This document shows, piece by piece, positions 1 to 41,210 of a stretch of 41,210 nucleotides of DNA (the stretch's first letter is position 1; each line of letters begins with the position of its first letter). A program made the position numbers and the translations under genes. Source of the stretch: a bacterium. Lineage in GTDB: Bacteria > Bacillota_I > Bacilli_A > RF39 > UBA660. The notes beneath the pieces are model-generated. The model was not told where the DNA came from. It saw only the letters and a list, made by a program, of their open reading frames with translations, and made no database searches. Location: contig JAQXHG010000044.1 in assembly GCA_029007115.1 (NCBI GenBank), positions 1 to 41,210 on the forward strand, written 5' to 3'.

Positions 1-135
1 AGTGATGGAAGTATACTTAAAACAGTAGGGACAGTCACTGCGATTGGAGGCGCTTTGGGAGTTGCATCATATGCAGGATATAAGCATATAAAATCTAAAG
101 AAGATGAAACTTCTGATAGTGAAGAAGATTATTAA
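1..135 (+). CDS. C-terminal end of a membrane-anchored protein (5' partial)
   Basis: The open frame enters from the left edge and ends at TAA 133-135, leaving 44 residues. They form a Gly/Ala/Val-rich hydrophobic stretch of about 20 residues (starting near TVGTVTAIGGALG), a basic stop-transfer patch (HIKSK) and an acidic tail rich in Glu, Asp and Ser. This looks like the last membrane helix and cytoplasmic tail of an envelope protein. It is not ylxM, which often precedes ffh in Bacilli. No family can be named from this fragment. A terminator follows 7 bases after the stop, so it is probably the last gene of its operon. Confidence 0.6.
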   Translation, partial: SDGSILKTVGTVTAIGGALGVASYAGYKHIKSKEDETSDSEEDY

Positions 136-142
136 TAAAAAG

Positions 143-174
143 AGAAATAGTTGATGCTATTTCTTTTTAATTTT
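143..174 (+). terminator. Rho-independent terminator of the 5' partial gene
   Basis: AGAAATAG (143-150) pairs with CTATTTCT (157-164) around a 6-base loop and is followed by TTTTAATTTT. It closes the upstream transcript just before the ffh promoter. Confidence 0.8.
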
Positions 175-182
175 GTTATAAT
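174..182 (+). promoter_or_regulatory. Extended -10 promoter of ffh
   Basis: TG at 174-175, one base, then TATAAT at 177-182 gives a perfect extended -10. There is no convincing -35 at 17 bp, because that region is the terminator stem. Transcription would start near 189, leaving a leader of about 14 nt that carries AGGTGATG (190-197) just before ATG 203. Confidence 0.65.
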
Positions 183-202
183 CTATTGTAGGTGATGAAA
201 TA

Positions 203-1513
203 ATGTTTGAGAGTTTGAGTGAAAGACTACAAAAAGTAGTAAGCAATATTAAATCTAAAGGTGTTATTAATGAAGAAAATATAAGTGAAATTACAAGAGA
301 AATTAGGCTATGCTTATTGGAAGCTGATGTAAATATTAAAATAGTAAGAGAATTTATAGATAAGGTAAAAGAAAAAGCTCTTGGTGAAGAGGTAAGAAAA
401 AGTATTAAACCAGGGGATATGTTTGTTAAAATTCTTAAAGATGAACTTGTTGAATTATTAGGAGGAGATAGCAGTCCTCTTGAGGTTAGTAAAAATCCCA
501 CAATCGTCATGGTAGTTGGTCTTCAAGGTGGTGGTAAAACAACAACAGTTGGAAAGATAGGAAACATGGTTCGCAAAAAACATCATAAGAAGCCTTTATT
601 CGTAGCGTGTGATGTTTATAGACCAGCAGCAATTGATCAGTTAAAATCAATAGGAAAACAACTTAATATTGAGGTTTATGATGAAGGTAAATCAAACCCA
701 GTAGAAATAGCAAAAAATGCTTTAGAATTTGCAAAAGAAAATGGATATGATTATATTTTATTTGATACAGCAGGTAGACTTCAAATAGATGAAGTATTAA
801 TGGATGAACTTGTTAATATAGAAAATATTATTAAGCCTCATGAAGAATTGCTTGTAATTGATGCGATGATGGGACAAGATGCAATTAATGTTATTACTGG
901 TTTTAATGAAAAACTAAATTTAACAGGTTGTGTTTTAACTAAAATGGATGGTGACACTAAGGGTGGTGTTGCATTATCATTAAGACATTTAACAAATATT
1001 CCAATTAAATTAGTCGGAGATTCAGAAAAATTAGATGGTATAGGTGAATTTTATCCAGATAGAGTAGCAAATAGAATACTCGGTATGGGAGATTTACTTT
1101 CTATAATAGAAAAAACAGAAGCAGAGCTTGATACAGATGAAATGATGAGTACTGCTAAAAGGATGCAAAAAGGAAAATTTGATTTAGAAGATTTTTTAAA
1201 GACAACTAAGCAAATTAAAAAGTTAGGACCACTTGAAAATTTAATTAAATTAATACCAGGAGCATCTAAAATGGGCCTTAATAAGGTAGAAATAGATCCT
1301 AAAATTATGGCAAGGACTGAAGCAATTATTTTATCTATGACCCCTCTAGAAAGACGTAATCCAGATATTATAAAAGCTAGTCGCAAGCAAAGAATTGCTA
1401 AAGGATGTGGACAAAAAGTAGAGGATGTTAATAGATTGTTGAAGCAATTTGATCAAATGAAAATGATGATGAAACAAATGAATAGTGGAAAATTTGGAAA
1501 TTTTAAGTTTTAA
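203..1513 (+). CDS. ffh: Signal recognition particle GTPase Ffh (SRP54)
   Basis: Ffh binds signal sequences and the 4.5S/6S SRP RNA and delivers ribosomes to FtsY at the membrane. The 436 residues show an N-domain helical bundle (1-95), a P-loop GLQGGGKTTT (106-115), DTAGR (188-192), TKMDGD (246-251) and a C-terminal M domain (about 300-436). The M domain ends in a Met-rich segment (MKMMMKQM). Length is normal for the family (about 430-450). The start at ATG 203 is set by AGGTGATG six bases upstream. It has its own promoter and is followed by the separate rimP promoter, so it is monocistronic here. Identification is secure. Confidence 0.97.
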   Translation: MFESLSERLQKVVSNIKSKGVINEENISEITREIRLCLLEADVNIKIVREFIDKVKEKALGEEVRKSIKPGDMFVKILKDELVELLGGDSSPLEVSKNPTIVMVVGLQGGGKTTTVGKIGNMVRKKHHKKPLFVACDVYRPAAIDQLKSIGKQLNIEVYDEGKSNPVEIAKNALEFAKENGYDYILFDTAGRLQIDEVLMDELVNIENIIKPHEELLVIDAMMGQDAINVITGFNEKLNLTGCVLTKMDGDTKGGVALSLRHLTNIPIKLVGDSEKLDGIGEFYPDRVANRILGMGDLLSIIEKTEAELDTDEMMSTAKRMQKGKFDLEDFLKTTKQIKKLGPLENLIKLIPGASKMGLNKVEIDPKIMARTEAIILSMTPLERRNPDIIKASRKQRIAKGCGQKVEDVNRLLKQFDQMKMMMKQMNSGKFGNFKF

Positions 1514-1535
1514 TGAAATGTAATAAAAATATTTC

Positions 1536-1564
1536 TTGTAACATATAGTTGAATGTGTTATAAT
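1536..1564 (+). promoter_or_regulatory. Promoter of the rimP-nusA-infB operon
   Basis: TTGTAA (1536-1541), a 17-bp spacer, then TATAAT (1559-1564) preceded by TGT, an extended -10. It drives rimP to rbfA, with a leader of roughly 55 nt. Confidence 0.75.
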
Positions 1565-1580
1565 ACAATTGACTGAAAGG

Positions 1581-1611
1581 AGAGTGGCTAGATAAAGCCA
1601 CTCTTTATTTT
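1581..1611 (+). promoter_or_regulatory. Terminator-like hairpin in the rimP leader (candidate attenuator)
   Basis: AGAGTGGCT (1581-1589) pairs perfectly with AGCCACTCT (1596-1604) around a 6-base loop and is followed by TTATTTT. It lies between the promoter and the start of rimP, so the operon's own transcript must read through it. In Bacillus subtilis, NusA is reported to control its own operon through NusA-dependent termination in this leader. Position and shape fit the same logic here, but the mechanism is inferred. No alternative antiterminator pairing was evident. Confidence 0.6.
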
Positions 1612-1625
1612 AAAGGAGGTTAAAA

Positions 1626-1880
1626 GTGGAAGAAAAAATTTATGATGCAATTAAAAATGCATTAGAAGAAAAAAACATTGAATTAGTAGGTGTTCATTTT
1701 GGTGAAGAGGATGGTGAAAAGACATTATTTGTAACAATTGATAAAGAAGGTGGAGTTGATATTGATTTATGCGTAGAAGCCACTCATATTGTAGATCCAA
1801 TAATTGAAAGTCTTAACCTAGATATTGAAGATTATGTATTAGATGTAGGAAGTAAGGGAGTAAAAATTGATGAAAACTAA
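1626..1880 (+). CDS. rimP: RimP-like ribosome maturation factor, N-terminal domain only
   Basis: RimP assists late assembly of the 30S subunit. This product has 84 residues against about 150 for the family. It covers only the N-terminal alpha/beta domain (ELVGVHF, TLFVTIDKEGGVDI, then VLDVGSKG where RimP normally has EVSSPG) and stops at the domain boundary. The C-terminal SH3-like domain is missing. The next gene, nusA, overlaps its last 11 bases, so no split second half exists. The start is GTG 1626 behind AAAGGAGG (1613-1620). First gene of the operon. The family call rests on position and the N-domain pattern. Confidence 0.8.
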   Translation: MEEKIYDAIKNALEEKNIELVGVHFGEEDGEKTLFVTIDKEGGVDIDLCVEATHIVDPIIESLNLDIEDYVLDVGSKGVKIDEN

Positions 1881-3009
1881 GAAAAAAGAAGAAACAAATG
1901 AAATGAAGGCTGCTGAATTTAAGAAAGCTTTAGATTTTATAGTTAAAGAAAAAGGAATTGATGAAGATATTGTTATTGAAGCTATGCAAACAGCATTATC
2001 TACAGCTTTTAGAAAAAATGAAAAAGCAGATTATACTTCAAGAGTATTGATTGATAAGAATACTGGAGAAATTAAAGTATTTAAAGTTACTACTATTGTA
2101 GATGATTATAATGACGATGATGATGATATTGATCCAGAGACTGGAGAAGTTAAAATTGCTCATGATTATTTAAATGAACTTACAATTAGCGAAGCAAGAG
2201 AAAAAAATAAAGATTATCAAATAGGTGATGAAATTTTAGAAGAAGTAACTCCAAAAGATTTTGGAAGAGTTGCTATATCAGTTGCTAAACAGGTAGTACT
2301 TCAAAAGATTAGAGAAGCTGAACGTGATAAAATAATGAGTGAATTTGCAGATAAGGAAGATGAATTAATGGTAGGTTTCCTTGCTATGGAAGATGCTAAA
2401 AATTATTATGTTGATCTTGGTAAAGCAAGAGGTATTTTATCTAAAAATGAACTTATTCCTGGTGAAAAACTTACTATGGGAGATAGTATTAAGGTTTATA
2501 TAACTAAGATTGAGGCTACTCCAAAAGGACCACTTATTTTAGTTTCAAGAAAGAATTATGGTTTTGTAAAGAGATTATTTGAGCATGAAATACCAGAGTT
2601 TAAAGATGGAACATTAGAATTAAGAGGAATTGCAAGAGAAGCTGGAGTTAGAAGTAAAGTTTGTGTTGCATCAACTAATCCAAATGTAGATCCAATTGGA
2701 AGTTGTATTGGTGAAAAAGGAAGAAGAATTGCTAATATTATCAGCGAACTTAAAGGTGAAAAGGTTGATTTAATTGCTTATAGTGATGATATGGAAGAAT
2801 TTATTGCAAATGCTCTTAGTCCTGCTAAAAATCTAAATGTAAGTATAACTGATGAAAAGAAAAAAGAAGCGTTAGTTATAGCAGATGATGAGAATTTAAG
2901 TTTAGCAATTGGTAAAAAAGGAATTAATATTAAACTTGCTAGTAAATTAACAAAATACACAATTAATATTAAAACATTAGCCGATATTAATAAACAAATC
3001 AATGAGTAG
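1870..3009 (+). CDS. nusA: Transcription elongation/termination factor NusA
   Basis: NusA binds RNA polymerase and nascent RNA and modulates pausing and intrinsic termination. The 379 residues show the N-terminal RNAP-binding domain (to about 135, with an acidic YNDDDDDIDPETGE insert), an S1 domain (about 136-205), and two KH domains with GEKG (IGSCIGEKGRR) and GKKG (AIGKKGINIKLA). There are no C-terminal acidic repeats, as in Firmicutes generally. I chose ATG 1870, nine bases after AAGGGAG, over the in-frame TTG three bases earlier. It overlaps the end of rimP, which implies translational coupling. Confidence 0.96.
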   Translation: MKTKKKEETNEMKAAEFKKALDFIVKEKGIDEDIVIEAMQTALSTAFRKNEKADYTSRVLIDKNTGEIKVFKVTTIVDDYNDDDDDIDPETGEVKIAHDYLNELTISEAREKNKDYQIGDEILEEVTPKDFGRVAISVAKQVVLQKIREAERDKIMSEFADKEDELMVGFLAMEDAKNYYVDLGKARGILSKNELIPGEKLTMGDSIKVYITKIEATPKGPLILVSRKNYGFVKRLFEHEIPEFKDGTLELRGIAREAGVRSKVCVASTNPNVDPIGSCIGEKGRRIANIISELKGEKVDLIAYSDDMEEFIANALSPAKNLNVSITDEKKKEALVIADDENLSLAIGKKGINIKLASKLTKYTINIKTLADINKQINE

Positions 3010-3017
3010 GTGTAAAT

Positions 3018-3275
3018 ATGAAACAGAGAAAGATACCTATGAGAACTTGTGTAATAACACATGAAAAATGTGAAAAAAGAGATTTGATAAGAGTAGTTAG
3101 AGATAATGAGGGTAATGTAACAGTTGATGAGACTGGTAAACTAAATGGTAGAGGTGCATATTTAAAAAAGGATAAGGAAGTTATTGAAAAAGCAAGAAAA
3201 TCAAAAGCATTAGAAAAACATTTAGAAGTAAAAATTGATGATGAAATTTATGATATTTTATTAAGCAAAATATAA
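3018..3275 (+). CDS. rnpM: YlxR/RnpM family RNA-binding protein
   Basis: 85 residues with the family signature: R-x-C at the start (MRTCVITHEKCEKRDLIRVV) and GRGAYL near the middle. The B. subtilis homologue binds RNase P RNA and lowers its activity, hence RnpM. The start is ATG 3018 with AGGTG upstream. It sits nine bases after nusA and ahead of infB, the usual place. The L7Ae-like ylxQ gene that often follows is absent. The RNase P RNA it may bind is also in this window (19371-19722). Confidence 0.9.
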   Translation: MKQRKIPMRTCVITHEKCEKRDLIRVVRDNEGNVTVDETGKLNGRGAYLKKDKEVIEKARKSKALEKHLEVKIDDEIYDILLSKI

Positions 3276-3314
3276 AATAATATTTAAAAATTAAAAGAAA
3301 AGGAGGAATTGATT

Positions 3315-5429
3315 ATGAGTATAGAAGATTATGCTTTAGAATTAGGAATAGAAGAAAGTGTTGTTTTGAGCAAATTAAAAGAATTAGGTTTTAATTATAA
3401 TAACTCAAGTGATTATTTAGATGATGATGCGATAATTCTTTTAGATAATGAAAACTTGGCAGCTAAAGAAAATAAACTTACTGAAGAACTTGCTGATAAA
3501 TTTGAACTTGAAGATAGAGCAGAAGAAGCAGCAAGTGCTTATAGTATGGAATTTGAAAAAACTACTAGAAAAGAAAAAATAAAGAAAAAAGATAATAGTA
3601 AAAATAAAGATGAAGATTTATCTTTAAAGAAAAAGAATATATATAAGAACAAAACAAAGCTTCAGAGTAATAAAGAAGAAGTTGAAAGCAATGTAGTTTT
3701 ATACACAGAGGGTATGAGTGTCAATGATTTAGCAGTAGCTCTTAATGTTCCAGCAAGTGAATTAGTTAAGAAATTAATTAGTATGGGACTTATGATATCA
3801 TCTAATCAAGCAATTTCTTATGATGATGCTAGTATTATTGTTCTTGAATATAACAAGGAGTTAGTTAAAGAAGAAACTACTGATATTAGTAATTTTGAAG
3901 AATATGTTATTATTGACAAAGAAGAAGATTTAGTTGCAAGACCAGCAGTTGTTACAATTATGGGACATGTTGATCATGGTAAAACTACACTTTTAGATTA
4001 TATAAGAAATTCTCATGTAGCAAGTGGTGAAGCCGGTGGAATAACTCAAGCAATAGGTGCATATCAAGTAGAGAAGAATGGTAAAAAGATTACATTTATA
4101 GATACACCAGGTCATGCAGCATTTACAGAGATGAGAGCAAGAGGTGCTAGTGTAACAGATATTGTTGTTATAATAGTTGCTGCTGATGATGGAGTTATGC
4201 CTCAAACAAGAGAAGCAATTGATCATGCTAAAGCAGCAGGAGTACCTATAATTGTAGCAGTTAATAAGGTAGATAAACCTAATATAAATATAGATAAAAT
4301 AATGAGCGAATTATCTGAAATAGGTCTTACTCCAGAGGAGTGGGGAGGAGACACTATTTTCGTTAGACTTAGCGCTAAAACAGGACAAGGTGTAGATTTA
4401 CTTTTAGATAATATTAATGCTTTATCTGAAGTTTTGGAACTTAAGGCTAATCCAAATAGATATGCAACTGGAAGTGTAATCGAAGCAAAACTTGATAAGA
4501 ATAAAGGTCCAGTTGTAACATTATTAATTCAAAATGGAACATTAAGACTTGGAGATCCAATAGTTGTTGGAACTAACCATGGAAAGGTTCGTACTTTAAG
4601 AGACGATACTGGTCGTGAAGTAATATCAGCAGATCCTTCTAAACCTGTTGAGGTAACTGGTCTTGAAGATGTTCCAGTAGCCGGTGATAAATTTATGGCA
4701 TTTGAAAGTGAAAAAGAGTCAAGAAGTGTTGCATTAAAAAGAAAAGAAGTAGAAAAGAGCAAAAAATTTGCATATAAAGCACTTAGTTTAGATGAATTAT
4801 TTGAATCAATTAAAGAAGGTAAAAAAGAGATTAATATCGTTTTAAAAGCAGATGTTAAGGGCAGTGAAGAAGCAGTTAAAAATGCTTTACTTAAGATTAA
4901 TGTAGAAGGTGTTAAAATCAATGTAATTAGAAGTGGCGTTGGTACTATTACTGAAAGTGATGTAGTATTAGCACATGCATCTAATGCTATTATTATCGGA
5001 TTTAATGTAGTACCATCTAAATCTACTAAAGATACAGCAAAAGGTTATGAAGTTGATATAAGACTTTATAATATTATTTATAAACTAGTAGAAGAAATAG
5101 AAGCAGCTATGAAAGGTATGTTAGAGCCAGAATATGAAGAAGTAATTACTGGTGAGGCTGAAGTTAGACAATTATTTCACTTCTCTAAGATTGGAAATAT
5201 TGCTGGTTCACATGTAATTAGTGGTGTAGTTAAGTCAAATAGTCTATGTAGAGTAATTAGAGACGGTATAGTAGTTACAACATCTAAAATTGCATCTTTG
5301 CAAAGAGAAAAGAATCAAGCACATGAAGTTAAGAGTGGATATGATTGCGGAATTGTTGTTGAAAATTTTCCAGATATTAAAGAAGGAGATATAATTGAAA
5401 CATTTGAAAATAAGGAAGTGAAGAGATAA
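3315..5429 (+). CDS. infB: Translation initiation factor IF-2
   Basis: IF-2 is the GTPase that brings initiator fMet-tRNA to the 30S subunit. The 704 residues contain two IF2_N modules (about 3-50 and 130-180) joined by a Lys/Glu-rich linker. The G domain follows, with GHVDHGKT (217-224), DTPGH and NKVDKP, and then domains II, III and IV. ATG 3315 follows a strong AGGAGG (3301-3306); the in-frame TTG at 3309 is too close to that site to be the start. It ends by overlapping rbfA by one base (TAATG). A fairly short IF-2 (E. coli about 890), typical of Firmicutes. Confidence 0.97.
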   Translation: MSIEDYALELGIEESVVLSKLKELGFNYNNSSDYLDDDAIILLDNENLAAKENKLTEELADKFELEDRAEEAASAYSMEFEKTTRKEKIKKKDNSKNKDEDLSLKKKNIYKNKTKLQSNKEEVESNVVLYTEGMSVNDLAVALNVPASELVKKLISMGLMISSNQAISYDDASIIVLEYNKELVKEETTDISNFEEYVIIDKEEDLVARPAVVTIMGHVDHGKTTLLDYIRNSHVASGEAGGITQAIGAYQVEKNGKKITFIDTPGHAAFTEMRARGASVTDIVVIIVAADDGVMPQTREAIDHAKAAGVPIIVAVNKVDKPNINIDKIMSELSEIGLTPEEWGGDTIFVRLSAKTGQGVDLLLDNINALSEVLELKANPNRYATGSVIEAKLDKNKGPVVTLLIQNGTLRLGDPIVVGTNHGKVRTLRDDTGREVISADPSKPVEVTGLEDVPVAGDKFMAFESEKESRSVALKRKEVEKSKKFAYKALSLDELFESIKEGKKEINIVLKADVKGSEEAVKNALLKINVEGVKINVIRSGVGTITESDVVLAHASNAIIIGFNVVPSKSTKDTAKGYEVDIRLYNIIYKLVEEIEAAMKGMLEPEYEEVITGEAEVRQLFHFSKIGNIAGSHVISGVVKSNSLCRVIRDGIVVTTSKIASLQREKNQAHEVKSGYDCGIVVENFPDIKEGDIIETFENKEVKR

Positions 5430-5770
5430 TGGCAAGTATGAAAGGTGAGAGAGCAGGATCTGAGATTCAAAGAGAACTGTCTATGATATTACTTGAAGAT
5501 GCTCGTGATGAAGACTTTAAAAGAGTAACTATTACTGCTTGTGATGTTTCAAATGATTTAAGTTTTGCTAAAGTATACTTTACAACATTTGATAATCGTG
5601 AAAAAGTTGAAAAAGATTTAAATAATGCATCAGGATTTTTTAGAAGTCTTCTTGCTGATAGATTGGTAATGAGACATATTCCTGAATTAAAGTTTATATT
5701 TGATGAATCTATTGAGTATGGTCAAAATATAGAAAGAATTATTAAAGAAATAAATGAAAAAAACTGCTAA
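5429..5770 (+). CDS. rbfA: 30S ribosome-binding factor RbfA
   Basis: RbfA is a KH-like cold-shock factor that helps mature the 5' end of 16S rRNA in the 30S subunit. The 113 residues begin like the family (ERAGSEIQRELS) and include AKVYFTTF and the C-terminal LKFIFDESIEYGQNIERII. The start ATG 5429 overlaps the infB stop; a second ATG at 5438 is possible. It is the last gene of the operon. truB and ribF, which often follow, are absent, and a bidirectional terminator lies at its end. Confidence 0.95.
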   Translation: MASMKGERAGSEIQRELSMILLEDARDEDFKRVTITACDVSNDLSFAKVYFTTFDNREKVEKDLNNASGFFRSLLADRLVMRHIPELKFIFDESIEYGQNIERIIKEINEKNC

Positions 5771-5800
5771 TCCTTATTTAGGATAATAGCAGTTTTTTTT
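5757..5800. terminator. Bidirectional terminator between rbfA and uppP
   Basis: AAAAAACTGCTA (5757-5768) pairs with TAGCAGTTTTTT (5787-5798), extended by ATCC/GGAT with a 2-base bulge. There are A and T tracts on both sides, so it serves both converging genes. It overlaps the last codons of rbfA and the stop of uppP. Confidence 0.85.
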
Positions 5801-6596
5801 ATAAGAATAAAATAACTAAGATACCAATAACTAAAGTATAAATACTAAAATAAATAAGTTTACCATTATTAACAATTTTTCTAAACCATTTAGTAACAAG
5901 TAATGTAACAATACATGAAATTATAATTGATAATAAATATGGTATTATTAATGCATTAGTTAGAGTTAAATCAAAGATTTCAAGAATAGAAGCCGCTATA
6001 CTAATTGGTATATATAGCATAAATGAATATTTAAAAGCAGTGTCTCTTTTTAAACCTGCAAACATACCACCAACAATAGTAGAACCACTTCTACTAATTC
6101 CTGGAAATAGTCCAGCTATTTGCATAAATCCTACTGTTAGTGCTTCTTTTATGCCTATTTTATTGTCTTCTTTTTTTCCTTTAAAATCTTTAACAATAAA
6201 TAATAAAATAGATGTAATAATTAGAGAAATACCAACAATTTTAACATTATTTTCTATCTTTGAAAATAATTCTAATTTACTAACAATTAATCCCATAATT
6301 CCAGCAGGAATACATCCAAGAACTATCATCCAACAATAATTGTACTCATCTTTATATTTTTTATCTTTATTTATTAAATATTTAAAGAAACTTTGAATTA
6401 AAGAAATAATATCATTCCAAAATAATATTACAATAGCAATAAGTGATCCTAAGTTAGTAAGTATCGCAATAGTATCAAAATCAACATTTACATCCATAAT
6501 AGTTTTTAAAATCATTAAATGTCCACTAGATGAAACTGGTATTGTCTCAGTTAATCCTTGTATAATAGCTAAAATAATATATTTTAATAATTCCAT
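5799..6596 (-). CDS. uppP: Undecaprenyl-diphosphatase UppP (BacA family)
   Basis: A membrane enzyme that dephosphorylates undecaprenyl pyrophosphate to recycle the lipid carrier of wall synthesis; excess confers bacitracin tolerance. The 265 residues are almost all hydrophobic, with about eight membrane segments. Both family motifs are present: QGLTETIPVSSSGHL near the N-terminus and PGISRSGSTI in the middle. I chose the ATG whose complement is 6594-6596 because AAAGGTGAT lies just before it. An upstream in-frame ATG would place that ribosome site inside the gene. It stands alone, divergent from the next small gene. Confidence 0.95.
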   Translation of the reverse strand: MELLKYIILAIIQGLTETIPVSSSGHLMILKTIMDVNVDFDTIAILTNLGSLIAIVILFWNDIISLIQSFFKYLINKDKKYKDEYNYCWMIVLGCIPAGIMGLIVSKLELFSKIENNVKIVGISLIITSILLFIVKDFKGKKEDNKIGIKEALTVGFMQIAGLFPGISRSGSTIVGGMFAGLKRDTAFKYSFMLYIPISIAASILEIFDLTLTNALIIPYLLSIIISCIVTLLVTKWFRKIVNNGKLIYFSIYTLVIGILVILFL

Positions 6597-6612
6597 TTTA
6601 ATCACCTTTAAC

Positions 6613-6618
6613 ATTATA
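6613..6618 (-). promoter_or_regulatory. -10 element of uppP
   Basis: On the minus strand TATAAT lies about 17 bases before the start codon, giving a short leader that still holds AAAGGTGA. No clear -35 is visible in the A/T-rich upstream sequence. Confidence 0.45.
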
Positions 6619-6641
6619 TAATATTTCTTTTATTTTTAAAA

Positions 6642-6647
6642 TATAAT
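6642..6647 (+). promoter_or_regulatory. -10 element close to the 6653 start codon
   Basis: TATAAT at 6642-6647 ends five bases before ATG 6653. Transcription would begin at or next to the start codon, and there is no Shine-Dalgarno sequence. This fits a leaderless mRNA. No -35 is evident. Confidence 0.4.
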
Positions 6648-6652
6648 TTAAT

Positions 6653-6871
6653 ATGTTTAAAAAAATAATTATGTTTATTTGTGGAATAATAATAACATCA
6701 TATTCATTAATGTTTATAATAATTTATTTAAATCTTTTAAAGATGGGATATAATGTTATAGAATATTTAAAATATATATTTACTCATCTTGAATGTTTAA
6801 TGATTTTTGTTGGTATATTATTAATAATATTATCTTTAAAGAAAAAAGAATATTTTAAAATAAAATGGTAA
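6653..6871 (+). CDS. Small two-helix membrane protein, unknown function
   Basis: 72 residues. Two hydrophobic segments (about 4-29 and 48-63) are joined by a short loop (KMGYNVIEYLKYIFTH), and the protein ends in a basic tail (KKKEYFKIKW). This predicts a hairpin with both ends in the cytoplasm. I recognise no family. There is no Shine-Dalgarno; a -10 lies immediately upstream. It is followed after 22 bases by a lipoprotein gene with its own strong ribosome site, so the two are likely co-transcribed. Confidence 0.6.
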   Translation: MFKKIIMFICGIIITSYSLMFIIIYLNLLKMGYNVIEYLKYIFTHLECLMIFVGILLIILSLKKKEYFKIKW

Positions 6872-6893
6872 CACTATTATTAGGAGGAAAAAA

Positions 6894-7433
6894 ATGAAAA
6901 AAATATTATCTATATCATTAATAGTACTTTCTTTATTTGGATGTAGTCTTATGGATACACCATCATCTAAAGTAGAGTCATATTTAAATAATTACGTATC
7001 TTTAGAAGATGAGGTATTATCAGATTTAGATGCTACAATTGAAAATGAAAAATTATCTGAAAATAATAAAAGTATATATAAGCAAGTTCTAAAAAGACAA
7101 TATCAAGATTTAAAATATGAAATTAAAGATGAAACTATTGATGGTAAAAATGCAAGTGTAGTAGTTAAAATAACGGTATATGATTTATATAAATCAAATG
7201 TAAATTCAGAATATTATTTAAATGAACATCAAGATGAATTCTATACTATTGATAATACATTTGATAGTGATTTATATGATAAATATAAATTAGATGAGAT
7301 GTTAAAGATTAAAGATACTATAGATTATGAAATAACATTTGATTTAGTAAAAGAAGATAATACATGGGTAATTAAAGAACCTAGTAGAGAAGTGTTAGAA
7401 AAGTTACATGGTTTATATAATTACAATGAATAA
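6894..7433 (+). CDS. Putative lipoprotein, unknown function
   Basis: 179 residues. The start ATG 6894 follows AGGAGG. The N-terminus is a lipoprotein signal (KKILSISLIVLSLFGC) with Cys17 as the predicted lipidated residue. The remainder is hydrophilic and acidic, with an alpha+beta pattern ending in DNTWVIKEPSREVLEKLHGLY. The DNTWVIKEP segment resembles small extracytoplasmic lipoproteins of the NTF2-like or DUF4878-like type. That is a resemblance only. A terminator follows directly. Confidence 0.7.
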   Translation: MKKILSISLIVLSLFGCSLMDTPSSKVESYLNNYVSLEDEVLSDLDATIENEKLSENNKSIYKQVLKRQYQDLKYEIKDETIDGKNASVVVKITVYDLYKSNVNSEYYLNEHQDEFYTIDNTFDSDLYDKYKLDEMLKIKDTIDYEITFDLVKEDNTWVIKEPSREVLEKLHGLYNYNE

Positions 7434-7460
7434 GAGTCTCTATTTAAGAGATTTTTATTT
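7434..7460 (+). terminator. Terminator after the lipoprotein gene
   Basis: TCTCT (7437-7441) pairs with AGAGA (7447-7451), extended by G-U and A-U pairs, and is followed by TTTTTATTTT. Confidence 0.65.
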
Positions 7461-7560
7461 TGAAATATCAATTATATTTGATATTTTTTTATGTTAAAAA
7501 GTAATTATTTTTTCTTGATATAAGATTTTAAATATACTAAAATATAATTAGAGGTATATT

Positions 7561-7791
7561 ATGGATTATATAGAAATAGAAGATAATAATGGTAATAAAA
7601 TAGAAATGCAAGTACTTACTATATTTAAATTAGATGGTTATAGTAGTAATTATATAATTTATAGTGATAAAGAAAAGAAACATTATTATGTAGCCAAATT
7701 TAATGATAATAATACTGATTTAGATACTAATCTATCAGATAAAGAGTATGAATTGTGTGATAGTGTATTTAAGGAAGTGATTAATAAATGA
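7561..7791 (+). CDS. DUF1292 family small protein
   Basis: 76 acidic residues matching the DUF1292 (YrzB-like) pattern: an N-terminal EIEDNNGNKIEMQVLTIFKLDGYSS strand region, then YIIYSD, and a C-terminal helix ending CDSVFKEV. Family members are small cytoplasmic proteins of unknown role found across Firmicutes. The start ATG 7561 has AGAGGT upstream. A TATAAT lies at 7543-7548, but its nearest TTGATA (7515-7520) is 22 bp away, so the promoter is uncertain. The stop overlaps the next gene's start (ATGA), which suggests coupling to the large exported protein downstream. That is an unusual partner for this family. Confidence 0.8.
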   Translation: MDYIEIEDNNGNKIEMQVLTIFKLDGYSSNYIIYSDKEKKHYYVAKFNDNNTDLDTNLSDKEYELCDSVFKEVINK

Positions 7792-9617
7792 AATTAGAAG
7801 TTAATAGTAATCATAAAAAAGTAAATTTAAGAAATATATTATCTAATATTAGTCCTAGAAGATTAAAATCAGGTATAGCAGCTTTATTTATAAGTGGTTC
7901 ATTAGTATTAGGTGTAAAAAATGAAGCATATGCAGATGATTTAAATCCATCAATAGAATATAGTGAAACAGTAAATGATATTCAAGTAATAATACCAGAG
8001 GGATATAATAGAAAATCTGTGTGTGATAAATTAGGTAAATCATCTACTGATATAATTACAACTTCAGACTTAGAAAATTTAACTACTTTATATGTAAGTA
8101 CAGATGATGATGTAAGTTTTTTAAAATATTGTACTAATTTAGAATATTTATCATTAAAATGTAACACTTATGAAGGCATAGAAAATTTAGCTAATATACC
8201 TTCATTTGATAAACTTAAATCTGTTAGTTTCAGTTGTTCAGGTGGCCCAATATCAAAAGAGCAAGTTAGTTTTTTGATTAATAGTCCAAATATATCATAT
8301 ATTTGTATAAATAATTCTACTAATTTTAAAGAGGGTGTATTAAGCAGTGTTCAAAATCTTGATACTATAGAATTAACATCAGGGTTAGATAATAGCTATA
8401 ATACTAATTTAGATGATTTAGTAAATATTAAATCACTTAAAAATTTAATAATTAATAGTTATTTAGTTATGCCTCTTGATTTAGCAATTATGTTGGATAG
8501 TCAGACATATAATACTTTAAAAAATAATGGAGTTAATATAGATTTTGGTAGTAATCTTTATATATCTACAACATATGGAAAAACATCTGAAGAGTTATTT
8601 CTTGAAATAAACAAAGAATTAGATAATATAGTTAAAAGTTTAGATATAGATGAAAATTCAAGTGACATGGAAAAATATAATAAAGTATTACTATATGTAA
8701 TTGAAAATTTATCATATGATCCATATATTAGTCAAAAGCTTAAAGAAAAAGAAAAGACAACTTATGAAGATCATTTAGAATTTTATGATATTGGTACTCT
8801 TCAAGGAGCATTAATGAATGATACTGCTATTTGTGGTAACTATACAGCATTATTAAGTGCATTATGCAAAAGAGTTGGATTAGAGGCGTACTATGTATCA
8901 GGTCATTTGCCTGGAAGTAGTTATGGACATGCCTGGAATTTAATTAAAATCGGTGATGAATATTATTATGCAGATGCAACAGCTTTTGATTCAGAAGGGA
9001 TTATTGAAACAAGAGCTGTAGATGAAGATGGTAATATTTTAGAAGAAACTGATGAATCATATTCTTATTCTGAATTTATTATTACTACAGTTGGAAAAGA
9101 TGTTGAAAGTAAAAAGAAAGCAATGGAAGATGGTACAATAAACCAATATTCACAATATTTAATTGATTTAGAAACTGAAGATAGAGTTGAAGAATCAATT
9201 CCAATTGATTTTGAAAATGGTAAACCAAAGTATTTACAAGATGATGTTTCTATTAATATAAGTGAAGATACTGAAGAAACTGATTTACTTATGGATGATT
9301 TAAATATTGAAATGAATAGTAATGCAGATGATAAAAGTACAAGTGATGAAACCGCGATTGACATTACAGATAAGAAATTTAAAATAAATTTAGCAGGAAA
9401 AGTTGTTATGATAAGCTCACCTATATTAATCGGAGCATTATCAGTACTAGGTCTTGCACAAAAAAAGAAAAAAAATATGATAAGAAGTCAACAAAATATT
9501 GATAGTTTTTATGAGGGTAGTTATAATGCTTATGATAACTATGATAGATATGATACTTATGGTACTTATGATAGCTACGATAACTATGATACTTATGATA
9601 ATTATAGGAGTCGATAA
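7788..9617 (+). CDS. Exported transglutaminase-like protein with LRR-like region, membrane anchor and Tyr-rich tail
   Basis: 609 residues. A signal peptide (RRLKSGIAALFISGSLVLG, cleavage likely after AYA) leads into an irregular leucine-rich-repeat-like region (about 90-240). A transglutaminase/protease-like domain follows (about 280-410) with the full triad: Cys349 in AICGNY, His381 in GHAWN and Asp396 in YADAT. After an acidic linker, a membrane helix (about 543-562) ends in KKKKN. The last 40 residues are a repeat of Tyr-Asp-X. By the positive-inside rule the catalytic part faces outside and the Tyr-rich tail is cytoplasmic. It overlaps the DUF1292 gene by four bases and has AAGGAAGTGAT as ribosome site. 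The substrate is unknown; wall or surface-protein crosslinking or cleavage are possibilities. Confidence 0.8.
   Translation: MKLEVNSNHKKVNLRNILSNISPRRLKSGIAALFISGSLVLGVKNEAYADDLNPSIEYSETVNDIQVIIPEGYNRKSVCDKLGKSSTDIITTSDLENLTTLYVSTDDDVSFLKYCTNLEYLSLKCNTYEGIENLANIPSFDKLKSVSFSCSGGPISKEQVSFLINSPNISYICINNSTNFKEGVLSSVQNLDTIELTSGLDNSYNTNLDDLVNIKSLKNLIINSYLVMPLDLAIMLDSQTYNTLKNNGVNIDFGSNLYISTTYGKTSEELFLEINKELDNIVKSLDIDENSSDMEKYNKVLLYVIENLSYDPYISQKLKEKEKTTYEDHLEFYDIGTLQGALMNDTAICGNYTALLSALCKRVGLEAYYVSGHLPGSSYGHAWNLIKIGDEYYYADATAFDSEGIIETRAVDEDGNILEETDESYSYSEFIITTVGKDVESKKKAMEDGTINQYSQYLIDLETEDRVEESIPIDFENGKPKYLQDDVSINISEDTEETDLLMDDLNIEMNSNADDKSTSDETAIDITDKKFKINLAGKVVMISSPILIGALSVLGLAQKKKKNMIRSQQNIDSFYEGSYNAYDNYDRYDTYGTYDSYDNYDTYDNYRSR
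9531..9605 (+). repeat. 9-bp in-frame repeat coding for (Tyr-Asp-X)8-Tyr
   Basis: Eight units of TAY-GAT-NNN (one has GGT instead of GAT) plus a final TAT. X is Asn, Arg, Thr, Thr, Ser, Asn, Thr, Asn. The repeat ends two codons before the C-terminal Ser-Arg. The third base of Tyr codons varies once (TAC), so the array is not perfectly fresh. Confidence 0.9.
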
Positions 9618-9655
9618 GACATATGATAAATTATTAATCATATGTCTTTTTATAT
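9616..9655 (+). terminator. Strong terminator after the transglutaminase-like gene
   Basis: AAGACATATGAT (9616-9627) pairs over 12 bp with ATCATATGTCTT (9637-9648) and is followed by TTTATATTT. It begins inside the stop codon. Confidence 0.85.
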
Positions 9656-9686
9656 TTATGGTTAGTAATTAAACTTAAATTAACAT

Positions 9687-9715
9687 TTTACAACATATTA
9701 TATAAATGTTATAAT
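9687..9715 (+). promoter_or_regulatory. Promoter of miaB
   Basis: TTTACA (9687-9692), a 17-bp spacer and TATAAT (9710-9715) preceded by TGT, giving an extended -10. The leader is only about 14 nt. Confidence 0.7.
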
Positions 9716-9735
9716 GTGTTTTGGAAGTGATTTAT

Positions 9736-11148
9736 ATGAAAATGCCTGATATGAAACAAGCTAGAAAAAGGACTAATAATAATATTAATTATACAAAATA
9801 TGATAGTAATCTAAAATTTGGTAAAAATAAGAAATATTTCGTAAGAACTTATGGTTGCCAAATGAATGAACATGACTCTGAAAAAATTAAAGGAATGCTT
9901 AATGATTGTGGCTTTATCGAAACACAGTCAGCTGAAAATGCTGATATTGTTATATTAAATACATGTGCAATTAGAGAAAATGCACATGATAAGGTATTTG
10001 GATATCTAGGAGTTTTAAAACATATTAAAGATACAATTAATAAAGATTTATTAATTGGTATATGTGGGTGTATGTCTCAAGAAGAAGTTGTTGTTAATGA
10101 AATAAAAAATAAATATAAATACATTGATTTTGTATGTGGAACTCATAATTTAGATAATTTGCTTTCAATTATTAAAACTAAAATGGATACTAAAAAAAAT
10201 CAAATAGAAGTATTAAGTTATGAGGGTGATGTGGTAGAAGGGATACCAGTAAGTCGTGATAGTAAGTATTCTGCTTGGGTTGATATAATTTATGGTTGTG
10301 ATAAGTTTTGTACATATTGTATAGTTCCATATACAAGAGGAATGCAAAGAAGTAGAAAAAAAGAAGATATTTTAGAAGAAATAAAAACTCTTAAAGAAAA
10401 AGGATATCTTGAAGTAACGTTATTAGGACAAAATGTTAATGCTTATGGGAAAGATTTATATGATAACTACAATTTAGCAAATTTACTTAGTGATGTTAGT
10501 GATATAGGTATTCCAAGAATTAGATTTGTAACATCTCATCCATGGGATTTTACAGAAGAAATGGTTGATGTAATTGCAAGTCGTGAAAATGTTATGCCAT
10601 ATATTCATTTACCATTACAATCAGGAAGTAATAAAATATTAAAATTAATGAATAGGAGATATACTAAAGAAGATTATTTAAAACTATATGATTCTATACG
10701 AACTAAAGTTAAAAACGCTAGTATAACAACAGATATAATTGTAGGATTTCCTGGTGAAAGTGAAGAAGATTTTATGGAAACATTAGATGTTGTAAATAAA
10801 TGTAAATATGATGGAGCCTTTACATTTGCTTTTTCTCCTCGAGAAAATACACCAGCTGCATTAATGAAAGAAACTGTTAGCGAAGAAGATAAAATGGATA
10901 GATTACATAGATTAAATGAAATTGTTAATAAATATAGTAATGAAGCAAATAAAAGATTAGAAGGTCAAATTGTTAAGTGTTTAGTAACATCACTAAGTGA
11001 TAAAGATAAAAATAAAGTATGTGGTTATACTGAAAATATGAAACTTGTTAATATAGAGGGACCAAGTGATTTAATTGGAAATATTGTTAAAGTAAAAATA
11101 ACAGATGCAAAGAGTTTTTCTTTAGATGGAATTTATGTAAAAGATTAA
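9736..11148 (+). CDS. miaB: tRNA-2-methylthio-N6-dimethylallyladenosine synthase MiaB
   Basis: A radical-SAM methylthiotransferase that converts i6A37 to ms2i6A37 in tRNAs reading UNN codons, carrying two 4Fe-4S clusters. The 470 residues show an N-terminal UPF0004 domain with its cluster cysteines (RTYGCQMNEHDSE, NTCAIRE, GICGCM). The radical-SAM CxxxCxxC motif is C188, C192 and C195 (CDKFCTYC), and a C-terminal TRAM domain follows. I start at ATG 9736 after GGAAGTG (9723-9729), not at the earlier TTG 9721, which precedes the ribosome site. The extra N-terminal 30-40 residues before the domain are normal for Gram-positive MiaB. Confidence 0.96.
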   Translation: MKMPDMKQARKRTNNNINYTKYDSNLKFGKNKKYFVRTYGCQMNEHDSEKIKGMLNDCGFIETQSAENADIVILNTCAIRENAHDKVFGYLGVLKHIKDTINKDLLIGICGCMSQEEVVVNEIKNKYKYIDFVCGTHNLDNLLSIIKTKMDTKKNQIEVLSYEGDVVEGIPVSRDSKYSAWVDIIYGCDKFCTYCIVPYTRGMQRSRKKEDILEEIKTLKEKGYLEVTLLGQNVNAYGKDLYDNYNLANLLSDVSDIGIPRIRFVTSHPWDFTEEMVDVIASRENVMPYIHLPLQSGSNKILKLMNRRYTKEDYLKLYDSIRTKVKNASITTDIIVGFPGESEEDFMETLDVVNKCKYDGAFTFAFSPRENTPAALMKETVSEEDKMDRLHRLNEIVNKYSNEANKRLEGQIVKCLVTSLSDKDKNKVCGYTENMKLVNIEGPSDLIGNIVKVKITDAKSFSLDGIYVKD

Positions 11149-11181
11149 TAATTATTTTTTGATATCTAAGACTATATAATT

Positions 11182-11215
11182 AAAGAAAATTTATTATTAA
11201 AAATTTTCTTTTTTA
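11182..11215 (+). terminator. Terminator after miaB
   Basis: AAAGAAAATTT (11182-11192) pairs with AAATTTTCTTT (11201-11211), followed by TTT. The pairing is all A/T except one base pair. Confidence 0.65.
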
Positions 11216-11251
11216 GTGTAATAATTTATTAATTAATAAATATTCATCTAT

Positions 11252-11280
11252 TTGACAAAATAAATATAAAATATTATATT
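11252..11280 (+). promoter_or_regulatory. Promoter of the HAD-MBL-priA-fmt operon
   Basis: Perfect TTGACA (11252-11257), a 17-bp spacer and TATATT (11275-11280). The following five genes are tightly packed with no terminator until past 16122. Confidence 0.7.
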
Positions 11281-11299
11281 GTTAGTAAGAGGTATTATT

Positions 11300-11809
11300 A
11301 TGAGAAGATTGTATATTGATTTTGATGGTGTAGTGATGGATTCAATTCCACTATTATATGCTGCGTTAGAGGCTAGTGGTGCTGATTTTTCAAATGAGGT
11401 AGAAAGAAGAAGATTTTTTTCAACTTATGATTTTGATTTAGTTATTAATGATGATAATATACTTAATGATTCAATAGAGTGTATTAATAAATTAATTGAA
11501 TCAAAAATGTTTGAAATAAGCTTTTTAACCCATGTAAATTCTTTACAAGAGGGTATATCTAAAATAAATTATTTAAGAGAAAAATTTAAAAATATTACAA
11601 TTATTATCGTTCCAAAGGAAATATCTAAAACTAAAATGGTTCATAGTCAAGGAGCAATATTAGTAGATGATTATTCAGGTAATTTAAAGGAATGGGAAAA
11701 TACTGGAGGAATCGCAGTTAGATTTTCAAAAGAGTTAGAATCAAAAGGATATAAAGTAATTAATAGATTAGATCAATTAATTGATATGTTTAAAGAAGAT
11801 GAGGAATAA
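11300..11809 (+). CDS. HAD-superfamily phosphatase, 5'-nucleotidase-like
   Basis: 169 residues. The HAD motif I DFDGVVMDS gives nucleophile Asp7 and acid Asp9. A motif II Thr occurs in ISFLTHVNS, a Lys in KEISKTKM, and motif III in AILVDDYSGNLKEW. The short cap and the final VDDY-NLKEWENTGGIAV pattern resemble the NT5C-like 5'(3')-deoxyribonucleotidase group. Substrate cannot be read from sequence. The start ATG 11300 has AAGAGGT before it. First gene of its operon, two bases ahead of the hydrolase gene. Confidence 0.75.
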   Translation: MRRLYIDFDGVVMDSIPLLYAALEASGADFSNEVERRRFFSTYDFDLVINDDNILNDSIECINKLIESKMFEISFLTHVNSLQEGISKINYLREKFKNITIIIVPKEISKTKMVHSQGAILVDDYSGNLKEWENTGGIAVRFSKELESKGYKVINRLDQLIDMFKEDEE

Positions 11810-11811
11810 TT

Positions 11812-12342
11812 ATGGTTGATGTATTAAAAGTAGTAAATGGTTTTTTAGAAGAAAATTGTTATATTATTCATAATGGTAAAAATGCTTTAATAGTAGATCC
11901 TGGAAGTGAAGGAAATAAAATTATTAATGAGATTAAGACACATAATTTAAATGTTCTTGGAATTCTTATCACTCATTATCATTTTGATCATGTTGGTGCT
12001 TTAGATGATATAAAAAAGGAATTTCCAAATGCAGTAGTAATTGATTATAACACTAAAGGAGATAAGGTTATAGGAGAATTTAGTTTTAAAATAATTGAAA
12101 CGTATGGTCATACGTTAGATAGTGTATGTTATTATTTTGATAAAAATAATATATTATTTAGTGGAGATTTTATTTTCAAAGAAACTATAGGAAATTTTCC
12201 GGAAGATAATGAAGAGTTAATGGCTAATAGTCTTAAAATATTTAAATATATGCCTTCTAATGTAGAAATTTATCCTGGACATTATGATAAAACAACTGTA
12301 GAACATGAAAAACAATATAATCCATTTTTAAGAGGTATTTAG
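11812..12342 (+). CDS. Metallo-beta-lactamase-fold hydrolase (glyoxalase II-like)
   Basis: 176 residues with the dinuclear zinc site THYHFDHVGAL (H55, H57, D59, H60), a third-motif His in TYGHTLDS, the bridging Asp in LFSGDFIF and a final ligand in YPGHYDKTTV. This is the short glyoxalase II-like subgroup (YqgX-type), often called hydroxyacylglutathione hydrolase, although the bacterium may not make glutathione; the true substrate is open. It starts two bases after the HAD gene, and its TAG overlaps the GTG start of priA by one base. Confidence 0.85.
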   Translation: MVDVLKVVNGFLEENCYIIHNGKNALIVDPGSEGNKIINEIKTHNLNVLGILITHYHFDHVGALDDIKKEFPNAVVIDYNTKGDKVIGEFSFKIIETYGHTLDSVCYYFDKNNILFSGDFIFKETIGNFPEDNEELMANSLKIFKYMPSNVEIYPGHYDKTTVEHEKQYNPFLRGI

Positions 12343-14498
12343 TGCTTGCAAGTGTAGTAATTGAATATTCGGTAAAATCACTAAACAAAGTATTTGATTA
12401 TATAGTTCCGGATGAATTAAAAAGTATGCTTAAGATAGGACACAAAGTAATAGTTCCTTTTGCTTCAAAAGAAGTAGAAGGTTTTGTTCTAAAAATTCAT
12501 AATAATATACAAGATAATTTAGAATACAAAAGTATTATTAAGATACAAGATAGTGATTTTTATTTAAATGAAGAGTTACTCAAATTAGGTAAATATATGA
12601 GTGATTCTTTATTATGCAATTTAATATCTTGTTATCAAGTAATGCTTCCAAAAGCATTAAAAGCATCTATAAAAACAAATATTAAAAAAAAGTATGATAC
12701 ATATGTATATTTAAATAATGAAGTTGATATTGATGAATATATCTTACTTCATAAAAGAGCAATAAAAGAAATAGAAATAATTAATATACTTAAAAATAAA
12801 GAAAAATTAAAAAGTGAAATTAATTGTTCTCAATTAAGAAATTTAATAAAAAATAATATAGTACTAGAGCGTAAAATAGAAGTAAATAGAGAAGTATCTA
12901 TTATGAATAGTGAGCATAAAGACATAGTACTTACAGAAAATCAAGTAAATTGTGTTAATGAAATACTAAAATGTAGTGATAGAGAATACCTATTATATGG
13001 TGTTACTGGTAGTGGTAAGACAGAGGTGTATATACAATTGATTAAAAACATGTTGAGTGAAAATAAAACATCTATTGTATTAGTACCAGAAATATCTTTA
13101 ACACCTCAAATAGTAGCAAGATTTAAGAATGTATTTGGAAGTAGGGTTGCTGTTTTTCATAGTTCTCTTTCTGAGGGTGAAAAGTATGATGAATATAGAA
13201 GAATAATGAATGATGAAGTATCTATTGTAGTAGGAGCTCGTAGTGCGATATTTTCACCTTTAAAGAATATAGGATTAATAATTATAGATGAATGTCAAAG
13301 TACAACATATAAACAAGAAAACAATCCTAAATATAATGCAATAAATATTGCTCAAAAAAGAGCTTTATATAATGATGCTAAACTTATAATGGGTAGTGCT
13401 ACGCCATTATTAGAACAATACTCTCGTGCTAAGAAAGGAGTATTTCATTTAGTAAATTTAAATAGTAGAATAAGTGGTAAATTTCCAGATATAGAATTAG
13501 TTGATATGGAAATTGAGGCAAAGAAACATAATTATATAATTAGTGAAAGATTAGATAATGAAATAAAAAAGTGTTTGAGTCATGGTGAGCAAGTAATACT
13601 TTTATTAAATAGAAGAGGATATTCTACTTTTTTAAGTTGTACTAATTGTGGTTATGTATATACTTGCCCTAATTGTGATATTTCATTAATTTATCATAAA
13701 TCTAGTAATTCGTATTGTTGTCATTATTGTGGGTATAGATGTATTAAAAATGATAAGTGTCCTAAGTGTAATGAAGATGCTATTAAAGATTTAGGTTTAG
13801 GTACAGAGAAATTAGAAAGTATAATTGAGAAAAAATATAATACAAAAGTATTAAGAATGGATGCTGATACTACCAGAAGAAAAAATGCACATCAAGAATT
13901 AATAAGTGAGTTTAGTAGTAAAAAATACAATATATTAGTTGGAACTCAAATGATTTCTAAAGGGCTTAATTTTGAAAATGTTAGTTTAGTAGGAATAATA
14001 AATCCGGATTCATCTCTTTCAATACCTGACTTTAGAAGTGGTGAGAAAACATATGAATTATTAAGTCAGACATCAGGAAGAGTTGGTAGATTTAATTTGC
14101 CTGGTAAAGTAATAATTCAAACATATAATCCAAATAATTATGTATATCAAAATATACTTAAAAATGATTATGAATCTTATTATAATGATGAAATGGAGAT
14201 AAGAAGGAAATTAAAGTATCCACCATATTACTATATATGTAATATAACAATAATAAGCAATGAATTTAATAAATGTAGTATAGAGGCAAATAAAATAAAA
14301 AAATACTTAGATAAGAATTTAAATGAAAAATATATAATTTTAGGACCTAGCGTTGCTAGTATAGTAAAACTTAAAAATAAATATAGATTTAATATAATGA
14401 TAAAATATAGAGATTCTAAAGATTTATATAAAGTATTAAGTGAAATTAATAATATAAATATTAATGGTATAAATATTGATATAAATATGAATATTTAA
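12342..14498 (+). CDS. priA: Primosomal replication restart helicase PriA
   Basis: PriA recognises stalled or repaired forks and reloads the replisome. The 718 residues show the N-terminal 3'-DNA-binding domain (IEYSVKSLNKVFDYIVP), Walker A GVTGSGKT (220-227), a helicase core, and a zinc region with paired cysteines (CTNCGY, CPNCD, CCHYCGY, CPKC). A C-terminal domain completes it. Motif II reads DECQ (316-319) where Bacilli PriA usually has DEEH, so the usual His is Gln. The GTG start 12342 is supported by AGAGGT and a one-base overlap with the previous gene. Adjacent fmt is the usual neighbour. Confidence 0.95.
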   Translation: MLASVVIEYSVKSLNKVFDYIVPDELKSMLKIGHKVIVPFASKEVEGFVLKIHNNIQDNLEYKSIIKIQDSDFYLNEELLKLGKYMSDSLLCNLISCYQVMLPKALKASIKTNIKKKYDTYVYLNNEVDIDEYILLHKRAIKEIEIINILKNKEKLKSEINCSQLRNLIKNNIVLERKIEVNREVSIMNSEHKDIVLTENQVNCVNEILKCSDREYLLYGVTGSGKTEVYIQLIKNMLSENKTSIVLVPEISLTPQIVARFKNVFGSRVAVFHSSLSEGEKYDEYRRIMNDEVSIVVGARSAIFSPLKNIGLIIIDECQSTTYKQENNPKYNAINIAQKRALYNDAKLIMGSATPLLEQYSRAKKGVFHLVNLNSRISGKFPDIELVDMEIEAKKHNYIISERLDNEIKKCLSHGEQVILLLNRRGYSTFLSCTNCGYVYTCPNCDISLIYHKSSNSYCCHYCGYRCIKNDKCPKCNEDAIKDLGLGTEKLESIIEKKYNTKVLRMDADTTRRKNAHQELISEFSSKKYNILVGTQMISKGLNFENVSLVGIINPDSSLSIPDFRSGEKTYELLSQTSGRVGRFNLPGKVIIQTYNPNNYVYQNILKNDYESYYNDEMEIRRKLKYPPYYYICNITIISNEFNKCSIEANKIKKYLDKNLNEKYIILGPSVASIVKLKNKYRFNIMIKYRDSKDLYKVLSEINNININGINIDINMNI

Positions 14499-14527
14499 TA
14501 TAATTTATGATGAAAAGAGGTATTGAA

Positions 14528-15460
14528 ATGAAAGATAAACGAGTTGTTTTTATGGGTACACCAGAGTTTAGTATACCAGTGTTAGAAATGTTAATAGAAA
14601 ATACTAATGTGGTAATGGTAGTAACTAAACCTGATAGTTACGTTGGAAGACATCATGAACTTAAATTTCCTCCAATTAAAGAAGTTGCTATTAAACATAA
14701 TATTGAAGTATTTCAACCACAAAAAATAAGAAATGATTATAAAAAGATATTAGAATGTAATCCTGATATAATTATAACTTGTGCTTATGGACAAATAATA
14801 CCAAAAGAACTATTATTTACTCCTAAGTATAAAGCTATTAATGTTCATGCGTCTTTATTGCCAAAATTAAGAGGAGGAAGTCCTCTTCATAGAGCAATAA
14901 TAAATGGATATGATAAAACAGGTATTACAATTATGTATATGGCTGAAGGTATGGATGATGGAGACATTATCACCCAAGAAAGTATTATTATAGATGAAAA
15001 TGATGATGTAGGAGTTATACATGATAAATTAAGCATTCTTGGAAAAGATTTACTATTAAAAACTTTGCCTTCTATATTTGATAAGACAAATAAAAGATTT
15101 AAACAAGATGAAAAAGAAGTGACTTATGCGTATAACATCAAAAGAGAAGAAGAAAAAATAGATTTTAATAAATCAGCAAGAGAAGTATATAATCAAATAA
15201 GAGGAATGTACCCTTTTCCAGGAGCGTATACAACTCTTAATGGTGAAGTAATAAAAATATGTAAGTCTTATGTTGGTAATGATATTACTGGACAAACAGG
15301 AACTATTAAAAATATATATAATGATGGTATTGGTGTTGTTTGTAAAGATAAAGAAATAATTATAACAAGACTTAAACCAGCAGGAAAAAAAGAAATGTCA
15401 TCTTTGGATTTTGTTAATGGTAGAAAGAAAGAAAATCTTTTGGGTAAAAAATTATGTTAA
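14528..15460 (+). CDS. fmt: Methionyl-tRNA formyltransferase
   Basis: It formylates initiator Met-tRNA with 10-formyl-THF. The 310 residues start VVFMGTPEFSIPVLEML and contain NVHASLLPKLRGGSPLHRAI (the His of the catalytic region), GDIITQ and the C-terminal MYPFPGAYT module. The start is ATG 14528 with AAAGAGG seven bases upstream; an earlier ATG at 14507 lacks a ribosome site. A peptide deformylase gene, common between priA and fmt, is not here. It overlaps the following gene by seven bases. Confidence 0.95.
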   Translation: MKDKRVVFMGTPEFSIPVLEMLIENTNVVMVVTKPDSYVGRHHELKFPPIKEVAIKHNIEVFQPQKIRNDYKKILECNPDIIITCAYGQIIPKELLFTPKYKAINVHASLLPKLRGGSPLHRAIINGYDKTGITIMYMAEGMDDGDIITQESIIIDENDDVGVIHDKLSILGKDLLLKTLPSIFDKTNKRFKQDEKEVTYAYNIKREEEKIDFNKSAREVYNQIRGMYPFPGAYTTLNGEVIKICKSYVGNDITGQTGTIKNIYNDGIGVVCKDKEIIITRLKPAGKKEMSSLDFVNGRKKENLLGKKLC

Positions 15461-16122
15461 ATAAAATAAAAGAAAAATATTTATTGGTATGTAGTGTAAT
15501 TGTTCTTTTTATGATTTTAGTAGTATTAGTATCTGGTAAAAAAGATGTCAGTTATAAAAAACCAACTATAAACAAAGAAGAAATAATTTCCTTACTTGAT
15601 AATATTCAAGATAATTATACTCTTTCTATAGAAGAAAATTTAAATAATACAATAACAAATTATATTTACTATAATGATTCTAAAATTGAACTATATGAAA
15701 AAGAAAATAATAATATTGGATATTTAAAATATAATGATAAACTATATTCTGTTAGTAATGAAGATTATAAATTAACTGAAGTTAGTAAAATAGATTTTGT
15801 TAGTGATGAGTATTATAATGTAGGATTTTTAAAAAAGGTGATCGATAGATGTAATTTTGTATATGAAGATTCTAATACTGTTAGCTGTAAAATAAGAAAG
15901 AGTGAATATTATGATATTTATAATGATATTTACAATACAGATTATGGTAATGAAGGTAGTGAACAACTTGATATAACTATTTTTTATTCTACTAAAATAA
16001 ATAGTATAAAGATAGATTATACATCTAATAATGATATTAAAATATATAATTTAAAATTTACTAATATAGGTAATACTGATTTTAGCTCAATATTTGAATA
16101 TTATAAAGATAAATTAAAATAA
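15454..16122 (+). CDS. Membrane-anchored extracytoplasmic protein, unknown function
   Basis: 222 residues. One N-terminal hydrophobic segment (about 9-29) precedes VSGKKD with no lipobox, so it is a signal anchor. The exported part is rich in Asn, Tyr, Asp and Lys, with alternating beta-like strands and two Cys (NRCNFVYE and VSCKIR) that could form a disulfide. I recognise no family. The start overlaps the end of fmt, implying coupling, although no strong ribosome site is visible. No terminator follows; the Spo0A-type box begins nine bases after the stop. Confidence 0.6.
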   Translation: MLNKIKEKYLLVCSVIVLFMILVVLVSGKKDVSYKKPTINKEEIISLLDNIQDNYTLSIEENLNNTITNYIYYNDSKIELYEKENNNIGYLKYNDKLYSVSNEDYKLTEVSKIDFVSDEYYNVGFLKKVIDRCNFVYEDSNTVSCKIRKSEYYDIYNDIYNTDYGNEGSEQLDITIFYSTKINSIKIDYTSNNDIKIYNLKFTNIGNTDFSSIFEYYKDKLK

Positions 16123-16130
16123 TAATCTAG

Positions 16131-16173
16131 TTTTGTCGAATCTAATGAAACAATAAATTATATAAGTTATTAT
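16131..16173 (+). promoter_or_regulatory. Spo0A-box promoter (first copy)
   Basis: TTTTGTCGAAT (16131-16141) holds a perfect Spo0A core TGTCGAA (16134-16140). TATTAT (16168-16173), a -10-like hexamer, begins 34 nt after the first T of the core. No -35 exists at the normal position. The same 17-mer and the same 34-nt spacing recur before the sigma factor gene at 39064. An alternative -10, TATAAG at 16161-16166, is weaker because it lacks the final T. Activation by Spo0A is inferred from the known box sequence. Confidence 0.6.
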
Positions 16174-16177
16174 TTAT

Positions 16178-16282
16178 ATGGAGGTGAAAACAACTATAAA
16201 TATAAATAAAATTTATAAAAAATTTGATTTAATGCTTAGAAATTGTATATTAGATGTTGAGATAGAATTACAGAACAAATGA
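16178..16282 (+). CDS. Candidate 34-codon ORF behind the Spo0A-type promoter
   Basis: ATG 16178 to TGA 16280-16282 codes MEVKTTININ-, then KIYKKFDLMLRN and an acidic end VEIELQNK. A strong GGAGGTGA (16180-16187) lies inside the first codons rather than ahead of them, and no ATG, GTG or TTG occurs at a normal distance after it; in frame there is ATA at 16196. If the -10 at 16168 is used, the transcript starts near 16180 and ATG 16178 would not be on it. It may be a peptide with a rare start codon, a decayed gene, or a small RNA. No family is recognised. Confidence 0.3.
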   Translation: MEVKTTININKIYKKFDLMLRNCILDVEIELQNK

Positions 16283-16283
16283 G

Positions 16284-16316
16284 ACTCCATTTTGTGATTA
16301 GATGGAGTTTTTGTTT
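16284..16316 (+). terminator. Terminator closing the Spo0A-box unit
   Basis: ACTCCAT (16284-16290) pairs with ATGGAGT (16302-16308) around an 11-base loop, followed by TTTTTGTTT. It starts just after the 34-codon ORF and defines a transcript of only about 135-140 nt. Confidence 0.75.
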
Positions 16317-16342
16317 GAAACTATTTACTATTGTGATAAAAT
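16315..16342 (+). promoter_or_regulatory. Promoter of the paralogous gene pair
   Basis: TTGAAA (16315-16320), a 16-bp spacer and TAAAAT (16337-16342) preceded by TGA, giving an extended -10. The -35 overlaps the tail of the preceding terminator. Confidence 0.6.
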
Positions 16343-16363
16343 TATCATGGAGGATATAAAAAG

Positions 16364-16765
16364 ATGTATAAATTTGATATTATTGATATTACTATAGATA
16401 GAAAATATGAAATAGAAAAAATAGTTGAAGAATATTATCAAGTTTCTAGTATTCCTGATTTTAATGATTTATTAGTATATGCATTTGGTAAAACATTATT
16501 AACGAAAGAAGATATAAAATATTTATATTGTGCTTTTTATTTACCAATTGATAAATTTAAATTATTAGTTAATGAATATAAACAATTAGGTTATAAAGAT
16601 GATGAGATAATAAATTATTTAAAAGAAATATTAATAGAAAATAAATTAACTATTATTAAAAATGAAGAATTTTTTGATAAAATAGTTAAGCAGAGAATGA
16701 AAGATATAAATGAATATGGTTTATATAGTAATGAAAAAGGAAGAAAAAAAGCATTGAAAAAATAA
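16364..16765 (+). CDS. Unknown cytoplasmic protein, paralogue of the next gene
   Basis: 133 residues, charged, with no signal or membrane segment; predicted mostly helical. The core (about 15-95) aligns with the next protein: IEKIVEEYY versus LELIVKEYL, then LLVYAFGKTLLT versus LVVFASDKCLLT, and YLYCAFYLPIDKFK versus YLYDALYLPFEEFK. The C-terminus is basic (KGRKKALKK). Start ATG 16364 with GGAGG nine bases upstream. I do not recognise the family. The two genes lie 40 bases apart, likely in one transcript. Confidence 0.65.
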   Translation: MYKFDIIDITIDRKYEIEKIVEEYYQVSSIPDFNDLLVYAFGKTLLTKEDIKYLYCAFYLPIDKFKLLVNEYKQLGYKDDEIINYLKEILIENKLTIIKNEEFFDKIVKQRMKDINEYGLYSNEKGRKKALKK

Positions 16766-16805
16766 ATTTCATGTGATATCTTAATGTCGTTTAGGAGGTT
16801 TTAAT

Positions 16806-17252
16806 ATGTTTGGAATAAAAAAAGAAATAGATCCATATTATATGTATAGATTAGAATTAATTGTAAAAGAATATTTAGAAAATACAGATGATAAAGATTA
16901 TAATAAACTTGTAGTATTTGCTTCTGATAAGTGTCTTTTAACTGCTGAAAATTCAGATTATCTATATGATGCATTATATTTACCATTTGAAGAATTCAAA
17001 GAAATAATTATCGAATTTGATCAAAATCATTTTACTCAAAGAGATGAATTAGATTTTATAAAGTCACTTATTTCTAAGTATGAAAATAATCCTGTTTTAA
17101 GTAGAAAACTCGGAAAGAAAAAATATAATAATATGTCTATTAAAAAAGAACTTATTAAAAGAGTTATTCAAGTAAGAAAAATAATGGATTATGAGAATAA
17201 ATATGGAGAATTTTTATCTTTTAATAATCCAAAAATGAAACTATCTAAATAG
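16806..17252 (+). CDS. Unknown cytoplasmic protein, paralogue of the previous gene
   Basis: 148 residues, soluble and charged, with the same core as its neighbour (YLYDALYLPFEEFKEIIIEF) followed by a longer basic C-terminal part (LGKKKYNNMSIKKELIKRVIQVRK). Start ATG 16806 behind AGGAGG (16793-16798). A terminator overlaps the last codons. The pair looks like an old tandem duplication: the aligned positions are mostly similar rather than identical. Function unknown. Confidence 0.65.
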   Translation: MFGIKKEIDPYYMYRLELIVKEYLENTDDKDYNKLVVFASDKCLLTAENSDYLYDALYLPFEEFKEIIIEFDQNHFTQRDELDFIKSLISKYENNPVLSRKLGKKKYNNMSIKKELIKRVIQVRKIMDYENKYGEFLSFNNPKMKLSK

Positions 17253-17269
17253 AAGGTAGTTATTTTTTT
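17239..17269 (+). terminator. Terminator after the paralogous pair
   Basis: AACTATCT (17239-17246) pairs with AGGTAGTT (17254-17261, one G-U), followed by ATTTTTTTG. It overlaps the stop codon. Confidence 0.75.
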
Positions 17270-17329
17270 GTAAGTAATATTGGTTGACTATAAATATCTT
17301 TTTTAATTATTTATTTAAAAAAGAGTATA

Positions 17330-17338
17330 TGCTAAAAT
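17330..17338 (+). promoter_or_regulatory. Extended -10 of the M48 protease gene
   Basis: TGC (17330-17332) then TAAAAT (17333-17338), 24 bases before the start codon. TTGACT occurs at 17284-17289 but is too far away to be its -35. Confidence 0.45.
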
Positions 17339-17362
17339 AAAATTATAAAGAAAGAGGTATTT

Positions 17363-18952
17363 ATGAAAAAAAATTTATTAGGAATATCGTTAATTACTAT
17401 GGGAATTTTATATGGAATGCTTAGTGTTATAGTCTTTTTTATATGTCTTTTATGTGATATTGAAATTAGTCTTGTAATATTTATTTCTATAATTATATTT
17501 ATTATTCAATTTTTAGTTTCACCTATATTAACAGATATATCAATGAAGTGGTTTTATAAAGCAAGTTTTGATGCAGAAATTCCTGAATATTTAAAAAATG
17601 AAATTACTAAGATGTGTACTAATCATAAAATGAATTATCCTAAAATAGGAGTTATCATGGATGGCGCACCTAATGCATTTACTTATGGTCTAACCAAGAA
17701 TAATGCTAGGATTGTTATTACTCGCGGTTTACTTGAACTATTAAATGAAAAAGAGGTAGTAGGGGTAATTGCTCATGAAATAGGTCATGCAGTTCATTAT
17801 GACATGATATTTATGTGTGTAGCACAATTAGTTCCATTAGTATTATATTATGTTTATAATGTGTTTGCTGATAATGCTGATAATGACGATGATAAATTAG
17901 CAATAGTTGGATTAATTGCTTATATATTTTACATTATATCTCAATATGTAATATTATGGTTATCTAGAACAAGAGAGTATTATGCTGATGAGTTTGCAAT
18001 ATTAGAAACAAAAGATCCTAATTCATTTGCTGAGGCATTAGTTAAGATAGGATATGGGTTAACTGCTTCATCTTCTAAAAATGCTAAATTATCTGTTTCT
18101 AAGCCAAATACTTTAGGTATATTTGATGCCAAGACATCTAAATCTTTAATTGTTAGTAGTTATAATAATGGTGGTGTATCTAAAGAAAATATAAAGAATG
18201 CTATGAAATGGGAAAAATGGAATATATGGGCAAAGTATTATGAATTTTTTTCAACCCATCCTCTGATATCAAAAAGACTTGAAGCAATTTCTAATAGAAG
18301 TAAAGAATTTAATCAAGAACCATATATTGTATTTGATGAAAAAAGACCTGAAAGTTATATAGATGATTTCTTTTATGAATTATTTTTAATATGTAGTGGA
18401 ACTATAATATTTATATTATTTATAGTATTATTTTATTTATATACTCAAACTGATAATATTTTATATATTAATCTTTGTATTTTTTTACCATTTATATTCT
18501 TCTTAATTGAATTATTTAAATATAATAGGTCACATAAAAATAACAATTATAAAAATTATAAGATTTCAGATTTACTATCAATTGTCAAAGTCTCTAGTGT
18601 AACTAGCATACCATGTATAATTGAAGGTGAAGTAATTGGAAAAGGAGACCCAGGATGTATATTTGATGAAGATTTTGTTATAAAAGATGATACTGGTATA
18701 ATATTTATTGACTATAAAAGAGTAATAAGTTTTATGAATATGGTAGATGGTTTAACTAAAACAAAGAGCTTATTTGGTAAAAAAGTTAAGATAAAAGGTT
18801 GGTATAGAAGAAACCCGGTTCCATATATTGAAATATATGAGATGGAAGTAGAGGGATGCAAGAATAAGCGTTTCTATTCTAGCTTAATAAATAAGATAAT
18901 CTTAACTATATTTATTATTATTAGTTTATTATTTATTATATGTTTCATATAA
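17363..18952 (+). CDS. M48 family membrane metalloprotease with extra C-terminal domain
   Basis: 529 residues. Two N-terminal membrane helices (about 5-55) precede the protease domain with AHEIGHAVH (zinc ligands His138 and His142, catalytic Glu139) and the third ligand in REYYADEFA. This is an HtpX/Ste24-like arrangement. Past residue about 330 come two more helices, then a beta-rich segment (about 405-495: IIEGEVIGKG, FVIKDDTGIIFIDY, VKIKGWYRR) that reads like an OB or NfeD-like fold, and a final helix. Ordinary HtpX is about 290 residues, so the C-terminal half is an addition. Likely role is membrane-protein quality control. Start ATG 17363 with AGAGGT. Confidence 0.85.
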   Translation: MKKNLLGISLITMGILYGMLSVIVFFICLLCDIEISLVIFISIIIFIIQFLVSPILTDISMKWFYKASFDAEIPEYLKNEITKMCTNHKMNYPKIGVIMDGAPNAFTYGLTKNNARIVITRGLLELLNEKEVVGVIAHEIGHAVHYDMIFMCVAQLVPLVLYYVYNVFADNADNDDDKLAIVGLIAYIFYIISQYVILWLSRTREYYADEFAILETKDPNSFAEALVKIGYGLTASSSKNAKLSVSKPNTLGIFDAKTSKSLIVSSYNNGGVSKENIKNAMKWEKWNIWAKYYEFFSTHPLISKRLEAISNRSKEFNQEPYIVFDEKRPESYIDDFFYELFLICSGTIIFILFIVLFYLYTQTDNILYINLCIFLPFIFFLIELFKYNRSHKNNNYKNYKISDLLSIVKVSSVTSIPCIIEGEVIGKGDPGCIFDEDFVIKDDTGIIFIDYKRVISFMNMVDGLTKTKSLFGKKVKIKGWYRRNPVPYIEIYEMEVEGCKNKRFYSSLINKIILTIFIIISLLFIICFI

Positions 18953-18954
18953 TT

Positions 18955-18990
18955 AGTATAAAATAAATCGATTTTATACTTTTTAAAATT
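18955..18990 (+). terminator. Terminator after the M48 gene
   Basis: AGTATAAAAT (18955-18964) pairs over 10 bp with ATTTTATACT (18971-18980), followed by TTTTAAAATT. Confidence 0.7.
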
Positions 18991-19010
18991 TTATTAAAAT
19001 ATAGGTATTA

Positions 19011-19039
19011 TTGACAAACAATATCTTTTGCCGTAAAAT
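19011..19039 (+). promoter_or_regulatory. Promoter of gpsB-rnpB
   Basis: Perfect TTGACA (19011-19016), a 17-bp spacer and TAAAAT (19034-19039). One of the strongest promoters in the window, as expected if it also feeds the RNase P RNA gene downstream. Confidence 0.8.
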
Positions 19040-19060
19040 TATATTGGAAGAGAGGCTAAA

Positions 19061-19375
19061 ATGATGTATGAGGAAAAGCAATTTCTAACTGCTAGGGAGA
19101 TATTAGAAAAAGATTTTAAAATTGATGCTAGAGGTTATAGACCACAAGAAGTGGATCAATTTTTAGATTTAGTTATAAAAGATTATGTAGAATTTGATAC
19201 TCTTAAAAAGAAATTAATAAATGAAATTAGAGCATTAGAAACAGAAAATTCAAAGTTAAAAGCAGAAGTTAGAAATTTAAAAGCATCATTAGATATAGCA
19301 GGCTCTAAAGGAGTTACTAATGTTGATTTATTAAAGCGAATTAGTGATTTAGAAAAAGTAGTATATGGAGAATAA
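19061..19375 (+). CDS. gpsB: Cell division protein GpsB (DivIVA family)
   Basis: GpsB is a small coiled-coil adaptor that links peptidoglycan synthases to the division site. The 104 residues carry the DivIVA N-terminal domain (AREILEKDFKIDARGYRPQE, then VDQFLDLVIKDY), a Leu/Lys/Glu coiled coil (about 45-80), and the C-terminal trimerisation segment NVDLLKRISDLEKVVYG that is specific to GpsB. Start ATG 19061 (a second ATG follows at once) behind GAGAGG. Its stop codon lies inside the first strand of the RNase P RNA P1 helix. Adjacency to rnpB is conserved in Bacilli. Confidence 0.93.
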   Translation: MMYEEKQFLTAREILEKDFKIDARGYRPQEVDQFLDLVIKDYVEFDTLKKKLINEIRALETENSKLKAEVRNLKASLDIAGSKGVTNVDLLKRISDLEKVVYGE

Positions 19376-19722
19376 TTTTTAAGACATACGCTGCATAAAT
19401 TTTATGTAGAGGAAAGTCCATGCTCACTCATGCTGGAATGCATGGTAATGTTCGTGCTAGGGGAAAAAATAACCCTAGGTAGTACTTTGTACTAACGGCT
19501 TTGAAATAATCAAGTCCTGATTAAAGTAAATATAAAAGTGCCATAGAGACGAGATTGTTAGGAATAACAATTGTGGAACGGGGTAAACCCCACGAGTGAG
19601 AAACCCAAATTTGGTAGGGGAACTCTTACAAATGAATAAATAAAGGAGTAAGGGAAAGAGAAATCTTTAGATAGATGTATGTCACCTTTTAAGGTACAGA
19701 ACATGGCTTATTAAAAATTATT
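19371..19722 (+). ncRNA. rnpB: RNase P RNA, B type
   Basis: The catalytic RNA that removes tRNA 5' leaders. Recognised by GAGGAAAGTCCATGCTC (19411-19427), the block with GGAACGGGGTAAACCCC, GAGTGAGAAACCCAAATTTG and GGTAGGGGAAC, and the closing ACAGAACATGGCTTAT (19696-19711). The order and spacing follow the Bacillus-type molecule. The ends are set by an exact 12-bp P1 helix: AATAATTTTTAA (19371-19382) with TTAAAAATTATT (19711-19722). P1 is followed by TTTATTAT and so can also act as terminator. The 5' strand of P1 includes the gpsB stop codon, so the RNA is probably processed from the gpsB transcript. Confidence 0.93.
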
Positions 19723-19744
19723 TTTATTATATAGGAGATTAATT

Positions 19745-20245
19745 GTGAAAGAAATAGGAGATGCGTTTAGAGAAGCGAGAGGGGAAATTGGTATTTCAAA
19801 AGAAGAAGTTATAAAAGATTTAAATATAACTGAAAGCCAACTAGATAACTTAGAAGATGGAAATGTTAATGCATTTAAAGATGTTTTTTTTCTAAAAGAC
19901 ATAATAAAGAAATATTCTAAATATTTAAATTTAGATGAAGATGAAATTATAGATAAATTTAACGATTTTATATTTGGTTATACATCTAGAATACCACTTG
20001 ATGAAATATTAGAGCAAACAAAGGAAATAAATATTCTTGAACTTAAAAATAAAGAAAATAAAATAGTTTCACCTTATACTAATCCGACTAAGAAAAAAAA
20101 TAATACAAAAAATATAATAATATATACATTATCAGTTATTATTTTTGTTATACTTGTAGTATTAATTGTAAAAATTGTTACCAATAAAGAACATATTATT
20201 TTAGAAAATAGTTTTATAGTAGTAAAAAATGGAGGAATGTATTAA
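19745..20245 (+). CDS. RodZ-like HTH membrane protein, short form
   Basis: 166 residues. An N-terminal HTH_25-type domain (GDAFREARGEIGISKEEVIKD, then NITESQLDNLEDGN and FFLKDIIKKYSKYLNLD) is followed by a basic linker (TKKKNNTKN) and one membrane helix (about 124-146). Only about 20 residues lie outside. RodZ links MreB to the elongation machinery and is normally near 300 residues with an external DUF4115 beta domain, which is missing here. GTG start 19745 with AGGAGA upstream. The stop overlaps pgsA by one base. rodZ-pgsA-cinA-recA is the Bacilli order; cinA is absent. Confidence 0.8.
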   Translation: MKEIGDAFREARGEIGISKEEVIKDLNITESQLDNLEDGNVNAFKDVFFLKDIIKKYSKYLNLDEDEIIDKFNDFIFGYTSRIPLDEILEQTKEINILELKNKENKIVSPYTNPTKKKNNTKNIIIYTLSVIIFVILVVLIVKIVTNKEHIILENSFIVVKNGGMY

Positions 20246-20844
20246 TGAATGTACCTAATAAAATTACATTATGCAGAATAGCATTATCTATAATACTTAT
20301 GATATTAATGATATTTCCTGTTGAAAAGGTTGGAATTGTCTTTCCAGAAATTAGTATTGAAGGCAAATTTATTATGGATAGTAAGTATTTAATTTGTGGT
20401 GTCATTTTTATGATAGCATCATTAACAGATTTTATAGATGGATATTTAGCTAGAAAATACAATTTAGTAACGGATATGGGTAAAGTAATGGATGCGATTG
20501 CTGATAAAATATTAGTTAATGGAGTATTAATTATATTTGCTGTTATTGGATGGATTAGTGTAATTGTTCCTTTGATAATAGTTTGTAGAGATATAGCAGT
20601 TGATTCAATTAAAATGGTAGCTGGTAGTAAAAATGGTGCAGTTGCTGCATCTAAAACTGGTAAATTAAAAACAGCTTTTATGATGAGTGGTTTAACAATA
20701 TTATTTTTCTATAACTTACCATTTTCATTGTTTGGTATTAATAAAGTTGCAGAAGTATTAATAATGATTGCATGTATTTTATCAGTAATAAGTGGTGTAG
20801 AATATTACAATAAAAATAAAAAATATATAATAAATTCTAAGTAA
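20245..20844 (+). CDS. pgsA: CDP-diacylglycerol-glycerol-3-phosphate 3-phosphatidyltransferase
   Basis: It makes phosphatidylglycerol phosphate, the first committed step to phosphatidylglycerol. The 199 residues show the CDP-alcohol phosphotransferase motif D65-G-x2-A69-R-x8-G79-x3-D83-x3-D87 (FIDGYLARKY, GKVMDAIADK). About five or six membrane helices surround it. Start ATG 20245 overlaps the rodZ-like stop (TAATG). A terminator follows directly, so recA is separate. Confidence 0.94.
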   Translation: MNVPNKITLCRIALSIILMILMIFPVEKVGIVFPEISIEGKFIMDSKYLICGVIFMIASLTDFIDGYLARKYNLVTDMGKVMDAIADKILVNGVLIIFAVIGWISVIVPLIIVCRDIAVDSIKMVAGSKNGAVAASKTGKLKTAFMMSGLTILFFYNLPFSLFGINKVAEVLIMIACILSVISGVEYYNKNKKYIINSK

Positions 20845-20864
20845 CATCATGTTACTTTTTTTAT
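20839..20864 (+). terminator. Terminator after pgsA
   Basis: AAGTAAC (20839-20845) pairs with GTTACTT (20851-20857) around a 5-base loop, followed by TTTTTTTAT. It begins in the last codon of pgsA. Confidence 0.8.
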
Positions 20865-21019
20865 GCAATTAAATGTTTGTATTTTTGAAAGCAAAATATT
20901 TAAAATTATATAAAATTGTTTTTTTAATGTAATATTAAAGTAACATTATAATTTCTAGTTAGGCAAATAAGGTATAATTCAATTATTGAATATATATTTT
21001 GAGCAAAATTAAAAAATCA
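20865..21019. other. Non-coding stretch upstream of recA with two orphan -10-like sites
   Basis: No convincing ORF on either strand. TATAAT occurs at 20947-20952 and 20973-20978 on the plus strand without a matched -35. A small inverted pair TTCAA/TTGAA lies at 20978-20990. One of these could be a second recA promoter or could start a small RNA; I cannot tell which. Confidence 0.35.
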
Positions 21020-21072
21020 CAAAAATATGTTCGTAAAAAAATATTGACAAAGAAAAATATTTGTTTTAGAAT
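21020..21072 (+). promoter_or_regulatory. recA promoter with a candidate LexA half-site
   Basis: TTGACA (21044-21049), a 17-bp spacer and TAGAAT (21067-21072) make a strong promoter. Just upstream, CAAAAATATGTTCG (21020-21033) matches the Gram-positive LexA box CGAAC-N4-GTTCG at 8 of 10 fixed positions, with a perfect right half. The promoter call is firm; the LexA site is tentative. Confidence 0.65.
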
Positions 21073-21096
21073 TAAAGTAATGAAGGAGAAAACATT

Positions 21097-22134
21097 ATGA
21101 AAAAAGAAAAAGATAAAGCATTGGAACAAGTTTTAGCTGATATAGAAAAGCAATTTGGTAAAGGTGCTATAATGAAATTAGGAGAAAAAGGTGTTAGTAA
21201 TATAGATGTTGTATCAAGTGGTTCTATCGCACTTGATCAAGCCCTTGGTGTTGGTGGCTATCCTAAAGGAAGAATTATTGAAATATTTGGTCCAGAATCA
21301 AGCGGAAAAACAACAATAGCTCTTCATGCTATTGCTGAAGTACAAAAAACTGGTGGAAAAGCAGCATTCATTGATGCAGAGCACGCTTTAGATCCTGTAT
21401 ATGCTAAGAAATTAGGAGTAGATACTGATGAATTACTATTAAGCCAACCTGATACTGGTGAACAAGCATTAGAAATAACAGAAGCATTAGTTAGAAGTGG
21501 TGCAATGAGTATTATTGTAATTGACTCAGTTGCGGCACTTGTTCCTCAAGCTGAAATAGAAGGAGAAATGGGAGATTCTCATGTAGGTCTTCAAGCAAGA
21601 CTTATGAGTCAAGCATTAAGAAAATTAGGTGGTATTATTAATAAAACTAATACTATATGTATTTTTATTAATCAATTAAGAGAAAAAGTTGGTATTATGT
21701 TTGGTAATCCTGAAACTACTCCAGGAGGTAGAGCTCTTAAGTTTTATTCATCTGTTAGATTAGATGTTAGAAGAGGCGAGCAAATAAAGGTAAATGGTGA
21801 AGCAATTGGAAATAAAACCGTTATAAAGGTAGTAAAAAATAAAGTGGCGCCTCCATTTAAAACAGCAGAAGTTGAAATTATGTATGGAGAAGGTGTATCA
21901 AAAATAGGAGAAGTAATTGATATAGCATCAAATGTTGGAATAATTGATAAAAGTGGTGCTTGGTTCAGTTATAAGGGAGAGAAAATTGGCCAAGGAAAAG
22001 AGAATGTTAAACTTGTATTAAAAAATAACCCTCAAATGTATAAAGAAATTGAAGGTAGAGTTAGAGAATCTTTATTTAATGTATCACCTAAAATAGAAGA
22101 AAATAAGAAAAAAACAACAAAAGAAGAAGAATAA
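21097..22134 (+). CDS. recA: Recombinase RecA
   Basis: RecA forms filaments on single-stranded DNA, carries out strand exchange and triggers LexA cleavage. The 345 residues include Walker A GPESSGKT (65-72), IDAEHALD, Walker [31 protein letters not shown] (DNA-binding loops) and a short Lys/Glu-rich tail. Length and motifs are normal. Start ATG 21097 with GAAGGAG. Own promoter; no clear terminator follows. Confidence 0.98.
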
Positions 22135-22177
22135 TTTAGTATTTAATTAACATAAGATAGATTAAAAAGAAAAAATA

Positions 22178-22186
22178 TGGTAAAAT
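22178..22186 (+). promoter_or_regulatory. Extended -10 of cysS
   Basis: TGG (22178-22180) then TAAAAT (22181-22186), about 28 bases before the chosen start. No good -35. The leader is far too short for a T-box, although many Firmicute tRNA-synthetase genes have one. Confidence 0.5.
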
Positions 22187-22214
22187 TTTCTTTATGAAGG
22201 AGAGTGAAAGACAT

Positions 22215-23621
22215 ATGTCACTAAAAGTATATAATACGATTAGTCGTAAAAAAGAAGAATTTATTCCATTATATGGAAATAATGTAGGTATGTATGTCTG
22301 TGGTCCTACTGTATATGGTTTTCCTCATTTGGGTCATGCTAAGAGTTATATTAGTTTTGATACTATTTATAGATATCTTAAATATAAAGGGTATAAAGTT
22401 AAATATGTTCAAAATATAACTGATGTTGGACATTTAGTCGGGGATGCTGATTCTGGGGAAAGCAAAGTAGAGAAACAAGCAAGAATAGAGCAAGTTGATC
22501 CATATCAAATAGCATACAAATACGAATTATCTTATTTTGATTGTATGGATAAATTAAATGTGTTAAAACCAGATATTTCTTGTAGAGCTACTGGTCATAT
22601 TATTGAAATAATTGATATGATAGAAAAATTAATAGATAAGGGATTTGCTTATGTAACAGATAATAATAATGTTTATTTTGATATATCAAAATTTAAAGAT
22701 TATGGAAAATTATCTAATAGAACATTAGATAATTCTGTTAGTGGAGAGAGAATTGAGATTGCTGATGATAAAAAGCGCCCAGAAGATTTTGCACTATGGA
22801 AAAAAGCTGATAATGGACATTTAATGAAATGGCCAAGTCCATGGGGTGAAGGTTATCCTGGATGGCATATTGAATGTTCAGTAATGTCTAAAAAATATTT
22901 AGGAGATACATTTGACATACATGGTGGAGGGATGGATAATATATTTCCACATCATGAATGTGAGATGGCTCAATCAACTTGTGCTAATGGATGTGATTTT
23001 GTTAAATATTTTATTCATAATAATTTAGTTACTGTTAATGGACAAAAAATGGGTAAGTCACTTGGTAATTTTATAACATTGCCAGATTTATTTAGTAAAT
23101 TTAATCCATTAGTTGTAAGATTTTATACATTATTATCACATTATAGAAAACCAACTGATTTTGATGATAATAAATTATTAGAAGCAAATAAGAGTTATGA
23201 TTCTATAGTTAAAGCATTATCTAAGGCTAGAAATAAAAAAATAGATGATGTCAATAAAGATGAAGAAATAGAAGAAATTAAAAATAAATTTTTAGAGGCA
23301 ATGGATGATGATTTTAATACGGCACTCGCAATTAGTTATTTATATGAATTAGTTAAAATTATTAATAAAACTGATGATGTAAATAAACTTTCTAACATTG
23401 TTAAATTCTTTGATGAAACTGTTAATCCAATATTAGGATTATCTTTTGAAGATAATGTCACTAGTAATAGGGAAGACGAATTAATTAATTTTATAATAAA
23501 ACTTAGAAGTCAAGCAAGAGAAGAAAAAAGATATGACTTATCAGATGAAATCAGAGATGAATTAATTAAAATGGGAATAACTTTAAAAGATTCAAGAGAA
23601 GGAACCACATATGAAAAATAG
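22215..23621 (+). CDS. cysS: Cysteinyl-tRNA synthetase
   Basis: Class I synthetase that charges tRNA-Cys. The 468 residues begin MSLKVYNTISRKKEEF and contain the HIGH-like PHLGHA, the zinc ligands (Cys in MYVCGPTVYG, Cys in WHIECS, and HHECEM), and KMGKS for KMSKS. The C-terminal anticodon-binding region includes LSDEIRDELIKMGITLKD. I start at ATG 22215 behind AAGGAG (22197-22202); the ATG at 22194 would put the ribosome site inside the gene. Length is usual. Not linked to cysE or mrnC, its neighbours in Bacillus. Confidence 0.97.
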   Translation: MSLKVYNTISRKKEEFIPLYGNNVGMYVCGPTVYGFPHLGHAKSYISFDTIYRYLKYKGYKVKYVQNITDVGHLVGDADSGESKVEKQARIEQVDPYQIAYKYELSYFDCMDKLNVLKPDISCRATGHIIEIIDMIEKLIDKGFAYVTDNNNVYFDISKFKDYGKLSNRTLDNSVSGERIEIADDKKRPEDFALWKKADNGHLMKWPSPWGEGYPGWHIECSVMSKKYLGDTFDIHGGGMDNIFPHHECEMAQSTCANGCDFVKYFIHNNLVTVNGQKMGKSLGNFITLPDLFSKFNPLVVRFYTLLSHYRKPTDFDDNKLLEANKSYDSIVKALSKARNKKIDDVNKDEEIEEIKNKFLEAMDDDFNTALAISYLYELVKIINKTDDVNKLSNIVKFFDETVNPILGLSFEDNVTSNREDELINFIIKLRSQAREEKRYDLSDEIRDELIKMGITLKDSREGTTYEK

Positions 23622-23645
23622 ACTTATATATTAAGTCTATTTTTG
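23615..23645 (+). terminator. Terminator after cysS
   Basis: AAAATAGACTTA (23615-23626) pairs over 12 bp with TAAGTCTATTTT (23632-23643) around a 5-base loop. It includes the stop codon. Confidence 0.85.
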
Positions 23646-23682
23646 TCATTTATTTTTACTTAAAAGATGAAGACTTTTATAG

Positions 23683-23688
23683 TATAAT
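23683..23688 (+). promoter_or_regulatory. -10 of the VanY-like gene
   Basis: TATAAT, 19 bases before the start codon, with a poor TTAAAA (23660-23665) as -35 at 17 bp. AGGTGA (23695-23700) is the ribosome site. Confidence 0.5.
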
Positions 23689-23707
23689 AAAAATAGGTGA
23701 ATTATAT

Positions 23708-24655
23708 ATGGTTGTTAGAAAATTTAATTATTATAGATTTTTTATAGTCTTAATTATTCTAATAGTAATTATTTTTGGTATTACATCTTTTATAAAAGAT
23801 AAAAATTATAAGAAAACATATGAATATAAATTAACTAATATTGGATATTCAATTGAAGATGTTAATAAAATAGAAAAAGAATTAAGTTCAAATCAAATAG
23901 ATAAAATATTGACTATGAAATATTATGATAATTTAGTTGATTTAATTAGTGAAAAATATTTTATATTTGATTATCTTGAAGAATATATTAATTATAAAAA
24001 TGAAAATAAGAAAAAAAGTAATGCTGAAATTGTAAAAATGGTTAATACTAAATCTTATCTTGATTGGTTTGATAATCAATATGAGACAGATATAACAAAA
24101 AATGAGTTAATGCTTGTCAATAGGTATTATGGTTTAAGTGAAGATTATGAACCAGATGATATAGTAGATGTACCTACACAATATGCTTATAGTGGCAAAA
24201 AAATAAGCAAAAGTATTTTAGACAAAATAATTTCTCTTATAAATGCAGGTAAGCAAGAAGGATTTACATTTGTAGTTTCAGATGGATATAGATCATATAA
24301 AGAACAGGAAAATATTTATAATAATTATGTTGATAGTTATGGTATGAGCCAAACAGATGAAATAGTTGCAAGGCCAGGACATTCCGAATATCAAACAGGT
24401 TTATCTTTTGATTTAAAGCCATATAATCAAGTAATAGAAGATGTTTCTACTAATAGTGAATACTTATGGTTAAAAGATAACGCATATAAATATGGATTTA
24501 TTTTTAGATTTGAGAAAGAGCATGAGAGTGTTACACAATTTCCATCTTCATCGTGGAGACTAAGATATGTAGGAGACTCTGCTGCATCATTAATATATAG
24601 TGAAAAAATTAGTTTTGAAGAATATTATGCATTTTTTGTTGAGAATAACAATTAA
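23708..24655 (+). CDS. VanY/LdcB-like protein with lost catalytic residues (pseudoenzyme)
   Basis: 315 residues. N-terminal membrane anchor (about 9-28), a helical stalk, then a D,D/L,D-carboxypeptidase VanY fold (about 160-310) recognised by DGYRSYKEQ, ARPGHSEYQTGLSFDL, WLKDNAYKYGFIFRF and WRLRYVG. Active VanY/LdcB enzymes hold zinc with the His of SEHQTG, an Asp, and the His of EPWH, whose Glu is catalytic. Here these are Tyr228, Asp235 (kept), Arg284 and Ser281. Only one of three zinc ligands remains, so peptidase activity is unlikely. The fold and Arg194 are kept, which suggests binding of wall peptides or a regulatory role. Monocistronic. Confidence 0.85.
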   Translation: MVVRKFNYYRFFIVLIILIVIIFGITSFIKDKNYKKTYEYKLTNIGYSIEDVNKIEKELSSNQIDKILTMKYYDNLVDLISEKYFIFDYLEEYINYKNENKKKSNAEIVKMVNTKSYLDWFDNQYETDITKNELMLVNRYYGLSEDYEPDDIVDVPTQYAYSGKKISKSILDKIISLINAGKQEGFTFVVSDGYRSYKEQENIYNNYVDSYGMSQTDEIVARPGHSEYQTGLSFDLKPYNQVIEDVSTNSEYLWLKDNAYKYGFIFRFEKEHESVTQFPSSSWRLRYVGDSAASLIYSEKISFEEYYAFFVENNN

Positions 24656-24700
24656 AAATAGAAAAAAATAGATATTTAATAAAAAAATACTAAAAAGCAC

Positions 24701-24730
24701 TTGACTAAAATCAAGATTTTATGGTAATAT
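24701..24730 (+). promoter_or_regulatory. Promoter of tRNA-Ala
   Basis: TTGACT (24701-24706), an 18-bp spacer and TAATAT (24725-24730) preceded by TGG. An inverted repeat GCACTTGA (24697-24704) and TCAAGTGC (24749-24756) embraces the promoter, the left arm covering the -35. Confidence 0.65.
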
Positions 24731-24766
24731 CAATATGCTTGATTATTATCAAGTGCCTACCTTAAT

Positions 24767-24843
24767 GGGGAATTAGCTCAGTTGGCTAGAGCATCTGCCT
24801 TGCACGCAGGGGGTCGCGGGTTCGAGTCCCACATTCTCCACCA
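24767..24843 (+). tRNA. tRNA-Ala (anticodon TGC)
   Basis: 77 nt with an encoded CCA (24841-24843). The acceptor GGGGAAT pairs with ATTCTCC and includes the G3-U70 wobble that marks tRNA-Ala. The D arm is GCTC/GAGC. The anticodon stem TCTGC/GCAGG has a loop CTTGCAC, giving anticodon TGC. T arm GCGGG-TTCGAGT-CCCAC contains one C-A mismatch (50-64). It is a lone tRNA gene, not in a cluster. Confidence 0.95.
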
Positions 24844-24856
24844 TTATGATAGTAAA

Positions 24857-24911
24857 CTCGAATATAACATTCGAGAAAAATATATGACTGACTAGAAATA
24901 GTTAGTTTTTT
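24857..24911 (+). terminator. Hairpin and terminator after tRNA-Ala
   Basis: A first hairpin CTCGAAT (24857-24863)/ATTCGAG (24869-24875) lacks a T tract. A second, ACTGACTA (24887-24894)/TAGTTAGT (24899-24906) with a GAAA tetraloop and TTTTT tail, is the likely terminator. The first may mark where 3' processing begins. Confidence 0.75.
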
Positions 24912-25062
24912 ATTTAGTAATTAAATTGATAAAAGAAATATTATTACTTTAAATAAAGTATGAATTGGTAGAATACAATATTATATAACAGGCTTTCTTA
25001 AAGGCTTTGCAGTGGGTTAGTAATAGTTTGAATAATTGTAATATTTAAAATAAACTATATTA

Positions 25063-25091
25063 AAAATGATATCAGTCTTTGATATCATTTT
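25063..25091 (-). terminator. Terminator of murT-gatD
   Basis: Read on the minus strand, AAAATGATATCA (25091-25080) pairs over 12 bp with its complement (25074-25063), followed by a T-rich tract. It spans the gatD stop codon. The stretch 24912-25062 before it holds no ORF; it contains a doubled AGGCTTT of unknown meaning. Confidence 0.75.
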
Positions 25092-25818
25092 CATCAATAA
25101 GTTTACTAGTGTGCTTTTCATATGCTTTAATAGATATTTTATCTAAAGATTTATATTTTAATTTTTTTAATTTACAAATATTATATAAAAAATAATCTAT
25201 TAGATATGGATTTCTAATAAATAGTGGACCAATTATATGGGTTGCATAAACATTTTTATAATTAAAGCCTTCTTTATTATTTTTTAAGTCATTTGAATAT
25301 TTTTCATTTGTTTCAAATAAAGGGCTTTTACTATTGATAACTAAGTCACATCTATTTTGAAAACCTATTATCTCTTCACTAATTATTTTTGATTTAGCTC
25401 TAACTTCACCGACTATTCTATTTCTAGAAGCATTATGAAATACATCTTCATTTAAATATTCAACATAATAATCAAATATGTTAAGAGCATCTACTTTAGT
25501 ATTAATAGTGTCAATATATTTACCAAACATATCCATAGAATTGCCAGTTAAAAATAAATATTTATTATCTTCAATATATTTTTTTATTTCTTGCTTTCTT
25601 AATTTTAAATCTTCAAGAGCAATTAGAATATCTTCTTCACTTCCACTACCAATATAGATAATATCATATTTATTAAAATCAATTTTGTCATTGATGCTTT
25701 TTAAGTCAACTTTTACTTTAATATTGTTTAGTTCTAAATTATGAACAATACATCTAGTATTAGCATTTTCTCCATAAAGGTTTAATAAATCATAATATAA
25801 ATGTAAAACATTAATCAT
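25072..25818 (-). CDS. gatD: GatD-like glutamine amidotransferase subunit lacking the catalytic Cys and His
   Basis: GatD normally supplies ammonia from glutamine to MurT, which amidates D-Glu of lipid II. The 248 residues follow the GatD pattern: LYYDLLNLYGENANTRC, DIIYIGSGSEEDILIAL, then a GatD-like C-terminal half. The nucleophile motif ICGGYQ is replaced by TGNSMD (91-96), and no Cys lies near it. The catalytic-His motif YLHGP reads HIIGP, with Ile196 at the His position. The ENHGG motif is QNRCD. So glutaminase activity should be lost. ATG (complement 25816-25818) follows AAAGGAGG and overlaps murT by eight bases. Alternative: a CobB/CobQ-type relative with another role. Confidence 0.8.
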   Translation of the reverse strand: MINVLHLYYDLLNLYGENANTRCIVHNLELNNIKVKVDLKSINDKIDFNKYDIIYIGSGSEEDILIALEDLKLRKQEIKKYIEDNKYLFLTGNSMDMFGKYIDTINTKVDALNIFDYYVEYLNEDVFHNASRNRIVGEVRAKSKIISEEIIGFQNRCDLVINSKSPLFETNEKYSNDLKNNKEGFNYKNVYATHIIGPLFIRNPYLIDYFLYNICKLKKLKYKSLDKISIKAYEKHTSKLIDENDIKD

Positions 25819-27142
25819 TATTTTCCTCCTTTATTATTTTTTTTAGTTGTATTTCTTTATCAAAGCAAACCATGGAATATATATTTCCTTTAGTTTTATT
25901 TTTAAGTATATCTTTTAAATTATTTATATCTTCAACAAGAATAATTTTTTCTTCATTAATTTTTGCATATTGCATTCTAAGATGCATATCGTAACAAAAT
26001 TTACCAATAAGAATAATATTTTTAATTGATGAATCATTTAAACTTTCAAAATCTATATCGTATATCCATGATATATCATTTTCTTTATATCTTCGACTAG
26101 ATGTATCAAAACCAAGTATTATAGTTTTATTACCTTTTTGATGTAATATATAATCTAATGATTGTTTATAACTTAAGTTGTTTTCATTTTTACTTGCTAA
26201 CATTTGCCATTTACGATTATCAAAATTATAAATATTTAATCTTTTAGTTTTAATATCAGCATTTAATACATTTATTATTTGATTATCTTCAAGACCGATT
26301 GTTTTAGATAATGCATAGCATCCAGTTACAAAATATGCTGTATATAAAAAGTCTGAAGGTAATTTAATTATATTATTATTGATAGTTATATTCTTATTTT
26401 CAATGTCTATATTTTGAGCTTCATATTGAGGCTTACCTCTATAAAAGTGATGATGTGAACATTCATATGATCCAAGATGACCATAATGATAGAATTCATA
26501 TTCTAATTTTTCATGACATATAGGACAATAAGCAGCATCTAAATTATTAATATTACTTTTTGTTGAATAATTATTTTTTGATAATCCATAACTAGTGATT
26601 AGACCTTCATGATTGATTCTAAGTCTATTTACAAAAGGATCATCTACATTTAATATAAGATTAGTTCCGTTTGGAATAGCTGTTTTTATCTCATTATATA
26701 TTTTATATGGGTGAGAGTTTCTTGGTGGTTGGTCTCTTGTAATATTAGTAATCATTAAATGAGTAGGGGTTATATATTTAAAAATATATTTCATGAATTG
26801 TTCATCTAATTCCATTAATAATACATCTTTTTTAAGCTTTCCACATAATGTTGAGTTATTTAATATTAAAGAAGTGATAGCATTAATTGTGTTACTTCCT
26901 TCTTTGTTATAAACGACAGTATAATTATTTTTTGTTAATATATTATACATAAGTTCAGTGCTAGAACTTTTGCCACTAGAACCTGTTATTCCAATAACGT
27001 ATTTAGGAAGTTTAATTTTACTAAGTATGTTTTTATCTAGTTTTAAAGCATAATGTCCACCAATAACACTTCCTTCATGGCCCATTAATTTACTTATTTT
27101 ATTAATTAATTTACAAGTTAGTATAACTATAAATTTATACAT
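25811..27142 (-). CDS. murT: MurT-like Mur ligase
   Basis: MurT is a Mur-ligase-family protein that, with GatD, amidates the D-iso-glutamate of lipid II. The 443 residues show the N-terminal region GSVIGGHYALKLDKNIL, a P-loop GITGSSGKSSS (51-61), and a zinc ribbon in the central domain (CPICHEKL at 206-213 and CSHHHF). The ribbon ligands are probably C206, C209, C228 and His231, the fourth usually being Cys. The C-terminal DUF1727-like domain has DISWIYDIDFE. The family KNPAG motif is replaced by KNENN. I start at the ATG whose complement is 27140-27142, with TAGGTGATAAT before it; nine more codons are possible upstream. Operon with gatD. Confidence 0.85.
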   Translation of the reverse strand: MYKFIVILTCKLINKISKLMGHEGSVIGGHYALKLDKNILSKIKLPKYVIGITGSSGKSSSTELMYNILTKNNYTVVYNKEGSNTINAITSLILNNSTLCGKLKKDVLLMELDEQFMKYIFKYITPTHLMITNITRDQPPRNSHPYKIYNEIKTAIPNGTNLILNVDDPFVNRLRINHEGLITSYGLSKNNYSTKSNINNLDAAYCPICHEKLEYEFYHYGHLGSYECSHHHFYRGKPQYEAQNIDIENKNITINNNIIKLPSDFLYTAYFVTGCYALSKTIGLEDNQIINVLNADIKTKRLNIYNFDNRKWQMLASKNENNLSYKQSLDYILHQKGNKTIILGFDTSSRRYKENDISWIYDIDFESLNDSSIKNIILIGKFCYDMHLRMQYAKINEEKIILVEDINNLKDILKNKTKGNIYSMVCFDKEIQLKKIIKEENND

Positions 27143-27160
27143 ATTATCACCTACATTTTT

Positions 27161-27166
27161 ATTATA
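27161..27166 (-). promoter_or_regulatory. -10 of murT-gatD
   Basis: TATAAT on the minus strand about 19 bases before the chosen murT start. The -35 region is not convincing. Confidence 0.45.
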
Positions 27167-27232
27167 CACTTATTTTAAAATTTAATAAAGATTGATCATT
27201 AAAATGATTAGGTAATAACGATAAATATATTG

Positions 27233-27252
27233 TTTTTAATGTTATTTTAATA
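27233..27252 (+). promoter_or_regulatory. 20-bp element with two TTTTAAT repeats, first copy
   Basis: TTTTTAATGTTATTTTAATA, holding two TTTTAAT copies 11 bp apart. The identical 20-mer occurs at 33718-33737. It lies 63 bases upstream of the -10 of the operon that encodes an OmpR-type regulator. Direct repeats with about one helical turn between them are typical targets of that regulator family, so an autoregulatory site is possible but unproven. Confidence 0.35.
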
Positions 27253-27312
27253 TTTGAGTGATAATATCTATGAATATAATTTGTATTATCCTTTAGTTTT
27301 ATTTTAAATATA

Positions 27313-27321
27313 TGCTATAAT
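27313..27321 (+). promoter_or_regulatory. Extended -10 of the peptidase-ABC-two-component operon
   Basis: TGC (27313-27315) and TATAAT (27316-27321), a perfect extended -10, with a weak -35 (TTAGTT, 27293-27298). No terminator is seen from here until 33692, so one transcript may carry five genes. Confidence 0.65.
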
Positions 27322-27369
27322 GGTTAATACAAGGATTAATATTTTTTATTATTAGAGGAGTGATAAAAT

Positions 27370-28053
27370 ATGGATTATTATATGATAAGTTATGGATTAA
27401 CATTTATAGCAATTATCATTACATTATTAGCACAATTATTTATAAGTTCTAGTTATAGCAAATATTCAAAGGTTAAAAATTCTAGTGGAATAACTGGAGC
27501 GGATGCGGCTAGGAAGATACTTGATAAAAATGGATTAAGTGATGTTAAAGTTGTTGAAACTAGTGGAAATCTAACAGATCATTATGATCCAAGAACTAAA
27601 GTGGTTAGATTATCATCAAATATTTATAGAAATAATAGTATAGCCTCTGTTTCAGTAGCGGCACATGAGTGTGGTCATGCTATTCAAGATAAAGATGGAT
27701 ATACATTTATGAAGATTAGAAGTTCACTAGTTCCAATTGTTAATTTTTCTTCATATGCTGGATATATTGCAATTTTACTTGGATGTCTTTTTGGTTCTAG
27801 TAATTTAATAATGATTGGTATACTTGCAGAATGTGCGATATTACTGTTCCAGATTGTTACATTACCAGTTGAAATTGATGCATCTAAAAGAGCTTTAGAG
27901 GAAATAAAAAAAGAACACATTCTAGAAAATAAAGAATATAGTAAAGGTAGAACTATGTTATTTGCGGCTGCTTCTACTTATATTGCTAGTCTTGCTACAA
28001 CATTAATTGAAATATTAAGATTGATTTTAATGTTTAGAAGTCGTGATGATTAA
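27370..28053 (+). CDS. YugP-type zinc-dependent membrane peptidase
   Basis: 227 residues. An N-terminal helix (about 5-25), then a domain with DHYDPRTKVVRLSSNIY and the zinc motif AAHECGHAIQ (His99, Glu100, His103), two central helices (about 120-160) and a C-terminal helix. This is the YugP/Zn_peptidase_2 family of integral membrane peptidases; substrates are poorly known. Start ATG 27370 with GAGGAGTGAT. The next gene begins 15 bases downstream, so it probably shares a transcript with the ABC exporter. Confidence 0.88.
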   Translation: MDYYMISYGLTFIAIIITLLAQLFISSSYSKYSKVKNSSGITGADAARKILDKNGLSDVKVVETSGNLTDHYDPRTKVVRLSSNIYRNNSIASVSVAAHECGHAIQDKDGYTFMKIRSSLVPIVNFSSYAGYIAILLGCLFGSSNLIMIGILAECAILLFQIVTLPVEIDASKRALEEIKKEHILENKEYSKGRTMLFAAASTYIASLATTLIEILRLILMFRSRDD

Positions 28054-28068
28054 TAGAAAGGATATATT

Positions 28069-29832
28069 ATGATAAAGCTATTAAAAAGTCTTACTAAAAA
28101 AGATATATTTTTAATGTGTATATCTTTTATATTTATTGTTATTCAAGTATATTTGGACTTAAGATTACCTGAATATATGAGTGAAATGACATTATTAATT
28201 CAAACTGGTGTAATAGTTTTAAATGATATATTAATAGTTGGATTAAAAATGTTAATCGTAGCATTTGGTAGTTTAATGATTTCAACAATTATTGTTTATT
28301 GTACATCTTATATTGCAGCAGATTTTTCATATAACACAAGAAAAAAATTATTTCAGAAAGTTGAAAGTTTTAGTATGAACGAAATAAAGAAATTTAAAAC
28401 AAGTAGTTTAATTACTAGAACTACAAATGATATTAATCAAGTAGAAATGTTTATTGTAATGGGATTTCAACTACTTATTAAATCTCCAATTATGGCAATA
28501 TGGGCAATTAGTAAGATATTAAATAAAAATATAGAACTTAGTATATTAACAGGAATATGTGTTTTTATACTTCTTGTTGTGGTGTCCATCTTAATATCAA
28601 TTGTAATGCCTAGATTTGAAAAAGTACAAAAGTTGATAGATAAAATAAATGGAGTAACTCGTGAAAATTTAACAGGTATTAGAGTAGTTAGAGCATTTAA
28701 TGCTGAGGGGTATCAAGAAGATAGATTTAATAAAGTTAATGATGATTTAACAAATATGCAATTATTTAATCAAAGATGTTTTGCTATTTTAAATCCTGTG
28801 ATTAATTTAGTTATGCATGGATTAACGCTTGGAATTTATTTTATTGGGGCAATTTTAATGCTGTCTATGAGTTTGTTTGATAAAATTACTTTATTTAGTG
28901 ATATGGTAGTATTTAGTAGCTATGGTTCACAGGTAGTAATGTCATTTTTAATGCTTGCTATGATATTTATGATACTTCCAAGAGCGGAAGTTTCTGCTAA
29001 AAGAATAAATGAAGTGTTAGATGAAAATAATTCTATTAAGGATGGTAAATTTGATATATTAGATACTGATGTTAAGGGAGAAATAGAATTTAAAAATGTT
29101 AGTTTTAAATATCCTGATGCTAAAGAATATGTACTTAATGATATATCGTTCAAAGTAAAAAAAGGGGAAACTGTTGCTTTTATTGGTTCTACTGGTAGTG
29201 GTAAATCAACATTAATAAATTTAATTCCAAGATTTTATGATGTTAGTGAAGGAAGTATTTTAGTAGATGGAGTAAATGTAAAAAAATATAAAGGAGAAGT
29301 TCTTAATAATAAAATAGGATATATACCACAAAAAGCAGTTATGTTCAGTGGAACTGTTGATAGTAATGTAAGATATGGGGATAATGGTAAAAAGGAATTA
29401 AGTGAAGAAGATGTAATTAAAGCATTAGATATTGCTCAAGCTACTGATTTTATTGCTAAAATGCCTGATGGATATGAATCGCATATAGCTCGTGGTGGGA
29501 CTAATATAAGTGGTGGCCAAAAACAAAGAATATCAATAGCAAGGGCAATTGCAAAAAATCCAGAAATATATATATTTGATGATAGTTTTAGTGCTCTTGA
29601 TTATAAAACTGATTATATACTTCGTAGTGAATTAAAAAAATATACTAAAGATGCCACATGTCTTATTGTTGCTCAAAGAATCGGAACAATTATAAATGCT
29701 GATAAAATAATTGTTCTTGATAAAGGAAAAATAGTTGGAATTGGAAAACATAAAGAATTACTTGATAAGTGTGATATATATAAAGAAATTGCTTTATCAC
29801 AACTAGGAGAGGAGGAACTTAATAATGCCTAA
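28069..29832 (+). CDS. ABC exporter half-transporter with degenerate ATP site
   Basis: 587 residues: six membrane helices (1-310) fused to an ATPase. Walker A GSTGSGKST starts at 373, the signature is ISGGQKQR, and the Walker B region is IYIFDDSFSALD, with Asp505 where the catalytic Glu is expected. This is the mark of the non-catalytic half of heterodimeric multidrug-type exporters (BmrC, LmrC, TM287 type). Its partner is the next gene, overlapping by eight bases. The canonical signature here would complete the active site formed with the partner's Walker motifs. Substrate unknown; drugs or peptides are usual. Confidence 0.9.
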   Translation: MIKLLKSLTKKDIFLMCISFIFIVIQVYLDLRLPEYMSEMTLLIQTGVIVLNDILIVGLKMLIVAFGSLMISTIIVYCTSYIAADFSYNTRKKLFQKVESFSMNEIKKFKTSSLITRTTNDINQVEMFIVMGFQLLIKSPIMAIWAISKILNKNIELSILTGICVFILLVVVSILISIVMPRFEKVQKLIDKINGVTRENLTGIRVVRAFNAEGYQEDRFNKVNDDLTNMQLFNQRCFAILNPVINLVMHGLTLGIYFIGAILMLSMSLFDKITLFSDMVVFSSYGSQVVMSFLMLAMIFMILPRAEVSAKRINEVLDENNSIKDGKFDILDTDVKGEIEFKNVSFKYPDAKEYVLNDISFKVKKGETVAFIGSTGSGKSTLINLIPRFYDVSEGSILVDGVNVKKYKGEVLNNKIGYIPQKAVMFSGTVDSNVRYGDNGKKELSEEDVIKALDIAQATDFIAKMPDGYESHIARGGTNISGGQKQRISIARAIAKNPEIYIFDDSFSALDYKTDYILRSELKKYTKDATCLIVAQRIGTIINADKIIVLDKGKIVGIGKHKELLDKCDIYKEIALSQLGEEELNNA

Positions 29833-31804
29833 ACCTAGAACAATTGAAAAGTCAAAAGATTTTAAAGGTTCAATGAAAAGATTAATAAATGCACTTGATA
29901 AATGGAAAAAAATTATGATAATTGCATTAGTATTAGGATTTTCTAGCGCAATAATATCATTAATTACTCCTGATAAGATATCACAACTAACAGACACTAT
30001 AACTGATAGTCTTTCAGTTGATAGTGAAGTAATGAATGAGTTAGTGACAAAAATTAATTCTAATTCTACTGGTAGTGATTTGGTAATTAAAGGAACTACA
30101 ATTACGTATAGGGAACAATTAGAGTTTATTACTTTAATTAGTCAGATTGATAAGGAAAATACAAATGATATCATAAAAATGGTTGATACTCTTCCAGAGA
30201 GCATTAAATCCATTGTAATTAAAAAAATGGATTTTGATTCAGTTAAACATTATTCATTAATTATAGGTATATTATTTTTGATAAGTGCGTTTTTTGGATA
30301 TATACAATCATATATGTTAACAACTGTGTCAAATAATTTTGCTAGAAATTTAAGAGATAAGATAAGTAAAAAGATAAACATTCTTCCTCTTAAATACTTT
30401 GATTCCCATGAAACAGGAGATGTTTTATCAAGAGTTACTAATGATGTGGACACAATTTCAAGTCAAATGAATAATAGTCTAGCTACACTAATTAGTAGTA
30501 TAACTTTGTTTATTGGTTCTATAATAATGATGTTTAAGACAAATTCTATAATGGCTATAACAGCTATACTATCAAGTTTAATTGGATTTATATTCATGTT
30601 TATAATAATAAATAAATCTCAAAAATATTTTGTTCAAAGACAAACAGAACTTGGTAATATGAATGGATTTATAGAAGAAATGTATTCATCACATATAATT
30701 GTAAAATCATATAATGGTCTTAGAGATGCTAATGAAAAATTTAATGAATTAAATAAAAAATTATATACATGTAATAGAAAAGGTGCTTTTTTATCAGGAC
30801 TAATGCAACCATTTATGGGATTTATTGGTAATTTTGGTTATTTGTGTGTATGTGTGGTTGGTGTTCTTCTTACTATGAATAATAAAATTACATTTGGTGT
30901 AATAATTGCATTTATGATATATGTAAGACAATTTACCAATCCTTTATCTCAAATTGCACAAGCAATGACCAATTTGCAATCAACAGCAGCTGCTAGTGAA
31001 AGAATATTTGAATTTCTTGATGAGAAAGAAATGAGTAATGAAAATAATTGTACGTCTCATTTAGATAAATCTAAAGTAAAAGGGAACATTGAATTTAAAA
31101 ATGTAAAATTTGGTTATAATAAAAATCATAATATAATAAACAATTTTTGTGCAAAAGCAAATCCAGGTGATAAAATTGCAATAGTTGGACCAACTGGAGC
31201 TGGTAAAACCACTATGGTAAATTTACTTATGAAGTTTTATGAAATTAATGAAGGTGATATTTTAATAGATGGTGTATCTATAAAAAATATGACAAGGAAA
31301 AATATTCATGATTTATTTGTTATGGTACTTCAAGATACTTGGTTATTTGATGGAAGTATTAAAGAGAATTTAATATTTAATAAAGGACAAGTAAGTGAAG
31401 AGGAAATAAATGATACTCTTAAAGTAGTAGGAATAGATCATTTTGTTAATACATTACCTGGTGGAATAAATGCAAATGTAAATGATAATGATACAATCTC
31501 AAGTGGACAAAAGCAGCTTCTTACTATTGCAAGAGGTATGATAAAAGATGCACCATTTTTAATTCTTGATGAAGCTACAAGTAATGTTGATACTAGAACA
31601 GAGGAATTGGTTTCATCAGCAATGGATAAACTTACATTAGGGAGAACTTCATTTATAATAGCTCACAGATTATCAACAATTAAAAATGCTAATTTAATAC
31701 TTGTTATGAATGAGGGAAATATCATTGAACAAGGAACACATGAAGAACTTATGAATAAAAATGGATTTTATGCAGATTTATATAATTCACAATTTAAACT
31801 ATAA
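29825..31804 (+). CDS. ABC exporter half-transporter with catalytic ATP site
   Basis: 659 residues, longer than its partner. An external or periplasm-facing insert of about 90 residues lies between helices 1 and 2 (roughly 60-145, including KINSNSTGSDLVIKGTTITY). Walker A is GPTGAGKTT, Walker B FLILDEATSNVD with catalytic Glu583, and the signature is ISSGQKQ, which departs from SGGQ. The deviation mirrors the partner's missing Glu, so the pair has one normal and one degenerate ATP site. ATG 29825 follows GAGGAGG. A similar insert occurs in BmrD/LmrD-type subunits. Confidence 0.9.
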   Translation: MPKPRTIEKSKDFKGSMKRLINALDKWKKIMIIALVLGFSSAIISLITPDKISQLTDTITDSLSVDSEVMNELVTKINSNSTGSDLVIKGTTITYREQLEFITLISQIDKENTNDIIKMVDTLPESIKSIVIKKMDFDSVKHYSLIIGILFLISAFFGYIQSYMLTTVSNNFARNLRDKISKKINILPLKYFDSHETGDVLSRVTNDVDTISSQMNNSLATLISSITLFIGSIIMMFKTNSIMAITAILSSLIGFIFMFIIINKSQKYFVQRQTELGNMNGFIEEMYSSHIIVKSYNGLRDANEKFNELNKKLYTCNRKGAFLSGLMQPFMGFIGNFGYLCVCVVGVLLTMNNKITFGVIIAFMIYVRQFTNPLSQIAQAMTNLQSTAAASERIFEFLDEKEMSNENNCTSHLDKSKVKGNIEFKNVKFGYNKNHNIINNFCAKANPGDKIAIVGPTGAGKTTMVNLLMKFYEINEGDILIDGVSIKNMTRKNIHDLFVMVLQDTWLFDGSIKENLIFNKGQVSEEEINDTLKVVGIDHFVNTLPGGINANVNDNDTISSGQKQLLTIARGMIKDAPFLILDEATSNVDTRTEELVSSAMDKLTLGRTSFIIAHRLSTIKNANLILVMNEGNIIEQGTHEELMNKNGFYADLYNSQFKL

Positions 31805-31836
31805 CATTATTTATTAAAAATAATAAGGTGGTGAGT

Positions 31837-32529
31837 ATGAGAATTTTAATTATTGAAGATGAATTCAATCTATCAGATGCGATATGCAGTAGATTAAAAA
31901 AAGAAAAGTATACAGTTGATTGTTCATATGATGGAGAAGAGGGACTATATAATGCTCAAAGTGGTATATATGATTTAATTATATTAGATGTTATGCTACC
32001 TAAAATGAATGGTTTTGAAATACTAAAGCAAATAAGAAGTGATAATATCTTATCTAAAGTAATAATGCTTACTGCTAAAAATGAACTTGAAAATAAATTA
32101 GAAGGGTTTTCATATGGAGCTGATGACTATTTGACAAAACCATTTCATATGGAAGAATTAATAGCGAGAGTAAATGTTCAACTAAGAAAAAATAATAGTA
32201 AAAATAATAATGATGAAATAGAATATGCTGATTTAATATTAAATGTAAGTACAGCTAAACTTATGTGCAAAACATCTAATGATACAATGAATATATCAGG
32301 AAAGGAATTTTTAATACTTGAATATTTAATGAGGAATAAAGAACAAATTATTTCTAAAGATATTCTATATGATAAAATATGGGGCCTTGAAAATGAAGTT
32401 GAATCAAATAATTTAGAAGCATATGTATCTTTTATTAGGAAAAAGATTAAAATAATAGATTCTAAAGTAAATATAAAAGCAATAAGAGGTCTTGGATATA
32501 AGTTAGAGGTAAATAATGAAGAGACTTAG
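31837..32529 (+). CDS. OmpR-family response regulator
   Basis: 230 residues. The receiver domain has the acidic pocket IIEDEF, phospho-acceptor Asp51 (ILDVMLPKMNG), Thr in MLTAK and Lys in YLTKPFHMEEL. The C-terminal winged helix (about 135-228) ends with AIRGLGYKLE. Start ATG 31837 rather than the earlier GTG 31828, which is part of the ribosome-site region AAGGTGGTGAG. It follows the exporter by 32 bases without a terminator and overlaps its kinase by 14 bases. Likely controls the neighbouring transporters. Confidence 0.93.
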   Translation: MRILIIEDEFNLSDAICSRLKKEKYTVDCSYDGEEGLYNAQSGIYDLIILDVMLPKMNGFEILKQIRSDNILSKVIMLTAKNELENKLEGFSYGADDYLTKPFHMEELIARVNVQLRKNNSKNNNDEIEYADLILNVSTAKLMCKTSNDTMNISGKEFLILEYLMRNKEQIISKDILYDKIWGLENEVESNNLEAYVSFIRKKIKIIDSKVNIKAIRGLGYKLEVNNEET

Positions 32530-33703
32530 AAATAAAACATTTTTATTATTATTCACTATAATTTCATTGTTTACATTTATATTACTTTTAATATTTAATG
32601 TTCTTACTTATAGTAGGGAAAAAGAAAAGATTCTTACTAATTTAAATAGAATATCAAGTGCACATAATAGTTTTGATTTAGTCTTAAATAGACCAATATT
32701 ATTAGATTCAATAGCTTATGTAGTCACATATGATATTAATAGAAATATAATTAGTGTAATAAATTACACTGATAAAGAAGTAGATAAAGATAAACTAGTT
32801 AAGCTTGCTAGAATTATTATAAAAGAAAATAAAGAAGTTAAAGTGGGTAATCTATATTTTAACAACTATTCATATTTGAATAATCAAAATAGTATCATAA
32901 TTATTGATAATAGTGAGTCAAAAAAAATAGTTAGAAGCTCTTTTGTTCAATCATTTATTATATTTGTATTATCATTAGTAATAATTTTATATATTAGCGC
33001 AGTACTTACAAAGTGGTTAGTAAAGCCTGTTATCGATTCTTTTGAAAAGCAAAAAGATTTCATATGTGATGCTTCTCATGAATTAAAAACTCCTCTTGCT
33101 GTAATACTAGCTAATGCTGAAATGTTAGAAAGTGAACCGAATGAAAAGAAATGGTTAAATAATATTAAAAGCGAAAGTGAAAGAATGAGTAAGTTAGTAA
33201 CTGATTTATTAGAATTATCAAGAATGGAAAATAATTCAACAAAAATGTATTTTAAGGATGAAAATATTTCTAAAATAATATTAAAAACTGTTTTAACTTT
33301 CGAAAGTTTAATATATGAGAACAATTTAAAGATAGATTATGATATAAAAGAAGATTTAAAACTTAAATGTGATGCTGAGAGAATAAAACAGTTATTAACT
33401 ATTCTTATTGATAATGCTATTAAACATAGTTATAAAAATTCTACATTGAGAGTAAATTTATATAAAGAGAAAGATAATATTATATTAGAAGTTATCAATA
33501 GGGGGGATGAAATACCTAAATCAGAACGTACAAAAATATTTGAACGTTTTTACAAAGCAGATAAATCTAGAAATAGAAATGATAATAGATATGGGCTTGG
33601 TCTTGCTATTGCTACTAATATAGTTAATAGTCATAATGGAAAAATAAGTGTTGATTGTAAAAGTGGTTATACAACATTTACTGTAAATTTTAAAACAAAC
33701 TAA
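32516..33703 (+). CDS. Sensor histidine kinase
   Basis: 395 residues. Two membrane helices (about 9-31 and 140-163) flank a short external sensor of about 105 residues. The dimerisation domain has His188 in ASHELKTPLAVI. The ATPase domain shows the N box LLTILIDNAIKHS, FERFYKADKSR and G box YGLGLAI. There is little room for a HAMP domain between the second helix and the His. It pairs with the overlapping regulator. AGAGGT precedes ATG 32516. Signal unknown; linkage to ABC transporters suggests an envelope or antimicrobial stress. Confidence 0.92.
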   Translation: MKRLRNKTFLLLFTIISLFTFILLLIFNVLTYSREKEKILTNLNRISSAHNSFDLVLNRPILLDSIAYVVTYDINRNIISVINYTDKEVDKDKLVKLARIIIKENKEVKVGNLYFNNYSYLNNQNSIIIIDNSESKKIVRSSFVQSFIIFVLSLVIILYISAVLTKWLVKPVIDSFEKQKDFICDASHELKTPLAVILANAEMLESEPNEKKWLNNIKSESERMSKLVTDLLELSRMENNSTKMYFKDENISKIILKTVLTFESLIYENNLKIDYDIKEDLKLKCDAERIKQLLTILIDNAIKHSYKNSTLRVNLYKEKDNIILEVINRGDEIPKSERTKIFERFYKADKSRNRNDNRYGLGLAIATNIVNSHNGKISVDCKSGYTTFTVNFKTN

Positions 33704-33725
33704 TAAAAAAAGTTTGTTTTTTAAT
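33692..33725 (+). terminator. Terminator after the histidine kinase gene
   Basis: AAAACAAACT (33692-33701) pairs over 10 bp with AGTTTGTTTT (33711-33720), followed by TTAAT. It overlaps the stop codon. Confidence 0.75.
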
Positions 33726-33757
33726 GTTATTTTAATAATTGATTAGTATGATTAGTA
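33718..33757 (+). promoter_or_regulatory. Second copy of the 20-bp element plus a tandem TGATTAGTA repeat
   Basis: The 20-mer TTTTTAATGTTATTTTAATA recurs at 33718-33737, its first bases shared with the terminator tail. Directly after it, TGATTAGTA occurs twice back to back (33740-33748, 33749-33757). Possible -10s are TATGAT (33747-33752) or TAGTAT (33754-33759). AGAAAGGA and ATG 33779 follow. This looks like a controlled promoter for the permease operon, perhaps by the regulator just upstream. Confidence 0.4.
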
Positions 33758-33778
33758 TGTAGAAAGGAAAAAATAAAT

Positions 33779-35338
33779 ATGTATATTATTAAAAATGCAT
33801 TAACTTCTATTAAAAGAAATAAAGGAAGAAATATACTTATAGGTATAATAATACTTGTCATAAGTGCAGCATCATCTATTACTCTTGCAATTAGAAGTTC
33901 TGCAAATAACATAGTAAAATCATATGAAGAGCAATATAATTTAGAAGCAAGTATTTCTATGGATAGGCAAGCTTTAATGGAATCATTTAAAAATGAAAGT
34001 TCTTCTCAAGAAGAAATGATAGAACAATTTAATAACATCAAGGAACTTACCATTGAGCAAATAAATAATTATGGAAATAGTGATTACTTAAAAAGTTATT
34101 ATTATATTTATAATACAAGCGTTAATGCTAAAGATATCGAGGAAACAACAGATAGTTTAATAAAAGAAACAACTAAAACAGAGACAACAACTAAAAGTTG
34201 GGGAAACGATTATCAAAATGGAGGATTTCCAGGTGGTAGAGTTCCAAGCGGTGGTCAAACAACAACTAAACAAACTACTATAACTGAGAAAATATTTAAT
34301 GATAAAGTATCTAGTGGTGCTTTTACATTAATAGGATATAGTTCTTATGAATCTATGAGTGAGTTTATAAATGGAACTTATTCGATGACTAGTGGAAGTA
34401 TATTTAATGATTTAAGTAGTGCTGAGTGTATTATATCTGAAGAATTAGCTGTTTTAAATGAATTAGAAGTAGGTGATGAAATTACTCTTTTAAATCCTAA
34501 TGATGAAGATTTAACTTATAAGGTTAAAATAAGTGGAATTTATAAAGAAAATAGTGATGATGCTAATGATATGAGTAGCATGTTTTCAAGAAGTGCTAAT
34601 CAAATCATAACAACATCAAGTGTTATTGAAAAAATAATTGCTGATGATGAAGATTTAAGTGTTACTATAACGCCTACATTTATATTGAAAGATGAAGATT
34701 CTATAGATAAATTTAAAAGTGAAGTTGAAGATAAAGGATTAAGTGAATATTATATAGTTACAACTAATGAAGAAATGGTTAAGAATGCTACTAAATCTAT
34801 ATCAAATGTTAAGTCATTTGCAATGGTATTCTTAGTTATAACATTAATTATTGGTGGAGTTGTATTGCTTGTAATTAATATGATTAATATTAGAGAGAGA
34901 AAATATGAAATTGGCGTTTTAAGAACTATAGGAATGAAAAAATCTCTTGTAATAAGTCAATTTATGTTAGAACTTTTAATAGTTGCAATATTTAGTCTTT
35001 TAATTGGTGCTGGTGTAGGATCGTTATGTAGTGTTGATATAGCAAATTCTCTTCTTGAAAATGAAATAAATAATTCAAGTGAACAAATAGATAATATAAA
35101 TAAAAATTTTGGTGGTATGAATACATATGGAGGTTCAAATAAAACAAATTTTGTTGGAAATAATAAAATAAGTGGAGTTGTAACCATTGAACAAGTTAGT
35201 AATATAAATGCAGTAGTTGATTTTAAAGTATTAATAGAGCTTCTTGCAATAGGAATATTACTTACAATATTCAGTAGTATATCATCTGGTGTTGCTATAT
35301 CAAGATTTTCGCCACTTGATATATTAAAGGAGAGATAA
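33779..35338 (+). CDS. FtsX/MacB-type ABC transporter permease
   Basis: 519 residues. An N-terminal membrane helix (about 16-38), a large external MacB-PCD-like domain including a low-complexity Gly/Thr/Pro segment (SWGNDYQNGGFPGGRVPSGG), then the FtsX domain. FtsX signatures are INMINIRERKYEIGVLRTIGM and about three C-terminal helices ending ISRFSPLDILKE. Such permeases work with a LolD/MacB-type ATPase, here the next gene one base downstream, and move lipids or peptides or relay signals rather than import nutrients. Start ATG 33779. Confidence 0.9.
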   Translation: MYIIKNALTSIKRNKGRNILIGIIILVISAASSITLAIRSSANNIVKSYEEQYNLEASISMDRQALMESFKNESSSQEEMIEQFNNIKELTIEQINNYGNSDYLKSYYYIYNTSVNAKDIEETTDSLIKETTKTETTTKSWGNDYQNGGFPGGRVPSGGQTTTKQTTITEKIFNDKVSSGAFTLIGYSSYESMSEFINGTYSMTSGSIFNDLSSAECIISEELAVLNELEVGDEITLLNPNDEDLTYKVKISGIYKENSDDANDMSSMFSRSANQIITTSSVIEKIIADDEDLSVTITPTFILKDEDSIDKFKSEVEDKGLSEYYIVTTNEEMVKNATKSISNVKSFAMVFLVITLIIGGVVLLVINMINIRERKYEIGVLRTIGMKKSLVISQFMLELLIVAIFSLLIGAGVGSLCSVDIANSLLENEINNSSEQIDNINKNFGGMNTYGGSNKTNFVGNNKISGVVTIEQVSNINAVVDFKVLIELLAIGILLTIFSSISSGVAISRFSPLDILKER

Positions 35339-35339
35339 C

Positions 35340-36047
35340 ATGAAGAATAAAAAAGAAATTATAAAAATAGAGAATGTAAGTTATAGGTATAAAGATGCAA
35401 AAAAAGATGAATATGTATTTAAGAATTTATCATTTGATTTTGAACTTGGAAAAGTATATGCAATAAAAGGTAAAAGTGGTAGTGGTAAAACAACTCTATT
35501 ATCGTTAATATGTGGATTTGAAACTAATTATGAAGGTAAAATATTTTATGATAATAAAGATTTAAGTAAAATAGATCTTGATAAATATAGAAATAGTGAC
35601 ATTGGAATAGTATTTCAAAGCTATAATTTATTACCACATTTAACAGCTGCAGAGAATATTATATTATCAATGGATATAAATGGTATTAAAAATAAATATA
35701 AAGAAAAATATAGAAACAGTTTAAAACTATTAGAAGATGTAGGTCTTACAAAAAAACATGGTGATAGAAGAGTATTAAGACTTTCAGGTGGAGAACAACA
35801 AAGAGTTGCTATTGCAAGGAGTTTATCTTATAATCCTAAAGTTATAATTGCAGATGAACCTACAGGTAACTTAGATAAAGATACAGAAGAAGATATATTA
35901 AATATATTTAAAAAACTTGCTAAAGATGAAAATAAATGTGTAATTATTGTAACACATTCTGAAAACGTATGTAAGAATTCAGATATAGTTTATGAATTAA
36001 AAAAGAAACAGGAGAATAAAGATGGAAAACAAAGAAAAGGAAAATAA
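35340..36047 (+). CDS. ABC transporter ATPase, MacB/LolD type
   Basis: 235 residues with Walker A GKSGSGKTT, FQSYNLLPHLTAAENI (Q loop), signature LSGGEQQR, Walker B VIIADEPTGNLD and a switch His in VIIVTHSEN. It is the energy subunit of the FtsX-type permease upstream, from which it is separated by one base. AAAGGAGAG precedes its ATG. Its last 26 bases overlap htrA. Confidence 0.94.
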   Translation: MKNKKEIIKIENVSYRYKDAKKDEYVFKNLSFDFELGKVYAIKGKSGSGKTTLLSLICGFETNYEGKIFYDNKDLSKIDLDKYRNSDIGIVFQSYNLLPHLTAAENIILSMDINGIKNKYKEKYRNSLKLLEDVGLTKKHGDRRVLRLSGGEQQRVAIARSLSYNPKVIIADEPTGNLDKDTEEDILNIFKKLAKDENKCVIIVTHSENVCKNSDIVYELKKKQENKDGKQRKGK

Positions 36048-37353
36048 AGATTACAAGAAAAATAAAACTTATGATACAAAAAGACAATTTAATGAAAATA
36101 AAACTTTCGATAGAAAAAATAATAATGAAAATGTAAGAGAGGTTAGAGTAGAAGAGAATATCAACTATATAAAACCAGAAAAAAAGAAAAAAAGATTTGA
36201 TGATAAAGATATAATAATTGTTTTATTAATATTAATTGTTCTACTTGGTATAGCATGTTTTGGATATTATAAGATTAAATATAATTCTAAAAATGCACCT
36301 ATAAAAGATACATCTGATATAAAACTAAATTATACACAAACTACTGATAGTAATATTGAAGGTGTTTATCTTATAGATGTATCAGAAATTGTAGAAAATG
36401 TAATGCCAAGTATAGTTGCAATTACTAGTAAAACATTAGTATCATCAGGAATGTATGGTCCAAATTTCTTTGGTTATAATACTGAAGATCGATATCAAGA
36501 AGGCGCAGGATCAGGTATAATTATTAGTAAAACTGATACAGAATTATTAATACTTACTAACAATCATGTTGTAGCTGGCGCTTCTGAATTAACAGTTAAA
36601 TTTATTAATGATAAGAGTGTAGATGCAAGCATTAAGGGCGCTAGTGAAAGAAAAGATGTTGCAGTAATAGCGGTTAAATTGTCTTCTCTTGATCAAGACA
36701 CAATAGATTCAATAAAATTAGCAACTATTGGCAGTAGTGATAAATTAAAAGTAGGTAATGGTGTTATTGCTATTGGTAATGCTCTTGGATATGGACAATC
36801 TGTTACAACTGGGGTAGTTAGTGCATTAAATAGAGAGGTTACAATAGATAATTATACAACTAAGATGATTCAAATAGATGCTGCTATTAATGGTGGTAAT
36901 AGTGGAGGTGCTTTACTTAATAGTTATGGAGAAGTTGTTGGAATAAATTCGGCAAAATATTCATCATCTTCACTATCAGGATCAAGTGTTGAAGGAATGG
37001 GATTTGCAATACCTATTACTGATATAGATAGTTTAATTACTACTCTTATGAATGGAGAAGAAGAAACAAAACCAGTCCTTGGAATAGAAGGATATATGAC
37101 TAGCAATAGTTATTATAATTTACCAGAAGGATTTTATATATCAAAAATTACTGAAGGAGGTGGTGCCGATAAAGCAGGACTTGAAATAGGTAATATTATC
37201 ACAGAAATAGAAGGAATTAAAATTAAAACATTTAGTGATTTGAGTGATGTTCTATATGAAAAGGAACCTGGTGATAAAGTAAAACTTAAAATAAAGTATG
37301 CTGATGGAAGAGAATACAAAGAAAAAGAAGTTGAAGTTACATTAACTAAATAG
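36022..37353 (+). CDS. htrA: HtrA/DegP-like serine protease
   Basis: Membrane-tethered quality-control protease acting outside the cell membrane. The 443 residues have a Lys/Asn-rich cytoplasmic N-terminus of about 60 residues, one membrane helix (about 63-82), a trypsin-like domain with His182 (TNNHVVAGA), Asp212 (ERKDVAVIAV) and Ser294 (GGNSGGALLN), and one PDZ domain (about 350-440). Start ATG 36022 behind AGGAGA, inside the end of the ATPase gene, so it is translationally coupled to the ABC pair. The coupling suggests a shared envelope-stress role. Confidence 0.94.
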   Translation: MENKEKENKDYKKNKTYDTKRQFNENKTFDRKNNNENVREVRVEENINYIKPEKKKKRFDDKDIIIVLLILIVLLGIACFGYYKIKYNSKNAPIKDTSDIKLNYTQTTDSNIEGVYLIDVSEIVENVMPSIVAITSKTLVSSGMYGPNFFGYNTEDRYQEGAGSGIIISKTDTELLILTNNHVVAGASELTVKFINDKSVDASIKGASERKDVAVIAVKLSSLDQDTIDSIKLATIGSSDKLKVGNGVIAIGNALGYGQSVTTGVVSALNREVTIDNYTTKMIQIDAAINGGNSGGALLNSYGEVVGINSAKYSSSSLSGSSVEGMGFAIPITDIDSLITTLMNGEEETKPVLGIEGYMTSNSYYNLPEGFYISKITEGGGADKAGLEIGNIITEIEGIKIKTFSDLSDVLYEKEPGDKVKLKIKYADGREYKEKEVEVTLTK

Positions 37354-37456
37354 ATATAAATTTTATGAAAGGATGTGATAAATGAGGTTATAATCGTATA
37401 AATGATGAATATTCAATCATCTATATAAATAAATATTTATAGAGTTATTAATAAAA

Positions 37457-37528
37457 ATGATTTTACTGTTATTTACCTTTACATTTTTCTTATTAGGCAT
37501 AACTCACACCTATGTTTTAAGAAAATAA
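37457..37528 (+). CDS. Candidate 23-residue hydrophobic peptide
   Basis: ATG 37457 to TAA 37526-37528 encodes a short peptide starting MILLLFTFTFFLLG and ending in the basic VLRK. It could span a membrane once, as small membrane proteins and type I toxins do. No good ribosome site is visible and no family is recognised. It is the only notable ORF in the 285-base gap between htrA and the FNT gene. The rest of the gap (37354-37456) contains only abortive starts such as an AAGGATG-preceded ATG at 37382 that stops after three codons. Confidence 0.25.
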   Translation: MILLLFTFTFFLLGITHTYVLRK

Positions 37529-37564
37529 AAATTATCCCTTTATATAAATACTTTATAAATATTT

Positions 37565-37592
37565 CCCCTTAAGTAAAATTAAGGGGTTTTTA
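37565..37592 (+). terminator. Terminator upstream of the FNT gene
   Basis: CCCCTTAA (37565-37572) pairs with TTAAGGGG (37579-37586) around a 6-base loop, followed by TTTTTAATTT. It is the first terminator after htrA and would end either that operon or the small ORF. Confidence 0.85.
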
Positions 37593-37606
37593 ATTTATTA
37601 CTATTT

Positions 37607-37615
37607 TGATACAAT
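37607..37615 (+). promoter_or_regulatory. Extended -10 of the FNT gene
   Basis: TGA (37607-37609) and TACAAT (37610-37615), 23 bases before ATG 37639. No clear -35. Confidence 0.5.
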
Positions 37616-37638
37616 TAATTTAAGGTAGGAGATATATA

Positions 37639-38331
37639 ATGAAAAAAATAAATAAAAAAGTAAATTTTAATAATAAATTTAAATATATATATAACTTTTT
37701 TAACAATAAAAAGAAATATTTAGATTATCTAATTAAAGGCATTTATGCTGGATTTATGATTGGAATTGGAGCTGTTGTATACTTGAGTGTTCCAGATAAG
37801 GTAATAGGTTCTTTTTTATTCTCAATTGGGCTATTAATAGTTTGTATGTATGCAATGAACTTATTTACAGGTAAGATAGGTTATGTATTAATTAATAAAT
37901 TAGATTATTTATATGAAGTATTTTTAGGACTAATAGGAAATTTCATTGGTGCATTTATAGTAGGTAAACTTATGTTATTAACTAGATATAAAATAATTAC
38001 TGAGCCTGCTAAATTACTTGTAAATGCAAAATTGTCTGATAATTTACTTAGTATATTTATTTTATCTATGTTTTGTGGTGTACTTATATATTTAGCTGTT
38101 AATAATTATAAAAAAGTTAATAATGAAATAGGAAAGTATATAGGAATATTCTTATGTGTTATGATTTTTATACTTTGTGGATTTGAACATTGTGTTGCAA
38201 ACATGGTATATTTTACAATTGCTAGTTCATGGTCTACTAATACTTTACTTTATTTAGCTATTATGATTCTAGGTAATTCTTTTGGATCTATACTAATAGC
38301 ATTCTTTTATAATTTATATTATAAAAACTAA
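37639..38331 (+). CDS. Formate/nitrite transporter (FNT) family channel
   Basis: FNT proteins are pentameric channels for small monovalent anions such as formate, nitrite, lactate or hydrosulfide. The 230 residues have six hydrophobic segments after a basic N-terminus. Signatures are GAVVYLS, NLFTGKIG and CGFEHCVANMVYF, which includes the central conserved His. The anion cannot be read from sequence; in a fermenting bacterium formate is most likely. GTAGGAG precedes ATG 37639. Monocistronic, between two terminators. Confidence 0.88.
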   Translation: MKKINKKVNFNNKFKYIYNFFNNKKKYLDYLIKGIYAGFMIGIGAVVYLSVPDKVIGSFLFSIGLLIVCMYAMNLFTGKIGYVLINKLDYLYEVFLGLIGNFIGAFIVGKLMLLTRYKIITEPAKLLVNAKLSDNLLSIFILSMFCGVLIYLAVNNYKKVNNEIGKYIGIFLCVMIFILCGFEHCVANMVYFTIASSWSTNTLLYLAIMILGNSFGSILIAFFYNLYYKN

Positions 38332-38355
38332 ATTGTTCAAATGTAGAAATTAAAT

Positions 38356-38390
38356 AGTTACAAGAAATTTAATCTTGTAACTTTTTTTGT
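38356..38390 (+). terminator. Terminator after the FNT gene
   Basis: AGTTACAAGA (38356-38365) pairs over 10 bp with TCTTGTAACT (38373-38382), followed by TTTTTTGTTT. Confidence 0.85.
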
Positions 38391-38453
38391 TTTAAAAAAA
38401 AGAAGTGTTTTTAATATTTATTGATAATTATATTTATGAAGGGAGGTAAAGGT

Positions 38454-39005
38454 ATGAAAAGAGTTTTAAAATTTTTTCTTTCATTAATTTTGATTTTAGG
38501 AATAATTAAAGTTAAAGCTTCAACTATTGAACTAAATTATAGTGAATGGTCTACATTATATCCTAGTGGTCTTGATTCATCATTTATAGAAAGTGAAGAT
38601 AGATATCATTTTTATAGAGTTCAAGATAATCAAATAGAGTACACAGATGAATATTATACTCAATTAGAAGGCTATATAAAAGATGAACCATCAAAAACAA
38701 CTTTTTATAGATATATAACTAATTCTACTTTGGTATTTAATGCAAAAAATGAATTATTATTAGATTATTCTGATTATTGTAAGAAAAATTTTTGCTATGT
38801 AAAAATATTTACAGAACCAACTATGGTAGATTTAAGTAGTAAATTAGAAGGACCTGATTATACGAATACAGATATGTTTGAATTAAATACAATATCTGCT
38901 CCAATGACAGGAGACAATATTATATTCTCTTTTATTATTTTAGGAATAAGTGTAGTTTGTCTTATACTACTTGTCGTTAAAAGAAAAAAAATGTCGTATG
39001 AATAA
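38454..39005 (+). CDS. Exported protein with sortase-like C-terminal signal, unknown function
   Basis: 183 residues. Signal peptide (KRVLKFFLSLILILGIIKVKAS), an acidic, Tyr-rich middle with two Cys (YCKKNFC), then APMTGDN, a hydrophobic helix and a basic tail KRKKMSYE. The end has the layout of a sortase sorting signal, with APMTG in place of LPXTG. I start at ATG 38454, six bases after GGGAGGT (38441-38447); longer frames start at weak codons. No family recognised. No terminator follows, and the second Spo0A-type box begins nine bases after its stop. Confidence 0.65.
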   Translation: MKRVLKFFLSLILILGIIKVKASTIELNYSEWSTLYPSGLDSSFIESEDRYHFYRVQDNQIEYTDEYYTQLEGYIKDEPSKTTFYRYITNSTLVFNAKNELLLDYSDYCKKNFCYVKIFTEPTMVDLSSKLEGPDYTNTDMFELNTISAPMTGDNIIFSFIILGISVVCLILLVVKRKKMSYE

Positions 39006-39014
39006 TTTATCTAG

Positions 39015-39057
39015 TTTTGTCGAATTGATTTAATATTTTTTTTAATAGTGCTAATAT
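39015..39057 (+). promoter_or_regulatory. Spo0A-box promoter of the sigma factor gene (second copy)
   Basis: TTTTGTCGAAT (39015-39025) with core TGTCGAA (39018-39024). TAATAT (39052-39057), preceded by TGC, begins 34 nt after the first T of the core, as in the copy at 16131. No -35 at 17 bp. The box would centre about 43 bases upstream of the start site, where Spo0A contacts polymerase at activated promoters such as spoIIG. Only six bases separate the -10 from ATG 39064. Confidence 0.65.
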
Positions 39058-39063
39058 AAATTT

Positions 39064-39702
39064 ATGAATAGAGAAGAAATATTAAATAGTTTAATAAAAG
39101 AAAATGAAAACCTAGTATATAAAATTGCATCAAAGTATAGTAGATATTATAATTTAGATGATTTATACCAGGTAGGCATAATTGGAATAATTAAAGCAAA
39201 TGAACACTTTGATTCATCATCAGGAACTAAGTTTTCAACTTATGCATACAAATATATTTTGGGTGAAATTATAGAATATATAAGAAAAGATAGAAATATA
39301 ATTGTGAGTGATGAAATATTTAATTTATATAAAAAATATCTTCAAATAAAAGACTTATTATTTAGTAAATTAGAAAGAGAGCCTATGCTAAGTGAAATAT
39401 GTGACTTTATGGGATTAAATGAGTCTTATTTAACAAAAGTTATAGAAAGTGTAGCATTCACAAAAAGTATTGAAAATGATAGGGAATCTTATTTAGATAA
39501 TACAGATGATATTATTAATAAGATATTTATTGATGATGAATTATCAAATCTTGATGAAAGTGATAGATTACTTATTGATTATAGATATTATAAAGGTTTT
39601 ACACAAAGTGAAACTGCTAATTTATTAGGATTATCACAAGTCAAAGTATCAAGACAAGAAAAATTAATATTAAGTAGAATCAAGAATAATATTATAATTT
39701 AA
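39064..39702 (+). CDS. Sporulation-type RNA polymerase sigma factor (SigF/SigG-like)
   Basis: 212 residues of the sigma-70 family. Region 2 is ENLVYKIASKYS, DDLYQVGIIGIIKANEHFD and KFSTYAYKYILGEIIEYIRKD, whose KFSTYA-x4-ILGEI pattern is typical of SigB/F/G. Region 3 follows (about 80-125). Region 4 is DYRYYKGFTQSETANLLGLS and QVKVSRQEKLILSRIK, very close to SigF (RYYKDQTQSEVAE and ISQVQVSRLEKKILKQIK). The N-terminus is about 30 residues shorter than in SigF. No spoIIAA or spoIIAB genes are adjacent. There is no Shine-Dalgarno sequence, and the -10 suggests a leaderless mRNA. Alternative: a SigB-like stress sigma. Confidence 0.82.
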   Translation: MNREEILNSLIKENENLVYKIASKYSRYYNLDDLYQVGIIGIIKANEHFDSSSGTKFSTYAYKYILGEIIEYIRKDRNIIVSDEIFNLYKKYLQIKDLLFSKLEREPMLSEICDFMGLNESYLTKVIESVAFTKSIENDRESYLDNTDDIINKIFIDDELSNLDESDRLLIDYRYYKGFTQSETANLLGLSQVKVSRQEKLILSRIKNNIII

Positions 39703-39742
39703 AAGCATAGATTTTTATAATTATTTTCTATGCTTTTTTTGT
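39701..39742. terminator. Bidirectional terminator after the sigma factor gene
   Basis: AAAAGCATAGA (39701-39711) pairs over 11 bp with TCTATGCTTTT (39727-39737), with T-rich tracts on both sides. It serves the sigma gene and the converging minus-strand gene, whose stop lies inside it. Confidence 0.8.
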
Positions 39743-40339
39743 TTTATGTCTTCTTATATATCCCACTATTATTAGTACTAACATTACTATAAATATTAAA
39801 ATAGAATAAATATTATTGTTTTTAATATTATCATCTTTAATAATAACACTATTAATAATGTTATAATATTCACTATCATCATTAATTTCTTTATCGCTAC
39901 TATATACTATGGTTGTAATATAGTTATTAGTTGTAAATACATTACCTATCTGATAAGTATTATAACCAGTACTATCTAAAGTAGGCCAATAAATACTATA
40001 ATTTAATACATCCTTATTATTTAACTTGATCTTTTTAATATTATTAACACTTACTTTAATATTAAAATCTTCAAGTTTACTATTAATATTATTTTCAATA
40101 TATTTTCTTTGATTTTCAATGTCTGTTTTAGTATATGTTGATATATTATAATTGAGTTCTTTATTGTTAGATATAGTTATAGCTATATAATTATTTTCTC
40201 TTATCCATTTATACGAATGGTCTTCTTCTGTTTCTAAAATGTAATCTTGTGGTATATCTATACTAAAATAATTATTTTCATAAGCTTTAATATTATTAAT
40301 ATTTAAAATAAAAATTAAAATTATAAATATTATTTTCAT
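39728..40339 (-). CDS. Exported membrane-anchored protein, PsbP/DUF1795-like
   Basis: 203 residues. Signal peptide (KIIFIILIFILNINNIKA), an external domain beginning YENNYFSIDIPQDYILETEEDHSYKW, and a C-terminal membrane helix (about 178-197) with a basic tail RRHKTKKA. The opening FSIDIPQDYIL and the YIAITISNN strand resemble the Mog1/PsbP-like fold of small exported proteins of unknown role. That link is tentative. AAGGAGG precedes the ATG at a long spacing of about 13 bases. It ends at the shared terminator and is divergent from the last gene. Confidence 0.65.
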   Translation of the reverse strand: MKIIFIILIFILNINNIKAYENNYFSIDIPQDYILETEEDHSYKWIRENNYIAITISNNKELNYNISTYTKTDIENQRKYIENNINSKLEDFNIKVSVNNIKKIKLNNKDVLNYSIYWPTLDSTGYNTYQIGNVFTTNNYITTIVYSSDKEINDDSEYYNIINSVIIKDDNIKNNNIYSILIFIVMLVLIIVGYIRRHKTKKA

Positions 40340-40448
40340 TTTATAAAACTTTCCTCCTTAATAGTTTTAGAGTTATTTAACTTAATTTGTTTTAAGCTTT
40401 TTTCTCTAGTAGATATTATATAATAAATTAAGATATATAGCAAAGTTA

Positions 40449-40477
40449 TTTACTTTTTACTTTTAAAAAGTTATAAT
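40449..40477 (+). promoter_or_regulatory. Promoter of the last gene
   Basis: TTTACT (40449-40454), a 17-bp spacer and TATAAT (40472-40477). Confidence 0.6.
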
Positions 40478-40501
40478 GAGTATATAAAATGGAGTATATA
40501 T

Positions 40502-41197
40502 ATGAGAAAGTTATCAAAAGTATTTATTATAATTTTTATTATATTATTTGCGTGTGGATGTGCAATCTATATAGATTATTATATAGTTAAAAATAGGCAT
40601 ACTACACCTAAACTTGCTATAAAAAAGCAAATAGATGATAATCAAGTTGTTTATAGTGCATTTTTTTATAAGGTTTGGTATTGTAAAACAAATAATATGT
40701 ATACAATAGGTGATTATAGCGATAAAGATGCTATATGTCCTTTAGAGTATACATTTGATAATGATGATAATTATGAAAATACTAATGGTGTTAAAATATC
40801 AAGAAGAGAATTAACGCTGATAAGTGAAATATATACAACCGAAATGATTGAAGATATTAAGAATAAATACGAATTAGAAGATGCTGTTTATGTTTCAGAA
40901 GAATATGGAAAGACTAAATATAAAATAGTTATGAGAAATGATAATCCACTAATTACATCAGACGGAAGTACAATTATTTTGTTTCCTGAATTTAAACTGA
41001 ATAATGAAAAATATGAGTGGGTATATGATAATCAAAATTATTATTGTATGAATTCGTTGGGAGAAATATCATTATTTCAATATAACGCATGTAGTCCGTT
41101 ATATAGTAGTATTAAAATGGATGATAAATGGTGTGAACTATATACTAAATCAACTTTAATATATAATGAAGAAATTAAAAATCTTTGTAAGAAGTAA
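40502..41197 (+). CDS. Exported Cys-rich membrane-anchored protein, unknown function
   Basis: 231 residues. A hydrophobic N-terminus (KVFIIIFIILFACGCAIYIDYYIV) acts as signal anchor; the Cys pair sits poorly for a lipobox. The external part has six Cys (YCKT, CPLEY, YCMN, ACSP, WCEL, LCKK), an even number that could form three disulfides, plus many aromatic residues. No family recognised. GGAG (40491-40494) precedes ATG 40502. A terminator begins at its last codons. Confidence 0.65.
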   Translation: MRKLSKVFIIIFIILFACGCAIYIDYYIVKNRHTTPKLAIKKQIDDNQVVYSAFFYKVWYCKTNNMYTIGDYSDKDAICPLEYTFDNDDNYENTNGVKISRRELTLISEIYTTEMIEDIKNKYELEDAVYVSEEYGKTKYKIVMRNDNPLITSDGSTIILFPEFKLNNEKYEWVYDNQNYYCMNSLGEISLFQYNACSPLYSSIKMDDKWCELYTKSTLIYNEEIKNLCKK

Positions 41198-41210
41198 TAG
41201 TACTTCTTTT
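41189..41210 (+). terminator. Terminator at the right edge
   Basis: AAGAAGTA (41189-41196) pairs with TACTTCTT (41201-41208) around a 4-base loop, followed by TT. The T tract is cut by the window end. Confidence 0.7.

Follow-up and report, generated by a model that had tools for sequence, protein, structure and literature searches.

The MurT/GatD lipid II isoglutaminyl synthase, described in Staphylococcus aureus, Streptococcus pneumoniae and Streptococcus pyogenes, is a coupled glutaminase-ligase and is essential in several pathogens. In S. aureus GatD, glutamine is captured by Arg128 (PMC5871853). The C94G mutant of this protein was inert with glutamine and supported NH3-dependent amidation of lipid II at pH 8.5, not at 7.5, and the non-catalytic GatD was still required for this reaction in vitro (PMC3266927). 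Human CPS1 also lost its catalytic Cys, retained the class I amidotransferase part and uses free ammonia (PMC4655335), while the archaeal MurT-like ligases are relatives of MurT without a glutaminase partner (PMC11915815). No description of a MurT-GatD lineage with a lost glutaminase was found among the open-access papers searched.

Such a pair was analyzed here in a bacterium of the RF39 lineage, in a stretch of 41,210 nucleotides which is called the window. Compared with the MurT/GatD enzymes described so far, the pair and its clade have the same two-gene operon, the same folds, Arg128, and the ATP-site and acceptor-site residues of MurT. Differently, the clade GatD has T-G-N and IGP and lacks Cys94 and His189, and the clade MurT carries an altered loop, an SRRY motif and an altered zinc ribbon. 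The Cys-to-Gly change is identical to that of C94G, but the mutant was made in the laboratory with His189 intact, whereas the change in the clade is natural and fixed. CPS1 is a different synthase in which Cys became Ser and His was kept, and the archaeal ligases belong to pseudomurein archaea which have no GatD gene.

The altered GatD and its MurT partner

The gatD-like gene encodes 248 aa at 25072-25818, as the earlier note had placed it, and lies on the minus strand, as do all features of the pair given below. It is preceded by a clear ribosome site (AAAGGAGG), and its start lies inside the end of murT with an overlap of 8 nt. The GatD/CobQ-type class I glutamine amidotransferase fold was recognized by PF07685 (40 bits against a cut-off of 27) and by sequence matches to four distinct solved GatDs in the PDB (E 1e-23 to 1e-25, with 2e-25 among them); the NCBIfam GatD equivalog NF045636, a model of a narrow kind, gave 102 bits against a cut-off of 400. 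When the AlphaFold2 model (mean pLDDT 88.9, pTM 0.88) was compared with PDB folds, the top nine matches were all solved GatDs, with TM scores to the query of 0.76-0.84. The closest were 5n9m, 6gs2, 9sq9 and 6fqb, and the TM score against S. aureus GatD was 0.82-0.84.

The alignment with S. aureus and S. pneumoniae GatD was ungapped around the former active site. TGNSMD (residues 91-96, 25531-25548) occupies the nucleophile elbow and puts Gly92 at the position of Cys94; HIIGP (residues 194-198, 25225-25239) replaces the His motif, with Ile196 at His189; and QNRCD (residues 154-158, 25345-25359) stands for ENHGG, with Arg156 at His149. All three replacements had been read from the sequence in the earlier note and were borne out by the alignment. 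In the model, the strand/helix turn that normally holds the nucleophile fell at T91/G92. The glutamine-capturing Arg128 is kept as Arg134, in RNRIVGE (25405-25425). Judged from these residues, the glutaminase is almost certainly dead.

A second, intact GatD in the same genome was rejected, since neither PF07685 nor the DNA pattern ICGG[YF]Q gave a further match in the 93%-complete assembly. Other class I amidotransferases and GlnA were not found by motif in the sampled 41% of the genome (about 515 kb), a search by regular expressions, which are a weak test.

The murT gene (25811-27142) encodes 443 aa from the ATG at 27142, in a frame open from a GTG at 27169. Both a MurT_C domain (PF08353, 79 bits against a cut-off of 25) and a Mur ligase middle domain (PF08245, above cut-off) were found, and the protein matched S. 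aureus MurT (7q8e) with an E-value of 9e-50. The claim that murT is intact stood for the ATP-site and acceptor-site residues, as K59, N85, E108 and D110/E111 are all present, and the ATP-binding loop GSSGKS (26966-26983; canonical GTNGKT) keeps its Lys. The claim did not stand for the loop facing GatD, which reads RDQPPRNSHP (26708-26737) instead of RDQMDRFGE, or for the zinc-ribbon insertion (26444-26527), which holds three Cys and has His or Asp for the fourth Cys ligand in this genus. The segment SSRRYKENDISWIYD (26057-26101) contains the clade motif SRRY, new in these MurTs, beside the retained Asp of NDISW, which corresponds to S. aureus D349 and faces the GatD active site. A reversal of the MurT gate from negative to positive charge was considered and dropped, because D349 and the next acid remain.

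Conservation of the altered pair in genus and family

Based on the comparison with related genomes that the earlier note had called for, the loss was found to be fixed. In each of the 18 genus members a gatD-like gene without Cys and His is present, and more divergent copies with the same losses were detected in G001 (one) and G010 (two). A GatD match was obtained in 61 of 145 genomes of the family, sampled at nearly one per genus; 58 of the 61 were of the dead type, two were intact with ICGGFQ and YLHGP (G040 and G061) and one was ambiguous (G105). Some Clostridia MAGs also carry the dead type.

The family, together with MAGs of Bacilli and Clostridia, supplied 122 deduplicated MurT-GatD pairs, which were compared in S. 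aureus numbering. Position 94 is Gly in all 122, flanked by Thr at 93 (118 pairs) and Asn at 95 (113 pairs), giving the conserved clade motif T-G-N-[S/A] at the old elbow. Position 189 is Ile, Leu or Val in 118 pairs and His in none. The constancy of Gly at 94 together with the absence of His at 189 is far beyond chance. Arg128 is retained in 100 pairs and Tyr17 in 116, and position 19 is acidic in 121.

Every one of these GatDs is paired with a MurT. The residues K59, N85 and D110 of MurT are kept in 121/122 pairs each, E108, E111 and D134 in 120/122 each and R138 in 119/122; position 349 is Asp in 98 and Glu in 13. Mutants of the S. pneumoniae or S. aureus enzyme have shown that these residues matter, and D139A and E143A in the S. 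pneumoniae protein had minor effects (PMC6085368, PMC6113224). These two loop acids which tolerate Ala are the ones changed in the clade. On this residue pattern, MurT is very probably an active ligase.

In an unrooted MurT tree from a quick search, a single branch (SH-aLRT 97) separated the intact pairs from the rest. The dN/dS values (Nei-Gojobori), taken from the same four closest genus pairs with dS up to 0.41, were 0.07-0.31 for gatD and 0.04-0.13 for murT, and purifying selection acts on both genes. The dead GatD marks a clade-wide variant of MurT-GatD, spread over a large group of uncultured gut bacteria, and is not a quirk of one genome.

Two divergent dead-type pairs were present in each of the genomes G010, G160, G079, G102, G103, G044, G116 and G129, which suggests that the pairs do different jobs and catalyze more than one reaction.

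Wall-synthesis background of the pair

A total of 82 neighbourhoods were sampled. The gene names in them come from inspection of the sequences, with Pfam checks limited to FtsA, FtsW and the PBPs. Besides MurT, the commonest recurrent neighbours were FtsA (14 loci) and FtsZ (13 loci), joined inside the genus by Psd and PssA (13 each). FtsQ and MurB each recurred in six neighbourhoods, mostly with MurG, so that the pair is frequently placed beside ftsA-ftsZ or murG-(murB)-ftsQ. In the window, gatD is adjoined by a gene for a VanY-type D-Ala-D-Ala carboxypeptidase (PF02557; 23708-24655, plus strand).

The same genome encodes MurC, a DAP-type MurE, a MurF-like protein, MraY and MurG, and MurD was not found in its 93%-complete assembly. 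Replacement of MurD by the altered pair was rejected, as most members of the genus hold at least five Mur-ligase matches including MurT, and many members of the family hold both MurD and a dead pair. The MurF-like protein (530 aa; contig C15, 940-2529 of locus L124) matched the MurF model from position 61, under the cut-off, and has a membrane-like N-terminal part before the match.

In five genomes (G002, G038, G060, G093 and G099; loci L198-L207 and L265-L268), the single Mur ligase middle domain is that of the MurT in the dead pair. MurC to MurF were not found in these five, nor in G051 and G151, where the matches to MraY and MurG were likewise strong. G002 belongs to the same genus and is 94% complete. 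All five keep MraY, with strong matches, and MurG, weak in G093; FtsW was present in the sampled stretches of three of the five, and a class B PBP in both of the MurC-F-less genomes checked by Pfam. The wall pathway of these genomes is thus retained at the lipid stage without the soluble-stage ligases. Since MraY and MurG are kept with the pair where MurC to MurF are gone, the pair travels with the lipid-linked stage and not with the soluble stage. For RF39 and its relatives, published surveys have described the absence of precursor steps and proposed muropeptide scavenging, in passages that mention neither MurT nor GatD (PMC10868615, PMC7301438).

Reaction of the pair

With Cys and His lost from GatD and a ligase alongside that seems to work, the pair must either use free ammonia or carry out a new reaction. 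The earlier note had offered the same choice; its premise held, and ammonia agrees best with the C94G mutant and the kept MurT residues, but another nucleophile would also be compatible with the sequence. Given the C94G result and the CPS1 precedent, the reading favoured here, tentatively and at somewhat below even probability, is an active lipid-stage MurT amide ligase that takes free ammonia and needs its catalytically dead GatD for structural reasons. GatD would have lost its glutaminase chemistry and been retained as a subunit that sets conformation, to which the lost residues, the fold and the pairing point. MurT would bind ATP and activate a carboxylate of a wall precursor attached to lipid, likeliest the D-Glu of lipid I or II, in line with its catalytic residues, the wall and division neighbours, and the persistence of the pair alongside MraY and MurG where MurC to MurF are missing. 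Free ammonia would enter by the old GatD-MurT passage and attack the acyl phosphate. As parts of this reading, a lipid-stage wall substrate is probable, and ammonia as the nucleophile has about an even chance.

If this were true, a widespread natural lineage would show that the structural role of GatD alone is worth keeping, and would offer a naturally occurring system in which to test the use of ammonia or a change of nucleophile. It would also bear on how reduced gut bacteria with missing parts of precursor synthesis build their walls.

Several observations count against it. By analogy, the failure of the C94G enzyme to use ammonia at pH 7.5 speaks against ammonia. The absence of MurC to MurF from five genomes is an argument against D-Glu of lipid II as the acceptor, as it leaves the source of D-Glu-bearing lipid II in question. 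The two divergent pairs per genome suggest more than a single reaction. The invariant T-G-N, Arg128 and the new SRRY are not predicted by loss of catalysis alone and suggest a kept ligand. Together with the paralogous pairs, these features argue for some remaining function of the pocket, which could lie in the use of another nucleophile or in sensing.

With a different nucleophile, MurT would couple the lipid-linked acceptor to some amine that is not ammonia, such as an amino acid, and the old pocket (Arg128, T-G-N and the Arg at 149) would bind this amine or another ligand. This is rather unlikely: the clade-specific invariants at the old site, SRRY beside D349, the retained Arg128, the double pairs in several lineages and the role of the pair as sole Mur ligase in five genomes all agree with it, but MurT is still MurT-like and the residues of the GatD-MurT interface are mostly retained. 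A more specific proposal, which we regard as unlikely, is that the clade pair became a new lipid-stage ligase, which attaches something other than ammonia from glutamine to a MurNAc precursor on its lipid carrier; the pocket would be reused for a ligand, and the pair would serve as the sole Mur-type ligase where MurC to MurF were lost.

With a sensing role, GatD would bind glutamine or glutamate without hydrolysis and gate MurT. The retention of Arg128, Tyr17 and the acid at 19 in most pairs despite the lost chemistry is consistent with this, but the residues lining the pocket near the former nucleophile have been exchanged, and glutamine binding is perhaps lost too. Sensing would fit ammonia or another amine alike and is not exclusive of either; we consider it quite improbable.

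Persistence of the glutaminase through substitute residues is very improbable. Thr91 and Asn93 are almost invariant, and His194 and Cys157 are close to the old site in this genus, but Ile or Leu stands in the place of the base, and a substitute Cys or His was rejected as not conserved among the 122 pairs (Cys157 in 22, His at the position of 194 in 32).

Sequencing error, misassembly or local decay might be suspected in a MAG of 92.8% completeness and 4.6% contamination, but is ruled out by fixation of the same residues throughout the genus and in many other genera of the family, together with open frames, the ribosome site and purifying selection.

Relatives of another kind were also noted. 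In two genomes from another family of the class (G198 and G187; loci L230 and L231), a different dead GatD with an AIEQ elbow and QLRGP lies beside MurT, possibly a separate loss. A GatD relative of 35% identity is encoded at 3488-4111 (minus strand) of MT837974.1, a 5.9-kb record from human faeces labelled "Bacteriophage sp.", which may be a mislabelled bacterial contig.
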